Positions 1 to 38,849 of a DNA stretch of 38,849 nucleotides are shown in pieces. The DNA is taken from the IMG/VR virus record IMGVR_UViG_3300023179_002684, positions 1-38,849 of that record; one strand, 5' to 3'. The first letter of the stretch is position 1. Each line of letters opens with the position of its first letter. The DNA is from a virus. Made by a program: the position numbers and the translations under genes. The notes beneath the pieces are model-generated. The model saw only the letters and a list, made by a program, of their open reading frames with translations. It had not been told where the DNA came from and searched no databases.

Positions 1-4
1 CCAA

Positions 5-33
5 TTGACATATTAAGCATTTAGGTATATACT
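5..33 (+). promoter_or_regulatory. Consensus sigma-70-type promoter, leaderless
   Basis: TTGACA (5-10) and TATACT (28-33) are separated by exactly 17 bp. The ATG of the first gene begins 6 nt after the -10 box, at the expected transcription start, so the mRNA should be leaderless. No Shine-Dalgarno sequence precedes that ATG. Confidence 0.85.
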
Positions 34-39
34 AAATAC

Positions 40-243
40 ATGAACCACATTAATGAAGAAGATCTGTCTCCAGAGGAGCAGGAATTCGGTATCTGGCTTT
101 CTAACGGTATTGATAGAGGCTGGATTAGTGAGCCATACTGCCATACGCATGACGGTGGTATGCAATATATGAGTGAAGAAGAAATAGAAGAGTGGGATCA
201 AGGTGGAGATCCTTGTGAACACGTTATTAGAATATTTATTTAA
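40..243 (+). CDS. Small acidic phage protein, unknown function
   Basis: This 67-residue acidic protein has a Cys/His-rich middle (PYCHTHDGG near residues 32-40) and a second Cys in GGDPC near residue 58. The style is seen in small actinophage proteins, possibly metal binding, but I do not recognise a named family. The start is set by a perfect promoter whose predicted start site is the A of the ATG. The subtilase gene follows after 9 nt and may be co-transcribed. Confidence 0.7.
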   Translation: MNHINEEDLSPEEQEFGIWLSNGIDRGWISEPYCHTHDGGMQYMSEEEIEEWDQGGDPCEHVIRIFI

Positions 244-252
244 AGGAGAAAA

Positions 253-1080
253 ATGAAAAAGGTAGTGGGTATATTAGTAATTCTATTTACTGCTGCGTAT
301 TTGCCAGCAGTATCTGCAGAAGAAAAACCAGCAATTGCAATTATTGATACAGCAATTGATACTAATGTTGTAAAGGTTTTTCATGAAGTTTGCGTAATGC
401 AAGAAAAACGTTGTCCAAACAAACAAACATTTATGGAGGGTCCAGGATCTGCGACTCTTCCAGCATCACAACTATATAAAAATGGATTTCATCATGGAAC
501 AGTAATGGCTTCCATTGCTGCATCTATTAATCCTAATATGAATATTATTTTTGTTCGTATTGTTCCTATGGCAAACAATGGTCGTCAAGGTTTTTACGGA
601 GAAAATGATTTAAATGGTGCATTTCAATGGGTTCTTGCAAACAAGTCAAGATTCAATATTGTTGCAATTTCTGCATCATTAGGCAGTCATAGTTTTAAAT
701 CTATGACAAACTATTGCCCTGTGCGAGAATATCTTAGTAAGAGCATTACTGATTTACAAAGTCTAGGAGTAGCAACTGTTCTTGCTGCTGGTAATAATTA
801 TGATAAACAGCGTGTTGACTTTCCAGCATGTATTTCTGAGTCTATTGCAGTAGGTTCTGTTGGAGAACGTGGCAATATTGAAAACTATAGTAATGGTGGA
901 CCAGATTTGGACTTCTATGCTTTAGGAACATATGATACTGCTCTTGGTAGGGCTATGGGTACTTCTGCTGCTACCGCTGCATTTGCTGCATACTGGGCAA
1001 AAAATTACAAGGGTACCTATCAAGCAACATATGATAATGTAAAATCATTATCTAAGGATCTTGTAGTATCAGTTAAGTAG
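253..1080 (+). CDS. Secreted S8 family serine peptidase (subtilase)
   Basis: This 275-residue protein has an N-terminal signal peptide (KK followed by a hydrophobic run, likely cleavage after VSA near residue 22) and then a subtilisin-type catalytic domain. The triad is visible as Asp32 (IIDTAID), His81 (HHGTVMA) and Ser238 (GTSAATA), with oxyanion Asn181 (AAGNN). It is short for the family and lacks an obvious inhibitory propeptide, because mature sequence begins just after the signal. A strong AAAGGAG site precedes the ATG. It should act outside the cytoplasm, for example on host surface proteins or at lysis. A secreted subtilase is unusual in a phage; a role as prohead protease is less likely given the signal peptide. 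Confidence 0.9.
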   Translation: MKKVVGILVILFTAAYLPAVSAEEKPAIAIIDTAIDTNVVKVFHEVCVMQEKRCPNKQTFMEGPGSATLPASQLYKNGFHHGTVMASIAASINPNMNIIFVRIVPMANNGRQGFYGENDLNGAFQWVLANKSRFNIVAISASLGSHSFKSMTNYCPVREYLSKSITDLQSLGVATVLAAGNNYDKQRVDFPACISESIAVGSVGERGNIENYSNGGPDLDFYALGTYDTALGRAMGTSAATAAFAAYWAKNYKGTYQATYDNVKSLSKDLVVSVK

Positions 1081-1121
1081 TGATATAATAGATAGTGCAC
1101 CTGCCAAACGGGGGTGCACTA
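1081..1121 (+). promoter_or_regulatory. Extended -10 promoter with leader hairpin before hsp20
   Basis: TGATATAAT (1081-1089) is an extended -10 element. A perfect 9-bp inverted repeat follows at once (TAGTGCACC 1093-1101 with GGTGCACTA 1113-1121, 11-nt loop). It would sit at the 5' end of the hsp20 mRNA. There is no U-run, so it is more likely a stabilising or regulatory leader hairpin than a terminator. Confidence 0.65.
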
Positions 1122-1147
1122 CTTACTCGCTTAATAAGGAGGCAATT

Positions 1148-1579
1148 ATGGTAAGTTCATTTGCATTGGATCTTTTTAAAGATCCATTTTTTATTGGTTT
1201 CAACAGAGAGTTGGACCGACTTTCAAATATCCATCGTGAGGCTGTTCGTCAATCTTTTCCACCATATGACTTGGTGAAACTTGATGATGACACCTATAGG
1301 ATATCTCTTGCAGTTGCTGGTTTTAACAGCAGCGAAGTAGAGGTTTCTGTGGATAATGGAAGTTTAATTATCAAGGGTGAGAAAACCGATGAGGCTTCTA
1401 CAGAAGTCTTACATAAGGGTATCGCAACCAGAAAGTTCACACGCACCTTTGCTCTTGGAGAGTATATGGAGGTTGATCGTGCTGAAATGGCAGACGGTAT
1501 TCTTAATGTCTTTGTGGAAAGAAACATTCCCGAAGAAAAGAAACCTAAAAAAATCGCAATTAAGTCTACAAAAAAGTAG
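1148..1579 (+). CDS. hsp20: Hsp20 / small heat shock protein (IbpA-like)
   Basis: This 143-residue protein has an alpha-crystallin domain at about 37-129. FPPYDLVKLDDDTYRISLAV matches the class A/IbpA start, AGF follows at 57-59, the GIL motif is at 117-119 and the C-terminal I-x-I tail is IAI at 136-138. Small heat shock proteins are ATP-independent holdases that stop aggregation of unfolding proteins; phage versions are thought to help virion protein folding or stress tolerance. A good AAGGAGG site precedes the ATG. It has its own promoter and a structured leader. Confidence 0.93.
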   Translation: MVSSFALDLFKDPFFIGFNRELDRLSNIHREAVRQSFPPYDLVKLDDDTYRISLAVAGFNSSEVEVSVDNGSLIIKGEKTDEASTEVLHKGIATRKFTRTFALGEYMEVDRAEMADGILNVFVERNIPEEKKPKKIAIKSTKK

Positions 1580-1598
1580 ATAACATCTAGTTATATCA

Positions 1599-1627
1599 TT
1601 GACAATAAATGTTTTCAATGTTATAAT
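1599..1627 (+). promoter_or_regulatory. Full-consensus promoter (TTGACA-17-TATAAT, extended -10)
   Basis: TTGACA (1599-1604) and TATAAT (1622-1627) lie 17 bp apart, with TGT directly before the -10 box. This is as close to an ideal housekeeping promoter as can be drawn and should give a transcript starting near 1634 with a roughly 93-nt leader. Confidence 0.88.
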
Positions 1628-1640
1628 TGATTCATCCCAA

Positions 1641-1721
1641 TGGGCAGTCTTTTTTCCTTTCTCTTCTGCCCAAGGGTACGGACACCTGAGCATGTGTATA
1701 AACTGCTCATAAATAAAGGAG
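1641..1721 (+). promoter_or_regulatory. Structured 5' leader of the FmdB-like gene
   Basis: The leader holds two hairpins. TGGGCAG (1641-1647) pairs with CTGCCCA (1666-1672) around a pyrimidine-rich 18-nt loop. TGAGCA (1687-1692) pairs with TGCTCA (1704-1709) around TGTGTATAAAC. The second hairpin belongs to a family repeated six more times on the other strand. It ends just upstream of the AAAGGAG site (1716-1721), so it could affect translation. Confidence 0.6.
1687..1709 (+). repeat. Copy 1 of the CCTGAGCA...AAAC...TGCTC hairpin family
   Basis: The sequence is CACCTGAGCA, then loop TGTGTATAAAC, then TGCTCA. The other copies, all on the - strand, are at 21935, 25810, 26996, 27869, 28224 and 28737. 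Shared features are CCTG on the 5' side, a loop beginning YG and a loop ending AAAC. Confidence 0.6.
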
Positions 1722-1726
1722 TAATA

Positions 1727-1903
1727 ATGCCTAAGTATGACTACAAGTGTTCTTCTTGCGGTTCTACTATTGAGTTTGAGCGAGGTATAGGAGAAGATAG
1801 AGAGCCATCATGCTGCTCTAATATAATGACTCGTATATGGAATTCTGTTCCAGGTGTTATGTTTAATGGTTCTGGTTTTTATTCAACGGATAATAGAAAG
1901 TAG
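1727..1903 (+). CDS. FmdB-family zinc ribbon protein
   Basis: This 58-residue protein begins MPKYDYKCSSCG, the classic FmdB opening. It has a second Cys pair (SCCS) and ends FNGSGFYSTDNRK, also typical of the family. One zinc-binding site is expected; the family is often called putative regulatory, but its function is unproven. The ATG at 1727 is chosen over an upstream in-frame ATG because AAAGGAG lies 5 nt before it and the upstream stretch is a structured leader. Confidence 0.9.
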   Translation: MPKYDYKCSSCGSTIEFERGIGEDREPSCCSNIMTRIWNSVPGVMFNGSGFYSTDNRK

Positions 1904-1912
1904 AGATATAAT
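1904..1912 (+). promoter_or_regulatory. Leaderless promoter -10 box
   Basis: TATAAT at 1907-1912 is followed by exactly 6 nt and then the ATG at 1919. No good -35 is visible. The geometry matches nine other genes in the window. Confidence 0.6.
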
Positions 1913-1918
1913 TACATT

Positions 1919-2179
1919 ATGAGTTCTATTGTAAAAGAACATCCTAGCGTAAAGCAAAAGGAATGGCAACTAAAGGCAGTAGACAGATGTGATAGTTGTG
2001 GGGCACAAGCCTATGTTATGGTAAAAGGATCCACTGGAGACTTAATGTTTTGTGGTCATCATTATGAAAAAATAATGAACAATCCAGATGCTTATACAAA
2101 AATGATGGCATTTATGCTTGAAGTCATTGATGAGCGTGAACAACTAGTAGATAATAGACTGATTGGAAGTCATAACTAA
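1919..2179 (+). CDS. DUF7455-like zinc-binding protein
   Basis: This 86-residue protein has RCDSCGAQAYV at about residues 23-33 and FCGHHYEKI at about 44-52, the CxxC plus CxHH layout of a small family common in actinobacteria and their phages. Zinc binding is likely; function is unknown. The start is leaderless. Its stop overlaps the ATG of the nuclease gene (TAATG). Confidence 0.75.
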   Translation: MSSIVKEHPSVKQKEWQLKAVDRCDSCGAQAYVMVKGSTGDLMFCGHHYEKIMNNPDAYTKMMAFMLEVIDEREQLVDNRLIGSHN

Positions 2180-2586
2180 TGTACCAATATTATGTAAGAG
2201 AAGTAAAAGGCGTAGTAGATGGAGATACCATCGACGTTTTAATTGATTTGGGTTTTAATGTTTTATTTGAACAGCGTGTTCGTTTGGCTGGTATTGATAC
2301 GCCAGAATCTAGAACATCTGATAAGTTTGAAAAAAGTCTTGGTCTTGAAGCCAAAGAATATCTTAAGAAACAACTTAAAGATGCCAAATCTATTGTAATC
2401 AAAACAGAAAAGATGGATTCATCTGAAAAATATGGACGTATTTTAGGATGGTTATATGCTAATGGCGATACAGAATCTATTAATGATAAAATGATTAATG
2501 ATGGATATGCTTGGGGATACCTTGGCGAAACCAAAATTAAAGATTTTGCAGCCTTAGCAGCACAAAGAGCCAAGTCTAAAAAATGA
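2179..2586 (+). CDS. Staphylococcal-nuclease-like (thermonuclease) protein
   Basis: This 135-residue protein is a single SNase domain. Ca2+/catalytic residues appear as Asp19 (DGDTIDV), Arg35, Asp40-Thr41 and Glu43 (RLAGIDTPE), plus Arg87 (KYGRILG). There is no signal peptide, so the enzyme should act in the host cytoplasm, for example on host nucleic acid or in DNA processing. It overlaps the downstream thioredoxin by ATGA coupling. Confidence 0.9.
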   Translation: MYQYYVREVKGVVDGDTIDVLIDLGFNVLFEQRVRLAGIDTPESRTSDKFEKSLGLEAKEYLKKQLKDAKSIVIKTEKMDSSEKYGRILGWLYANGDTESINDKMINDGYAWGYLGETKIKDFAALAAQRAKSKK

Positions 2587-2837
2587 AAACAATCTACTAT
2601 TTCACGGCTGATTGGTGTCAGCCTTGTAAGCGTACCCGTCCAATAGTAGAAGAACTTAATCGTGAACAAACTGAGGCGGGATTTCAAATTATAGACGTTG
2701 ATGATAACCCAGAACTTGTAAAATCTTTTAGCATACAGTCGGTGCCTACGTTTATATTAATTGATAATGGGGAAGAGATTGGCAGGATAATAGGTGGACA
2801 GACTAAAGAGAGTTTGGAAAAATTTATTTATGAATAA
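2583..2837 (+). CDS. trx: Thioredoxin-like protein
   Basis: This 84-residue thioredoxin fold protein has the active site WCQPC (Trp11, Cys12, Cys15) and cis-Pro55 (SVPTF). It is shorter than cellular thioredoxins (about 105). CQPC differs from the canonical CGPC and may change redox potential. It could act as a disulfide reductase for phage enzymes. It overlaps the genes on both sides, so translation is coupled. Confidence 0.92.
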   Translation: MKTIYYFTADWCQPCKRTRPIVEELNREQTEAGFQIIDVDDNPELVKSFSIQSVPTFILIDNGEEIGRIIGGQTKESLEKFIYE

Positions 2838-3162
2838 AGATAATGATGAAATAGAAAAACTAATTCTCGCTGGTGGTATACAGGTTGCGGGGGTAGATGA
2901 GAATGGTGAATTGTTATATCAGTTCACTCCTAAAATGAAAGATATAAATAAACATTTATATGAAGATCATCTAAACTTTGTCAATTCAGAGATTATGAAA
3001 CTGTGGGAGTCAGGCTATGTTAATATTGATTTATTTGCTGAAGAGCCTATAGTGACTTTGACTAAAAAGGCCTTTATTCCAGATGCCCTTGCAAAATTAA
3101 CAAAGCAGCAACGTTGGTCTTTAGAGGAAATAAAAAGGCTGCTGAAGAGGCGAGAAGTCTGA
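2830..3162 (+). CDS. Conserved phage protein, unknown function
   Basis: This 110-residue protein has no motif I can name. The ATG at 2830 lies inside the end of the thioredoxin gene; an in-frame start further upstream at 2794 is disfavoured because it would overlap much more. The N-terminal third (GIQVAGVDENGELLYQFTP) looks like a compact beta fold. The C-terminus (KLTKQQRWSLEEIKRLLKRR) is basic and helical. Confidence 0.7.
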   Translation: MNKDNDEIEKLILAGGIQVAGVDENGELLYQFTPKMKDINKHLYEDHLNFVNSEIMKLWESGYVNIDLFAEEPIVTLTKKAFIPDALAKLTKQQRWSLEEIKRLLKRREV

Positions 3163-3168
3163 TATAAT
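3160..3168 (+). promoter_or_regulatory. Extended -10, leaderless promoter
   Basis: TGATATAAT (3160-3168) ends 6 nt before the ATG at 3175, the recurrent leaderless spacing. Confidence 0.7.
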
Positions 3169-3174
3169 TTTGGT

Positions 3175-4416
3175 ATGCCATATCGTGTAGGTGCTAAAGG
3201 GTCTTACGGTTGTTCTGGCTACCCTGCCCTTAAAGTGGGTACTAATGAAGTAATGGGGTGCCACGATACACGAGCACAGGCTGCTGCACAGATCTATGCA
3301 ATAAATCGTTCTGAAGGTAACATTGGAAAAAATATGCATGAGATCAAAGAAGGCGATTTTGTTATGGGTGCAACCACAGAAGGTTTAGTTCATGGCATGG
3401 TTGAACACATTATGACTGAAGGTGGAACTCTTGGAACACCTGGAACTAGATATGCTCTTGAGTCAATGCCACCAGAAAATCCTGCTATGTCTGTTAGAAT
3501 TTATAAAGAAGAAGATGGTGGTTGGGAGCCAACTGCCTATAGTATTGGAATGATGTATGCAGATGCAGAAAAAATAGATATTGAAACACATGAAATGGAT
3601 GCAGAAGAAACTATGAAATCTTATCATTCTAATAATGAAGAAGAAGATAAATGGGATAATCTTACCAAGGCATGTTGGGTTGGATATGAACAGCAGGGTA
3701 TGAAAGAAAAAGATGGAAGAATGGTTCCTAATTGTGTACCTATTGGAAAATCAAATAATATAGACAAGGCAAAAGGTGTTTCTGTTGGAGATCATGTTCT
3801 GTTCGCTGTTCCAAAACCACCAGATAAAACTGAGTCTGCTCATGGAATTGTAGAAAGAGTTGAAAGATCTGGCACTGTAAAATTGCCTGGAACAAATGAA
3901 AGTGTTGAAGCATCTGCAGATAATCCTGTTGCTGTTGTAAGAGTTTATGCAATGGATGAAAATGGCAAGATGACTAGAACAGATAGACGTGTTGTAAAAC
4001 CCTTTAGTTCTTTAAGAATTTCTTCCAAGCCTATTGATAAAGCAATGCATGATGACGATGAAGATGACGATGATGTAAAAAAAGCATCTGCAAAAGTAGA
4101 GTCAAGACTAAGAGAATTGGTTCAAGATTATAACAAAGGTAAAGAAGGAAATAAAAAAATAACTGTTGGTACTTTAAGACAAGTATATAATCGTGGTATC
4201 GGCGCATATAGAACTAATCCATCTTCTGTTCGTGGTAGTGTAGCAAGCGCAGAGCAATGGGCAATGGGAAGAGTTAATGCTTTTATGGCTGGACTTCGTG
4301 GAAGATTCCCAAGAAAACCATTTGATTTAGATCTTTTTCCAAGTGGTCATCCGAGATCAACTAAAAAGTTTGAATGGTCTGGATCGCTATTTGATATGAA
4401 AACCTTTAGGAAATAA
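3175..4416 (+). CDS. Mosaic prohead/portal-associated accessory protein
   Basis: This 413-residue protein is modular. Residues 1-48 (GSYGCSGYPALK to IYAINRSEG) form a short Cys module seen at ends of phage protease and portal proteins. Residues about 55-135 and 200-285 are two copies of one beta domain (HEIKEGDFVMG... and VSVGDHVLFA..., both followed by NPA/VRVY). Between them is KACWVGYEQQGMKEKDGRMV. A linker of Asp/Glu runs at about 295-303 precedes a C-terminal module (TNPSSVRGSVASAEQWAMG) also seen in phage head proteins. No catalytic centre is visible. The start is leaderless. Confidence 0.65.
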   Translation: MPYRVGAKGSYGCSGYPALKVGTNEVMGCHDTRAQAAAQIYAINRSEGNIGKNMHEIKEGDFVMGATTEGLVHGMVEHIMTEGGTLGTPGTRYALESMPPENPAMSVRIYKEEDGGWEPTAYSIGMMYADAEKIDIETHEMDAEETMKSYHSNNEEEDKWDNLTKACWVGYEQQGMKEKDGRMVPNCVPIGKSNNIDKAKGVSVGDHVLFAVPKPPDKTESAHGIVERVERSGTVKLPGTNESVEASADNPVAVVRVYAMDENGKMTRTDRRVVKPFSSLRISSKPIDKAMHDDDEDDDDVKKASAKVESRLRELVQDYNKGKEGNKKITVGTLRQVYNRGIGAYRTNPSSVRGSVASAEQWAMGRVNAFMAGLRGRFPRKPFDLDLFPSGHPRSTKKFEWSGSLFDMKTFRK

Positions 4417-4417
4417 A

Positions 4418-4558
4418 ATGTCATCAGGAAAATACAAAAGACACGACGGATTTAATTCAATTCAAATTAAAGACGGTATGATTGTTCGTCTACGTAAAGA
4501 TGGAACAATAAAAGCAATTCTAGGAAAATACGGGGAGTATAAGAAAAATGACAAATAA
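4418..4558 (+). CDS. Small hypothetical protein
   Basis: This 46-residue basic protein starts 1 nt after the previous stop and overlaps the next start by 11 nt. KDGMIVRLRKDGTIKAILGKYGEY suggests a small beta-hairpin. I do not recognise a family. Confidence comes from tight packing between two clear genes. Confidence 0.6.
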   Translation: MSSGKYKRHDGFNSIQIKDGMIVRLRKDGTIKAILGKYGEYKKNDK

Positions 4559-4949
4559 CATTAAAGTTGTACAGCCATCAGATATACATAAAGAAGAAAC
4601 ATATACACCAACTTCAGGTATGAAATCTGCTGCTCGCCGTGCTCTTCGTTGGAAAGAAGAAGGCAAGGCAAAAGGTGCAGGAACTCCAGTAGGTTGGGGT
4701 CGTGCAACAGATATTGTAGCGGGTAGATCAATGTCTCTTTCTACAGTAAAAAGAATGTACTCTTTCTTTTCTCGTCATGAAGTTGACAAAAAAGGAAAAG
4801 ACTTCTATAATACTAGTAACCCTTCAAATGGTCGTATCATGTGGGATGCATGGGGCGGAGATGCAGGGTTTTCTTGGTCACGTAAAATTGTAGAACGTGA
4901 AAAAAATAGAGCAGAAAAAGCATGGGAAGGCAGCGCATTTAATCGCTAG
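4548..4949 (+). CDS. Phage head-associated domain protein
   Basis: This 133-residue protein is made almost entirely of a module found as a fusion in phage prohead/portal proteins: TSGMKSAARRALRWKEEGKA, then GTPVGWGRATDIVAGRSMS, then FFSRHEVDKKGKDF, then MWDAWGGDAGFSW. Here it stands alone next to the mosaic 413-residue protein with related modules. Its role is unknown; structural or DNA-packaging accessory function is an inference from the usual neighbours. Confidence 0.7.
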   Translation: MTNNIKVVQPSDIHKEETYTPTSGMKSAARRALRWKEEGKAKGAGTPVGWGRATDIVAGRSMSLSTVKRMYSFFSRHEVDKKGKDFYNTSNPSNGRIMWDAWGGDAGFSWSRKIVEREKNRAEKAWEGSAFNR

Positions 4950-4960
4950 GGGGTAGCGCA

Positions 4961-5131
4961 ATGGAAGATTTAAGCATTGAGGATTTAAAACAGTTGATTT
5001 CTTTTTATAAACAAAGATCATCTGAGTTAGAGTTTTCTAATTTGCAATGGCAGTTGAGATATGCTAAATTACAAGCATCTTTATCTCAACCAATTCCAGC
5101 AACTAAGGTAACAAAAACAAAATCTGAGTAG
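4961..5131 (+). CDS. Small helical hypothetical protein
   Basis: This 56-residue protein has helical residues about 3-44 (DLSIEDLKQLISFYKQRSSE and following heptads), probably a coiled coil, and a Thr/Lys-rich tail. GGGGGTAG lies upstream of the ATG as a ribosome site. Family unknown. Confidence 0.6.
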   Translation: MEDLSIEDLKQLISFYKQRSSELEFSNLQWQLRYAKLQASLSQPIPATKVTKTKSE

Positions 5132-5142
5132 CGGATAATAAA

Positions 5143-5559
5143 ATGGAATACGCACTTGCTAGTGTATTTGCTTTAGCATTGTCTTTTATTTTAATAAATT
5201 TGATTGGATCTAGAAGAAAAATATCAAGAAAAAAAATAATTTATCGTCAAAGCGATACACATAATTTTCTTAAAGAATTTTTTTCAAGAGATACTGAAAT
5301 GGAAAATAAAACAACACAGTCTAAAAAAAGGCAAGAAGAGCGTGGAACAAAGATTATTGTTACAGAAGATGATAAGGCATATTGGGTAATAGATAATATT
5401 TTTTATACTACAAATGTTATAAATGGTAGGCCAGACTTTGATAATGCAAGGCCTATAGATACTTCAAATATGTCTAAGAAAGAACTTGACAAAATGCTTT
5501 TTATACTGGATAATTTAGGTAGAGGTGATAAGAATGAACGTGGTAGTTCAGGGAACTAG
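5143..5559 (+). CDS. Membrane-anchored hypothetical protein
   Basis: This 138-residue protein has one N-terminal membrane segment (about residues 4-22, ALASVFALALSFILINLI) followed by a basic stretch (RRKISRKKIIYR), so a cytoplasmic C-terminal domain is predicted. Residues 70-110 (KIIVTEDDKAYWVIDNIFYT) look like a small beta domain. I do not recognise the family. It overlaps the next gene. Confidence 0.65.
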   Translation: MEYALASVFALALSFILINLIGSRRKISRKKIIYRQSDTHNFLKEFFSRDTEMENKTTQSKKRQEERGTKIIVTEDDKAYWVIDNIFYTTNVINGRPDFDNARPIDTSNMSKKELDKMLFILDNLGRGDKNERGSSGN

Positions 5560-5884
5560 CGATTTTAACGAATATAACATATTCCTTCGTGCTATGGGAG
5601 TTGCTATGTCTGGCATGTCTGAAGATGATATAGAGTTAAATGTTTATTCTGTAGGCCCTGCCAAAATTAATTCTATGGTTATGGAGTTTGTGAATCTTTC
5701 AGAACGTGGAATGAAGGCTAGAGGTAAAAAGATTAAGTATTATAAGGTTCCATTTTCTTGGGTAGAAGAGAATATGGAATACATGAATTACTTTGCGTTT
5801 ATGAGTAAACCAAAGCAGCCAGTATCAAAATTGATAGCAAAGGCAGAATTACAAGGGAAAGAAATAGGAATTTTTAGGTATTAA
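5534..5884 (+). CDS. SLOG/Rossmann-like hypothetical protein
   Basis: This 116-residue protein opens MNVVVQGTSDF, resembling the nucleotide-binding strand-loop of SLOG/YpsA-type Rossmann proteins; an alternating helix/strand pattern follows, ending in a KYYKVP strand. The start at 5534 is preferred over 5525 because GAGGTGAT sits just upstream. Function is unknown; ligand binding is an inference. Confidence 0.6.
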   Translation: MNVVVQGTSDFNEYNIFLRAMGVAMSGMSEDDIELNVYSVGPAKINSMVMEFVNLSERGMKARGKKIKYYKVPFSWVEENMEYMNYFAFMSKPKQPVSKLIAKAELQGKEIGIFRY

Positions 5885-5885
5885 T

Positions 5886-6848
5886 ATGACACAACAAGAT
5901 CCAAGATTTTTTTGCTACAAACAAGAATACTTTGGTGGCACAGAATATATGGCTAGATATTTTCATAAAAATGTAGCCCCATTTTTGCCACAACTAAAAC
6001 AATATAACTGTTTAATTTTGCCAGGGCAAACAGATAAACCATATGCTGAATTAATATATGAACCAAAAGAAATTATTATATGGCTACATAATTTAGTAGA
6101 TCAATTTGGTTTTCAACTTTATCATCTTTTTACAGATAAAAGATTTATAGATAAAATCAAATACATAATTACTGTATCTGAATATCATAGACAAGACGTT
6201 ATTAACAAGACTGGTATTGATCCAAACAAAGTTATTGCTATCTATAATGCTATTGATCCTATTGAAAATGATCTTTCAAGGTTTGAAAATGTAGATGTTC
6301 CACAACTCATATACACATCTTCGCCAGGACGAGGGTTGGAAATAGGTTTAACTGCACTATCCAAATTAGATATTGAATTTAGACTTAGTATTTTCAATGA
6401 AATAGTTCCAGACCTAGTAAGAATAGATGATGGCAATAGAAAAATACTAGAAGATCCACGTTTCTTTTTCTATGGTAAAACCCCGCATAAAACAGTTCTA
6501 GATCATATGTCACGTTCGCATATCTTCATGCATACAAGTAATTGGCATGAAACGTTCTGCTTGTCTCTTGTAGAGGGCCTAAGTGCTAACTGTTTGTCTG
6601 TATACAGTACTTTTGGATCTTTAGGGGAAGTAGGATCTGGATTTGGTTTGCCATACGATATAGAAAATAATACACAAAAAGATATAGAAAAGCATGTACA
6701 AGTTTTTTCTAATAAGATTACTAAAGCAATTGAAATGATCAAAAAGGGAGATTTTGATCCAGGTAATCAAGCAGAAACTATAAATAATAAGTTTTCTTGG
6801 GATAACTTTAAAAATGCTTGGATTGATTTTTATGAAAAGAGAATATAA
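5886..6848 (+). CDS. GT-B glycosyltransferase (GT4-like)
   Basis: This 320-residue protein has the late half of a GT4 enzyme: an acceptor-side domain with ITVSEYHRQDV near residues 96-106, linker IYNAID, then a donor domain with YTSSPGRGLEIGLTAL near 140-155 and the sugar-nucleotide EX7E-type region ETFCLSLVEGLSAN near 222-235. It starts FFCYKQEYFGGTEYMAR, with GGTEYMAR matching the GT4 glycine-rich acceptor loop. It probably transfers a sugar from a nucleotide donor in the cytoplasm. It is separated from the - strand glycan cluster, so it may act on a different acceptor. Confidence 0.85.
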   Translation: MTQQDPRFFCYKQEYFGGTEYMARYFHKNVAPFLPQLKQYNCLILPGQTDKPYAELIYEPKEIIIWLHNLVDQFGFQLYHLFTDKRFIDKIKYIITVSEYHRQDVINKTGIDPNKVIAIYNAIDPIENDLSRFENVDVPQLIYTSSPGRGLEIGLTALSKLDIEFRLSIFNEIVPDLVRIDDGNRKILEDPRFFFYGKTPHKTVLDHMSRSHIFMHTSNWHETFCLSLVEGLSANCLSVYSTFGSLGEVGSGFGLPYDIENNTQKDIEKHVQVFSNKITKAIEMIKKGDFDPGNQAETINNKFSWDNFKNAWIDFYEKRI

Positions 6849-7058
6849 GTGATTATAAAAGATTTAAATCAAATGGAAAAAATAGTTTCCAAAAACAAAA
6901 ACCTAAATTGGGTTGGTTGGGATATTGCAGATCGTCGTCGTACAGAGGCTGGCAGAACTGCTATTAACGGTGTTAGAGTAGATGGTCAATGGTACGTCCA
7001 GACAATTTATCCACTTACTAGCAACGGATGGGATTTACCGAATAAGTATAGGATGTAA
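6849..7058 (+). CDS. Small conserved actinophage-type protein
   Basis: This 69-residue protein begins with GTG directly after the glycosyltransferase stop. The C-terminal half (GVRVDGQWYVQTIYPLTSNG WDLPNKY) has the look of a recurring small actinophage protein with Trp- and Tyr-rich strands. Function unknown. Confidence 0.7.
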   Translation: MIIKDLNQMEKIVSKNKNLNWVGWDIADRRRTEAGRTAINGVRVDGQWYVQTIYPLTSNGWDLPNKYRM

Positions 7059-7061
7059 GCC

Positions 7062-7343
7062 ATGAAGCAGCACCTCTGGAAAGATGATGCTTTGTGTCTA
7101 GGATCAGATACAAATATATTCTTTGATGTATATGAAGAAAAAACAGATACAAGAGAGTTTGTTGATTCTCTTTGTCGTACCTGCCCAGTAGCAAGACAAT
7201 GTTTTGCTGTTGGTGTCTCTGGTAAAGAGTGGGGCATATGGGGCGGGGTATATTTAGAAGAAGGCGAAATATCAAAAGAATTTAATAATCATAAGACTAA
7301 ACAAGATTGGTCTTATACTTGGCAAGCATTAACGATGGGATAG
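7062..7343 (+). CDS. whiB: WhiB-family transcriptional regulator
   Basis: This 93-residue protein carries the four iron-sulfur cysteines Cys12, Cys38, Cys41 and Cys47 (CRTCPVARQC) and the GIWGG turn at 58-62. WhiB proteins bind a 4Fe-4S cluster and sigma factor region 4, adjusting RNA polymerase promoter choice; phage copies such as mycobacteriophage TM4 WhiBTM4 can interfere with host WhiB2. The family is confined to actinobacteria and their phages, so it fixes the host group. The basic C-terminal tail expected for DNA contact is weak (NNHKTKQDW). Confidence 0.95.
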   Translation: MKQHLWKDDALCLGSDTNIFFDVYEEKTDTREFVDSLCRTCPVARQCFAVGVSGKEWGIWGGVYLEEGEISKEFNNHKTKQDWSYTWQALTMG

Positions 7344-7345
7344 TT

Positions 7346-7576
7346 ATGTATACGGATAATATGCGTAGGGCTTTTCGTTCTATACCTGCTCCAAATAATT
7401 TTGCCATTTCTCTTATTGACAATGAGCACTTCCTTACGATAAAATTAGATGAGAAGTCGTTCTTGCCATTAACACATGACGAGAAAATAGAAGCGGTGAA
7501 ATACGTCACCCTTGTTAAAAAGGCTTTAGAGATGGAGGGGGCTGTTGTGTTAGTAACACGAGAGCCATTAAAATGA
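7346..7576 (+). CDS. Small hypothetical protein
   Basis: This 76-residue protein has the start at 7346 chosen because it follows the WhiB stop by 2 nt; an upstream ATG would overlap WhiB. It alternates strands and helices (FAISLIDNEHFLTIKLDEKS, then helix DEKIEAVKYVTLVKKALEME). Its stop overlaps the next ATG (ATGA). Family unknown. Confidence 0.65.
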   Translation: MYTDNMRRAFRSIPAPNNFAISLIDNEHFLTIKLDEKSFLPLTHDEKIEAVKYVTLVKKALEMEGAVVLVTREPLK

Positions 7577-7704
7577 TAAAGTTATTATTCAAGTCTTTAG
7601 TTTGCATTGCCAAAGATCATCAGTTTATTGATGTTGGCAAATGCCCCTTTACTGGTAACCAATATAAAATGTGCACAAGGTGTCAAGAAATGGTAACAGC
7701 ATAA
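7573..7704 (+). CDS. Small zinc-ribbon-like protein
   Basis: This 43-residue protein has CPFTGNQYKMCTRCQ, giving three Cys plus an upstream His-Gln, and may bind one metal ion. It is coupled by overlap at both ends (ATGA and TAATG). Function unknown. Confidence 0.6.
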   Translation: MIKLLFKSLVCIAKDHQFIDVGKCPFTGNQYKMCTRCQEMVTA

Positions 7705-8201
7705 TGCAAACCTTTTTACCTCATTCAACATTTACTAAATGTGCTCAGGCTCTTGATAATAAAAGACTAAACAAGCAGATACTTGAAGGCTATCAGATTC
7801 TTAATGTTAATTCTGGTATGTCGAAGACTGGTGGATGGCGTAATCATCCTGCAGTTCTTATGTGGAAAGGTCATGAAGGCAGTCTACTTGAATACATAGG
7901 AGAGATGGTAAAAGAAGCAAAACTTCGTGGCATAAATACCGACGGTAACGAAAATAACATTAAAGCCTTATTTAATAAGGTAGGAGACATGTGGAACTAT
8001 GATGTTCCAACATGGATGCATGATAATGTAAAACTTATGCGTGTTATTACTACACATAGATCAAACCTATTTAAGAAAGATCCTTTGTATTATGCTAGGT
8101 ATCAGGTTGCTATGAATAGTCCTTATAATATTCCTTGCTGCCCTGATCGTAAAATACCGTGCCAGTACTACTGGGTAACACATGAAAGTAGAGTACAATA
8201 G
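7704..8201 (+). CDS. Pyrimidine dimer DNA glycosylase-like protein
   Basis: This 165-residue protein begins MQTFLPHSTFTKCAQALDNK RLNKQ and continues GGWRNHPAVLMWKGHE and HRSNLFKKDPLYYAR. These match the order of motifs in the pyrimidine dimer DNA glycosylase family (PF03013), related in role to T4 endonuclease V. A function in repair of UV damage in phage DNA is likely and would suit a sunlit aquatic habitat. The ATG at 7704 overlaps the previous stop. Confidence 0.75.
   Translation: MQTFLPHSTFTKCAQALDNKRLNKQILEGYQILNVNSGMSKTGGWRNHPAVLMWKGHEGSLLEYIGEMVKEAKLRGINTDGNENNIKALFNKVGDMWNYDVPTWMHDNVKLMRVITTHRSNLFKKDPLYYARYQVAMNSPYNIPCCPDRKIPCQYYWVTHESRVQ
8194..8199 (+). promoter_or_regulatory. Leaderless -10 box inside the end of the previous gene
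   Basis: TACAAT (8194-8199) is followed by exactly 6 nt and the ATG at 8206. No ribosome site is visible, so this start fits the leaderless class. Confidence 0.5.
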
Positions 8202-8205
8202 TAGT

Positions 8206-8640
8206 ATGGAGATATTAACAATAGTACTAGGAATCTTTACAATATCTTTTGCAATAGCATATGCTGTATCTGTATCAAGAATAAAAAAAATGACAGAGGC
8301 GTTCGCTCAAGTTCTAATAAGTCAGGCCCAATTAGAAGCAGCATATGAAAATTATGCAAAAGCAAAAAGCGTTATTAATGATGCGGATGTTCACACTCAG
8401 AGTTTTATTAAATTTCTTTCAGATTCTCGTGATTGGGCATTTCAATATATTGAAGAAGTTCAAGGCGGTTTAAAAAAGTTTATAAATGAAATACAGCCAC
8501 AAATAGAATATTATGATAAATATGGCGCTGCGGTTGAAGGTATGGTTGCTCCACATGATTTTGCATTAAAAAAGATATCTGCAGAATTAAAAGAGTTAAA
8601 AAAACTTTTACCAGAAGAAACGCCAGATGATAGACGCTAG
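8206..8640 (+). CDS. Membrane-anchored coiled-coil protein
   Basis: This 144-residue protein starts with a membrane segment (MEILTIVLGIFTISFAIAYA) followed by long helices rich in Ala, Glu, Gln and Lys, predicted to form coiled coils on the cytoplasmic side. The start at 8206 is chosen because the -10 box sits 6 nt upstream and the longer form would place charged residues before the membrane helix. Possibly a spanin or scaffold-like protein, but unproven. Confidence 0.65.
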   Translation: MEILTIVLGIFTISFAIAYAVSVSRIKKMTEAFAQVLISQAQLEAAYENYAKAKSVINDADVHTQSFIKFLSDSRDWAFQYIEEVQGGLKKFINEIQPQIEYYDKYGAAVEGMVAPHDFALKKISAELKELKKLLPEETPDDRR

Positions 8641-8824
8641 AGGAATACCAACCTGCAGATGCCCAAACTGTGGAGATACCTTGTTTAGAGCATTAGTTTC
8701 TTTTGATCCAGAAACCTATACAGTAGGAATGTATCATTTAGACATTCAGTGTCATAGTTGTGGCACTCTTGCTACTGCACCAACACCACTAGATAATCCA
8801 ACACAAACTAATGATCAAATATAA
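8627..8824 (+). CDS. Zinc ribbon protein
   Basis: This 65-residue protein has CRCPNCGDTLF at about 10-20 and CHSCGTLATAPTPLD at about 43-57, a clean two-knuckle zinc ribbon with the TAPTP tail common in actinophage proteins. It overlaps the previous gene by 14 nt and the next by 14 nt. Function unknown; RNA polymerase or nucleic acid binding is possible. Confidence 0.75.
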   Translation: MIDARGIPTCRCPNCGDTLFRALVSFDPETYTVGMYHLDIQCHSCGTLATAPTPLDNPTQTNDQI

Positions 8825-8972
8825 GTTAAAACAAGCAGAAGAAGTTTTTGCATATGATTACCCAGTATGCGAGATAAAAGATTGCATAGAAAAAAGTGAC
8901 AGACTTGCAATGACAGAAACAAGATTTGTTGACTTCTGTAAAAAACATCATGAGGAGTATATATTAAAATGA
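8811..8972 (+). CDS. Small hypothetical protein with Cys/His residues
   Basis: This 53-residue protein has two Cys pairs around a helix (VCEIKDC and DFCKKHHEE), possibly a small zinc finger. The ATG overlaps the upstream gene and the stop overlaps the next ATG (ATGA), which supports it as a real coupled gene. Confidence 0.6.
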   Translation: MIKYKLKQAEEVFAYDYPVCEIKDCIEKSDRLAMTETRFVDFCKKHHEEYILK

Positions 8973-9682
8973 AAAATAATAAAGTAATTTTTATACCAGG
9001 ATCACAACTTGCTGATTATGTTGGAATAAGCCCTAAACCATCTAAAAACTATATTCCAAAATGGTTAAAGGAAATGTCACAAGTTCAGTTAAAAGGGAAT
9101 GGATTTTTTGGTCCTACAGCAAAAAAATGTATGCCATTTATGGATAGTTTTTTAACAGGGTACACACAAGAATTAATATGTGATGTTGAAATAATTTATA
9201 ATGGAAAAGATAACAATGGAAATGATTTAATTAAATATATATGGCATGGCGATATCAGGCCAATTTCTTCAAGACAAGAAGATAGTGTGTCAGAAAAAAC
9301 TTTTCCAAATTTTGATGGATTTTATAATTTTGAACCACATTGGATTACACAATGGGAACCAAAAACTCCTTCTGGTTACAGTACACTTTATACCCATCCG
9401 TTGAATAGACCAGATCTTCCATTTCATACATTAAGTGGAATTATAGATACAGATTCATGGCAAGGGCCTGGTCCATTAGGATTTTTAATTAAAAGGGGAT
9501 TTCAAGGAATTATTCCAGCAGGAACTCCGATATATCAAATGTTTTTTATTAAAAGAGAAATTTGGAATTCTGAAAAAACAAAATATGATGAAAGGTATCA
9601 AACAGAAAAAATTTATAAAATAAAAAGATTTGCTCAAGATGGATATAAAAAAATACATTGGTCAAGAAAAGAATATAGGTAA
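8969..9682 (+). CDS. Conserved phage protein, possible small-molecule enzyme
   Basis: This 237-residue protein starts with strand KVIFIPG, then NYIPKWLKEM, KKCMPFMDSFLTGY and a long beta-rich part (EPHWITQWEPKTPSGYS, then YQMFFIKREIW). The lone-domain pattern with PxWLK and KKCMPF is shared with hypothetical proteins of marine and freshwater phages. The beta-rich fold could be cupin-like, but I see no certain metal triad. It may be related to the protein at 17166-17900. Confidence 0.6.
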   Translation: MKNNKVIFIPGSQLADYVGISPKPSKNYIPKWLKEMSQVQLKGNGFFGPTAKKCMPFMDSFLTGYTQELICDVEIIYNGKDNNGNDLIKYIWHGDIRPISSRQEDSVSEKTFPNFDGFYNFEPHWITQWEPKTPSGYSTLYTHPLNRPDLPFHTLSGIIDTDSWQGPGPLGFLIKRGFQGIIPAGTPIYQMFFIKREIWNSEKTKYDERYQTEKIYKIKRFAQDGYKKIHWSRKEYR

Positions 9683-9688
9683 ATTAAA

Positions 9689-9847
9689 ATGAAAGAGATA
9701 TTACTATCAATATTAACAGGTTTTGGATGCGGTATTGCATTTGCTGCATTCAAATTGCCAGTTCCAGCCCCGCCAGTTTTTTCAGGCGTAGCAGGAATTA
9801 TTGGGCTTTGGGCTGGCTATGCTATACTAGTTAAAGTCATATCCTAG
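9689..9847 (+). CDS. XapX-domain membrane protein
   Basis: This 52-residue protein has two membrane segments separated by the hallmark FKLPVPAPPVFSGVAGIIG. The XapX family is of unknown function and sits in the inner membrane. In this place, just before a holin-like gene, it could contribute to lysis control, but that is an inference. Confidence 0.8.
   Translation: MKEILLSILTGFGCGIAFAAFKLPVPAPPVFSGVAGIIGLWAGYAILVKVIS
9820..9828 (+). promoter_or_regulatory. Extended -10 promoter
   Basis: TGCTATACT lies inside the end of the XapX gene, 28 nt before the ATG at 9857. The GGAGG site (9848-9852) lies between, so this is a leader-containing promoter. Confidence 0.5.
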
Positions 9848-9856
9848 GAGGAACAA

Positions 9857-10108
9857 ATGACACAAAAAGAACTAAAGGCAATGCTTGCATCATACGCACG
9901 TTCAGTCGTTGGTGCAGCAGCAGCGCTGTACACTGCAGGAGTAACAGATCCAAAAGATCTATGGGCAGCACTTGTTGGTGCGCTAATTCCAGTAGCAGCA
10001 CGTGCAGTCAATCCTAACGATCCAGCATTTGGACGTTTGCCAGCAGCATCTGCTGTTGAGTCGGCTTTGAAGAAGGCTAAGTCAAAGAAGGCTAAAGACG
10101 CAGAGTAA
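9857..10108 (+). CDS. Holin-like / superinfection membrane protein
   Basis: This 83-residue protein has Ala-rich hydrophobic residues at about 12-27 and 35-50, then AVNPNDPAFGR and a Lys/Ala-rich tail. The NPNDPAFGR signature is frequent in phage holin-like membrane proteins. It has a GGAGG ribosome site and its own promoter, and is closed off by a terminator. Membrane-hole formation at lysis is the best guess; no endolysin is recognised nearby. Confidence 0.55.
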   Translation: MTQKELKAMLASYARSVVGAAAALYTAGVTDPKDLWAALVGALIPVAARAVNPNDPAFGRLPAASAVESALKKAKSKKAKDAE

Positions 10109-10128
10109 TTAACTATTCTGTTATAGAG

Positions 10129-10157
10129 AGCGGGCTTAGAAATAGGCCCGCTTTTTA
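10129..10157 (+). terminator. Intrinsic terminator
   Basis: AGCGGGC (10129-10135) pairs with GCCCGCT (10146-10152) around a 10-nt loop and is followed by a T-rich tail (TTTTTATTTT). It ends the + strand genes and overlaps the end of the convergent glycosyltransferase gene. Confidence 0.9.
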
Positions 10158-11204
10158 TTTTAAAGAATCAAACAATTCTAAATATTTATCTTTAAGAATT
10201 TCTGGAGAAAAAGATTCAATACCTATATCTAAAGCCTTTTGTTTAAGTTGCATTTGATCTTTTTTTCTCATACTAACATAGTTATCAATAAGTCTTGCTA
10301 ATTGTTTGGGGTCACCTGAATATACATCAATAATAGATTTTGCTCTAAATTCTCCAACTTTTTCTGCATCTATCAACCATTCTTTTGGCAAAACTTGATT
10401 ATTAGGGGATAGGTCTGTCATAAAAACTGGAAGCCCACTGATCAATGCTTCATTCATTGGAAGGCAAAGTCCAGCATATCTTCTTGGCAAAATCATAGCG
10501 TCATATCCAGCATATAGATCTTCTCTGTTTTTTATATTTTGATGACGAAACGAAACTCGTGGATCTCGTGGTCTTCCTTCTAATTCAGTCTGGGAAGTTA
10601 TAACCAAACTATAATCTTCTTTAGAATATTTTAGCATCTCAAGAACTGTATCTGTACCATTTCTATCTCTGGCAGCCTTTTTTCCAGCCACATGTAAAAT
10701 ACGATTATGAGTTCTAGCCATGTTTTCATTTCTTGCTTTATTGAATAGACTTATATCTGTTGGTGGGGGTAAATGAATAAGTTTAGCCTGATCTCCAAAC
10801 CTAGTCTGCATTTCTTCAAACTTCCATAGGCTAGGTGCCACAAGAACATCTGGAAGAGACTCATCTTTACGCTCTATATTGACTAAAAACTCATAGTTAT
10901 ATTGCAGTATTGTTTTAACACCCATGTCTCTTGCTATATCTATAAGTAAAGAAGAATAAAATGTTTCACAAGAAAAAACTACATCTAAATCTCTAAGGAA
11001 TGATATTATTTCTCCACGCTTAGGAAATCCAAATCTAGTGACTGCTTGTTCATAACCTTGATACCAATCAATATTTTGTTTATTTTTATTAAATGAACTA
11101 GAATCAATTATAAGAACTTTTCTTGGATTTAACATTTTTACAAGTTCTCTGGTTTGATTACCGAGGCCAGTATTATCGCACCTTACTATCATTCCCAGGT
11201 TCAT
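10155..11204 (-). CDS. GT-B glycosyltransferase (GT4-like)
   Basis: This 349-residue protein has a two-domain GT-B layout: MNLGMIVRCDNTGLGNQTREL at the N-terminus (Gly-rich acceptor loop), HLPPPTDISLFN linker near 143-154, then HVAGKKAARDRNG and the donor-site region YAGLCLPMNEALISGLPVF near 242-260. It is the last gene of a six-gene - strand operon with 4-11 nt overlaps. It should transfer a sugar during surface-glycan assembly. Confidence 0.85.
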   Translation of the reverse strand: MNLGMIVRCDNTGLGNQTRELVKMLNPRKVLIIDSSSFNKNKQNIDWYQGYEQAVTRFGFPKRGEIISFLRDLDVVFSCETFYSSLLIDIARDMGVKTILQYNYEFLVNIERKDESLPDVLVAPSLWKFEEMQTRFGDQAKLIHLPPPTDISLFNKARNENMARTHNRILHVAGKKAARDRNGTDTVLEMLKYSKEDYSLVITSQTELEGRPRDPRVSFRHQNIKNREDLYAGYDAMILPRRYAGLCLPMNEALISGLPVFMTDLSPNNQVLPKEWLIDAEKVGEFRAKSIIDVYSGDPKQLARLIDNYVSMRKKDQMQLKQKALDIGIESFSPEILKDKYLELFDSLK

Positions 11205-11950
11205 TCTTTATACCCCCAGACTAAATCATCTGTAGTAAACTTTCTAGTTCCCTCACGACCATCTAAATGATAAGATCTTTTTATTCCGCCTTCTGGATGA
11301 TAAATCCAAAGTTTATGTTTGCTCCAACCAAGATCTCCATGAATTTTACAGTCTTCAATTACAATACCATGAAAGCCATCTTCAATAAATGTTCCTTTCC
11401 ATGCTTTTTGTAAAACCTCATTTCTATAATATGTAACTCTAGATAAATGTGGTCTCTGACTCCACTGAGAAGTTTTCATAAATCCATCTTCTAAACCAAA
11501 CATTAAATGATTATGTTCGTGTGGAATCTGTTGTTCAAAGTGAAATCTAATTGTATTTGCTTTATCATACTCAAACATATCTAAACATTTTTGCCAATCA
11601 ATATTATCAGATGTAAGTGGTGCATCACCTTCAACATAAAGCAGTATTGGTGTTTTTATTAGATTTATTGTATCAAGCATCATATTAGTTTGATGCTCAT
11701 GATTTCTAAATACTACTGGCAATACATTTTTCCACTCGTGCATACACTTCCAAAGAACTCTATTTTTATATTCATCATAATCTTTTTTACGATCTCGCTG
11801 TTCTTCACGAAGTCCATCTATCTGCATAATTATTTCATTTTCTGGAAAGTGTTTACGAATAGCAGCAACTGTTTCGTCTATAATTCTGGTATCTGGATGG
11901 CTAGGCAAAACCGAGGTAGCCATAACAATAGTAACATCTCTAAGATGCAT
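11201..11950 (-). CDS. GT-A-type glycosyltransferase-like protein
   Basis: This 249-residue protein begins DVTIVMATSVLPSHPDTRII, a GT2-like opening, and has YVEGDAPL near residue 109-116 in the place of the metal-binding DxD motif. The last third is rich in His and Trp. The EGD variant could still bind metal. It overlaps both neighbours, so it is coupled in the glycan operon. Confidence 0.7.
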   Translation of the reverse strand: MHLRDVTIVMATSVLPSHPDTRIIDETVAAIRKHFPENEIIMQIDGLREEQRDRKKDYDEYKNRVLWKCMHEWKNVLPVVFRNHEHQTNMMLDTINLIKTPILLYVEGDAPLTSDNIDWQKCLDMFEYDKANTIRFHFEQQIPHEHNHLMFGLEDGFMKTSQWSQRPHLSRVTYYRNEVLQKAWKGTFIEDGFHGIVIEDCKIHGDLGWSKHKLWIYHPEGGIKRSYHLDGREGTRKFTTDDLVWGYKE

Positions 11951-12791
11951 TTAGATCCTCCATGACTTTAAATGCAAAATCTCTTTTATATTTAATCCAC
12001 CAGCATACCACCTTATGAAGGTTTGCAGGGTAGTCATTCATTAGTTCTAGATATATTTTATGTAAATCATTCCAGTCATGTGTTAGTTGTACTGGTATAG
12101 ATTTGCCATAAATATAGTCATAGTAGTTTATTTCTCTGCCCTGCGAATCTTTTCTATCTCCTATGGGTAAGGTAAGCATTTCTATAGCCTCAAAGAATCT
12201 AAATGAATCTATTACTTGTGCACCAGATGGTGCTGGAGCAACCTTAGCGCTTGCTAATTTTCGATAGTACTCCTGTGGTGGGTCACCCTGTGCAAAGCCC
12301 TCTGTAGGGCAGTACAGAGCGTTTTCCATGCTGGACATGGCCTTGGCTAACTCCTGCCTGCGTTGATGTGTAATCTGTCCGCCAAAATAAATATTATGTT
12401 GTTTAATAGGATAATTAGGAAGATTGTTTTTTAGATGTTGAGGAACGCCGATAAAAAATCTATTATATTTTTCGTGTTTCTGGTGCGGGTATTGAATCCA
12501 AATACTTATATTAGGATGTTTAATGGCATCAGCATTAAACAAAGCACACTCATCTCCCGTTATAAATAATACAACACGATTAAGGTTTGCTAATTCTTGA
12601 TTGATTTGTTCTTCACTACCTGCGTTTCCTTGACCTGGTATTACAACAAAAGCCCTATCATCTTTTGGTATATTATTTACTACAACTTGTTCTATATGAT
12701 TACGTTCAAATGAGGATCGTAGTAGTTCATAATCCCATTTGCCATCAGCAGAGTCAAGTGGATTTGTAGAAAAAATATAGGCTTTTATCAT
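11940..12791 (-). CDS. Glycosyltransferase-like (GT-B/exostosin type) protein
   Basis: This 283-residue protein has a C-terminal half typical of exostosin-like or GT-B enzymes: IYFGGQITHQRRQELAKAM, CPTEGF, YYRKLASAKVAPAPSGA and SFRFFEAIEMLTLPI, where the E of FFEAIE fits the donor-binding glutamate. The start at 12791 is preferred because it makes an ATGA overlap with the upstream stop and has GGAAG before it. Substrate unknown. Confidence 0.7.
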   Translation of the reverse strand: MIKAYIFSTNPLDSADGKWDYELLRSSFERNHIEQVVVNNIPKDDRAFVVIPGQGNAGSEEQINQELANLNRVVLFITGDECALFNADAIKHPNISIWIQYPHQKHEKYNRFFIGVPQHLKNNLPNYPIKQHNIYFGGQITHQRRQELAKAMSSMENALYCPTEGFAQGDPPQEYYRKLASAKVAPAPSGAQVIDSFRFFEAIEMLTLPIGDRKDSQGREINYYDYIYGKSIPVQLTHDWNDLHKIYLELMNDYPANLHKVVCWWIKYKRDFAFKVMEDLNAS

Positions 12792-13375
12792 TTTATAATC
12801 TTCCATAAATCTTCTTCTACAATTAATTTTTCTATTAAATTATTATTGATTTGAGATTCATATTGTTTAATTGCTTTAATTTTTAAATCTGCATAACTTG
12901 TATTTATTTTATATAAGTTATATTTTGAATTAAATTTATATAATCTTTTTAAATATAGTTCAGGATATAAAATTTTATATGGCAACTCTGCATAAATAAA
13001 ATATGTTTTATTAAAATTGTCCATTAAACTAAAAAGAATATTGGATAAAAGTAAATGGTCTGGATGATGTATTCCCAATGGAATATAAATATTTTCATAA
13101 TTAATAATAGTATCTTTTATCCAACTCAATAATAAACTTTCATCTTGTTTTCCATAAACATCATCTAATAAATCATTATTAATAATGCTTGCACCAATTA
13201 TTTGACAGGCGTACTCATGTTCTTTACGAAGCAATGTGTGTTTTTTAAAGCCAATATCATCATCAGGAATTCCAGCAAACGCTGATGCAATGGTAAAGTT
13301 ATTGTTTATACTAATATAGTCTCCCATAGAAAATATTGCATCATCTGTATGTGGAGAAAAAATTAAACTATTCAT
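12788..13375 (-). CDS. PIG-L family deacetylase (LmbE-like)
   Basis: This 195-residue protein has the zinc motif SPHTDDA (His9, Asp11, Asp12), the helix RKEHEYACQIIGA near 50-62 and IPLGIHHPDHLLLSN near 98-112 providing the third ligand and general base. PIG-L enzymes remove the N-acetyl group from GlcNAc-type sugars, as in GPI, mycothiol and some surface glycans. It lies between a glycosyltransferase and a methyltransferase, suggesting it tailors an amino sugar in the same product. Confidence 0.88.
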   Translation of the reverse strand: MNSLIFSPHTDDAIFSMGDYISINNNFTIASAFAGIPDDDIGFKKHTLLRKEHEYACQIIGASIINNDLLDDVYGKQDESLLLSWIKDTIINYENIYIPLGIHHPDHLLLSNILFSLMDNFNKTYFIYAELPYKILYPELYLKRLYKFNSKYNLYKINTSYADLKIKAIKQYESQINNNLIEKLIVEEDLWKIIK

Positions 13376-14121
13376 TTTCTAAAATACCAATGAGCCTCAT
13401 GATTTTTTGCTAAAAACTCTCCACGATACCCTAGTGATTCTAAAAACCCTATTGTTTGCTCTGGAGTAGTGTTGTAGTCACGAATTCCAAGATCATCATG
13501 AATTGATATAAATATTTTTAAACTATTATTTTTTAATGTGTCTTCCGCACCTTTAAGAACTAAAAGTTCTGCACCTTCAACGTCCATTGTAATTGCACTG
13601 GGCATTATGCCTGTTTCAGAAACAAAGTCATCAAGTTTAATAATTGGTATTTGTTCAGTATTATCATGAATATATACATATTTATTTTTATCAATAATTG
13701 GACCTAAAGATCCTTTACCCCATCTATTAAGATCAGAACCTTCTCTGGTATCTGTTGTAATATCACCCATTAGTCCAGAATAACAACCACGTGGATCTAT
13801 ATTAAATCTTTTATACCACAATGCATGTATGTTGCCCCAAAATTCTGGAGTAGGCTCAATTAAAACCATATTTTCTGGTCCAACTATTTCAGCATAAATT
13901 AAATTACACCAACCACATTCTGTTCCAATATCAAAGAGAACATCACCTTTATTGAGATGCTGCCTCATACTTTCAATTCTTTCTCTTTCCCAATAGTCCC
14001 AAACATCCCAACTTGCTAATGGTTCATTAAGAGTAAGAGTATAGTCATAATTAAAAGTTTCACCTTGACGAAGATAACCAACCTCTTTCCATTTAATATC
14101 ACTTCTTTCTATAAACATCAT
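13372..14121 (-). CDS. FkbM family methyltransferase
   Basis: This 249-residue protein has SAM motif I VLFDIGTECGWCNLIYAE, then VLIEPTPEFW, the FkbM core IIKLDDF and MDVEGAELLVLKGAEDTL near 190-210. FkbM enzymes O-methylate sugars or polyketides. The ATG at 14121 is chosen because AAAGGAG lies 8 nt upstream and it makes an ATGA overlap with the CgeB-like stop; a longer form would swallow that site. Confidence 0.9.
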   Translation of the reverse strand: MMFIERSDIKWKEVGYLRQGETFNYDYTLTLNEPLASWDVWDYWERERIESMRQHLNKGDVLFDIGTECGWCNLIYAEIVGPENMVLIEPTPEFWGNIHALWYKRFNIDPRGCYSGLMGDITTDTREGSDLNRWGKGSLGPIIDKNKYVYIHDNTEQIPIIKLDDFVSETGIMPSAITMDVEGAELLVLKGAEDTLKNNSLKIFISIHDDLGIRDYNTTPEQTIGFLESLGYRGEFLAKNHEAHWYFRK

Positions 14122-15071
14122 ATGCCCAACTCCTTTAGTATTTGTTCCCATCTATGAACATATGTATGCTCACGTTTAGTTCTTTCATGCCCTCGTAATC
14201 TTATCTGCTCTCTTTCATCATCATGTTCTAAATAATAATCTATCTTTTTCTTAAGATCATCAAGATTACCGTGTTCGTACCAAACAACTTCATCATCTTT
14301 AAAATATTTATCAAGACCAACTATCTTAGGATAAATAGTAAACCCACCACGACCAGTACTTTCAAACAATCTATCACTTGTATAATATGGATAGTTAAAA
14401 TTAATATTTAATGTATCACCAATTGCAATTTTGCTACGAGCATATATACGATTAAGTGCGTCGCCTCTTACAGTTCCAGTATCACCATCTCCACCTACAT
14501 GACAGAAACGATCTGTATATGTTTCCCTTAAGAAGTCTATAAGTTGTGGTCTAAATGGATACTCTTGATGATACCTTTTACTTCCCACGAAAATAACATC
14601 ATAATCGTAATACTTTTTATTTTTATCTGGATGAATATAACATTCCTTGTCATACACTCCAGGTGGCATAAAATGACCTTTAACCTTTGTATTTTTATTA
14701 AACCAGTCTGCCATTAGTTTATCTACAGTAAAAAAGTGACCTATTGATCTATAGAAACCATCATTTTCAAGATCCTTTTGTCTGTTGATACCAAACCAAA
14801 GATCAAGATGATATGTCATTGTTGGTATTCCGTGCTTTTTTAATTCATGCAAAACATCAATCATATCTATGCTACCAGGAGTTTGCCATCCATGAGTATG
14901 AACCCATATAAATAAATCAGAGTCAAGAGCCTCACTATAAATTACTTTAGCCTTTACCTTACGCTCTTGTAGTTTTATTACCGTGTGACCTAATGATTCA
15001 AGGGATGCCGCATGATGATTTTCGCTAGAATAGGGAACTTCAAAGTTTCCTAAAAAAGTAATTCGTGCCAA
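14118..15071 (-). CDS. CgeB-like glycosyltransferase
   Basis: This 317-residue protein has a GT-B fold: MARITFLGNFEVPYSSENHH at the start, DYDVIFVGSKRYHQE near 156-170, then the CgeB-type donor region DRLFESTGRGGFTIYP and VGLDKYFKDDEVVWYE. CgeB proteins transfer sugars to spore crust or surface glycans. It is the first gene of the operon. The start is TTG with GTGGAGG 6 nt upstream. Confidence 0.85.
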   Translation of the reverse strand: MARITFLGNFEVPYSSENHHAASLESLGHTVIKLQERKVKAKVIYSEALDSDLFIWVHTHGWQTPGSIDMIDVLHELKKHGIPTMTYHLDLWFGINRQKDLENDGFYRSIGHFFTVDKLMADWFNKNTKVKGHFMPPGVYDKECYIHPDKNKKYYDYDVIFVGSKRYHQEYPFRPQLIDFLRETYTDRFCHVGGDGDTGTVRGDALNRIYARSKIAIGDTLNINFNYPYYTSDRLFESTGRGGFTIYPKIVGLDKYFKDDEVVWYEHGNLDDLKKKIDYYLEHDDEREQIRLRGHERTKREHTYVHRWEQILKELGI

Positions 15072-15092
15072 ATTATACCTCCACTTCTAAAT

Positions 15093-15110
15093 ATTATATC
15101 ATGCTATAAT
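15093..15110. promoter_or_regulatory. Back-to-back divergent extended -10 promoters
   Basis: On the - strand, TGATATAAT occupies 15101-15093 and serves the glycan operon. On the + strand, TGCTATAAT occupies 15102-15110 and serves the Stealth-like gene. The two elements abut with no gap, so RNA polymerase can occupy only one at a time. Confidence 0.7.
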
Positions 15111-15127
15111 TGTTTGACGGGGTAAAA

Positions 15128-15820
15128 ATGAATTTTGTATACATATGTCGTGGTGGAGAGAATGAAGAACTTAGATATTCTCTTAGATCAGTTGCTGCCA
15201 GTTTTCCAGACTCTAACATATGGGTTGTTGGCGGTATTCCAAAATGGTATTCTGGTAGTAAAATATCCATAGAGCAAAACGCTGGCAAATGGGCTAATGC
15301 TATAAATAACTTAAATGCAATAATTGAATCTTCCGATATACAAGAAGAGTTTGTTTTGATGAATGATGATTTCTTTATCATAAACAAGATAGACTCAATT
15401 AAACATTATCATGAAGGTCTTTTGCTTGATAAGATAGAAAAATATAATGAACTTAAAATGGATCCCAACTATGTAAAAAAACTTGGGCATACCTATGCAA
15501 GACTACAAAGAATGGGAGTAGAAAATCCAATTAGTTATGAAACGCATACTCCAATGACCATGCTAAAAGGCAGATTAGAAGAGATTATGCAGTACTGTCC
15601 TCCTAGTTTATGGAGATCAATGTATGGCAATGTTCACCATGTGGGCGGGGAACAAATAAAAGACGTAAAGGTATACTACCGTGATAGATTTGCAACCATA
15701 TCTAATGACTATACAGCGTCAGATTTGCCAGTATTATCAACAGATGATGAATCTTTTGTAACTGTAAGAGATTTAATATTAAAGAAAAAGTTTACAAAGA
15801 AAAGCAAATACGAAAAATAA
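15128..15820 (+). CDS. Stealth-like sugar-phosphate transferase
   Basis: This 230-residue protein has a Stealth CR2-type core: NEELRYSLRSVAASFPDSNI, VVGGIPKWYSGSK, and EEFVLMNDDFFIIN with the NDD motif. It continues with PMTMLKGRLEEIM, and DRFATISNDYTAS resembles the CR3/CR4 tail. Stealth proteins transfer hexose-1-phosphate to build phosphate-linked capsular polymers. Here it faces the glycan operon. The ATG at 15128 is preferred because GACGGGG lies just upstream. Confidence 0.82.
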   Translation: MNFVYICRGGENEELRYSLRSVAASFPDSNIWVVGGIPKWYSGSKISIEQNAGKWANAINNLNAIIESSDIQEEFVLMNDDFFIINKIDSIKHYHEGLLLDKIEKYNELKMDPNYVKKLGHTYARLQRMGVENPISYETHTPMTMLKGRLEEIMQYCPPSLWRSMYGNVHHVGGEQIKDVKVYYRDRFATISNDYTASDLPVLSTDDESFVTVRDLILKKKFTKKSKYEK

Positions 15821-15822
15821 AA

Positions 15823-16512
15823 CTATCGCATGAAATGATAGTCCCCATCGGGGCCATTATCAGAGAACATTCCCATACTCTTAAAGCCTTGTGATGCAAG
15901 GTAGTCAATAATAACTTCCTTCTCAGGAGATCCTATATTATATTCTACATCTCTTAGTTCTACTATAAGGTGCTCGCAGGACTTTAATGATTCCGTTGCC
16001 CCCATGAGAACATCTAGTTCAGCACCCTGAACATCAATTTTAATTAATTGTGGCTTATTCAACATTTTATATTTAGCGAGATCGTCGAGAGTTATTGTTG
16101 TCATTTTAACAATACTTTTATCATCAAAAAGATATTCTGCTGCTGGACTATATTTAGGATTTTCTCTGTAATAAGAATTGCCAGCAAAGTTTTCGTTATT
16201 CTGATAAAACTTAATTTGTTTTCCAGATTCATTGCTAAGTGCTCCAATAAAATACTGTAGTCCACTTTCTAAATATAAAGTTTCAAATGCATCAGTTGCA
16301 TCAAATAAAACTATCTCACTGTCTGGCCAAATCATTTCTGCTCTTTGTGTCCAATGTAGAACACACGCACCTATGTCATATATTGTTGTAGGATAAAAGT
16401 CAAATTGATGTTTTAGCCTAACTAAATAATCATGATGGTTTGTTGGTAGATTTTTATAATCACTTACCTTTTTTATATTTTTAAGTATGTTTTCAGAGTA
16501 TTGCTTTGCCAT
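15823..16512 (-). CDS. FkbM family methyltransferase
   Basis: This 229-residue protein has TTIYDIGACVLHWTQRA (SAM motif I), IVLFDATDAFETLY, TTITLDDLAK and LIKIDVQGAELDVLMGATES, the FkbM signature. It is a second, divergent FkbM and probably methylates a sugar or nucleotide-sugar product of the nearby cluster. It overlaps the endonuclease VII gene by 20 nt. It ends 2 nt from the convergent Stealth-like gene. Confidence 0.9.
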   Translation of the reverse strand: MAKQYSENILKNIKKVSDYKNLPTNHHDYLVRLKHQFDFYPTTIYDIGACVLHWTQRAEMIWPDSEIVLFDATDAFETLYLESGLQYFIGALSNESGKQIKFYQNNENFAGNSYYRENPKYSPAAEYLFDDKSIVKMTTITLDDLAKYKMLNKPQLIKIDVQGAELDVLMGATESLKSCEHLIVELRDVEYNIGSPEKEVIIDYLASQGFKSMGMFSDNGPDGDYHFMR

Positions 16513-16861
16513 TAAGATATCCTATCGCTCTTTCTAATCTTAGCACATCATCCTGAAATACACCAATGCCACGATTACAGTTATGGCATAAAAAGCCTCT
16601 GAAAGAATCTGTTTCATGATTATGATCTACAACCCAAACACTTGCATTGCCACCAGATCCCTTTAATTGATCTTCATTCTTTAGGCATATAGGACATATA
16701 TATCCTGGATTTGGATATCCATATTGTTCTTTTAGTTCTTCCCTGCGCTTTGCTAATTTTTTTGCACAATTTTTACACTCTGGTCTTAGATATCTTCCAC
16801 CGCTAGATGGCGAAAATGCAGACTCATCTAGTTCAAACTTACACTTACTACATGTTTTCAT
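16493..16861 (-). CDS. Recombination endonuclease VII (Holliday junction resolvase)
   Basis: This 122-residue protein has an N-terminal zinc ribbon (Cys4, Cys7, Cys29, Cys32) and an endonuclease VII/HNH core: Cys56-Cys59, DHNHET at 79-84 and CHNCNRG at 92-98. T4 endonuclease VII resolves branched DNA before packaging. The ATG lies only 2 nt behind the tRNA-Gly discriminator, so tRNA 3' processing would leave an almost leaderless mRNA. Confidence 0.92.
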   Translation of the reverse strand: MKTCSKCKFELDESAFSPSSGGRYLRPECKNCAKKLAKRREELKEQYGYPNPGYICPICLKNEDQLKGSGGNASVWVVDHNHETDSFRGFLCHNCNRGIGVFQDDVLRLERAIGYLNGKAIL

Positions 16862-16863
16862 AG

Positions 16864-16934
16864 AGCGGATAGCGGGAATCGGACCCGCACATTAACCTTG
16901 GCAAGGTTACGCACTACCACTATGCAATATCCGC
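16864..16934 (-). tRNA. tRNA-Gly(GCC)
   Basis: This 71-nt tRNA has acceptor GCGGATA/TATCCGC, a 4-bp D stem, anticodon stem TAACC/GGTTA with loop TTGCCAA (anticodon GCC), T stem GCGGG/CCCGC and discriminator U. CCA is not encoded. It sits 4 nt downstream of tRNA-Met and 2 nt upstream of the endonuclease VII ATG. Confidence 0.93.
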
Positions 16935-16938
16935 ACAG

Positions 16939-17012
16939 TAGAGCAGGTAGGACTTGAACCTACGATAACCGAATTATGAGTTCGGGGCCTTGACCAACTT
17001 GGCTACTGCTCC
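16939..17012 (-). tRNA. tRNA with anticodon CAT (elongator Met or Ile2)
   Basis: This 74-nt tRNA has acceptor GGAGCAG/CTGCTCT (first pair G-U), D stem GCC/GGC, anticodon stem CCGAA/TTCGG with loop CTCATAA, T stem GTAGG/CCTAC and discriminator A. The anticodon stem lacks the three G-C pairs of an initiator, so it is elongator Met or a lysidine-modified Ile tRNA. CCA is not encoded. Confidence 0.93.
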
Positions 17013-17013
17013 G

Positions 17014-17163
17014 CTATTTTTCACTAATTAACTTTTTAATATTATTAACTTTAGTATAAGCATCTCCACCAGCATCAATTAGTTCCATAATCTCATCAAA
17101 TGCTTGCTTACGAGCCTTTTTACATCCGTTGCAAGGACAAATCCAATTATTTTTTTTATTCAT
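17014..17163 (-). CDS. Small Cys-rich protein
   Basis: This 49-residue protein begins MNKKNNWICPCNGCKKARKQ AF, a single Cys cluster (C-x-C-x2-C) followed by a helix. The pattern is common in small phage proteins and may bind zinc. Its stop codon ends 1 nt before the tRNA-Met, so gene, tRNA, tRNA and gene form one compact array. Confidence 0.7.
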   Translation of the reverse strand: MNKKNNWICPCNGCKKARKQAFDEIMELIDAGGDAYTKVNNIKKLISEK

Positions 17164-17165
17164 GT

Positions 17166-17900
17166 TTAATCCAATAAATTATTTTTTATTTCCTTTAAAA
17201 CAATTTTATTTGTATGGCTTTTGGTAAACCTAGAATAAAGATCAGTAAAACTAGACTTTGGCCTTATTTGTTTATAAAGTTCCATTTCTATTGCTATGTT
17301 TCTTATCTTATCTGTTAATTCAAATCTTTTCAATTCTACTTTTTTTTCAGTATTAAATTTTAAATAAAAAGCAGGATCATTTTCTTTGACTTTTAATTCA
17401 TTATTGTTTTCCCAAAGTATATATGTAAATGGAAATGGTCTTATCCATTTTGATATATTAAAAGATCCAGATGCTACTGTAGCATATTCTGATGCTACAG
17501 GATTATGTAAATATGGTGCTGTTTGTTCCATTTCAATATCATCTTCTGAAAAAAACAACCAAAAAAAATCTGCATCTACCATATATCTATTATCAAAAGA
17601 TGATGATCTAAGCATCCATGAATTTAGATTTTCACTTTCAAAATGAGGTTCTTCAACTGATCCACCAATTTTTATATAAGAACTAAGAGGTGAATTTACA
17701 ACAAAAGTATTTTTATATAAATTTTGAAATGATGTACATGATTTATAATTTCCAAATCTACCATTAAAATTTACATCTTTTATTGTTTTTGGAAGTGTTT
17801 TAATGATTGGCTTTGGTTCTTCACAAAGCATATTTACTCTATATACTGAGTCTTTGTTTCCCCAAGGTGTCCAATAAACAACTGTTTTATTATTTATCAT
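17166..17900 (-). CDS. Hypothetical phage protein
   Basis: This 244-residue protein opens TVVYWTPWGNKDSVYRVNML. The C-terminal half has FPFTYILWENNNELKVKEND and DPAFYLKFNTEKKVELKRFE, strand-rich segments that recall the protein at 8969-9682. The function is not recognisable. It lies between a glycosyltransferase and tRNA genes and shares the stop/start junction with the former. Confidence 0.65.
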   Translation of the reverse strand: MINNKTVVYWTPWGNKDSVYRVNMLCEEPKPIIKTLPKTIKDVNFNGRFGNYKSCTSFQNLYKNTFVVNSPLSSYIKIGGSVEEPHFESENLNSWMLRSSSFDNRYMVDADFFWLFFSEDDIEMEQTAPYLHNPVASEYATVASGSFNISKWIRPFPFTYILWENNNELKVKENDPAFYLKFNTEKKVELKRFELTDKIRNIAIEMELYKQIRPKSSFTDLYSRFTKSHTNKIVLKEIKNNLLD

Positions 17901-18697
17901 TACACCTTTCCTTGCTGCAAATCATGTTTTCTTTTAATTTTACCTTCACCTACACCAGTCCAATACATGTTATAGTAATTAATGTCATAAGAAAATGTTT
18001 TTAAATGTGCAACGTGTGCGCCAGTGTGTGCATATGCTTGAATACCAGCCTCTTTTGCTTTTCTAAAGAATGAAACATCTTCACTAATAAATTTATTTGC
18101 TGCTTGTTGGTTTTCTCCAAATACAGAAAATTCTCCAGCAACTTCACGAACCTTTGGAACAATTGATCTATGCATTAGAACAAAACCAAAGCCAGCAACA
18201 TCAACAGGAATTAATTGATTTTGTGGCAGTGGATGAATTGCTCTAGTTATATATTTATTATCTGTATCCATATAAAGCGCAGGTGTTGGTTCCATTAGAC
18301 TTTGTTCATTTTCCTGACTTACAAAATACACACCAGTTACTAATGGCTTGGTAATTTTATCTGCTGAATCCCATAATAATTGAAATGCTTCCATGCTCAT
18401 AACAATATCTGAGTCTATCCACATTAACCAATCACTTTCCATATTGTCATACCAATAATCAATAAGAGACTGTCTTTGTCTTGCAATTTGATTACCTTGA
18501 ACACGAATACTGCTTGTTACTTTAATTCCCCTGCGCTGTGCTTCAAGCAGGGTATTTAACAAACCACTTGTAAATCTTCCTTCTACTGTACCACCATCAC
18601 ACCATGCAAACGATACTGTTTCCTTATCGCTATGTCCAGATGTTGGCTTGTCTTGAATATTTTTAGGTTGTGTTTTACTAGGCTGATTCTTGGCCAT
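17900..18697 (-). CDS. GT-A-type glycosyltransferase (GT2-like)
   Basis: This 265-residue protein has SSIRVQGNQIARQRQSLIDY, then WLMWIDSDIVMSMEAF with the DSD metal motif near 107-115, and ISEDVSFFRKAKEAGI in the catalytic acceptor region. HVAHLK follows near the C-terminus. It probably uses a nucleotide sugar. It starts inside the preceding zinc-finger gene with AAAGGAG in that gene's coding sequence. Confidence 0.8.
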   Translation of the reverse strand: MAKNQPSKTQPKNIQDKPTSGHSDKETVSFAWCDGGTVEGRFTSGLLNTLLEAQRRGIKVTSSIRVQGNQIARQRQSLIDYWYDNMESDWLMWIDSDIVMSMEAFQLLWDSADKITKPLVTGVYFVSQENEQSLMEPTPALYMDTDNKYITRAIHPLPQNQLIPVDVAGFGFVLMHRSIVPKVREVAGEFSVFGENQQAANKFISEDVSFFRKAKEAGIQAYAHTGAHVAHLKTFSYDINYYNMYWTGVGEGKIKRKHDLQQGKV

Positions 18698-18806
18698 TCT
18701 TATGCTCCTTTAGATGACGTGATAATGTATCGTGAGCAAAGATCCCCCAACGGACTTCAAGTTCTTTCCCACACTTGTTGCAAACTGCTACTCTACCTTT
18801 TTCCAT
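18678..18806 (-). CDS. Small C2H2-like zinc finger protein
   Basis: This 42-residue protein has CNKCGKELE at 9-17 and later H-x5-H and H-x2-H positions (HDTLSRHLKEH), so a single zinc finger is likely. The start is leaderless: TTGACA-17-TACAAT ends 6 nt before the ATG. It overlaps the downstream glycosyltransferase gene. Confidence 0.65.
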   Translation of the reverse strand: MEKGRVAVCNKCGKELEVRWGIFAHDTLSRHLKEHKNGQESA

Positions 18807-18812
18807 AAATCT

Positions 18813-18841
18813 ATTGTACACTAAATATTTTTATTTGTCAA
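18813..18841 (-). promoter_or_regulatory. Leaderless consensus promoter
   Basis: On the - strand, TTGACA (18841-18836) and TACAAT (18818-18813) are 17 bp apart. The ATG follows after 6 nt, at the expected start site. Confidence 0.8.
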
Positions 18842-19285
18842 TTATTCACAAATATATGAAAATGACATATGAAATTTATCTTCTGTTGCAGCATTGAACG
18901 GGGTATTGAAATCCATTGGCTCATCTTCTCCAGATCCAGCATGTTGCCACAGTGTCATTGTAGAACTTGAAGGCGATAGGTGTCCTTTAAGACTATAATG
19001 TTTAAGAGATGGTAATGTATCATGAGCAGAACCACCATAAACATCTGTATGATATTTAGATGCAAAAGGCAAAGTTAAAGAATATTGACCAGTGCCAAAA
19101 TTAGTTACGGTTGTATATAAAACATCAATTTGTAGCATAACCCAATTGCCAATTTTAATATATGATCCAGTTGCTGGAGTTCCAGTAAATGTAAGACCTG
19201 TACCAGACCATGTTGGACTATATGAATTTATCTGAGTTGTAAGTCCGCCTACATCACCAAAAGCAGGATGTGTAAAACGTGCCAT
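18842..19285 (-). CDS. Tail-fibre-like C-terminal domain protein
   Basis: This 147-residue protein has YSPTWSGTGLTFTGTPATGS and FGTGQYSLTLPF, a beta-rich module that occurs at the ends of many phage minor tail and fibre proteins. Here it stands alone. It may be a separately encoded receptor-binding tip, or a structural decoration protein. Confidence 0.7.
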   Translation of the reverse strand: MARFTHPAFGDVGGLTTQINSYSPTWSGTGLTFTGTPATGSYIKIGNWVMLQIDVLYTTVTNFGTGQYSLTLPFASKYHTDVYGGSAHDTLPSLKHYSLKGHLSPSSSTMTLWQHAGSGEDEPMDFNTPFNAATEDKFHMSFSYICE

Positions 19286-19566
19286 TAGTCTTTAGACTCC
19301 AGCCCAGTTTTAATAACTGCAGCAGTTAGTCCACTTGTGGAAGCGACAATGTAAAGATGATCTTTCGACGGTAGTTCAAAAGATATTGAATGATTAGGAA
19401 GAATCCTAAAGCCATAACTAGATGTTGTAACTCCCTCGCCACCTACATAAACATAGCCTGCTGTATTATTATTCTGAATTGTAATATCAAAGCCAGAATG
19501 AGTGGAACCAGGAGTTAGTTTGGTTGCACTATCACTAGCAAGTGTGTATATTTGATGTTCTGTCAT
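19285..19566 (-). CDS. Small beta-rich tail-associated protein
   Basis: This 93-residue protein has HSGFDITIQNNNTAGYVYVG and SYGFRILPNHSISFELP, a jelly-roll-like pattern typical of phage surface proteins. Its stop overlaps the start of the 147-residue fibre-like protein (TAATG), so they are probably made in step. Confidence 0.65.
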   Translation of the reverse strand: MTEHQIYTLASDSATKLTPGSTHSGFDITIQNNNTAGYVYVGGEGVTTSSYGFRILPNHSISFELPSKDHLYIVASTSGLTAAVIKTGLESKD

Positions 19567-19578
19567 AAGATTATTATA

Positions 19579-19740
19579 TCACCTCTGTTTTGGTTCTAGT
19601 TTGTCCCAGTGCCCTGCAGGACTTCCTTGATACATTTGTCCAGTTTCTCTATCAATGAGAAGCCATTTAGTTGGTGCTAAAGTCTTTACAACAAGCAACA
19701 CTTCTTCTAAAGTTTCGGGGTATTGAAAAGACTCACGCAT
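19579..19740 (-). CDS. Small hypothetical protein
   Basis: This 53-residue protein ends QMYQGSPAGHWDKLEPKQR, a pattern seen in short phage proteins. The start at 19740 is preferred because it overlaps the previous stop; a longer form would overlap that gene by over 70 nt. Function unknown. Confidence 0.6.
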   Translation of the reverse strand: MRESFQYPETLEEVLLVVKTLAPTKWLLIDRETGQMYQGSPAGHWDKLEPKQR

Positions 19741-20380
19741 TATCGTCCCTGTTCGTAATGTCGTAATGATATGAATCAGAATCTTCTGTAATCCATTTAG
19801 CAGCATCTTCTACATCCCATTTGCGGGTATTGATTAAGCGATGTATAACAGGCTTACCAGGCTTAGTAGTGAAGGAAGGCTCTAAGGCAAAGATACGATT
19901 GTTTGGCTGAATAGCAAAGTTACCATCATCACGCTGAATAACATGACCACACTTATGTTGGCCAGGGTTTTCAGAATAACCATCATCTAAACTATTTGCA
20001 TCTCCGCTATACCAGTCAAGAGTAAATAAATATTTGCCAGATATCTTAGTCTTAGTTCTATCCATATAGAACATACGAAGGTTTGCAAGATTTGAAAACT
20101 TTGTCACGGTAATAAAAGGACTAAATGAATTCCACAATACTAGATTATGTATATCAACTTCAGGCACATTAGGTTCGGCGCAGAACGCATTGATTGGCAT
20201 ACGCCACCAGATACCACCATCTTCCATCATAAAGTGAAATAGTGGACTGCGGTTCGGTACACTGGAAACGCCAAAGATCACGCAAGGTAAGTAAACGTCG
20301 TGGCTATCTTTTTGGTTCCGCAAAAAATTACCCCGCACATAACATTCAATCGGCGGGATGTTAGCATTTAATTCGGGCAT
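19733..20380 (-). CDS. Hypothetical phage protein
   Basis: This 215-residue protein is rich in aromatic residues and Asn, with PLFHFMMEDGGIWWRMPINA in the first half. No family is recognised. The start is leaderless: extended -10 TGGTAGAAT ends exactly 6 nt before the ATG. It is followed by a coupled small gene. Confidence 0.65.
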   Translation of the reverse strand: MPELNANIPPIECYVRGNFLRNQKDSHDVYLPCVIFGVSSVPNRSPLFHFMMEDGGIWWRMPINAFCAEPNVPEVDIHNLVLWNSFSPFITVTKFSNLANLRMFYMDRTKTKISGKYLFTLDWYSGDANSLDDGYSENPGQHKCGHVIQRDDGNFAIQPNNRIFALEPSFTTKPGKPVIHRLINTRKWDVEDAAKWITEDSDSYHYDITNRDDNA

Positions 20381-20386
20381 AAGTCA

Positions 20387-20395
20387 ATTCTACCA
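20387..20395 (-). promoter_or_regulatory. Extended -10, leaderless promoter
   Basis: On the - strand, TGGTAGAAT lies 6 nt before the ATG at 20380. The ATG is therefore at the predicted transcription start. Confidence 0.65.
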
Positions 20396-20421
20396 TCTCG
20401 GCGCAAAAGAGATATCAAACC

Positions 20422-20451
20422 ACCATCCGCCCCTTTGCAGGGCGGTATGGT
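20422..20451 (-). terminator. Hairpin after the 20452-20628 gene
   Basis: Directly behind the stop codon, two stacked stems (ACCAT/ATGGT and CCGCCC/GGGCGG) close a 6-nt loop. There is no long U-run, so it may be a weak terminator or an mRNA-end stabiliser. Confidence 0.55.
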
Positions 20452-20628
20452 TTAAAAATCCCCGTATGCGTATTCGTCACTATTCATATTCACCATTCTA
20501 GATTTGCCACAAGGACAAGGTGGAGACTGATGAATGTTCTTTGGATCAATGTCCGAGATAATAGCCATAATGGTTTTGCACATTGGACATTTGAATAACC
20601 ATTTTGATGTGTATTTACTTTCTTCCAC
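20452..20628 (-). CDS. Zinc ribbon protein
   Basis: This 58-residue protein has CPMCKTIM and CPCGKSRM, a two-knuckle zinc ribbon. GTG at 20628 is chosen because GGAGG sits 6 nt upstream; the alternative TTG lies directly against that site. It overlaps the upstream gene's stop. Confidence 0.65.
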   Translation of the reverse strand: MEESKYTSKWLFKCPMCKTIMAIISDIDPKNIHQSPPCPCGKSRMVNMNSDEYAYGDF

Positions 20629-20851
20629 GAGCAACCTCCGCTGCTTGCATTCTCATTCCCAAACCATTCAACTGAGACGACCCGCCAAGATCGATTGATT
20701 CAATCTGACTGGCTATACGCTCACGCATTTCATTTTCAATGGCTATAATTGTCTTCCCGACTGTGCCCCACATGGAAGCACCAAAGTTTTTATGTACTTC
20801 ATTCCAAAAGTATTTACCTACTTCTGTTGTTATTTCATCTTCAAAATTCAT
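20615..20851 (-). CDS. Small hypothetical protein
   Basis: This 78-residue protein is amphipathic (GKTIIAIENEMRERIASQIE) and ends QAAEVARGRK. The start at 20851 is chosen because GAGGAAG lies upstream and the longer version overlaps a membrane-protein gene in another frame. Function unknown. Confidence 0.6.
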   Translation of the reverse strand: MNFEDEITTEVGKYFWNEVHKNFGASMWGTVGKTIIAIENEMRERIASQIESIDLGGSSQLNGLGMRMQAAEVARGRK

Positions 20852-20975
20852 TTTCTTCTTCCTCTTCAAAGTCAAGATCTTCAAATGCTTTTGCTAAATC
20901 GCTAAATGCCTTGTATGCACCAAAGGCTGCAATAAAGGCAGCAAGCGCAAGTATCGTAATCTTTTTATTTCCCAT
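20841..20975 (-). CDS. Small membrane protein
   Basis: This 44-residue protein has one membrane segment (KKITILALAAFIAAFGAYKA) followed by an acidic tail (FEDLDFEEEEENEF). It overlaps both neighbours by about 11 nt, which supports it as a coupled gene. Confidence 0.6.
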   Translation of the reverse strand: MGNKKITILALAAFIAAFGAYKAFSDLAKAFEDLDFEEEEENEF

Positions 20976-21345
20976 AATTAATTACCTTAAATGCATCGCC
21001 TGTTTCTTCATCTATAAAGTCCCAATGAAACTCTTCCCAATAAGGAACACCATCTTCATTGTAATCATCCCATCCAGGACCTTCCATATCTAAATCATAA
21101 ACATAAAATGTTCCATACTTATTATAAATAGGCCAAAAAGTATCCCAAAGAAATAAATTAACTTTATATCTCCAACCAGTATACCCGTTATCTTCCATGT
21201 AGGATACATCTAGTAGGCCTCTTGATGCAATGCCACCTAGCCAGTTTGCAATCCAGCGTAAAGGGCGACGGGATTTATGAATAGCCACAGAGTCATCTAA
21301 AATAGACCTAACCTCATTCATACTGTCTAATTGATCATAAGGCAT
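20965..21345 (-). CDS. Hypothetical protein rich in Trp and Tyr
   Basis: This 126-residue protein has a strongly aromatic, acidic C-terminal half (DDYNEDGVPYWEEFHWDFID) and RPLRWIANWLGGIASRGLLD in the middle. No family is recognised. It overlaps the upstream membrane protein gene by 11 nt. Confidence 0.6.
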   Translation of the reverse strand: MPYDQLDSMNEVRSILDDSVAIHKSRRPLRWIANWLGGIASRGLLDVSYMEDNGYTGWRYKVNLFLWDTFWPIYNKYGTFYVYDLDMEGPGWDDYNEDGVPYWEEFHWDFIDEETGDAFKVINYGK

Positions 21346-21493
21346 ATGCCAACACTCCTAATAGAAATCCTATAATGAAGGAAGCCCCGACCAAGGTAGA
21401 GATAAAACGCTTTTCAAGATAGCGTTTGATGACAGCCCGTTCTACCTCACGGTCTACTTCATAAATTTCCTCGTCAATATAGTATTCAGCCAT
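21335..21493 (-). CDS. Small membrane protein
   Basis: This 52-residue protein has an acidic and basic N-terminal helix (DEEIYEVDREVERAVIKRYL) then one membrane segment (STLVGASFIIGFLLGVLAYA). The start is leaderless: TTGACT-17-TATACT ends 6 nt before the ATG. Confidence 0.65.
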   Translation of the reverse strand: MAEYYIDEEIYEVDREVERAVIKRYLEKRFISTLVGASFIIGFLLGVLAYAL

Positions 21494-21499
21494 CAAACC

Positions 21500-21528
21500 A
21501 GTATACCCCATTTCGGGCGGGGAGTCAA
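21500..21528 (-). promoter_or_regulatory. Leaderless promoter
   Basis: On the - strand, TTGACT (21528-21523) and TATACT (21505-21500) are 17 bp apart and the ATG at 21493 follows after 6 nt. The -35 overlaps the stop of the upstream micro-gene. Confidence 0.75.
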
Positions 21529-21584
21529 ATAAAGACTACGATTAAAGTAACTAAAGGAAGTATCCACCATATATGCTTAAGCAT
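21525..21584 (-). CDS. Membrane micro-peptide
   Basis: This 19-residue peptide (MLKHIWWILPLVTLIVVFI) is a single membrane helix. TGAGGAATAAC precedes its ATG. It is short, so the call rests on the ribosome site and on its fit between two genes. Confidence 0.4.
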   Translation of the reverse strand: MLKHIWWILPLVTLIVVFI

Positions 21585-21585
21585 G

Positions 21586-21819
21586 TTATTCCTCAAATGA
21601 GGTTTGGGATTCTAGCATAGCGTTGATATCGCCATTAAGAGGATCATGGTTTGGGCATACGGGAAAGAGTTGATAGCCAATTGCTTTTATACCCTCGGAT
21701 TTTTGATTACAGAAATAGCACTTAGCCATAAACGCTAGGTTCTTCTGTCGCATATCGTCCAGTAATTGGACTAGGCGTACATCTTTATACCATTGCGTGT
21801 TTTGGCTAGGCATGGACAT
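21586..21819 (-). CDS. Zinc-binding hypothetical protein
   Basis: This 77-residue protein has KCYFCNQKSEG near 33-43 and VCPNHDP near 54-60, a CxxC plus CxxH arrangement. It overlaps the upstream 36-residue gene. Function unknown. Confidence 0.65.
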   Translation of the reverse strand: MSMPSQNTQWYKDVRLVQLLDDMRQKNLAFMAKCYFCNQKSEGIKAIGYQLFPVCPNHDPLNGDINAMLESQTSFEE

Positions 21820-21916
21820 ATCCCATTACATAGGCACAGGTTTTACAGACATACATGGTTTGGTTTGGTAAAACCATTTTAGTAAATGTGTGTTTGTCAT
21901 CATCACAGTATCGCAT
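21806..21916 (-). CDS. Small zinc knuckle protein
   Basis: This 36-residue protein has CDDDKHT at 4-10 and CKTC at 24-27. TTAGGAGAAC lies directly before the ATG. The start follows a member of the repeated hairpin family by about 19 nt. A longer reading in another frame through this region is rejected. Confidence 0.6.
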   Translation of the reverse strand: MRYCDDDKHTFTKMVLPNQTMYVCKTCAYVMGYVHA

Positions 21917-21934
21917 AGTTCTCCTAATTTTAAT

Positions 21935-21954
21935 GAGCAGTTTTTCTCATACTC
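21935..21954 (-). repeat. Copy 2 of the hairpin family
   Basis: On the - strand it reads CTCCTGAGTA, then TGAGAAAAAC, then TGCTC. The stem has one G-U pair. It lies between a structured leader and the ribosome site of the 21806-21916 gene. Confidence 0.55.
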
Positions 21955-22046
21955 AGGAGACTGCTTCCAATTTCTGTGGATGGGGTGGAGCAAATTTATC
22001 AGATCCCCATATGCGGTTTTGTGGTTGCAGGTTACCCTGCTTAACA

Positions 22047-22055
22047 ATTATAGCA
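22047..22055 (-). promoter_or_regulatory. Extended -10 promoter with GNRA hairpin at the predicted 5' end
   Basis: TGCTATAAT on the - strand (22055-22047) is followed by GCAGG-GTAA-CCTGC, a 5-bp hairpin with a GNRA-type tetraloop at the start of the transcript. The leader would run about 120 nt to the ATG at 21916. Confidence 0.55.
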
Positions 22056-22196
22056 TAAAAAGTTCTTACTAAAATAAAAATGATATTCCATTCGTGGAGG
22101 AAAGTGGAGGGAAGTGGGGAATGGAGCACTTTTCATAGGGGGCTTCGTAATGCCAAACCCCAAACCTTTCAATCCCGATATCCCCGATATGGGCGT

Positions 22197-22225
22197 ATCA
22201 TACACTAAGATATATGGTTTGTCAA
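22197..22225 (-). promoter_or_regulatory. Leftward consensus promoter
   Basis: On the - strand, TTGACA (22225-22220) and TATGAT (22202-22197) are 17 bp apart. The transcript would start near 22190 and run through a long leader to the genes below 21916. Confidence 0.7.
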
Positions 22226-22420
22226 GTCCTAAATACCGCCCAAAAAATGTAGAAAAATATAACAAAACGTTATAATAATATAACAAAATGTTACAATACC
22301 AAACCAAAATATCCAGAAATCTGGGAAAAAATAAATGGGGTTCGTAATGTCTTATATATGGGGGATTAGGGATACTTTTCTATACCCGCCCCTGCGGGGC
22401 CGCCGCCTGCGGCGGGGTAT

Positions 22421-22449
22421 TTGACAAAGATCGTAATGTCCTGTATACT
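22421..22449 (+). promoter_or_regulatory. Consensus promoter with CGTAAT operator in the spacer
   Basis: TTGACA (22421-22426) and TATACT (22444-22449) are 17 bp apart. The repeat motif ATCGTAATGTC fills most of the spacer, which suggests a repressor site over the promoter. GC-rich hairpins lie just upstream. Confidence 0.75.
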
Positions 22450-22455
22450 TATAAG

Positions 22456-22499
22456 TACATTGAGATCAGGTTACCTTTCTGGCCTGGTCTCAATTTTTT
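22456..22499 (+). ncRNA. Very short promoter-terminator transcript
   Basis: The promoter at 22421-22449 should start RNA near 22456. An 11-bp hairpin (22460-22470 with 22483-22493, one G-U pair) is followed by TTTTTT (22494-22499), an intrinsic terminator. The product would be about 45 nt. It may be a tiny RNA, a leader/attenuator, or a decoy promoter. Confidence 0.6.
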
Positions 22500-22514
22500 A
22501 TGGTTTGGGAGTAC

Positions 22515-22543
22515 TTGACAAAAGATACAAGGTTTGGTATACT
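22515..22543 (+). promoter_or_regulatory. Second consensus promoter with GGTTTGG in the spacer
   Basis: TTGACA (22515-22520) and TATACT (22538-22543) are 17 bp apart, and GGTTTGG occupies the 3' end of the spacer. No gene follows on this strand before the - strand genes at 22807. Confidence 0.7.
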
Positions 22544-22555
22544 GCAAACTTTCTG

Positions 22556-22626
22556 GCGGGGCTACGGTTTGATCGTTCGTAATGTCTCGTTCAGCGGGGG
22601 CTACGGTTTGGCCGTTCGTAATGTCT
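22556..22626 (+). repeat. Two direct repeats of about 32 bp
   Basis: GCGGGG..CTACGGTTTG (22556-22587) recurs with one extra G and few changes at 22594-22626, both ending GTTCGTAATGTCT. Each unit holds one GGTTTG and one CGTAAT motif, like paired operators or iterons. Confidence 0.7.
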
Positions 22627-22679
22627 GAAAATGGGCGGGGAATTTAAAGAACATCCTAATACCGCTATAGTATATATAA

Positions 22680-22693
22680 CAAACCATGGTTTG
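22680..22693. promoter_or_regulatory. 14-bp perfect palindrome
   Basis: CAAACCATGGTTTG is fully self-complementary and merges two inverted copies of the GGTTTG motif. A dimeric regulator could bind it. Confidence 0.55.
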
Positions 22694-22806
22694 GGGATAT
22701 AAGGTTTGGGATCGTAATACCTCTATCGTAATATCTGGTTTGGGATGCCTGGATTGTCTGGTTTGATAGTATTTAGCGGCAACTTCTAAAACGGGGCCGC
22801 AGGCGA

Positions 22807-23076
22807 TTACGGAGTATCTTCTCCTGCTGCCCAGATTTCTGTGATGTGTTCAAACCCCGTATCTTTTATTCCGATTATCCCAAGAAATAAATCCCAAGTT
22901 TCTGCGACATACTTCTTGCCGTCCTCAGTAATTTCACACAAGCCCTCAGCAGTTAGGTAAGCCAATGGCAAACCTACATCATTGAACTCTATAAACTCTT
23001 TCATTTTTTCATTATCACGAAACTGCGTATAGAAATCTCCTAAGATTTCTATTTTCTTAGAAAAGTCTGTCGTCAT
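22807..23076 (-). CDS. Conserved small phage protein
   Basis: This 89-residue acidic protein has FIEFNDVGLPLAYLTAEGLC and ETWDLFLGIIGIKDTGFEHI, a pattern found in hypothetical phage proteins. It is helical and lacks Cys pairs. GGGGGATACT precedes its ATG, and it overlaps the upstream gene. Confidence 0.7.
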   Translation of the reverse strand: MTTDFSKKIEILGDFYTQFRDNEKMKEFIEFNDVGLPLAYLTAEGLCEITEDGKKYVAETWDLFLGIIGIKDTGFEHITEIWAAGEDTP

Positions 23077-23293
23077 AGTATCCCCCTTGTTGGTAGTATT
23101 CTGCTACATCTTTATTATACCTTGCCGAATCCAAAACCTCAATAGCCCTGCTATAAACAACATAGGGATTAGAGTGAGCAAGATGATAGCCTACTGCTTC
23201 TAAATCAAGACCAAAATCAGATAGAACAACGCCTATCTTTCGGGCAGCCTTCTCCTCAGAAGTCATACCTACTCTTCGGTTGATTCTATACAT
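23057..23293 (-). CDS. Small hypothetical protein
   Basis: This 78-residue protein starts at 23293, chosen because TAGGAG lies just upstream; a longer form would start inside the upstream hairpin region. A helical stretch (SEEKAARKIGVVLSDFGLDL) precedes a Tyr-rich tail (YYQQGGYYDD). Function unknown. A TAGAAT box lies directly upstream. Confidence 0.6.
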   Translation of the reverse strand: MYRINRRVGMTSEEKAARKIGVVLSDFGLDLEAVGYHLAHSNPYVVYSRAIEVLDSARYNKDVAEYYQQGGYYDDRLF

Positions 23294-23417
23294 AGTCGCT
23301 CCTATTCTATCAAAAAAAGTGGGGGAGAGCAAGTTCTACCCTACCTGCTCTCAACCCCTATTGTGAGGTGACCCCTCATCCTCACATTATGGCCTGTTCA
23401 CCACGCAGGCCCCTCAT
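23294..23417 (-). terminator. Intergenic hairpins and promoter
   Basis: On the - strand, GTGAGG pairs with CCTCAC (around 23380) and GAGAGCA pairs with TGCTCTC (around 23330-23350). A weak TTGCTC-17-TAGAAT promoter follows and leads into the gene at 23293. No gene is seen. Confidence 0.45.
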
Positions 23418-23765
23418 TTAAACCATTGCTGGCAGATTGTAATCAATGAATGATTGTATTGGGTGAGATGACCCATGGTGTATAACAGTATTGTTAGTGA
23501 AGTCGACGGTGACTGGTTCATAGGACTCCTCGCCACCCTCCCTTCCTACATGTAGGCCAAACCCTGTTTCTTCATTCCAGGACGGTCCTACCAATTGACT
23601 CACAGTGATACGTAGTGCATATGGAATGTCTCCCATAGAAATACGTGGCATTGCTGCATTCAGTGCTGCAGCCAAATCTGGAAATTTACTGTCCCCACCC
23701 CAATGGCTGTACAGTGTTAAATCTCCCGTCGGTGTTACAAATGTAAAGTTAGTTCTTGCTCCCAT
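23418..23765 (-). CDS. Conserved actinophage-type protein, unknown function
   Basis: This 115-residue protein starts MGARTNFTFVTPTGDLTLYS HWGG, a common opening in hypothetical actinophage proteins. TGFGLHVGRE and a beta-rich tail follow. No catalytic motif is visible. An AGAAAGGA-type ribosome site precedes it. Confidence 0.7.
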   Translation of the reverse strand: MGARTNFTFVTPTGDLTLYSHWGGDSKFPDLAAALNAAMPRISMGDIPYALRITVSQLVGPSWNEETGFGLHVGREGGEESYEPVTVDFTNNTVIHHGSSHPIQSFIDYNLPAMV

Positions 23766-23833
23766 TATGTTTCCTTTCTAGTTGGTTTGCTTTAAGTGTA
23801 TCGAATTCAAGAGGTAATGTCAATTGGATCCAT

Positions 23834-24178
23834 TCATTCATCATCTGCCTCTATCTCATTCTCAAAATCAATAATGAGTTTAGCAACTCTGCCATTCTCA
23901 TCCATTTCTGCGAATACAGAATAATATCCGTCACCATAGCCAGTTGTAGATACAACAGCCCTGCCAGTCCCAATCATGCCAAAGTTATCTTTTAATGTGA
24001 TACCACAGGCACCAAGGTAGCCGTATTCTCCAGCCTTATTAATGTGATTATCAAATGGCTCTTTATCTCTATTCCAGTCTTGCCATTCATCCAGATAGCA
24101 TGGGTCACCAATCATTACCTGCCCACTGTCGACAGAAAATCCACCCACGTATTTTAGTTCTAGGTCATCAAACTTCAT
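23834..24178 (-). CDS. Hypothetical protein with DxGQ-DPCY motif
   Basis: This 114-residue protein contains VDSGQVMIGDPCYLDEW near 17-33 and GYGDGYYSVFAEMDENGRV near 80-98, a pattern repeated in many small phage and bacterial proteins of unknown role. The start at 24178 is chosen for GGGAGG upstream and an overlap with the previous stop. Confidence 0.65.
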   Translation of the reverse strand: MKFDDLELKYVGGFSVDSGQVMIGDPCYLDEWQDWNRDKEPFDNHINKAGEYGYLGACGITLKDNFGMIGTGRAVVSTTGYGDGYYSVFAEMDENGRVAKLIIDFENEIEADDE

Positions 24179-24449
24179 CGTTAGCCTCCCTTGCCATGAT
24201 AGCAAATGACAAATCATATGTCAAACTGTATAAATGTGTTAGAGCGTCGACTTGGCCTTCCCAATACTTACGCTCCATAGAATCCATTGCTTCTTCAGTC
24301 TCATTCTCTACCTCTTGTGCACGAATGAGTTCTTGTTCTGCTTCAAGCATTAAAACTTTTAAATGCCCGTGCATAATATCAATACCACTAATACCATGGT
24401 CCACCTGTCGCTGCAGGTATGGTTCTAGTGTTGTTGGTGCTATTTCCAT
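24168..24449 (-). CDS. Helical protein, paralogue of the upstream gene
   Basis: This 93-residue protein is mostly helical. MERKYWEGQVDALTHLYSLT aligns with YNWLQGQRIATAHLLS of the upstream gene, so the two look like an old tandem duplication. Possibly a coiled coil. Function unknown. Confidence 0.6.
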   Translation of the reverse strand: MEIAPTTLEPYLQRQVDHGISGIDIMHGHLKVLMLEAEQELIRAQEVENETEEAMDSMERKYWEGQVDALTHLYSLTYDLSFAIMAREANDEV

Positions 24450-24667
24450 TACAACATCTCCTCTATTACTGACAGCAGGTGTGCTGTGGCAATACGCTGT
24501 CCCTGCAGCCAGTTATACTCAAAGTCTAACTCTGAATAATCTTTTGAGGCAGGGTCAAGTGATTCCATTTGCTCACTAATTGATTCTGAATCTTGGTCAA
24601 TGCTAATCAAATGTAACTTAGTATATTCGATTAACTTGGTCTTTCTATTAATATATTCTGATTCCAT
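24449..24667 (-). CDS. Helical protein, paralogue of the downstream gene
   Basis: This 72-residue acidic protein is helical and ends WLQGQRIATAHLLSVIEEML, which resembles the 93-residue neighbour. Its stop overlaps the next ATG. Function unknown. Confidence 0.6.
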   Translation of the reverse strand: MESEYINRKTKLIEYTKLHLISIDQDSESISEQMESLDPASKDYSELDFEYNWLQGQRIATAHLLSVIEEML

Positions 24668-25395
24668 TATGCTTCTACCTTTCTATAGTCAGGAACGTTG
24701 TCCAAGTATATCTTGTGAGTATCGCACTCTGCAACACAGTCAAGGTCTGCCTCGCCCATATAGTGACATGAATCACAAATCTCACCACAACCTTCCTCAC
24801 AATATTCGAGGGTATTTATAGAATCACAATCTCTACACTTATTCTCATATGATTCTTCCTCTGTAGCAATACCGTTGTTAAAATTAACAGAGCCACCCCA
24901 ACCTGTTTCTTCCTCATAAGATAGATTCATCTCTAGGCTAGGATATTGTTCTGATAATTTAGTTATAGCCTCAATAGGTGGAGACCAAGCAGTATTAAAC
25001 TTATAGCCTAAAACAGTTGTGCTCTCCTCATGTAACTCAGTATCAGGATACTTATCGTTATCATGAACTGCAACATCCCATTTGGTTCCCCAGTTACGAA
25101 CATTCCAGTCATACCAGCAGTTACCCTTGAACATAAGGGCTTCCTCTAATGGTTGTCCGTGTTCAGGTTGTTTGATGTATTCCTCGTCGGATACACCGTC
25201 CTGAATATGATTATATATATTATGAAATGCAAATACTGGATTAGAGTATGTAGTATCTGCTAATTCCATTTTGCCAGTTGTTGCATTCCATGAATCATGG
25301 GTCTTGACAAAAGGCTTGTTGAGTTGTCGTTTGATATCTGCAATCAGGGCTTCGTCACCTGAGATATCAAGATAGTTGTAACACCAATTTGGCAT
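24667..25395 (-). CDS. Api92-like protein with zinc-binding tail
   Basis: This 242-residue protein begins MPNWCYNYLDISGDEALIAD, the typical opening of phage Api92-like proteins, and has WYDWNVRNWGTKWDV and FNTAWSPPIEAI, further signatures of that ferredoxin-like fold. The C-terminal 45 residues add a Cys cluster (CRDCDS, CEEGCGEICDSC), probably zinc-binding and not part of the usual family. It has a ribosome site of the AGAAAGGA type. Confidence 0.8.
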   Translation of the reverse strand: MPNWCYNYLDISGDEALIADIKRQLNKPFVKTHDSWNATTGKMELADTTYSNPVFAFHNIYNHIQDGVSDEEYIKQPEHGQPLEEALMFKGNCWYDWNVRNWGTKWDVAVHDNDKYPDTELHEESTTVLGYKFNTAWSPPIEAITKLSEQYPSLEMNLSYEEETGWGGSVNFNNGIATEEESYENKCRDCDSINTLEYCEEGCGEICDSCHYMGEADLDCVAECDTHKIYLDNVPDYRKVEA

Positions 25396-25420
25396 TATAG
25401 GTCCTTTCTGTGGTGATTAA

Positions 25421-25449
25421 ATTCTAGCAAAAATGGCAGGGTATGTCAA
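25421..25449 (-). promoter_or_regulatory. Consensus-type promoter for the Api92-like gene
   Basis: On the - strand, TTGACA (25449-25444) and TAGAAT (25426-25421) are 17 bp apart, and the -35 overlaps the end of the upstream gene. Confidence 0.7.
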
Positions 25450-25604
25450 ACACGACCCTCTGCAATTAATCCTTGTAAGAAATCCTCTAGATCTCTTAAT
25501 ACTGCTCTATCTTCATCTGCAAACCTACCTGTCATATGATGATGAATAGTATAATTTAAAGTCATAAGCATTTTATCTATTTGTTCTTCTGTATAACCTA
25601 ACAT
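25446..25604 (-). CDS. Small helical protein
   Basis: This 52-residue protein is helical (MLGYTEEQIDKMLMTLNYTI) with a HHH cluster in the middle. The start at 25604 is chosen because AGAAAGGGTAAT lies directly before it. Function unknown. Confidence 0.65.
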   Translation of the reverse strand: MLGYTEEQIDKMLMTLNYTIHHHMTGRFADEDRAVLRDLEDFLQGLIAEGRV

Positions 25605-25627
25605 ATTACCCTTTCTGTGGTTTGTCA

Positions 25628-25656
25628 ATAATACCAAAATTCGGGGAAAAAAGCAA
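25628..25656 (-). promoter_or_regulatory. Promoter before the 25446-25604 gene
   Basis: On the - strand, TTGCTT (25656-25651) and TATTAT (25633-25628) are 17 bp apart. It lies downstream of a box/hairpin end module and tRNA-Asp. Confidence 0.55.
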
Positions 25657-25703
25657 GTCGTTCTTAATAAAATAAAAATATCACACTATCTTATTTATCA
25701 TAG

Positions 25704-25717
25704 GTGGCGGCAAATTT
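25704..25717 (+). repeat. GTGGCGGCAAATTT box, copy 1
   Basis: This exact 14-mer overlaps a small hairpin (GCAAAT/ATTTGC, 25710-25725) next to the 3' end of tRNA-Asp. In the direction of transcription (-) the order is tRNA, hairpin, box, promoter. Confidence 0.65.
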
Positions 25718-25724
25718 TTATTTG

Positions 25725-25799
25725 CGATGCGTACGAGATTTGAACTCGTGATCTCTACCGTGACAGGGTAGCGAATTAACCAAACTATTCTAACGCACC
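25725..25799 (-). tRNA. tRNA-Asp(GTC)
   Basis: This 75-nt tRNA has acceptor GGTGCGT/ACGCATC (one G-U), D stem GAAT/ATTC, anticodon stem CTACC/GGTAG with loop CTGTCAC (anticodon GTC), T stem ACGAG/CTCGT and discriminator G. CCA is not encoded. It follows the DUF932 gene and may be processed from its transcript. Confidence 0.93.
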
Positions 25800-25809
25800 A
25801 AAAAAAATT

Positions 25810-25830
25810 GAGCAGTTTATACTCGTGCTC
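25810..25830 (-). repeat. Copy 3 of the hairpin family, terminator-like
   Basis: On the - strand it reads CCTGAGCA, loop CGAGTATAAAC, TGCTC, followed by a run of T residues (AATTTTTTTT). It lies between the DUF932 stop and tRNA-Asp and could be an intrinsic terminator. Confidence 0.6.
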
Positions 25831-25846
25831 AGGAGTTGCGAATTAC

Positions 25847-26863
25847 TTACGCAATCGCTAGAACATCTTTTACTACTTTGAGCAAACGATTTTTTTCTGC
25901 CGTGATAGTAGCGTCAAAACCACTAGCAGCAGCAAGTAGAGATTCGTTAGAACCACCACGAGCAGTTCTGTGCCAATCAAGGCGTTCGGTTAGAGCATTG
26001 AAAGCACCCCAAGCAGAGCCAGCAATCATGCCATTGAATTCGCCTGTGTAAATATCGTTGATAGTATCAACTTTATTTTCCCATTTCTTGATAGCACCCT
26101 TAGAATCCTTTTCAGGCTTAGGATAAGCAGCAAGAATAATATCGTTGAATTGCGTAGCAGTGATTTCTTTCTGAATCATAGCATGAGCCATTCTATCGAA
26201 TTCGTCCATGTAAGCATTAGCAAGACCTAACGCTGTGCGAGCAATTTGAATTTTACCTTCAGCAGATTGCGTATGACGAATCTTGAAAGATTGCTTTACG
26301 CCGTCCTTCTTACGCTTTCCACCTAGAGCAAGATTGAGAGTGTTAGCACACACAACACGAACAGGTGTGATTGAGGCTTGAATAGCAATAGAGCCGTCAT
26401 GTGATGTGTTGATTAGTAAATATGTCTTTACTTTATCAGCAACACCTGTCGGGTCTAATACTGTTTCACGCTCAAGAGCGAGAGAGCCGAATACTACACG
26501 CCCACCACGAATGGAGCCAGCAGTTTCCCAACGCCCACCACCATCTAACAATGTATCACCGAATGAAAATAATTCTTCATTCTGTAGTGGAACATAACGC
26601 TCACCTACAACACCAAGAACATCTGTCTGAGTGTTATCTGTAGGATTTGTTCTAACAACATATTGATAAGATTTATCTGAGGTTAGTGTATTTGGAATCT
26701 CAACATCAACCAATCTAACATTCCAATTATTTAGATTAGCAGCAGCAAGCATTTCTGCCGTATTTTTTTCTTCTGTGAAAACTGTGCCTAAGCCATGCCA
26801 AGCAGGTTCTCTGAAAGAAGCGAAAGAAGCAACGCCATTTTGCGTTTCTAATTCGTGAGCCAT
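25847..26863 (-). CDS. DUF932 phage/plasmid-like protein
   Basis: This 338-residue protein begins MAHELETQNGVASFASFREP AWHGLG, a hallmark of the DUF932/TIGR03299 family. It continues with NWNVRLVDVEIP, FGDTLLDGGGRWETAGSIRG GRVVFGS and TPVRVVCANTLNLALG. Members are abundant on phages and plasmids; the biochemical role is unknown. The gene has its own consensus promoter. Confidence 0.92.
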   Translation of the reverse strand: MAHELETQNGVASFASFREPAWHGLGTVFTEEKNTAEMLAAANLNNWNVRLVDVEIPNTLTSDKSYQYVVRTNPTDNTQTDVLGVVGERYVPLQNEELFSFGDTLLDGGGRWETAGSIRGGRVVFGSLALERETVLDPTGVADKVKTYLLINTSHDGSIAIQASITPVRVVCANTLNLALGGKRKKDGVKQSFKIRHTQSAEGKIQIARTALGLANAYMDEFDRMAHAMIQKEITATQFNDIILAAYPKPEKDSKGAIKKWENKVDTINDIYTGEFNGMIAGSAWGAFNALTERLDWHRTARGGSNESLLAAASGFDATITAEKNRLLKVVKDVLAIA

Positions 26864-26893
26864 TTTTTTCCTTTCATTAGTTATTTACAACCA

Positions 26894-26922
26894 ATCTTAG
26901 CAGACATGGGTGAGAATGTCAA
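26894..26922 (-). promoter_or_regulatory. Consensus promoter for the DUF932 gene
   Basis: On the - strand, TTGACA (26922-26917) and TAAGAT (26899-26894) are 17 bp apart. A CGGCGTGTCG box lies about 20 bp upstream (26952-26943). Confidence 0.75.
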
Positions 26923-26977
26923 ACTATATTGGGGAAATGTCCCGACACGCCGTAAACTTGACAAAGCCAGGTTTTGC

Positions 26978-26991
26978 GTGGCGGCAAATTT
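26978..26991 (+). repeat. GTGGCGGCAAATTT box, copy 2
   Basis: This exact 14-mer follows a member of the hairpin family by 4 bp in the direction of transcription (-). The box and hairpin lie between the 27039-27491 stop and the DUF932 promoter. Confidence 0.65.
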
Positions 26992-26995
26992 AAAA

Positions 26996-27016
26996 GGCCA
27001 GTTTTAAATCATGGCC
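26996..27016 (-). repeat. Copy 4 of the hairpin family, with compensating stem
   Basis: On the - strand it reads CCTGGGCCA, loop TGATTTAAAAC, TGGCC, then TTTT. Stem GGCCA/TGGCC replaces GAGCA/TGCTC of the other copies while the loop is conserved, so both stem sides changed together. Confidence 0.65.
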
Positions 27017-27038
27017 CAGGATCTTGGATAGCCCCCTA

Positions 27039-27491
27039 TCACAAAGTTGTGATGTTATCCACTTCTGCATCTGCACTTACGTCGTATGCATATGAATCGA
27101 CATTGACATACAAATCAAGATTATCAATATCAAAATCTTTGAGGTCTGCAAGTGGGATGCTAACAGTTCCTGTGATTGTTGCAGTTGCTTCGAATTCAAT
27201 ATCTCTAGTTGGATTTAATCCAAAGATGCTGCAGATATCAGAGACAATCTCCTCTGAATCCATATCAAGATATTCAGGAAGACGATTTTCTAATTGTCCT
27301 ACCTTATCAGAATATTCTGATAGTCTCTTAGATTTTCTACGGGCTTGTTCTAGGTCCCATTCAATCTCTGTTACCTTTACGGTGGGATATGAGATAGTTT
27401 GGTCCGTCGCATCCAAATCAATAACCTTGTAGGTTACTAACTGGTTAGGGTTGTAGTGGGCTGGTACTACTGTTTCGTTATTTGTTTCCAT
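27039..27491 (-). CDS. Hypothetical phage protein with coiled coil
   Basis: This 150-residue protein has a central helical part (DLEQARRKSKRLSEYSDKVG QLENRL) likely to form a coiled coil, then a beta-rich C-terminal domain (FEATATITGTVSIPLADLKD). No family is recognised. It sits between a small upstream gene and a terminator-like hairpin. Confidence 0.65.
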   Translation of the reverse strand: METNNETVVPAHYNPNQLVTYKVIDLDATDQTISYPTVKVTEIEWDLEQARRKSKRLSEYSDKVGQLENRLPEYLDMDSEEIVSDICSIFGLNPTRDIEFEATATITGTVSIPLADLKDFDIDNLDLYVNVDSYAYDVSADAEVDNITTL

Positions 27492-27755
27492 TTATTCAAT
27501 GTCCTTTCCCATTGCTTCCATTTCTTTTATTGTTTCTAGCATATCATTTATTTGGCTTTCGGTCAAGCAGGCATGAGTAACTAGAGTAGCAGTCATCGCT
27601 GATAGATGAGCAGAATACATATACATTGCTTTGATAAAATCATCTTCATCTAGTTCGTGTCTGTGATGAAAAATAGCAGAAGCCATTCCCATAACTTCCT
27701 CATCATGAACGGCATCTCTCGTTGCCTCTTGTATTGCTAATGCTGTTGATATCAT
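27492..27755 (-). CDS. Small helical hypothetical protein
   Basis: This 87-residue protein has a conserved-looking block (IFHHRHELDEDDFIKAMYMY SAHLSAM) with clustered His. It is helical throughout. It has a TTGTAT-17-TAAACT promoter with a CRP-like palindrome about 63 bp before the start. Confidence 0.65.
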   Translation of the reverse strand: MISTALAIQEATRDAVHDEEVMGMASAIFHHRHELDEDDFIKAMYMYSAHLSAMTATLVTHACLTESQINDMLETIKEMEAMGKDIE

Positions 27756-27785
27756 TAGGGCTTTCCTTTCTGTTGGTAAGTATTT

Positions 27786-27814
27786 AGTTTAGCAGAAATC
27801 AGGGAAAAATACAA
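27786..27814 (-). promoter_or_regulatory. Promoter with upstream CRP-like site
   Basis: On the - strand, TTGTAT (27814-27809) and TAAACT (27791-27786) are 17 bp apart. Predicted start near 27779 puts the centre of the palindrome at 27835-27850 about 63 bp upstream, a spacing typical of class I CRP activation. Confidence 0.6.
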
Positions 27815-27834
27815 ATCGTGCCGTAAATGCCCCC

Positions 27835-27850
27835 TGTGAGAAAAATCACA
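27835..27850. promoter_or_regulatory. CRP/GlxR-like palindrome TGTGA-N6-TCACA
   Basis: The 16-mer TGTGAGAAAAATCACA is a perfect match to the CRP-family consensus. It lies 1 bp from the 14-bp box and upstream of the promoter for 27492-27755. Confidence 0.7.
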
Positions 27851-27851
27851 T

Positions 27852-27865
27852 GTGGCGGCAAATTT
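27852..27865 (+). repeat. GTGGCGGCAAATTT box, copy 3
   Basis: This exact 14-mer lies between the hairpin-family copy at 27869 and the CRP-like palindrome at 27835-27850, so hairpin, box and operator form a compact module. Confidence 0.65.
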
Positions 27866-27868
27866 TGG

Positions 27869-28025
27869 GAGCAGTTTTACATCATGCTCAGGATGAAGGT
27901 TCTCAAGGGACTTTCGCAACAAGATCAATGCAATCTAGTTTTGCATCGCAGGTTGCCTTGAACGCAGAGAACAATTTTGTTGTGACGGGAATCTAGATGA
28001 TTACACAGTTCAAACCCGTCACAAT
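27869..28025 (-). ncRNA. Candidate multi-stem structured RNA
   Basis: On the - strand, a 10-bp stem TTGTGACGGG/CCCGTCACAA (28024-28015 with 27989-27980) is followed by nested stems GTTCTC/GAGAAC, CTTG/CAAG, GTTG/CAAC and ATGCAA/TTGCAT. The hairpin-family copy (CCTGAGCA...TGCTC, 27889-27869) closes the region. No gene was found. It could be a 3' untranslated structure or an independent RNA. Confidence 0.5.
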
Positions 28026-28029
28026 TCTA

Positions 28030-28197
28030 TTAGTATGTTTTTACCATAGCAAATCTGGTTTGGTTATTTGCCAAGCGTAGCATAACTTTGGTGACATTGT
28101 GACGCATTGGAACGAACTTTTCAATACGACCTGTGATACCTGTTTTGCTTGTGGTGAATAAGTCACCGACCTGGTAAGTATAGCCTCCGAGTGTCAT
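28030..28197 (-). CDS. Small SH3/KOW-like protein
   Basis: This 55-residue protein (YQVGDLFTTSKTGITGRIEK near 8-27) resembles the small barrel proteins common in actinophages. It is paralogous to the gene at 28785-28949. AGAAAGGA precedes the ATG and a repeated hairpin sits directly upstream. Confidence 0.65.
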   Translation of the reverse strand: MTLGGYTYQVGDLFTTSKTGITGRIEKFVPMRHNVTKVMLRLANNQTRFAMVKTY

Positions 28198-28223
28198 TTG
28201 TATTTCCTTTCTGTTGGTGTGTT

Positions 28224-28244
28224 GAGCAGTTTTATCTCATGCTC
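28224..28244 (-). repeat. Copy 6 of the hairpin family
   Basis: On the - strand it reads TCCTGAGCA, loop TGAGATAAAAC, TGCTCA. It lies between the stop of 28256-28678 and the ribosome site of 28030-28197. Copy 5 is at 27869-27889. Confidence 0.65.
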
Positions 28245-28255
28245 AGGAGAGTAAT

Positions 28256-28678
28256 TTACAAGTATCTTGCGATAGAGTTGTAAGTAGAAGTGGAAACTGT
28301 TTCCTCATCTGTCATCTTGAGAATACGGATAGCGTTCTCAATTTCATCTACCATTTCCTTGTATTGCCACTCATGATAAGTGTCAAAATCCTTTTCAGGT
28401 TCTTTTGGTAGGTCAATAGCACCTTTAGGCAAGCCAAAAGAAACATGAACCATGCCATTGTATCTTAGATTAGCAGATAAGTCCTCTGCCTTGCTGATAG
28501 CGTTGAGAGCGAGTTTAGCAACATCTTTAGACCACTTTTCGTGAGCCTTCTGATACTTCTCCTCGTTAGTTGCTTGATTAGCCTTATCCTTTTGGATTTG
28601 TGCTAACTTTGTTTCTAATGCCTTGATTACCTTTGTGGTGGCAATTTTGACATTTATGGATTTGTTATTTCTAGCCAT
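28256..28678 (-). CDS. Helical hypothetical protein
   Basis: This 140-residue protein is basic and helical in its first half (KVIKALETKLAQIQKDKANQ) and acidic in the second half (DTYHEWQYKEMVDEIENAIR). Structural or scaffolding roles are possible. The promoter is TTGATT-17-TAGGAT. Confidence 0.65.
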   Translation of the reverse strand: MARNNKSINVKIATTKVIKALETKLAQIQKDKANQATNEEKYQKAHEKWSKDVAKLALNAISKAEDLSANLRYNGMVHVSFGLPKGAIDLPKEPEKDFDTYHEWQYKEMVDEIENAIRILKMTDEETVSTSTYNSIARYL

Positions 28679-28704
28679 TTGTTTTTCCTTTCTGTGGGGT
28701 ATCT

Positions 28705-28733
28705 ATCCTAGCATTTCTAAGATAAAAAATCAA
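28705..28733 (-). promoter_or_regulatory. Promoter for 28256-28678
   Basis: On the - strand, TTGATT (28733-28728) and TAGGAT (28710-28705) are 17 bp apart. The hairpin copy at 28737-28760 lies directly upstream. Confidence 0.65.
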
Positions 28734-28736
28734 ATT

Positions 28737-28760
28737 GAGCAGTTTAGCCTTGACATGCTC
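28737..28760 (-). repeat. Copy 7 of the hairpin family (longer loop)
   Basis: On the - strand it reads GACCTGAGCA, loop TGTCAAGGCTAAAC (14 nt), TGCTCA. It is followed by an AT-rich stretch and then the promoter for the next gene. The loop again begins TG and ends AAAC. Confidence 0.55.
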
Positions 28761-28784
28761 AGGTCAGGTTAGCCTACGCTAAAA

Positions 28785-28949
28785 TTACGCTTTCCAAGTT
28801 GTCCAGCGTGTATTGCCTTCAACATCAAGTTTTACACGAACCGAGCCATTGGCGTTCGGCACGATTTCCTTGATAACACCTGTTACCTTAGACTTTTGTG
28901 AAGTGTAGGTATCTCCTACCTTGTATAGTGCTGACTTACGACCTGCCAT
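28785..28949 (-). CDS. Small SH3/KOW-like protein (paralogue)
   Basis: This 54-residue protein (YKVGDTYTSQKSKVTGVIKE near 9-28, then GNTRWTTWKA) is a paralogue of 28030-28197. Small beta-barrel; binding partner unknown. A TTGACA element with an imperfect -10 lies about 65 nt upstream. Confidence 0.65.
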   Translation of the reverse strand: MAGRKSALYKVGDTYTSQKSKVTGVIKEIVPNANGSVRVKLDVEGNTRWTTWKA

Positions 28950-29047
28950 TTGTTTCTCCTTTTCTAGTGGTTGTTATTACTGTATTATTATGACATTTTG
29001 GGTTGTATTTTGTCAAGTCCAAATACCATAAATCTCATTATTTGAGA

Positions 29048-29113
29048 TTAGTGACCTAGCCCTGCGAACACAAGCAGAAGCCCTATCACTAATAAGATTA
29101 TTATTGTTTCCAT
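29048..29113 (-). CDS. Membrane micro-peptide
   Basis: This 21-residue peptide (METIIILLVIGLLLVFAGLGH) is a single membrane helix with AAGGGGAC upstream of its ATG. It overlaps nothing and directly follows the GP88-like gene's stop. Short, so uncertain. Confidence 0.4.
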   Translation of the reverse strand: METIIILLVIGLLLVFAGLGH

Positions 29114-29121
29114 TAGTCCCC

Positions 29122-29837
29122 TTATCTCTTTTTGGCACTAAACACTATGTCTGCCTTGTTATAGACACACAAGGAACATTTTACACAAGCAGAGCCTTCT
29201 TTGTCAATTAGGGGAATTGCTTTTTTATTTTCAGGGCATTTAGCACCTACCCTGCCAATCATATCTTTCATATCTGCCTGTCCTATTGCGAAAGTATCGG
29301 CAAGGTATGCTAATCTAATTCCACTTTGAGATAACTCTACGGCTTCTTGTTTGTTATCTGTATCAGTACTAAAATAGAGAGATAAGTTGTCAATCTCTTT
29401 TAGCATACGGGCTGCGGAGGGTACTCTAGTATAAACCCAAAATTGTATGTCAGGATTATTTAGAATAACGTGCTTCCATGCGAAAGTGTAAGTGTCATTG
29501 AAAAAGTCCCCGTCCCAATGAATACGAAAAAGTTTCGGGGCATTGCGTTTATCACAATCAGCCCTAAACTCATCTATCATGTCGGAGATAAGTTTTTCCA
29601 TAGTGTCATGGTCTGCGTCTTTGAGCAGGTTCCAATTATGGAGTAGAGTATCCCTTACTCCTTTGTAAATCTTTTCGAGTTTTCCTGCGTAGCATACCTT
29701 AGAACAAGTAGGTGTTTGGTTAGGGCATGAGAAATCTTTTCCAGCAGGTAATCCGAAAGTGTTGGCAATCGTTGGGGTTTTTCCGTTGGTGATACGGCAT
29801 TGGCTACCTTTCTATCGTTAGAGCGTTTTAGTTTCAT
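29122..29837 (-). pseudogene. GP88-like gene split by a frameshift
   Basis: Two reading frames form one gene. The N-terminal frame starts at 29837 (MKLKRSNDRKVANAV). After about codon 15 the rest continues in the -1 frame as TNGKTPTIANTFGLPAG, CPNQTPTCSKVCYAGKLEKI, FRIHWDGDFFNDTYTFAWK and CPENKK..ACVKCSLCVY to the stop at 29122. The joined protein of about 237 residues resembles the phage gene product 88 family with Cys clusters at both ends. The run GGAAAAACCCC near the break could mean a sequencing error, a true mutation or ribosomal slippage; no perfect slippery heptamer is seen. Confidence 0.7.
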
Positions 29838-29858
29838 GGGGTTCCTTTCTGACCTTCA

Positions 29859-29887
29859 AGAATAACATTTTAGTGTGGTTTTGTCAA
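29859..29887 (-). promoter_or_regulatory. Promoter for the GP88-like gene
   Basis: On the - strand, TTGACA (29887-29882) and TATTCT (29864-29859) are 17 bp apart. The -35 overlaps the end of the upstream small gene. Confidence 0.65.
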
Positions 29888-30001
29888 ATTTTTGTGTTTA
29901 ACTTTTCGGGAATAAACTTTCTTGTTCCTTAATGGGGCAGCAGCGTTAGATCTCCGTAACTCTTGAATACGGCGTATTTCTGACTGCGTTTTTTTATACA
30001 T
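29870..30001 (-). CDS. Small basic protein
   Basis: This 43-residue protein (TQSEIRRIQELRRSNAAAPL RNKK then VKHKNLTKPH) is very basic and helical and could bind nucleic acid. The start is leaderless: TAAGAT ends exactly 6 nt before the ATG. It was too short for a routine gene cut-off but the promoter makes it credible. Confidence 0.6.
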   Translation of the reverse strand: MYKKTQSEIRRIQELRRSNAAAPLRNKKVYSRKVKHKNLTKPH

Positions 30002-30007
30002 GAAATA

Positions 30008-30036
30008 ATCTTATCAGATTTCGGGAAAAAAATCAA
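30008..30036 (-). promoter_or_regulatory. Leaderless promoter
   Basis: On the - strand, TTGATT (30036-30031) and TAAGAT (30013-30008) are 17 bp apart, and the ATG at 30001 follows after 6 nt. Confidence 0.7.
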
Positions 30037-30072
30037 ATCCCACGTAATTGGGAGTTTCTGTACAAATCGGAC

Positions 30073-30100
30073 GGGGCGGCAAATTTATTCTAAAATAAAT
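30073..30100 (-). repeat. Box copy 4 with hairpin
   Basis: GGGGCGGCAAATTT (30073-30086 on +, one mismatch) overlaps a 7-bp AT hairpin (ATTTATT/AATAAAT, 30083-30100). In the - direction the hairpin and box follow the end of the 30085 gene, overlapping its last codons. A partial AAATCGGAC box lies next to it. Confidence 0.55.
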
Positions 30101-30288
30101 AATTCAAATTGTTCATCATCAAAAATTTCTAGCACATCTTTCTCGCCATACTCATCTTCATGAATTAAAACAAAACCTTCTTTAGTTGGTGTGATAGAAA
30201 TAATTTTGACAATACTCTCTGCAATACCAATTAGATCGTTTTCTTCTAATTGGTCTGCATTGAGCACATCAACCATGCGATAATCCAT
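30085..30288 (-). CDS. Small acidic hypothetical protein
   Basis: This 67-residue acidic protein begins MDYRMVDVLNADQLEENDLI GIAE and ends DDEQFELFILE, an arrangement frequent in actinophage hypotheticals. The start at 30288 is chosen because a TACAAT box lies 7 nt upstream, close to the leaderless spacing. Confidence 0.6.
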   Translation of the reverse strand: MDYRMVDVLNADQLEENDLIGIAESIVKIISITPTKEGFVLIHEDEYGEKDVLEIFDDEQFELFILE

Positions 30289-30303
30289 AGTTAGCATTGT
30301 AGC

Positions 30304-30513
30304 CTATTTTATAGTTACTCTGCCGTCAGCATAAAAGTTTTTTGTATACATTTTACCTGTTGGGTCTGTGAGATTATAGGTTGCGTATTCTTTAGCGTTG
30401 CCGTGGTCTTTACACAAAGCCCAAAGTTGAGCAGCATCAGTAAAGTCAGCAATTCGGTGAGTATTGTATAACTCTCCGTCATAGTAAGTAGTTATTACAT
30501 ACATATATTCCAT
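30304..30513 (-). CDS. Small hypothetical protein
   Basis: This 69-residue protein is Tyr-rich (YMYVITTYYDGELYNTHRIA) and ends in a beta-rich segment. Function unknown. Its ATG lies 1 nt beyond the stop of the upstream 26-residue gene. Confidence 0.6.
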   Translation of the reverse strand: MEYMYVITTYYDGELYNTHRIADFTDAAQLWALCKDHGNAKEYATYNLTDPTGKMYTKNFYADGRVTIK

Positions 30514-30514
30514 T

Positions 30515-30595
30515 TTAGTCTTCCATTTCCTCTCTCATAGCCTCATGCCACGAATTTTCATCATACCAAATTTTATTTAGTGTGTCATATTGCAT
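30515..30595 (-). CDS. Very small acidic protein
   Basis: This 26-residue peptide (MQYDTLNKIWYDENSWHEAM REEMED) is helical and acidic. It is packed between two genes with 1-nt gaps, which is the main support. Confidence 0.45.
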   Translation of the reverse strand: MQYDTLNKIWYDENSWHEAMREEMED

Positions 30596-30596
30596 T

Positions 30597-30896
30597 TTAG
30601 TATTCCTCTCTTTCAATCACCCATGCGTCTAGGTGGTGTTGTTCAATAATAGCCCAAGCAGGGGCAGTAGTCAAACCTTTATAGGTTATGCCTTCAGGCA
30701 TAGGTATTTCCAAATCCCACAAGCCTAGGTCATTTACGGCGTCAATAGCCTCAATACAAGGTGCGACCATTGACTTAGGAACGGGTGGATAGTGATTAGC
30801 CCGTAGGTGAATACCTATCTGAGTTTCAATATCTAAGTGGATACCTAACTCATCAAGCGTTCCGTCTGCCATTTCTGTTGCCATATTGCTTCCCAT
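30597..30896 (-). CDS. Hypothetical protein
   Basis: This 99-residue protein starts at 30896, chosen because GCGAGG lies upstream and the upstream stop is next to it. It contains GIHLRANHYPPVPKSMVAPC and ends in a Trp/His-rich segment. No family is recognised. Confidence 0.6.
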   Translation of the reverse strand: MGSNMATEMADGTLDELGIHLDIETQIGIHLRANHYPPVPKSMVAPCIEAIDAVNDLGLWDLEIPMPEGITYKGLTTAPAWAIIEQHHLDAWVIEREEY

Positions 30897-30897
30897 A

Positions 30898-31116
30898 TTA
30901 GTTAGCCTCGCCTGTTGCGAAAATTGACAATTCACTTTCAGAGAGTAATCCGTTATCCCAAATTACATCTCCGTCCTCATCAAGAATTAGTCCATAAGGA
31001 TTACACTCGCAATCCTCAATGTCATAGTCCTCGCCATTAGCAAAGCCATGATAACCTTTTCCGTAGCACAAATCGCAATTAGCGATAGTGCGTAGTGCGT
31101 ATTCCAATTTATCCAT
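30898..31116 (-). CDS. Small zinc-binding protein (CxxCxGxG type)
   Basis: This 72-residue protein has CDLCYGKGYHGFANGEDYDI EDCECNP, a DnaJ-like zinc half-module. The 36-residue protein at 34647-34757 is a shortened relative (CDECYGHG...CEC). AGAAAGGA precedes the ATG. Its promoter belongs to the TGTCAGT class. Confidence 0.7.
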   Translation of the reverse strand: MDKLEYALRTIANCDLCYGKGYHGFANGEDYDIEDCECNPYGLILDEDGDVIWDNGLLSESELSIFATGEAN

Positions 31117-31145
31117 TTTTATTTATCCTTTCTTTCAATACTGAA

Positions 31146-31174
31146 ATCCTATCATGGGGGACTGACAAAATCAA
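31146..31174 (-). promoter_or_regulatory. Promoter with TGTCAGT spacer
   Basis: On the - strand, TTGATT (31174-31169) and TAGGAT (31151-31146) are 17 bp apart, and the spacer begins TTGTCAGT. Four other promoters carry this motif in the same place. Confidence 0.65.
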
Positions 31175-31188
31175 ATCCCCACGCCCTA

Positions 31189-31686
31189 TTACCACGAGGA
31201 AGTGTAGTAAAAGGACAATTTGGACATTTCAGGCAGAGCAAATACTCTGTCCAATTTAGACTTAGTATTCTTTAGGTCATTCCAATACCATTCGTCAATA
31301 TCAGTAGAGCCAAAGAAAAATCCTTCTTGTGGGGGTAGCAAATTAGGGTTGCGTTCTGCCAAAGCCCTATTAACTAGATCAAGTAGGTCTTTCAATTTCT
31401 CATGGGATACATAGTATTCCCCACAATTATCGTTGCCACCTTGAACATTATTTACAAACCAAGCGTGTATCTGATTAGCCTTACGCCAATAAGCACAAGT
31501 CACTTCAACATGAACGCCATAGATATCAACGGCAACATCTTTCATTCCTGCCGTTTCAACAATATTATTCCATAGAGGGAATACTACTTCAGGAGAGTCA
31601 TAGGATAATTCATCATTATCCTGTAACGCCTGCCAATTAACTTTTTCCACGTATTTCTTAGCGTGGAGATACATATCTAATCCCAT
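31189..31686 (-). CDS. Conserved MGLDMYL-family phage protein
   Basis: This 165-residue protein begins MGLDMYLHAKKYVEKVNWQA and contains AYWRKANQIHAWFVNNVQGG NDNCGEYYV and GFFFGSTDIDEWYWNDL, the marks of a widespread phage family of unknown role. The two Trp/His-rich motifs may form an active site. AGAAAGGA precedes its ATG. Confidence 0.8.
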   Translation of the reverse strand: MGLDMYLHAKKYVEKVNWQALQDNDELSYDSPEVVFPLWNNIVETAGMKDVAVDIYGVHVEVTCAYWRKANQIHAWFVNNVQGGNDNCGEYYVSHEKLKDLLDLVNRALAERNPNLLPPQEGFFFGSTDIDEWYWNDLKNTKSKLDRVFALPEMSKLSFYYTSSW

Positions 31687-31881
31687 TTAGATATTTCCTT
31701 TCTGTTTTGATTTTTCCAAATCTTTTTTTTCATTTGCTACAAATCGTTGTAGGTCTTTTAGATTTTCATCTGTTAGGTAAGTAGAGATAACGCCAAAAGA
31801 ATATGCGTATTCGCTATAACCTTTTTCTTTTGCTACGGCAATAAGTTCATCAAGTATTTTTTTTCTGTCTAAACTTTTCAT
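31687..31881 (-). CDS. Small helical protein
   Basis: This 64-residue protein is basic and helical (KKILDELIAVAKEKGYSEYA). Its stop directly touches the start region of the next gene. Function unknown. Confidence 0.65.
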   Translation of the reverse strand: MKSLDRKKILDELIAVAKEKGYSEYAYSFGVISTYLTDENLKDLQRFVANEKKDLEKSKQKGNI

Positions 31882-31911
31882 TAGTTTTCCTTTCTATATT
31901 TTCAGGCTTTT

Positions 31912-31940
31912 AGCCTATCATTTTCTACTGACATTTTCAA
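31912..31940 (-). promoter_or_regulatory. Promoter with TGTCAGT spacer
   Basis: On the - strand, TTGAAA (31940-31935) and TAGGCT (31917-31912) are 17 bp apart and the spacer begins ATGTCAGT. Two CRP-like palindromes lie upstream. Confidence 0.6.
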
Positions 31941-31980
31941 ATTAGAAACACATAAATCTCAAATAATAAGACGGCGTTTC

Positions 31981-32024
31981 TGTGAGAAAAATCACGGGGC
32001 TGCGTAAAGGTGACGTAATTCACA
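31981..32024. promoter_or_regulatory. Two CRP-like palindromes
   Basis: TGTGA-GAAAAA-TCACG (31981-31996) has one mismatch and GGTGA-CGTAAT-TCACA (32009-32024) has one mismatch to the TGTGA-N6-TCACA consensus. Both sit upstream of the promoter at 31912-31940. Confidence 0.55.
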
Positions 32025-32047
32025 TTGTGGATAACCCTGTGGAAAAC

Positions 32048-32095
32048 GTGGCGGCAAATGTTGAAACTTCAACCAATTTAGTCAAAGTTTCAACA
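32048..32095 (-). repeat. Box copy 5 with strong hairpin
   Basis: GTGGCGGCAAATGT (32048-32061, one mismatch) lies next to an 11-bp hairpin TGTTGAAACTT/AAGTTTCAACA (32059-32069 with 32085-32095, 15-nt loop). The hairpin directly follows the stop of the 32103 gene. Confidence 0.65.
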
Positions 32096-32102
32096 ATTTA
32101 AT

Positions 32103-32249
32103 TTAGATCTTTATTTCATTCCATTTCATCTCAGCAATTTCTTTACGCAAATTTTTATTTTCAATTTCAAATCTACGCAAATTCATTAGCATTCCAAAAA
32201 AGAAAACGCCGAATGAAATTAGAGCGAATGTCAAAATTATTTCTGTCAT
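32103..32249 (-). CDS. Small membrane/coiled-coil protein
   Basis: This 48-residue protein has one membrane segment (IILTFALISFGVFFFGMLM) and a charged helix (FEIENKNLRKEIAEM). It overlaps the upstream gene by ATGA coupling and ends at a terminator-like hairpin. Confidence 0.6.
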   Translation of the reverse strand: MTEIILTFALISFGVFFFGMLMNLRRFEIENKNLRKEIAEMKWNEIKI

Positions 32250-32437
32250 GCGTTTATTAGTCCTAACTCATCAACGCCACACGCTTTCTCAAAACGGGCT
32301 TTATCAAATCTGTCATTATCAGCGAGAAAGAATTGAGCAAATTCCTCAACCAAATCCTCAAATACCTGTGGGTGTATCTCGCCAGAAAATCCAGCGAGAA
32401 TGTTAGCAGTTTCAATATAGTCTTTACGAGTCATCAT
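32246..32437 (-). CDS. Small conserved phage protein
   Basis: This 63-residue acidic helical protein (TRKDYIETANILAGFSGEIH, then ADNDRFDKARFEKACGVDE) resembles small actinophage proteins. It shares a stop/start junction with its upstream neighbour. Function unknown. Confidence 0.65.
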   Translation of the reverse strand: MMTRKDYIETANILAGFSGEIHPQVFEDLVEEFAQFFLADNDRFDKARFEKACGVDELGLINA

Positions 32438-32697
32438 TAGTTAGACTCCTCATCTAATAGAATGAACGCATGAGTGCCACCTTCATTGACACGCTCTAAT
32501 TCTGAAAGTAATTCATCACGAGTTAGAAGTGAAGCATTACCTACTAATTCTGTTACTGCCTGAATATTTAGGTCTGTTACAACCTGCGTAGGAAGTTTAG
32601 CAAGTGAGCCTGCGAATGGAGAGTTAGCGTTAATGCGTGAAATAAATTTTACGCCATCTACCACGAATGGGTAGTCTGTATAGTTAGTTGTTGTCAT
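32437..32697 (-). CDS. Small hypothetical protein
   Basis: This 86-residue protein starts at 32697, chosen because AAGAAAGG lies upstream. It contains LAKLPTQVVTDLNIQAVTEL and a helical Leu-rich tail. A promoter TTGACA-17-TAAACT lies inside the upstream coding sequence. Confidence 0.6.
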   Translation of the reverse strand: MTTTNYTDYPFVVDGVKFISRINANSPFAGSLAKLPTQVVTDLNIQAVTELVGNASLLTRDELLSELERVNEGGTHAFILLDEESN

Positions 32698-32698
32698 T

Positions 32699-32821
32699 TT
32701 AGTTTTTACCTTTCTTGGGTGTGTTAGTTGTATTGACAAGTTTAGCGATTTTCTCTAGGTTTGTCAAGCGAGTCGCTTCACGCTCTTTCTTGACTAATTC
32801 TTGGAATTCATGAAGTTTCAT
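32699..32821 (-). CDS. Small basic helical protein
   Basis: This 40-residue protein (MKLHEFQELVKKEREATRLT NLEKIAKL) is an amphipathic helix with a basic tail. The start overlaps the upstream stop (TAATG). It contains the promoter for the following gene, so it might be partly regulatory DNA; still, the overlap supports translation. Confidence 0.5.
   Translation of the reverse strand: MKLHEFQELVKKEREATRLTNLEKIAKLVNTTNTPKKGKN
32739..32767 (-). promoter_or_regulatory. Promoter inside the 32699-32821 gene
   Basis: On the - strand, TTGACA (32767-32762) and TAAACT (32744-32739) are 17 bp apart and lead to the ATG at 32697. Confidence 0.6.
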
Positions 32822-33015
32822 TAGTCTGCCACCTTTACTGCGACAGTAGCCCAACGAGAGCCATTGAAACGAATTGCGTAGGCTTCATAGCCGTCAAGCC
32901 AAATATCCTCACGCTTCTCAGCGAAAGTGATTTCGCCGTATTGGTATTTTCTCGCAAGTGAGCGAGGGTAGTAAGTTTGACCCACAAGTAGGTCTGCGAT
33001 AGTATAAGTTTTCAT
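32821..33015 (-). CDS. Small beta-rich hypothetical protein
   Basis: This 64-residue protein (TYTIADLLVGQTYYPRSLAR then FNGSRWATVAVKVAD) is beta-rich. AGAAAGGA precedes the ATG. Function unknown; the layout resembles small SH3-like barrels in actinophages. Confidence 0.65.
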   Translation of the reverse strand: MKTYTIADLLVGQTYYPRSLARKYQYGEITFAEKREDIWLDGYEAYAIRFNGSRWATVAVKVAD

Positions 33016-33110
33016 TTAGTTATCCTTTCTAAGATACTTTCTAATAATTCTATTATTTCATTTTTTAGCGTGAAAGTCAAATTAGACACACGCTTGAAGA
33101 GTGTGATTTC

Positions 33111-33290
33111 TCACACACCCAGAATGTCTGGACCATAGTATCCGACGGCAGCGACGACATTCATCACGCCTTTATAGTCTTTACAGTTTGGACAGAAGCG
33201 ATCCCATCCATCCATCATGCGTGAGCAAAACACGCAGACATTATCAGTTAGGCACACGCCTAGATTTTCAATTTGGTTTAGTGTAGTCAT
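33111..33290 (-). CDS. Zinc ribbon protein
   Basis: This 59-residue protein has CVFCSRMMDGWDRFCPNCKD, a clear two-knuckle zinc ribbon, followed by a hydrophobic tail. AGAAAGG precedes the ATG. Its promoter is of the TGTCAGT class with tandem CRP-like sites upstream. Confidence 0.75.
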   Translation of the reverse strand: MTTLNQIENLGVCLTDNVCVFCSRMMDGWDRFCPNCKDYKGVMNVVAAVGYYGPDILGV

Positions 33291-33323
33291 TTTTGACCTA
33301 CCTTTCTATTTTCTTACTCCGTA

Positions 33324-33352
33324 AGTCTAGCAGAACGGACTGACAAAATCAA
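33324..33352 (-). promoter_or_regulatory. Promoter with TGTCAGT spacer
   Basis: On the - strand, TTGATT (33352-33347) and TAGACT (33329-33324) are 17 bp apart; the spacer begins TTGTCAGT and TGC precedes the -10. Confidence 0.7.
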
Positions 33353-33378
33353 ATCGAAAATCGGGGCAAATCGGACAT

Positions 33379-33410
33379 TGTGACGTAACTCACATGTGAG
33401 TAATCTCACA
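33379..33410. promoter_or_regulatory. Tandem perfect CRP-like palindromes
   Basis: TGTGACGTAACTCACA (33379-33394) and TGTGAGTAATCTCACA (33395-33410) are both perfect TGTGA-N6-TCACA matches and abut without a gap. The first also has the central TA of the actinobacterial GlxR site. They lie about 70 and 86 bp upstream of the predicted start. Confidence 0.75.
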
Positions 33411-33430
33411 GCGTTGCGACACGCCCGAAC

Positions 33431-33474
33431 GTGGCGGCAAATTTATAGTCTGCCAAATTTTATTAGCAGACTAT
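33431..33474 (-). repeat. Box copy 6 with hairpin
   Basis: The exact 14-mer GTGGCGGCAAATTT (33431-33444) touches a 9-bp hairpin ATAGTCTGC/GCAGACTAT (33445-33453 with 33466-33474). The hairpin sits behind the stop of the gene at 33481-33627. Confidence 0.7.
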
Positions 33475-33480
33475 TTTTAT

Positions 33481-33627
33481 TTATTCAACAACATCTAAAA
33501 CTTCAAATGCTTCGAATTTTACTAATTCACTATCAGGTAAATTATTCAAAGATTTACGCAATTCAAAAATTGCTTTTACATCGCTATCTGTATCAACGAT
33601 GTATGAAATCAATACATTTTTTTTCAT
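33481..33627 (-). CDS. Small acidic hypothetical protein
   Basis: This 48-residue protein (KKNVLISYIVDTDSDVKAIF and ELVKFEAFEVLDVVE) is beta-rich and acidic. AGAAAGGA precedes its ATG. Function unknown. Confidence 0.6.
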   Translation of the reverse strand: MKKNVLISYIVDTDSDVKAIFELRKSLNNLPDSELVKFEAFEVLDVVE

Positions 33628-33678
33628 TTAGTTATCCTTTCTTTTTTTGCCTTGACCTAGATTATTTGCTCACTTATT

Positions 33679-33693
33679 TAGTGAGGCTCACTA
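33679..33693. promoter_or_regulatory. 15-bp palindrome between two genes
   Basis: TAGTGAGGCTCACTA is self-complementary around one central base and overlaps a possible hairpin with an adjacent CTCACT. It may be an operator or a mild terminator. Confidence 0.4.
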
Positions 33694-33707
33694 GGATTTT
33701 TATTTAG

Positions 33708-33929
33708 TTATCTTTTTTTTCTATACTTAGCGTAGAGAATAAATAGCCTACGATAACCACACTCAGTACAATACTTATTTACTGATGTGCTAGACCTAAC
33801 TTCTGTATAAGTAGGGTGCTTACAATTAGGGTTATTACCCTTTACATTATAGTCGTTATAGTGATACTGCTCATGGTCAAAACCATAGTATCCGTTATTT
33901 AGTTTTACATTTTCTTTAGTGTTAGTCAT
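33708..33929 (-). CDS. Zinc-binding hypothetical protein
   Basis: This 73-residue protein has NNPNCKHPTYTEV and YCTECGYRRLF, giving a C-x-H plus CxxC site, and a Tyr-rich N-terminal half. The start at 33929 is chosen because AAAGAAAGG lies upstream. It is the first gene of the leftward region. Confidence 0.65.
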   Translation of the reverse strand: MTNTKENVKLNNGYYGFDHEQYHYNDYNVKGNNPNCKHPTYTEVRSSTSVNKYCTECGYRRLFILYAKYRKKR

Positions 33930-34245
33930 TTTATCTAACCTTTCTTTATTATCTAATACAAGTATTCTAGCAGGGGGTACTGACATTCTACTGACGAGTA
34001 TGTGTATAAATCGGACATTCTAAAAAACTATTTTTGTGAATTGGGTCACAAGATCGTGGGCATAAAATAATTTGCCCGTAAGTATCGGCGTGTCGATTTG
34101 ACAATTGCCGCCATGCCGCCAGTCCGAAATGTCCGATTTGTTCTATAACAAAAATTTATTTTATTTTATCGGCGTGTCGCCTTGACTTTGTCGGAGGTAT
34201 CGTGTAGAATACTCCGTATTAGAAAGTCAAGAAAGGACAACTAAG
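33930..34245. other. Divergent control region
   Basis: No gene is seen in 316 bp. On the - side, a TGCTAGAAT extended -10 (33972-33964) with a TGTCAGT spacer leads left. Further in are AAATCGGACATT (34008-34019, and inverted at 34128-34139), a perfect CRP-like site TGTGA-N6-TCACA (34035-34050) and CGGCGTGTCG twice (34086-34095 and 34170-34179). An ATTGCCGCCAT remnant of the 14-bp box lies at about 34104. The rightward promoter is at 34182-34210. Confidence 0.6.
34182..34210 (+). promoter_or_regulatory. Rightward promoter of the divergent region
   Basis: TTGACT (34182-34187) and TAGAAT (34205-34210) are 17 bp apart. A CGGCGTGTCG box lies directly upstream, and the first gene starts at 34246 with AAAGGA before it. 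Confidence 0.75.
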
Positions 34246-34353
34246 ATGGTTAAGAAAAATTGTATGCTTTGTGGTCAGACCACTCATGTCTCTAAACGCA
34301 GTATCCCTGCGATATGTCCGAATTGTATAGATTCGCTAAATAGTGTGAGATAA
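34246..34353 (+). CDS. Small zinc ribbon protein
   Basis: This 35-residue protein (CMLCGQTTH then CPNC) is a minimal two-knuckle zinc ribbon. GAAAGGA precedes the ATG. Its stop codon region overlaps a CRP-like palindrome. Confidence 0.65.
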   Translation: MVKKNCMLCGQTTHVSKRSIPAICPNCIDSLNSVR

Positions 34354-34380
34354 GTCACACGGGTATGACCAGACATACCC
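34344..34380. promoter_or_regulatory. CRP-like palindrome and hairpin
   Basis: TGTGAGATAAGTCACA (34344-34359) is a perfect TGTGA-N6-TCACA site with a central TA as in GlxR sites. Then GGGTATG (34361-34367) pairs with CATACCC (34374-34380). Both precede the weak promoter of the next gene. Confidence 0.6.
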
Positions 34381-34397
34381 ACAAACCACCCCCCGAA

Positions 34398-34420
34398 ATG
34401 TCAGTGGTAGCAGATAGACT
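34398..34420 (+). promoter_or_regulatory. TGTCAGT-class promoter
   Basis: The -10 TAGACT is at 34415-34420. The 17-bp spacer begins ATGTCAGT (34398-34405). The -35 (CCCGAA) is poor, so activation from the CRP-like site about 75 bp upstream of the start could be needed. Confidence 0.5.
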
Positions 34421-34453
34421 ACCATTATTAGAAACTAAAGAAAGGTAGCAAAA

Positions 34454-34645
34454 ATGCTAACACTAAATTACACAATTGAAAAAGACGGAATTGAACTTTC
34501 CGAAATAAATAAACTCATGCTTTCAGAGCGTCAGATAAATGACCTCATGGATACTCTTGTGGCTCATGGCTACACAGTATTAGAAATGTCAGTGGATAGT
34601 GCTACGATTATCCCTACAATTCACTATTCAGAAAGGAATAACTAA
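34454..34645 (+). CDS. Small hypothetical protein
   Basis: This 63-residue protein (LNYTIEKDGIELSEINKLML SERQINDLMDTLV) is helical. AAAGAAAGG precedes its ATG. Function unknown. Confidence 0.65.
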   Translation: MLTLNYTIEKDGIELSEINKLMLSERQINDLMDTLVAHGYTVLEMSVDSATIIPTIHYSERNN

Positions 34646-34646
34646 G

Positions 34647-34757
34647 ATGATAAACTCAATTCAAAGAATAAACTGTGACGAGTGTTATGGTCACGGCGTT
34701 ATCTTCTACGGAGATGATGACGATTACGCCGTTGAACCTTGCGAGTGTGTAGCGTGA
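34647..34757 (+). CDS. Mini zinc protein (CxxCxGxG type)
   Basis: This 36-residue protein has CDECY with GHG, and CEC near its end, and matches the first half of the 72-residue protein at 30898-31116. It seems to be a reduced copy. Its stop overlaps the GTG of the next gene (GTGA). Confidence 0.6.
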   Translation: MINSIQRINCDECYGHGVIFYGDDDDYAVEPCECVA

Positions 34758-34948
34758 AGGTATTTCTCATCTCTCAACAATTCGAGGGTAATTATGACTA
34801 CGCCTTTTCATCACTAGAAAAAGCACAAGAGTTTTTATCCTCAGAGGATTATTATTCTAATTACTACATCACAGAGGTGGAGTTAGATAACCCCAAAGGT
34901 GAAGTGACTACTCACGATATCTATGATGTTATTATTTATAGGGCTTGA
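34754..34948 (+). CDS. Small hypothetical protein
   Basis: This 64-residue protein (KVFLISQQFEGNYDYAFSSL then YITEVELDN) has an alternating strand/helix layout. GTG at 34754 is the preferred start because it overlaps the upstream stop by GTGA; an earlier TTG would run through that gene. Confidence 0.6.
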   Translation: MKVFLISQQFEGNYDYAFSSLEKAQEFLSSEDYYSNYYITEVELDNPKGEVTTHDIYDVIIYRA

Positions 34949-34949
34949 T

Positions 34950-35075
34950 ATGACCTACACGCATGAGCAACAATTACGGCTCGCATGGATAACAAAATAC
35001 GGAAGCCCCGAAGGGTATCACAAAGCAACACAACTAGAGAAAGAAGAAATACTAAATGAAACTAACAATAACTAG
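34950..35075 (+). CDS. Small helical protein
   Basis: This 41-residue protein (MTYTHEQQLRLAWITKYGSP EGY) is polar and helical. It is tightly packed between two genes and overlaps the next by 20 nt. Function unknown. Confidence 0.55.
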   Translation: MTYTHEQQLRLAWITKYGSPEGYHKATQLEKEEILNETNNN

Positions 35076-35238
35076 CATGGCAGGCAATACTTCTAGCATG
35101 GAATTGCCAACTAAAGAAGATGTTTATTATTTTATTGACTTGTATAAATCAGCATTGAAAAAAAATCAGCGAGTAAAAATTACTTGCGATATTCTTGGAA
35201 TTGACGGGTATTTACAAGGCACTAAACCAATACGCTAA
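35056..35238 (+). CDS. Small hypothetical protein
   Basis: This 60-residue protein (KLTITSMAGNTSSMELPTKE then VKITCDILGIDGYLQG) is beta-rich, with helix DVYYFIDLYKSALKK in the middle. It is the last gene of the operon and is followed by a strong terminator. Confidence 0.65.
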   Translation: MKLTITSMAGNTSSMELPTKEDVYYFIDLYKSALKKNQRVKITCDILGIDGYLQGTKPIR

Positions 35239-35245
35239 AGCCCTC

Positions 35246-35290
35246 TAGTGCGATCTCTCCAATAGTGGTCGCACTATTTTTTTTGTATTT
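35246..35290 (+). terminator. Strong intrinsic terminator
   Basis: TAGTGCGA (35246-35253) pairs with TCGCACTA (35269-35276) and is followed by TTTTTTTT (35277-35284). It closes the divergent rightward operon. Confidence 0.92.
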
Positions 35291-35344
35291 TTTTTCTAAA
35301 TCATGCATCATACATCTTAGAAAAATATTCAGATTTTTATGAAA

Positions 35345-35716
35345 TTAGGAAATTGACCAGAACTTCTTCATGTCTGGCAAAGAAGCGGGATTTTTGGTTT
35401 TTATGCCTGCTCTACTATATGCAGCCCTAGCACCAGCATCATTATCTATAGCAAGATCCACAGATCCTTTTAATCTCTCTGCAACTTCAGCCTTATGCTT
35501 GTTAGATTCACGGGTAGAGTATGGATTCATAATCAACCTAGAGTATTTGACACCTGCTGCTCTTAATGCTCTAACAGTTTCTGCTCTTTGAGAATTTGGC
35601 CTACCAGTTACAATAATAATAGATCCAGGCAGGGCATTAACATAATCTATAACCCTACGAATCGGGCGGGTACCGTAACGAAGCAATGTATCATCAATAT
35701 CTACAATAGTAGCCAT
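35345..35716 (-). CDS. HAD-superfamily phosphatase
   Basis: This 123-residue protein has motif I VDIDDTLL (Asp6, Asp8), motif II IVTGR (Thr37), a Lys near 74 for motif III and IDND near 90-93 for motif IV. These mark HAD phosphatases, similar to the 3'-phosphatase half of phage polynucleotide kinase. It may repair RNA or DNA ends. The start is leaderless from a divergent promoter. Confidence 0.85.
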   Translation of the reverse strand: MATIVDIDDTLLRYGTRPIRRVIDYVNALPGSIIIVTGRPNSQRAETVRALRAAGVKYSRLIMNPYSTRESNKHKAEVAERLKGSVDLAIDNDAGARAAYSRAGIKTKNPASLPDMKKFWSIS

Positions 35717-35722
35717 AACCTC

Positions 35723-35744
35723 ATTATACCTAATTTGCTATAAT
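35723..35744. promoter_or_regulatory. Overlapping divergent leaderless promoters
   Basis: On the - strand TATAAT (35728-35723) lies 6 nt before the HAD gene ATG. On the + strand TGCTATAAT (35736-35744) lies 6 nt before the ATG at 35751. Both transcripts should be leaderless. Confidence 0.8.
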
Positions 35745-35750
35745 GAAAAC

Positions 35751-35948
35751 ATGACAAACCCCACATCCTGTATCCACGTATACGAATATGTCAATTCCGA
35801 GGTTTGCCCTCATTGTGGGCGGTATACACATGAACCAGATCGTGAACTACACTATAAACTCTTTAAGCAATATTATGATGAAGGAAAACATCTAGCCTAC
35901 AAATGCCCAATCGAGGGCGGTACCATAAGAGGCTGGTGGTCTATATAA
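35751..35948 (+). CDS. Zinc ribbon-like protein
   Basis: This 65-residue protein has CIHVYEYVNSEVCPHCGRYT, a compact Cys/His site, and ends YKCPIEGGTIRGWWSI. The start is leaderless. Function unknown. Confidence 0.7.
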   Translation: MTNPTSCIHVYEYVNSEVCPHCGRYTHEPDRELHYKLFKQYYDEGKHLAYKCPIEGGTIRGWWSI

Positions 35949-36028
35949 AATACGCTATAGCACTCTTAATCCTGATATTTGGTTTGTTAAATTATTTTGC
36001 TTATTTGCAAAAAATCGGCGGGGTATAA
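35936..36028 (+). CDS. Possible membrane micro-protein
   Basis: This 30-residue peptide (GTG start) has one membrane segment (AIALLILIFGLLNYFAYL). It overlaps the end of the previous gene. No clear ribosome site is seen, so it is a weak call. Confidence 0.35.
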   Translation: MVYIKYAIALLILIFGLLNYFAYLQKIGGV

Positions 36029-36034
36029 AAAACC

Positions 36035-36241
36035 CTACCACTTTCCAACTGGACATTTAGCATGTTCCAACTTTGTCTTTAACTGCATAAAACATCCACA
36101 TTTAGCACAACGTTCTGATTTTGGTTTAAAAAACTCACATGTCCGACATATGGCTAATCTGCTTTCTTTTAATTCTTCTCCAGACCTTGGCGCATTTGGA
36201 TTTAATAGATCCCAGGGTTTGACTTCACGTTCTTCATCCAT
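36035..36241 (-). CDS. DUF6171-like zinc protein
   Basis: This 68-residue protein has CRTCEFFKPKSERCAKCGCF and AKCPVGKW, a four-Cys zinc site typical of the small family found near phage tail genes. A TATAAT box 7 nt before 36241 supports that start (an ATG 9 nt further up would overlap the box). Confidence 0.7.
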   Translation of the reverse strand: MDEEREVKPWDLLNPNAPRSGEELKESRLAICRTCEFFKPKSERCAKCGCFMQLKTKLEHAKCPVGKW

Positions 36242-36357
36242 ACTAGCCATTATATAGCATATGAGAATATAAAACCAGAACCTTGACGCTAGTCGTATCT
36301 TTGATTCGTATTAGTCATTGATGGTTTGTTATTCTTTTTGCGCCCCGCCGAAATACG

Positions 36358-36366
36358 TGATATAAT
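36358..36366 (+). promoter_or_regulatory. Extended -10 promoter, near-leaderless
   Basis: TGATATAAT (36358-36366) lies 9 nt before the ATG at 36376, so the leader would be only 2-3 nt. A TTGCGC sits at the -35 distance. Confidence 0.6.
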
Positions 36367-36375
36367 TTCCACATT

Positions 36376-36603
36376 ATGTCACCACAGGAATGGGCTGGAT
36401 TCGTTGCAACGATCATAGGAATCGTCGGCTCGGTGGGACTAGTTTTGAGGTGGATCTTGAAAAAATATGTGCAGGAAATAATGGCAGAACTAAAGCCAAA
36501 CAGTGGATCTTCAATGAAAGATCAAGTAACACGGCTTGAGGATAAAGTCGATAAACTATACGACGCTATTTTGATTCATCTTGAAGATCACGCTAATAAG
36601 TAA
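36376..36603 (+). CDS. Membrane/coiled-coil protein, holin-like
   Basis: This 75-residue protein has a membrane segment (WAGFVATIIGIVGSVGLVLR), then KKYVQEIMAELKPNSGSSMKD and a coiled coil (QVTRLEDKVDKLYDAIL). This LKPN-GSS plus coiled-coil layout is typical of small phage membrane proteins placed by tail or lysis genes and sometimes called holins. Confidence 0.65.
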   Translation: MSPQEWAGFVATIIGIVGSVGLVLRWILKKYVQEIMAELKPNSGSSMKDQVTRLEDKVDKLYDAILIHLEDHANK

Positions 36604-36751
36604 CTATATATTATATATATTATATTCTTTTACTATTTTCTCTCTTAATTAATTATTATACACGCACTAATTATTATTGTCAAGCAAATACCCTCACTTT
36701 TTGAAAAAATTTACCTAATCGTTATAAACTTTTATTTATTGTCCTAAATAA

Positions 36752-36832
36752 TGTTAGAATGAACGTGCTGGCCCGTCAGGTTGCTCTCTACCCACCCCCA
36801 CTGCCCCTGACGGGTTCAGCCTTATTTTTATG
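36752..36832 (+). promoter_or_regulatory. Extended -10 promoter with long hairpin
   Basis: TGTTAGAAT (36752-36760) should start RNA near 36767. Then GCTG plus CCCGTCAGG (36772-36780) pair with CCTGACGGG plus CAGC (36806-36818) around a 25-nt pyrimidine-rich loop, followed by CTTATTTTTA. It may be a short RNA or a terminator/attenuator before the tail operon. The wider 36604-36751 stretch is AT-rich with nothing else convincing. Confidence 0.55.
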
Positions 36833-36839
36833 ATATAAT
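36831..36839 (+). promoter_or_regulatory. Extended -10 promoter of the tail operon
   Basis: TGATATAAT (36831-36839) lies 8 nt before the ATG at 36848, again leaving almost no leader. Confidence 0.65.
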
Positions 36840-36847
36840 CAAACATT

Positions 36848-37258
36848 ATGACCGAAAAATCCTTTGTTGTTTCTGACACCTATAAATTCGGAGCGAATCC
36901 AGCCACTATTCAATGGAATGTTGTTCGTGGCGACACTGCTACGCTAAAGGTTGATTTCTTAGATGATGACGAAGTAACAAAATGGAATATATCTACTTGG
37001 GATTTTGAGGCTACTGCTTATGATGCAAGTGGCGATGTATTAGATGAATTATCTGTGACTGCTACTACTGGATCCGTTACTATTACTGCCCCCGCCTCAT
37101 TGACGGAAAAATGGGGAACTACTTATAAAACCGTTGTGGCAGAACTACCTTTTGATTTAACAGCACACATTCCAGTATCTGGTGAAGATACATCTTGGAC
37201 ACCAGTTATTGGTACAATTAGAGTATTGGGAGATGTAACTCCAGGAGGATCGTTATGA
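36848..37258 (+). CDS. Baseplate/tail protein, BppU-like N-terminal domain
   Basis: This 136-residue beta-rich protein has NVVRGDTATLKVDFLDDDEV TKWNIS, which resembles the N-terminal domain of baseplate upper proteins. GDT and a later ITAPASL are shared in layout with the 37350 gene. A structural role at the tail tip or baseplate is likely. Confidence 0.7.
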   Translation: MTEKSFVVSDTYKFGANPATIQWNVVRGDTATLKVDFLDDDEVTKWNISTWDFEATAYDASGDVLDELSVTATTGSVTITAPASLTEKWGTTYKTVVAELPFDLTAHIPVSGEDTSWTPVIGTIRVLGDVTPGGSL

Positions 37259-37350
37259 CTTTGCCTACCGTCGTAAAAATTAGTGATACACGCACTGACA
37301 TTCCGCCTGTTATTAAAGTAGACGGAAAGATTTATAAGGTGTCACGCTAA
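37255..37350 (+). CDS. Very small tail-region protein
   Basis: This 31-residue protein (TLPTVVKISDTRTDIPPVIK VDGKIYKVSR) overlaps the upstream stop (ATGA) and the downstream start (TAATG), with CCAGGAGG before it. Translation coupling makes it credible. It may be a linker or decoration peptide. Confidence 0.65.
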   Translation: MTLPTVVKISDTRTDIPPVIKVDGKIYKVSR

Positions 37351-37700
37351 TGGCATTTCCAGCAACATATAATTTTAGTTACTACCGTGGAGATACAAAC
37401 CAATTTGTAATTCGTCCAAAGAATTCTGACGGATCTGCTTTTGACCTTGCTGGTTATGATGCAGATTTTTTTATTGCTACCGCCCGTGGTGCTGCAACAA
37501 GCGTTGTTCAGTATGAAGCACAGGCAGTAGTAGATTCAACAAATGATTTAGTTACATGCACGATTCTGCCAGGTGTTGGATCACAACTTGCTCCAGGAAC
37601 TTATGTTTATGACGTACAGGTTGATTCTGGTGCTTCTCTTGTTTACACATTGCTAACTGGCACCATCACTGTAACAGAGCAGGTTTCGGGTGCTGTGTAA
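37350..37700 (+). CDS. Baseplate/tail protein (BppU-like paralogue)
   Basis: This 116-residue protein has NFSYYRGDTNQFVIRPKNSD GSAFDLAGYDADF and TYVYDVQVDSGASLVYTLLT GTITV, a beta-sandwich like the 36848 gene. It appears to be a paralogue. Coupled to both neighbours. Confidence 0.75.
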   Translation: MAFPATYNFSYYRGDTNQFVIRPKNSDGSAFDLAGYDADFFIATARGAATSVVQYEAQAVVDSTNDLVTCTILPGVGSQLAPGTYVYDVQVDSGASLVYTLLTGTITVTEQVSGAV

Positions 37701-38266
37701 TGCCAGAAGTATTATTGTCAAATGACGACATTACAGTATTAGGTCCACCAACAACAATAGAATTACTTGTAGATATTGGACCACAAGGAATTCGTGGTAG
37801 CCAGGTATTTGTTGGTACTGGAAATCCAAATAGTATTGAAATTGGACAAGAGCCAGAACTTAACGATTTATTTATAAATACATCTCCAGGTGCAAACTAT
37901 GGATATTTATATCAATACGTTTCTGAGCCAGGTGGAGTTACCTGGATTGAAATACTAAAAATGAATCCAACAATTTATAGCAAAAATCACTCTGTTACAT
38001 TTACCAGTGGTACTGCAGAAGTAATTATTCCTATTGCTGATATCACAACCACAGAAACAGCGCTTATAGCCGATAACTTTAGCATTCAGTATAGTATTGC
38101 CCATGACAGTCCAGTAGCCTCTACAATGACCCTTGTAAGCGCTACAACATCTGATTTGGTAATAGATCTAGAGGCAGTAGAATATGTAAGTAGCGCTTGG
38201 TCTAATTTGGCCGAGGAAGTAGTTGTCCACTTTTTTATTACGATAGTCGAAGCAGGCGAATCGTAA
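37700..38266 (+). CDS. Minor tail / fibre protein
   Basis: This 188-residue protein has a short collagen-like start (GPQGIRGSQ), then GNPNSIEIGQEPELNDLFIN TSPGANYGYLYQYV and a beta-rich C-terminal domain. The GPQGIRG element followed by a small head domain is common in phage fibres. Coupled to the previous gene by TAATG. Confidence 0.75.
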   Translation: MPEVLLSNDDITVLGPPTTIELLVDIGPQGIRGSQVFVGTGNPNSIEIGQEPELNDLFINTSPGANYGYLYQYVSEPGGVTWIEILKMNPTIYSKNHSVTFTSGTAEVIIPIADITTTETALIADNFSIQYSIAHDSPVASTMTLVSATTSDLVIDLEAVEYVSSAWSNLAEEVVVHFFITIVEAGES

Positions 38267-38271
38267 GAATG

Positions 38272-38280
38272 TGGTATAAT
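38272..38280 (+). promoter_or_regulatory. Extended -10 promoter
   Basis: TGGTATAAT (38272-38280) lies upstream of GAGAGGTGATCC, an unusually long anti-16S match, and the ATG at 38298. Confidence 0.65.
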
Positions 38281-38297
38281 TTTCGAGAGGTGATCCT

Positions 38298-38849
38298 ATG
38301 GCAGTAGAAAGTATTGGCACGATATACAGTGTTAATATCCCAGGCTTAACAGATTCAGCAGATATTCAAAATGCGTTTAAGGCATATCATTATGGCGCAT
38401 ATACTTCTATTGCAACTACCGCTGGAATTGGTTCTGGTGGTATCGCTTATTGGCTAAAAGGAATTGAAGACGATATTGCATTGCTAGAAGCACGTCCATC
38501 ATCAGGTGGAGATGCAACATCAAGTGCTCCAGTCGCTGGAGACTTTACGCCATCAGGAATTCCAGATGGTTATATCTGGGTTGATCTTGATGGATCAATG
38601 ACAAGTTCTGTTATTGGTGCTACTGCAGTCTATAATAACAATGCACCTACATCAGGTTTAACATCAGGAATTATTTGGGTAGATAAAGATTCATCTACTT
38701 CTACAACTGGTAATCCATTTATTCCTTCTGCAATTATTGCAGCAAAAGGAGATTTACTGGCGGGTAGTGCAAATGATACTGTAGTGGTTCTAACAGTTGG
38801 AAGCAATGGACAATATCTAAAAGCAGACTCAAGTACTACAAGTGGACTT
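38298..38849 (+). CDS. Tail fibre protein, partial (cut by window end)
   Basis: At least 184 residues are seen, open through the window end. It has a long helix early (EDDIALLEARPS), two related segments (GIPDGYIWVDLDGSM and GLTSGIIWVDKDSS) and then KGDLLAGSANDTVVVLTVGS NGQYLKADSS, a fibre repeat common in phage tails. It likely forms part of the receptor-binding apparatus. Confidence 0.8.
   Translation, partial: MAVESIGTIYSVNIPGLTDSADIQNAFKAYHYGAYTSIATTAGIGSGGIAYWLKGIEDDIALLEARPSSGGDATSSAPVAGDFTPSGIPDGYIWVDLDGSMTSSVIGATAVYNNNAPTSGLTSGIIWVDKDSSTSTTGNPFIPSAIIAAKGDLLAGSANDTVVVLTVGSNGQYLKADSSTTSGL

Follow-up and report, generated by a model that had tools for sequence, protein, structure and literature searches.

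A repeat-dense non-coding region of an uncultured virus carries a candidate operator for the host cell-division repressor MraZ, beside DnaA boxes in many relatives

The window, a 38.8-kb fragment of an uncultured virus, contains a non-coding region bordered on both sides by minus-strand genes (Table 1). Three of the small open reading frames inside the region (22041-22307, 22114-22275 and 22421-22582) are broken by stops or frameshifts in near relatives; the region is therefore regarded as non-coding, as the original prediction, made from the sequence alone, had proposed. Between 22050 and 22805 lie nine copies of GGTTTGG, three as CCAAACC on the left and six on the plus strand to the right, such that the heptamers point outward on both sides, and four further plus-strand copies occur at 21601-21868. 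TCGTAAT is present seven times in the region, always on the plus strand. First-order Markov shuffles give expectations of 0.16 and 0.15 copies for GGTTTGG and TCGTAAT, respectively, and the observed counts were reached in 0 of 5000 shuffles; the earlier tally of 11 GGTTTGG heptamers, flank included, and seven CGTAAT-type motifs was correct and far above chance. The 14-bp palindrome and the GC-rich hairpins that had been described are likewise present, and the reported pair of 32-bp direct repeats exists, although it measures 37 nt at 86% identity (22551-22587 and 22590-22626). Three promoters match the consensus at 11 of 12 positions (22421 and 22515 on the plus strand, 22225 on the minus strand) and are accompanied by weaker ones, but the earlier figure of at least four promoters is generous, since 11 promoter-like sites were counted in 1.8 kb where 5.5 are expected.

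Table 1. Features of the non-coding region and its borders in the window.
Feature	Position	Strand	Basis or remark
Non-coding control region, whole	22048-22806		Homologous region in ~70 viral contigs; small ORFs broken in relatives
Left-flank gene	21826-22047	-	Borders control region
Right-flank gene, 89 aa, function not assigned	22807-23076	-	Stays beside region in relatives
Degenerate version of conserved CTTACTGATATTTTTTAGAT block	22063-22090	+	Column conservation, 39 distinct sequences
MraZ box GTGGAGGAAAGTGGAGGGAAGTGGGG, three GTGG(A/G)G repeats, 10-bp period, single copy	22094-22119	+	Host-trained matrix, mraZ-upstream matches
TCGTAAT copy 1	22145-22151	+	At conserved 24-25 bp past MraZ box
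Two operator-like GGTTTGG heptamers	22153-22166	-	Motif count
Leftward promoter TTGACAAACC..TATGAT, 17-bp spacer	22197-22225	-	GGTTTG (as CAAACC) overlaps -35/spacer edge
AT-rich stretch ataacaaaacgttataataatataacaaaatgttac	22255-22296		Position conserved in relatives
GGTTTGG heptamer	22299-22305	-	Motif count
TCGTAAT copy 2	22342-22348	+	Motif count
GC-rich palindromes	~22388-22418		Upstream of rightward promoter
Rightward promoter 1, TTGACA-17-TATACT	22421-22449	+	TCGTAAT (22431) within spacer
Predicted ~45-nt transcript with terminator-like hairpin, conserved loop	22456-22500	+	Start site inferred from promoter
GGTTTGG heptamer	22502-22508	+	Motif count
Rightward promoter 2, TTGACA-17-TATACT	22515-22543	+	GGTTTGG (22531) adjoins -10
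Imperfect 37-nt direct repeat pair	22551-22626	+	Holds GGTTTG and TTCGTAATGTCT (22577, 22616)
14-bp palindrome CAAACCATGGTTTG	22681-22694		Sequence scan
GGTTTGG x3 (22688, 22703, 22737), TCGTAAT x2 (22712, 22726)	22688-22743	+	Motif count

A further copy of the CGTAAT motif near 19752 had been put forward as a distant target. Copies exist at 19753 and 19761, but a role as distant target is not supported: they fall in coding sequence, at the 3' coding end of gene 19733-20380 (minus strand), within its His-Tyr-Asp-Ile-Thr-Asn codons. This gene belongs to PHROG 3704, a group very common in aquatic phages (cyanophages, pelagiphages and Flavobacterium phages); it is labelled ferredoxin or PurM-like, and both labels look doubtful. 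Elsewhere in the window, a gene at 253-1080 (plus strand), judged by eye only to encode a subtilisin-like protease with a signal peptide, adjoins an Hsp20 gene (1148-1579, plus strand; Pfam).

The best-conserved element of the region, one that the original prediction had missed, is a G-rich repeat with a 10-bp period (gtggaggaaagtggagggaagtgggg), an element kept by all relatives when these are read side by side. What does this repeat represent? Its pattern has 42 matches in about 85,000 bacterial and archaeal genomes. Thirty-eight lie directly upstream of an open reading frame that bears the N-terminal signature of MraZ, in Actinobacteria, Clostridia, Bacteroidota and Chloroflexota; three of the other four are cut off before the next gene, and the last lies on a phage contig, L239 (RGSB01000072.1), which is nearly identical to the window over 21.5-25 kb and is binned with a 1.3-Mb Actinomycetota MAG. 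The presence of L239 inside this MAG represents either a host link or mis-binning. In the family of the MAG, the PF02381 profile confirmed mraZ in 39 of 41 genomes, and the mraZ upstream regions read from 25 of these contain the same kind of box with the same 10-bp period. A weight matrix built from 21 host mraZ boxes scores 30.6 bits at the window repeat (next best site, 11.2), and in ten of ten contigs scanned the phage box ranked top at 20-37 bits, with the best non-overlapping site at 14.8 or below. Among viral sequences the box pattern has 68 matches, compared with two for a reversed control and five for an 11-bp-period control; the controls also brought to light viral contigs (L402-L404) in which a variant of the repeat with an 11-bp period recurs several times. 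Four matches were rejected from the box set because they look like coding coincidences (L324, L327, L343 and L355), and a fifth, L319, was left out as doubtful. Wherever the box was sought there is one per record. A MraZ operator has three or more repeats of the (A/G)TGG(A/G)G type at a 10-bp period, and the window copy has three. On all the sequence criteria tested, the repeat qualifies as a MraZ box, and host MraZ is predicted to bind it.

In bacteria the MraZ box serves as the operator in front of mraZ and the dcw cluster (Eraso et al. 2014, as described in PMC8475190), and MraZ is a transcriptional repressor whose loss has no apparent phenotype in E. coli (PMC8475190). The phage box shares the repeat unit, the period and the repeat number of the actinobacterial mraZ operator. 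However, its carrier is a virus, neither mraZ nor a dcw gene is close to it, TCGTAAT follows it in place of the division operon, and the host's overlapping -35 and -10 elements are not preserved in the window. None of the 68 viral loci contains a mraZ open reading frame, and the box is present in about 70 related phage contigs encoding no MraZ. Against isolate phages, blastn of 21000-24000 returned no match, and a 40-nt query with the box hit nothing but two stretches of 17 nt in Bacteroides phages, a chance-level result. Searches of open-licence papers turned up no earlier account of a MraZ box in a phage.

How is the box embedded in other phages? The 47 distinct box regions comprise group A, with 39 sequences including the window, and group B, with eight; the two groups have a gene core in common. 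In group A the elements follow one another in the order TTATCCACA DnaA boxes (two to four copies, in 23 of 39), CTTACTGATATTTTTTAGAT block, MraZ box, TCGTAAT, GGTTTG-rich promoters, AT-rich stretch, and more copies of TCGTAAT and GGTTTG. In relatives the first TCGTAAT stands 24-25 bp downstream of the box, the CTTACTGATATTTTTTAGAT block sits between the DnaA boxes and the MraZ box, and AT content peaks at 72-78% just 5' of the box and again at 75-77% from +175 to +250. A leftward promoter of the TTGACA-17-TATAAT type lies at +126 to +185 from the box in 29 of the 39 distinct sequences, matching at 12 of 12 positions in 19, and nearly all of the 29 carry GGTTTG in the spacer or at its edge; this supports the earlier view of a control region with operators inside promoter spacers. 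Relatives that keep the flanking genes and lose the repeats were looked for; the relatives keep both, and in one of them, G053, the right-flank genes are syntenic at 38-85% identity. Single copies of GGTTTG and TCGTAAT are conserved at background level among close relatives and therefore turn over in position, and TCGTAAT has a strand bias of 163:1 and 24:0. TCGTAAT was rejected as a host site, with TTCGTAATGTCT showing no enrichment in 41 related host genomes once the phage contig that was binned with G012 is set aside. The gene to the left of the region has the opposite orientation in L294-type relatives. Group B has the box and TCGTAAT flanked by convergent gene blocks, so that no operon there needs a promoter, and DnaA boxes are found downstream in five of eight.

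We propose that these phages infect Actinobacteria because the window encodes a WhiB-family protein (7062-7343, plus strand; PF02467, E 9e-13), its DUF932 gene is closest to those of Streptomyces phages, and the relatives' Pol III shares 53% identity with its counterpart in Streptomyces phage BillNye. In taxonomic terms WhiB is confined to Actinobacteria, and its presence serves for calling their phages (PMC6802176); here it is also a candidate regulator of the region, as is a small HTH-like protein encoded ahead of the helicase. These large freshwater actinophages are probably virulent and are distantly related to the Stanwilliamsviridae. G053 encodes Pol III alpha, a DnaB-like helicase, a DnaG-like primase, SSB, RecA/UvsX and terminase. 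Genes for DnaA and MraZ (PF02381) were not found in the phage records searched, and integrase (PF00589) and ParA (PF13614) had no match in 13 possibly incomplete records. With a bacterial-type replisome and no initiator, the phage could use host DnaA. We also note near-perfect and perfect parS-type palindromes (TGTTTCACGTGAAAC), one inside the control region in L302 (~+69 from the box) and the other in a tail-fibre-like gene in G001 (29593); no accompanying ParA was found.

The tandem TTATCCACA boxes stand about 46 bp upstream of the MraZ box, in one orientation: 58 copies lie in the 150 bp before the box and 16 in the other 384 kb, a 238-fold enrichment. The near-confinement of tandem DnaA boxes to this place in many relatives makes the origin that had been predicted plausible for the family. 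An origin of the iteron type is not supported, since the repeats have no fixed spacing and copies turn over among close relatives. In the window, the stretch from -200 to +800 relative to the MraZ box holds no TTWTNCACA DnaA box, and the upstream boxes are missing throughout its clade and in 16 of the 39 distinct group A sequences. GC skew, proposed earlier as a check for an origin, has no switch at the region in the 90-104 kb relatives and tracks gene strand. GGTTTG was rejected as a stand-in for DnaA boxes in clades without them, the two being not mutually exclusive.

DnaA is used at bacterial oriC and at phage or plasmid origins such as those of lambda and P1. Many of the relatives resemble these in carrying tandem, one-orientation TTATCCACA next to an AT-rich block, and the AT peaks 5' of the MraZ box and at +175 to +250 agree with the AT-rich unwinding element expected beside the boxes of such an origin. 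In contrast to DnaA-dependent origins, the window lacks DnaA boxes, dnaA and dnaN are not neighbours, and the skew does not switch. By-eye comparison with the published definition of a DnaA-trio, which follows a GC cluster (PMC7561715), reveals no clear trio in the phage region, CTTACTGATATTTTTTAG fitting the [C/T]T[A/T] triplet rule in part. The host chromosomal origin was rejected as a donor: a module of DnaA box and CTTACT occurs in only 2 of 41 host genomes, with no resemblance beyond the pattern. As in the freshwater relatives, TTATCCACA clusters occur in non-coding stretches of two Streptomyces phages, the Stanwilliamsviridae isolates BillNye (NC_042105, ~119.4-120.5 kb) and Jay2Jay (NC_029098, ~122.0-123.0 kb). 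The BillNye doublet TTATCCACAGGGTTTATCCACA is nearly equal to that of the freshwater relatives, and the Jay2Jay cluster lies in the kilobase densest for TCGTAA among those scanned, with all copies on the same strand. A loose pattern for the MraZ box, however, had no match in the two 50-kb stretches scanned in each phage. In Jay2Jay the direct terminal repeat, whose start was deduced from duplicated genes, begins ~50-90 bp after the DnaA cluster (~122,000-122,100).

What might such a region do? We propose, with a probability of about one half, that it is a cis-acting control hub, probably a replication origin together with early promoters, that recruits host cell-cycle proteins. The hub would combine a predicted site for the host cell-division repressor MraZ with phage control elements; tandem sites for DnaA, the host initiator, would stand beside an AT-rich block in the majority of distinct relatives; and strong host-sigma promoters, with operator-like GGTTTGG and TCGTAAT in their spacers, would fire left and right. 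After infection, host RNA polymerase would take these promoters, and phage-encoded regulators acting at GGTTTGG and TCGTAAT (TTCGTAATGTCT, AAGGTTTGGGA) may switch them. The DNA would be opened here by host DnaA in the greater part of the family, and the phage DnaB helicase, primase and Pol III would then load, while host MraZ alongside could serve as a local architectural or transcriptional switch tying the locus to the host division programme. The window clade has no upstream DnaA boxes, so initiation there would need another route. Judged from its sequence, the region looks like an oriC-like plus early-control locus carrying sites for host cell-cycle proteins. More broadly, we give even odds that this actinophage family has set a single operator for a non-encoded host MraZ beside DnaA boxes and its own operators, making host MraZ part of a replication and transcription switch through which the host cell cycle would set the timing of infection or would itself be taken over.

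A purely transcriptional switch is a less probable alternative. Here phage regulators at GGTTTGG and TCGTAAT would govern the leftward and rightward early promoters, host MraZ and DnaA, seated in the leftward 5' untranslated region, would work as transcription factors or as roadblocks, and replication would start elsewhere. The motifs in the spacers of near-consensus promoters agree with this, as do the repressor function of MraZ (PMC8475190), the position of the MraZ and DnaA boxes downstream of the leftward start and the lack of a skew switch; the convergent genes around the group B box and TCGTAAT, and the reversed left gene of L294-type relatives, argue against it. It is improbable that the sites are instead a decoy, many phage copies of which would titrate host MraZ and DnaA, derepress the division and cell-wall cluster and block host replication. 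High-scoring single sites for two host cell-cycle proteins, neither encoded by the virus, would suit a decoy, but many copies rather than one MraZ box per genome would be expected, and the fixed spacing (24-25 bp to TCGTAAT, ~46 bp to the DnaA boxes) would not be needed.

Somewhat less probable again is a packaging site or physical end, to which the contig ends draw attention: of 69 contigs, 12 stop in the 700 nt that follow the box and none in the 700 nt before it, where 2.3 are expected on each side. The proximity of the Jay2Jay cluster to its deduced terminal repeat fits as well. Nevertheless, 57 of the 69 contigs continue past the stretch, assembly breaks at repeats explain the excess of ends equally well, and the BillNye cluster is ~5 kb from its deduced repeat start. 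We give very little credence to the iteron and immunity readings first suggested, in which a phage initiator would act at GGTTTGG or the region would serve lysogeny. The abundance of a single heptamer would be in keeping with either, but the spacing of the copies is irregular, their orientation mixed and their positions subject to turnover, and no phage initiator or Rep protein was identified; an immunity region is not supported because integrase and ParA were not found in the 13 records.

To return to the proposed hub, its logic recalls that of lambda OL/OR, early control regions with operators inside promoter spacers. The phage region similarly has strong left and right promoters with short repeated motifs in their spacers; it differs in having two unrelated motifs, putative regulators, no lysogeny genes found and a host MraZ site. 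Few bacterial regulators are as widely conserved as MraZ, and the retention of its operator in about 70 freshwater phage contigs without MraZ suggests that MraZ is a reliable host signal or a tool worth exploiting. The proposed tie of a phage control region to DnaA and to the control of division is directly testable, and a candidate origin is marked for a large uncultured phage family whose culturable distant cousins are the Stanwilliamsviridae.

Finally, the clade comprising the window, L239, L147, L196, L337 and L354, all without upstream DnaA boxes, has a rightward promoter with TCGTAAT in its spacer and a hairpin directly after it (z = -5.4), a promoter-hairpin unit (22421-22500) that had also escaped the original prediction. 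The layout of rightward promoter 1 recurs in L147, L196, L337 and L354, and that of rightward promoter 2, with GGTTTGG beside the -10 element, in L147, L196 and L354. Within the clade, conservation is 95% for the MraZ box, 90% for promoter hexamers and 72% for unmarked columns, and the hairpin stem has two compensatory base-pair changes in five sequences. Together the promoter and hairpin predict an RNA of ~45-80 nt with an invariant loop region GGUUACCUUUCUGGCC. The CU-rich loop UUACCUUUCU of this RNA could possibly pair with Shine-Dalgarno sequences, and a second hairpin precedes it in L147, L196 and L337.
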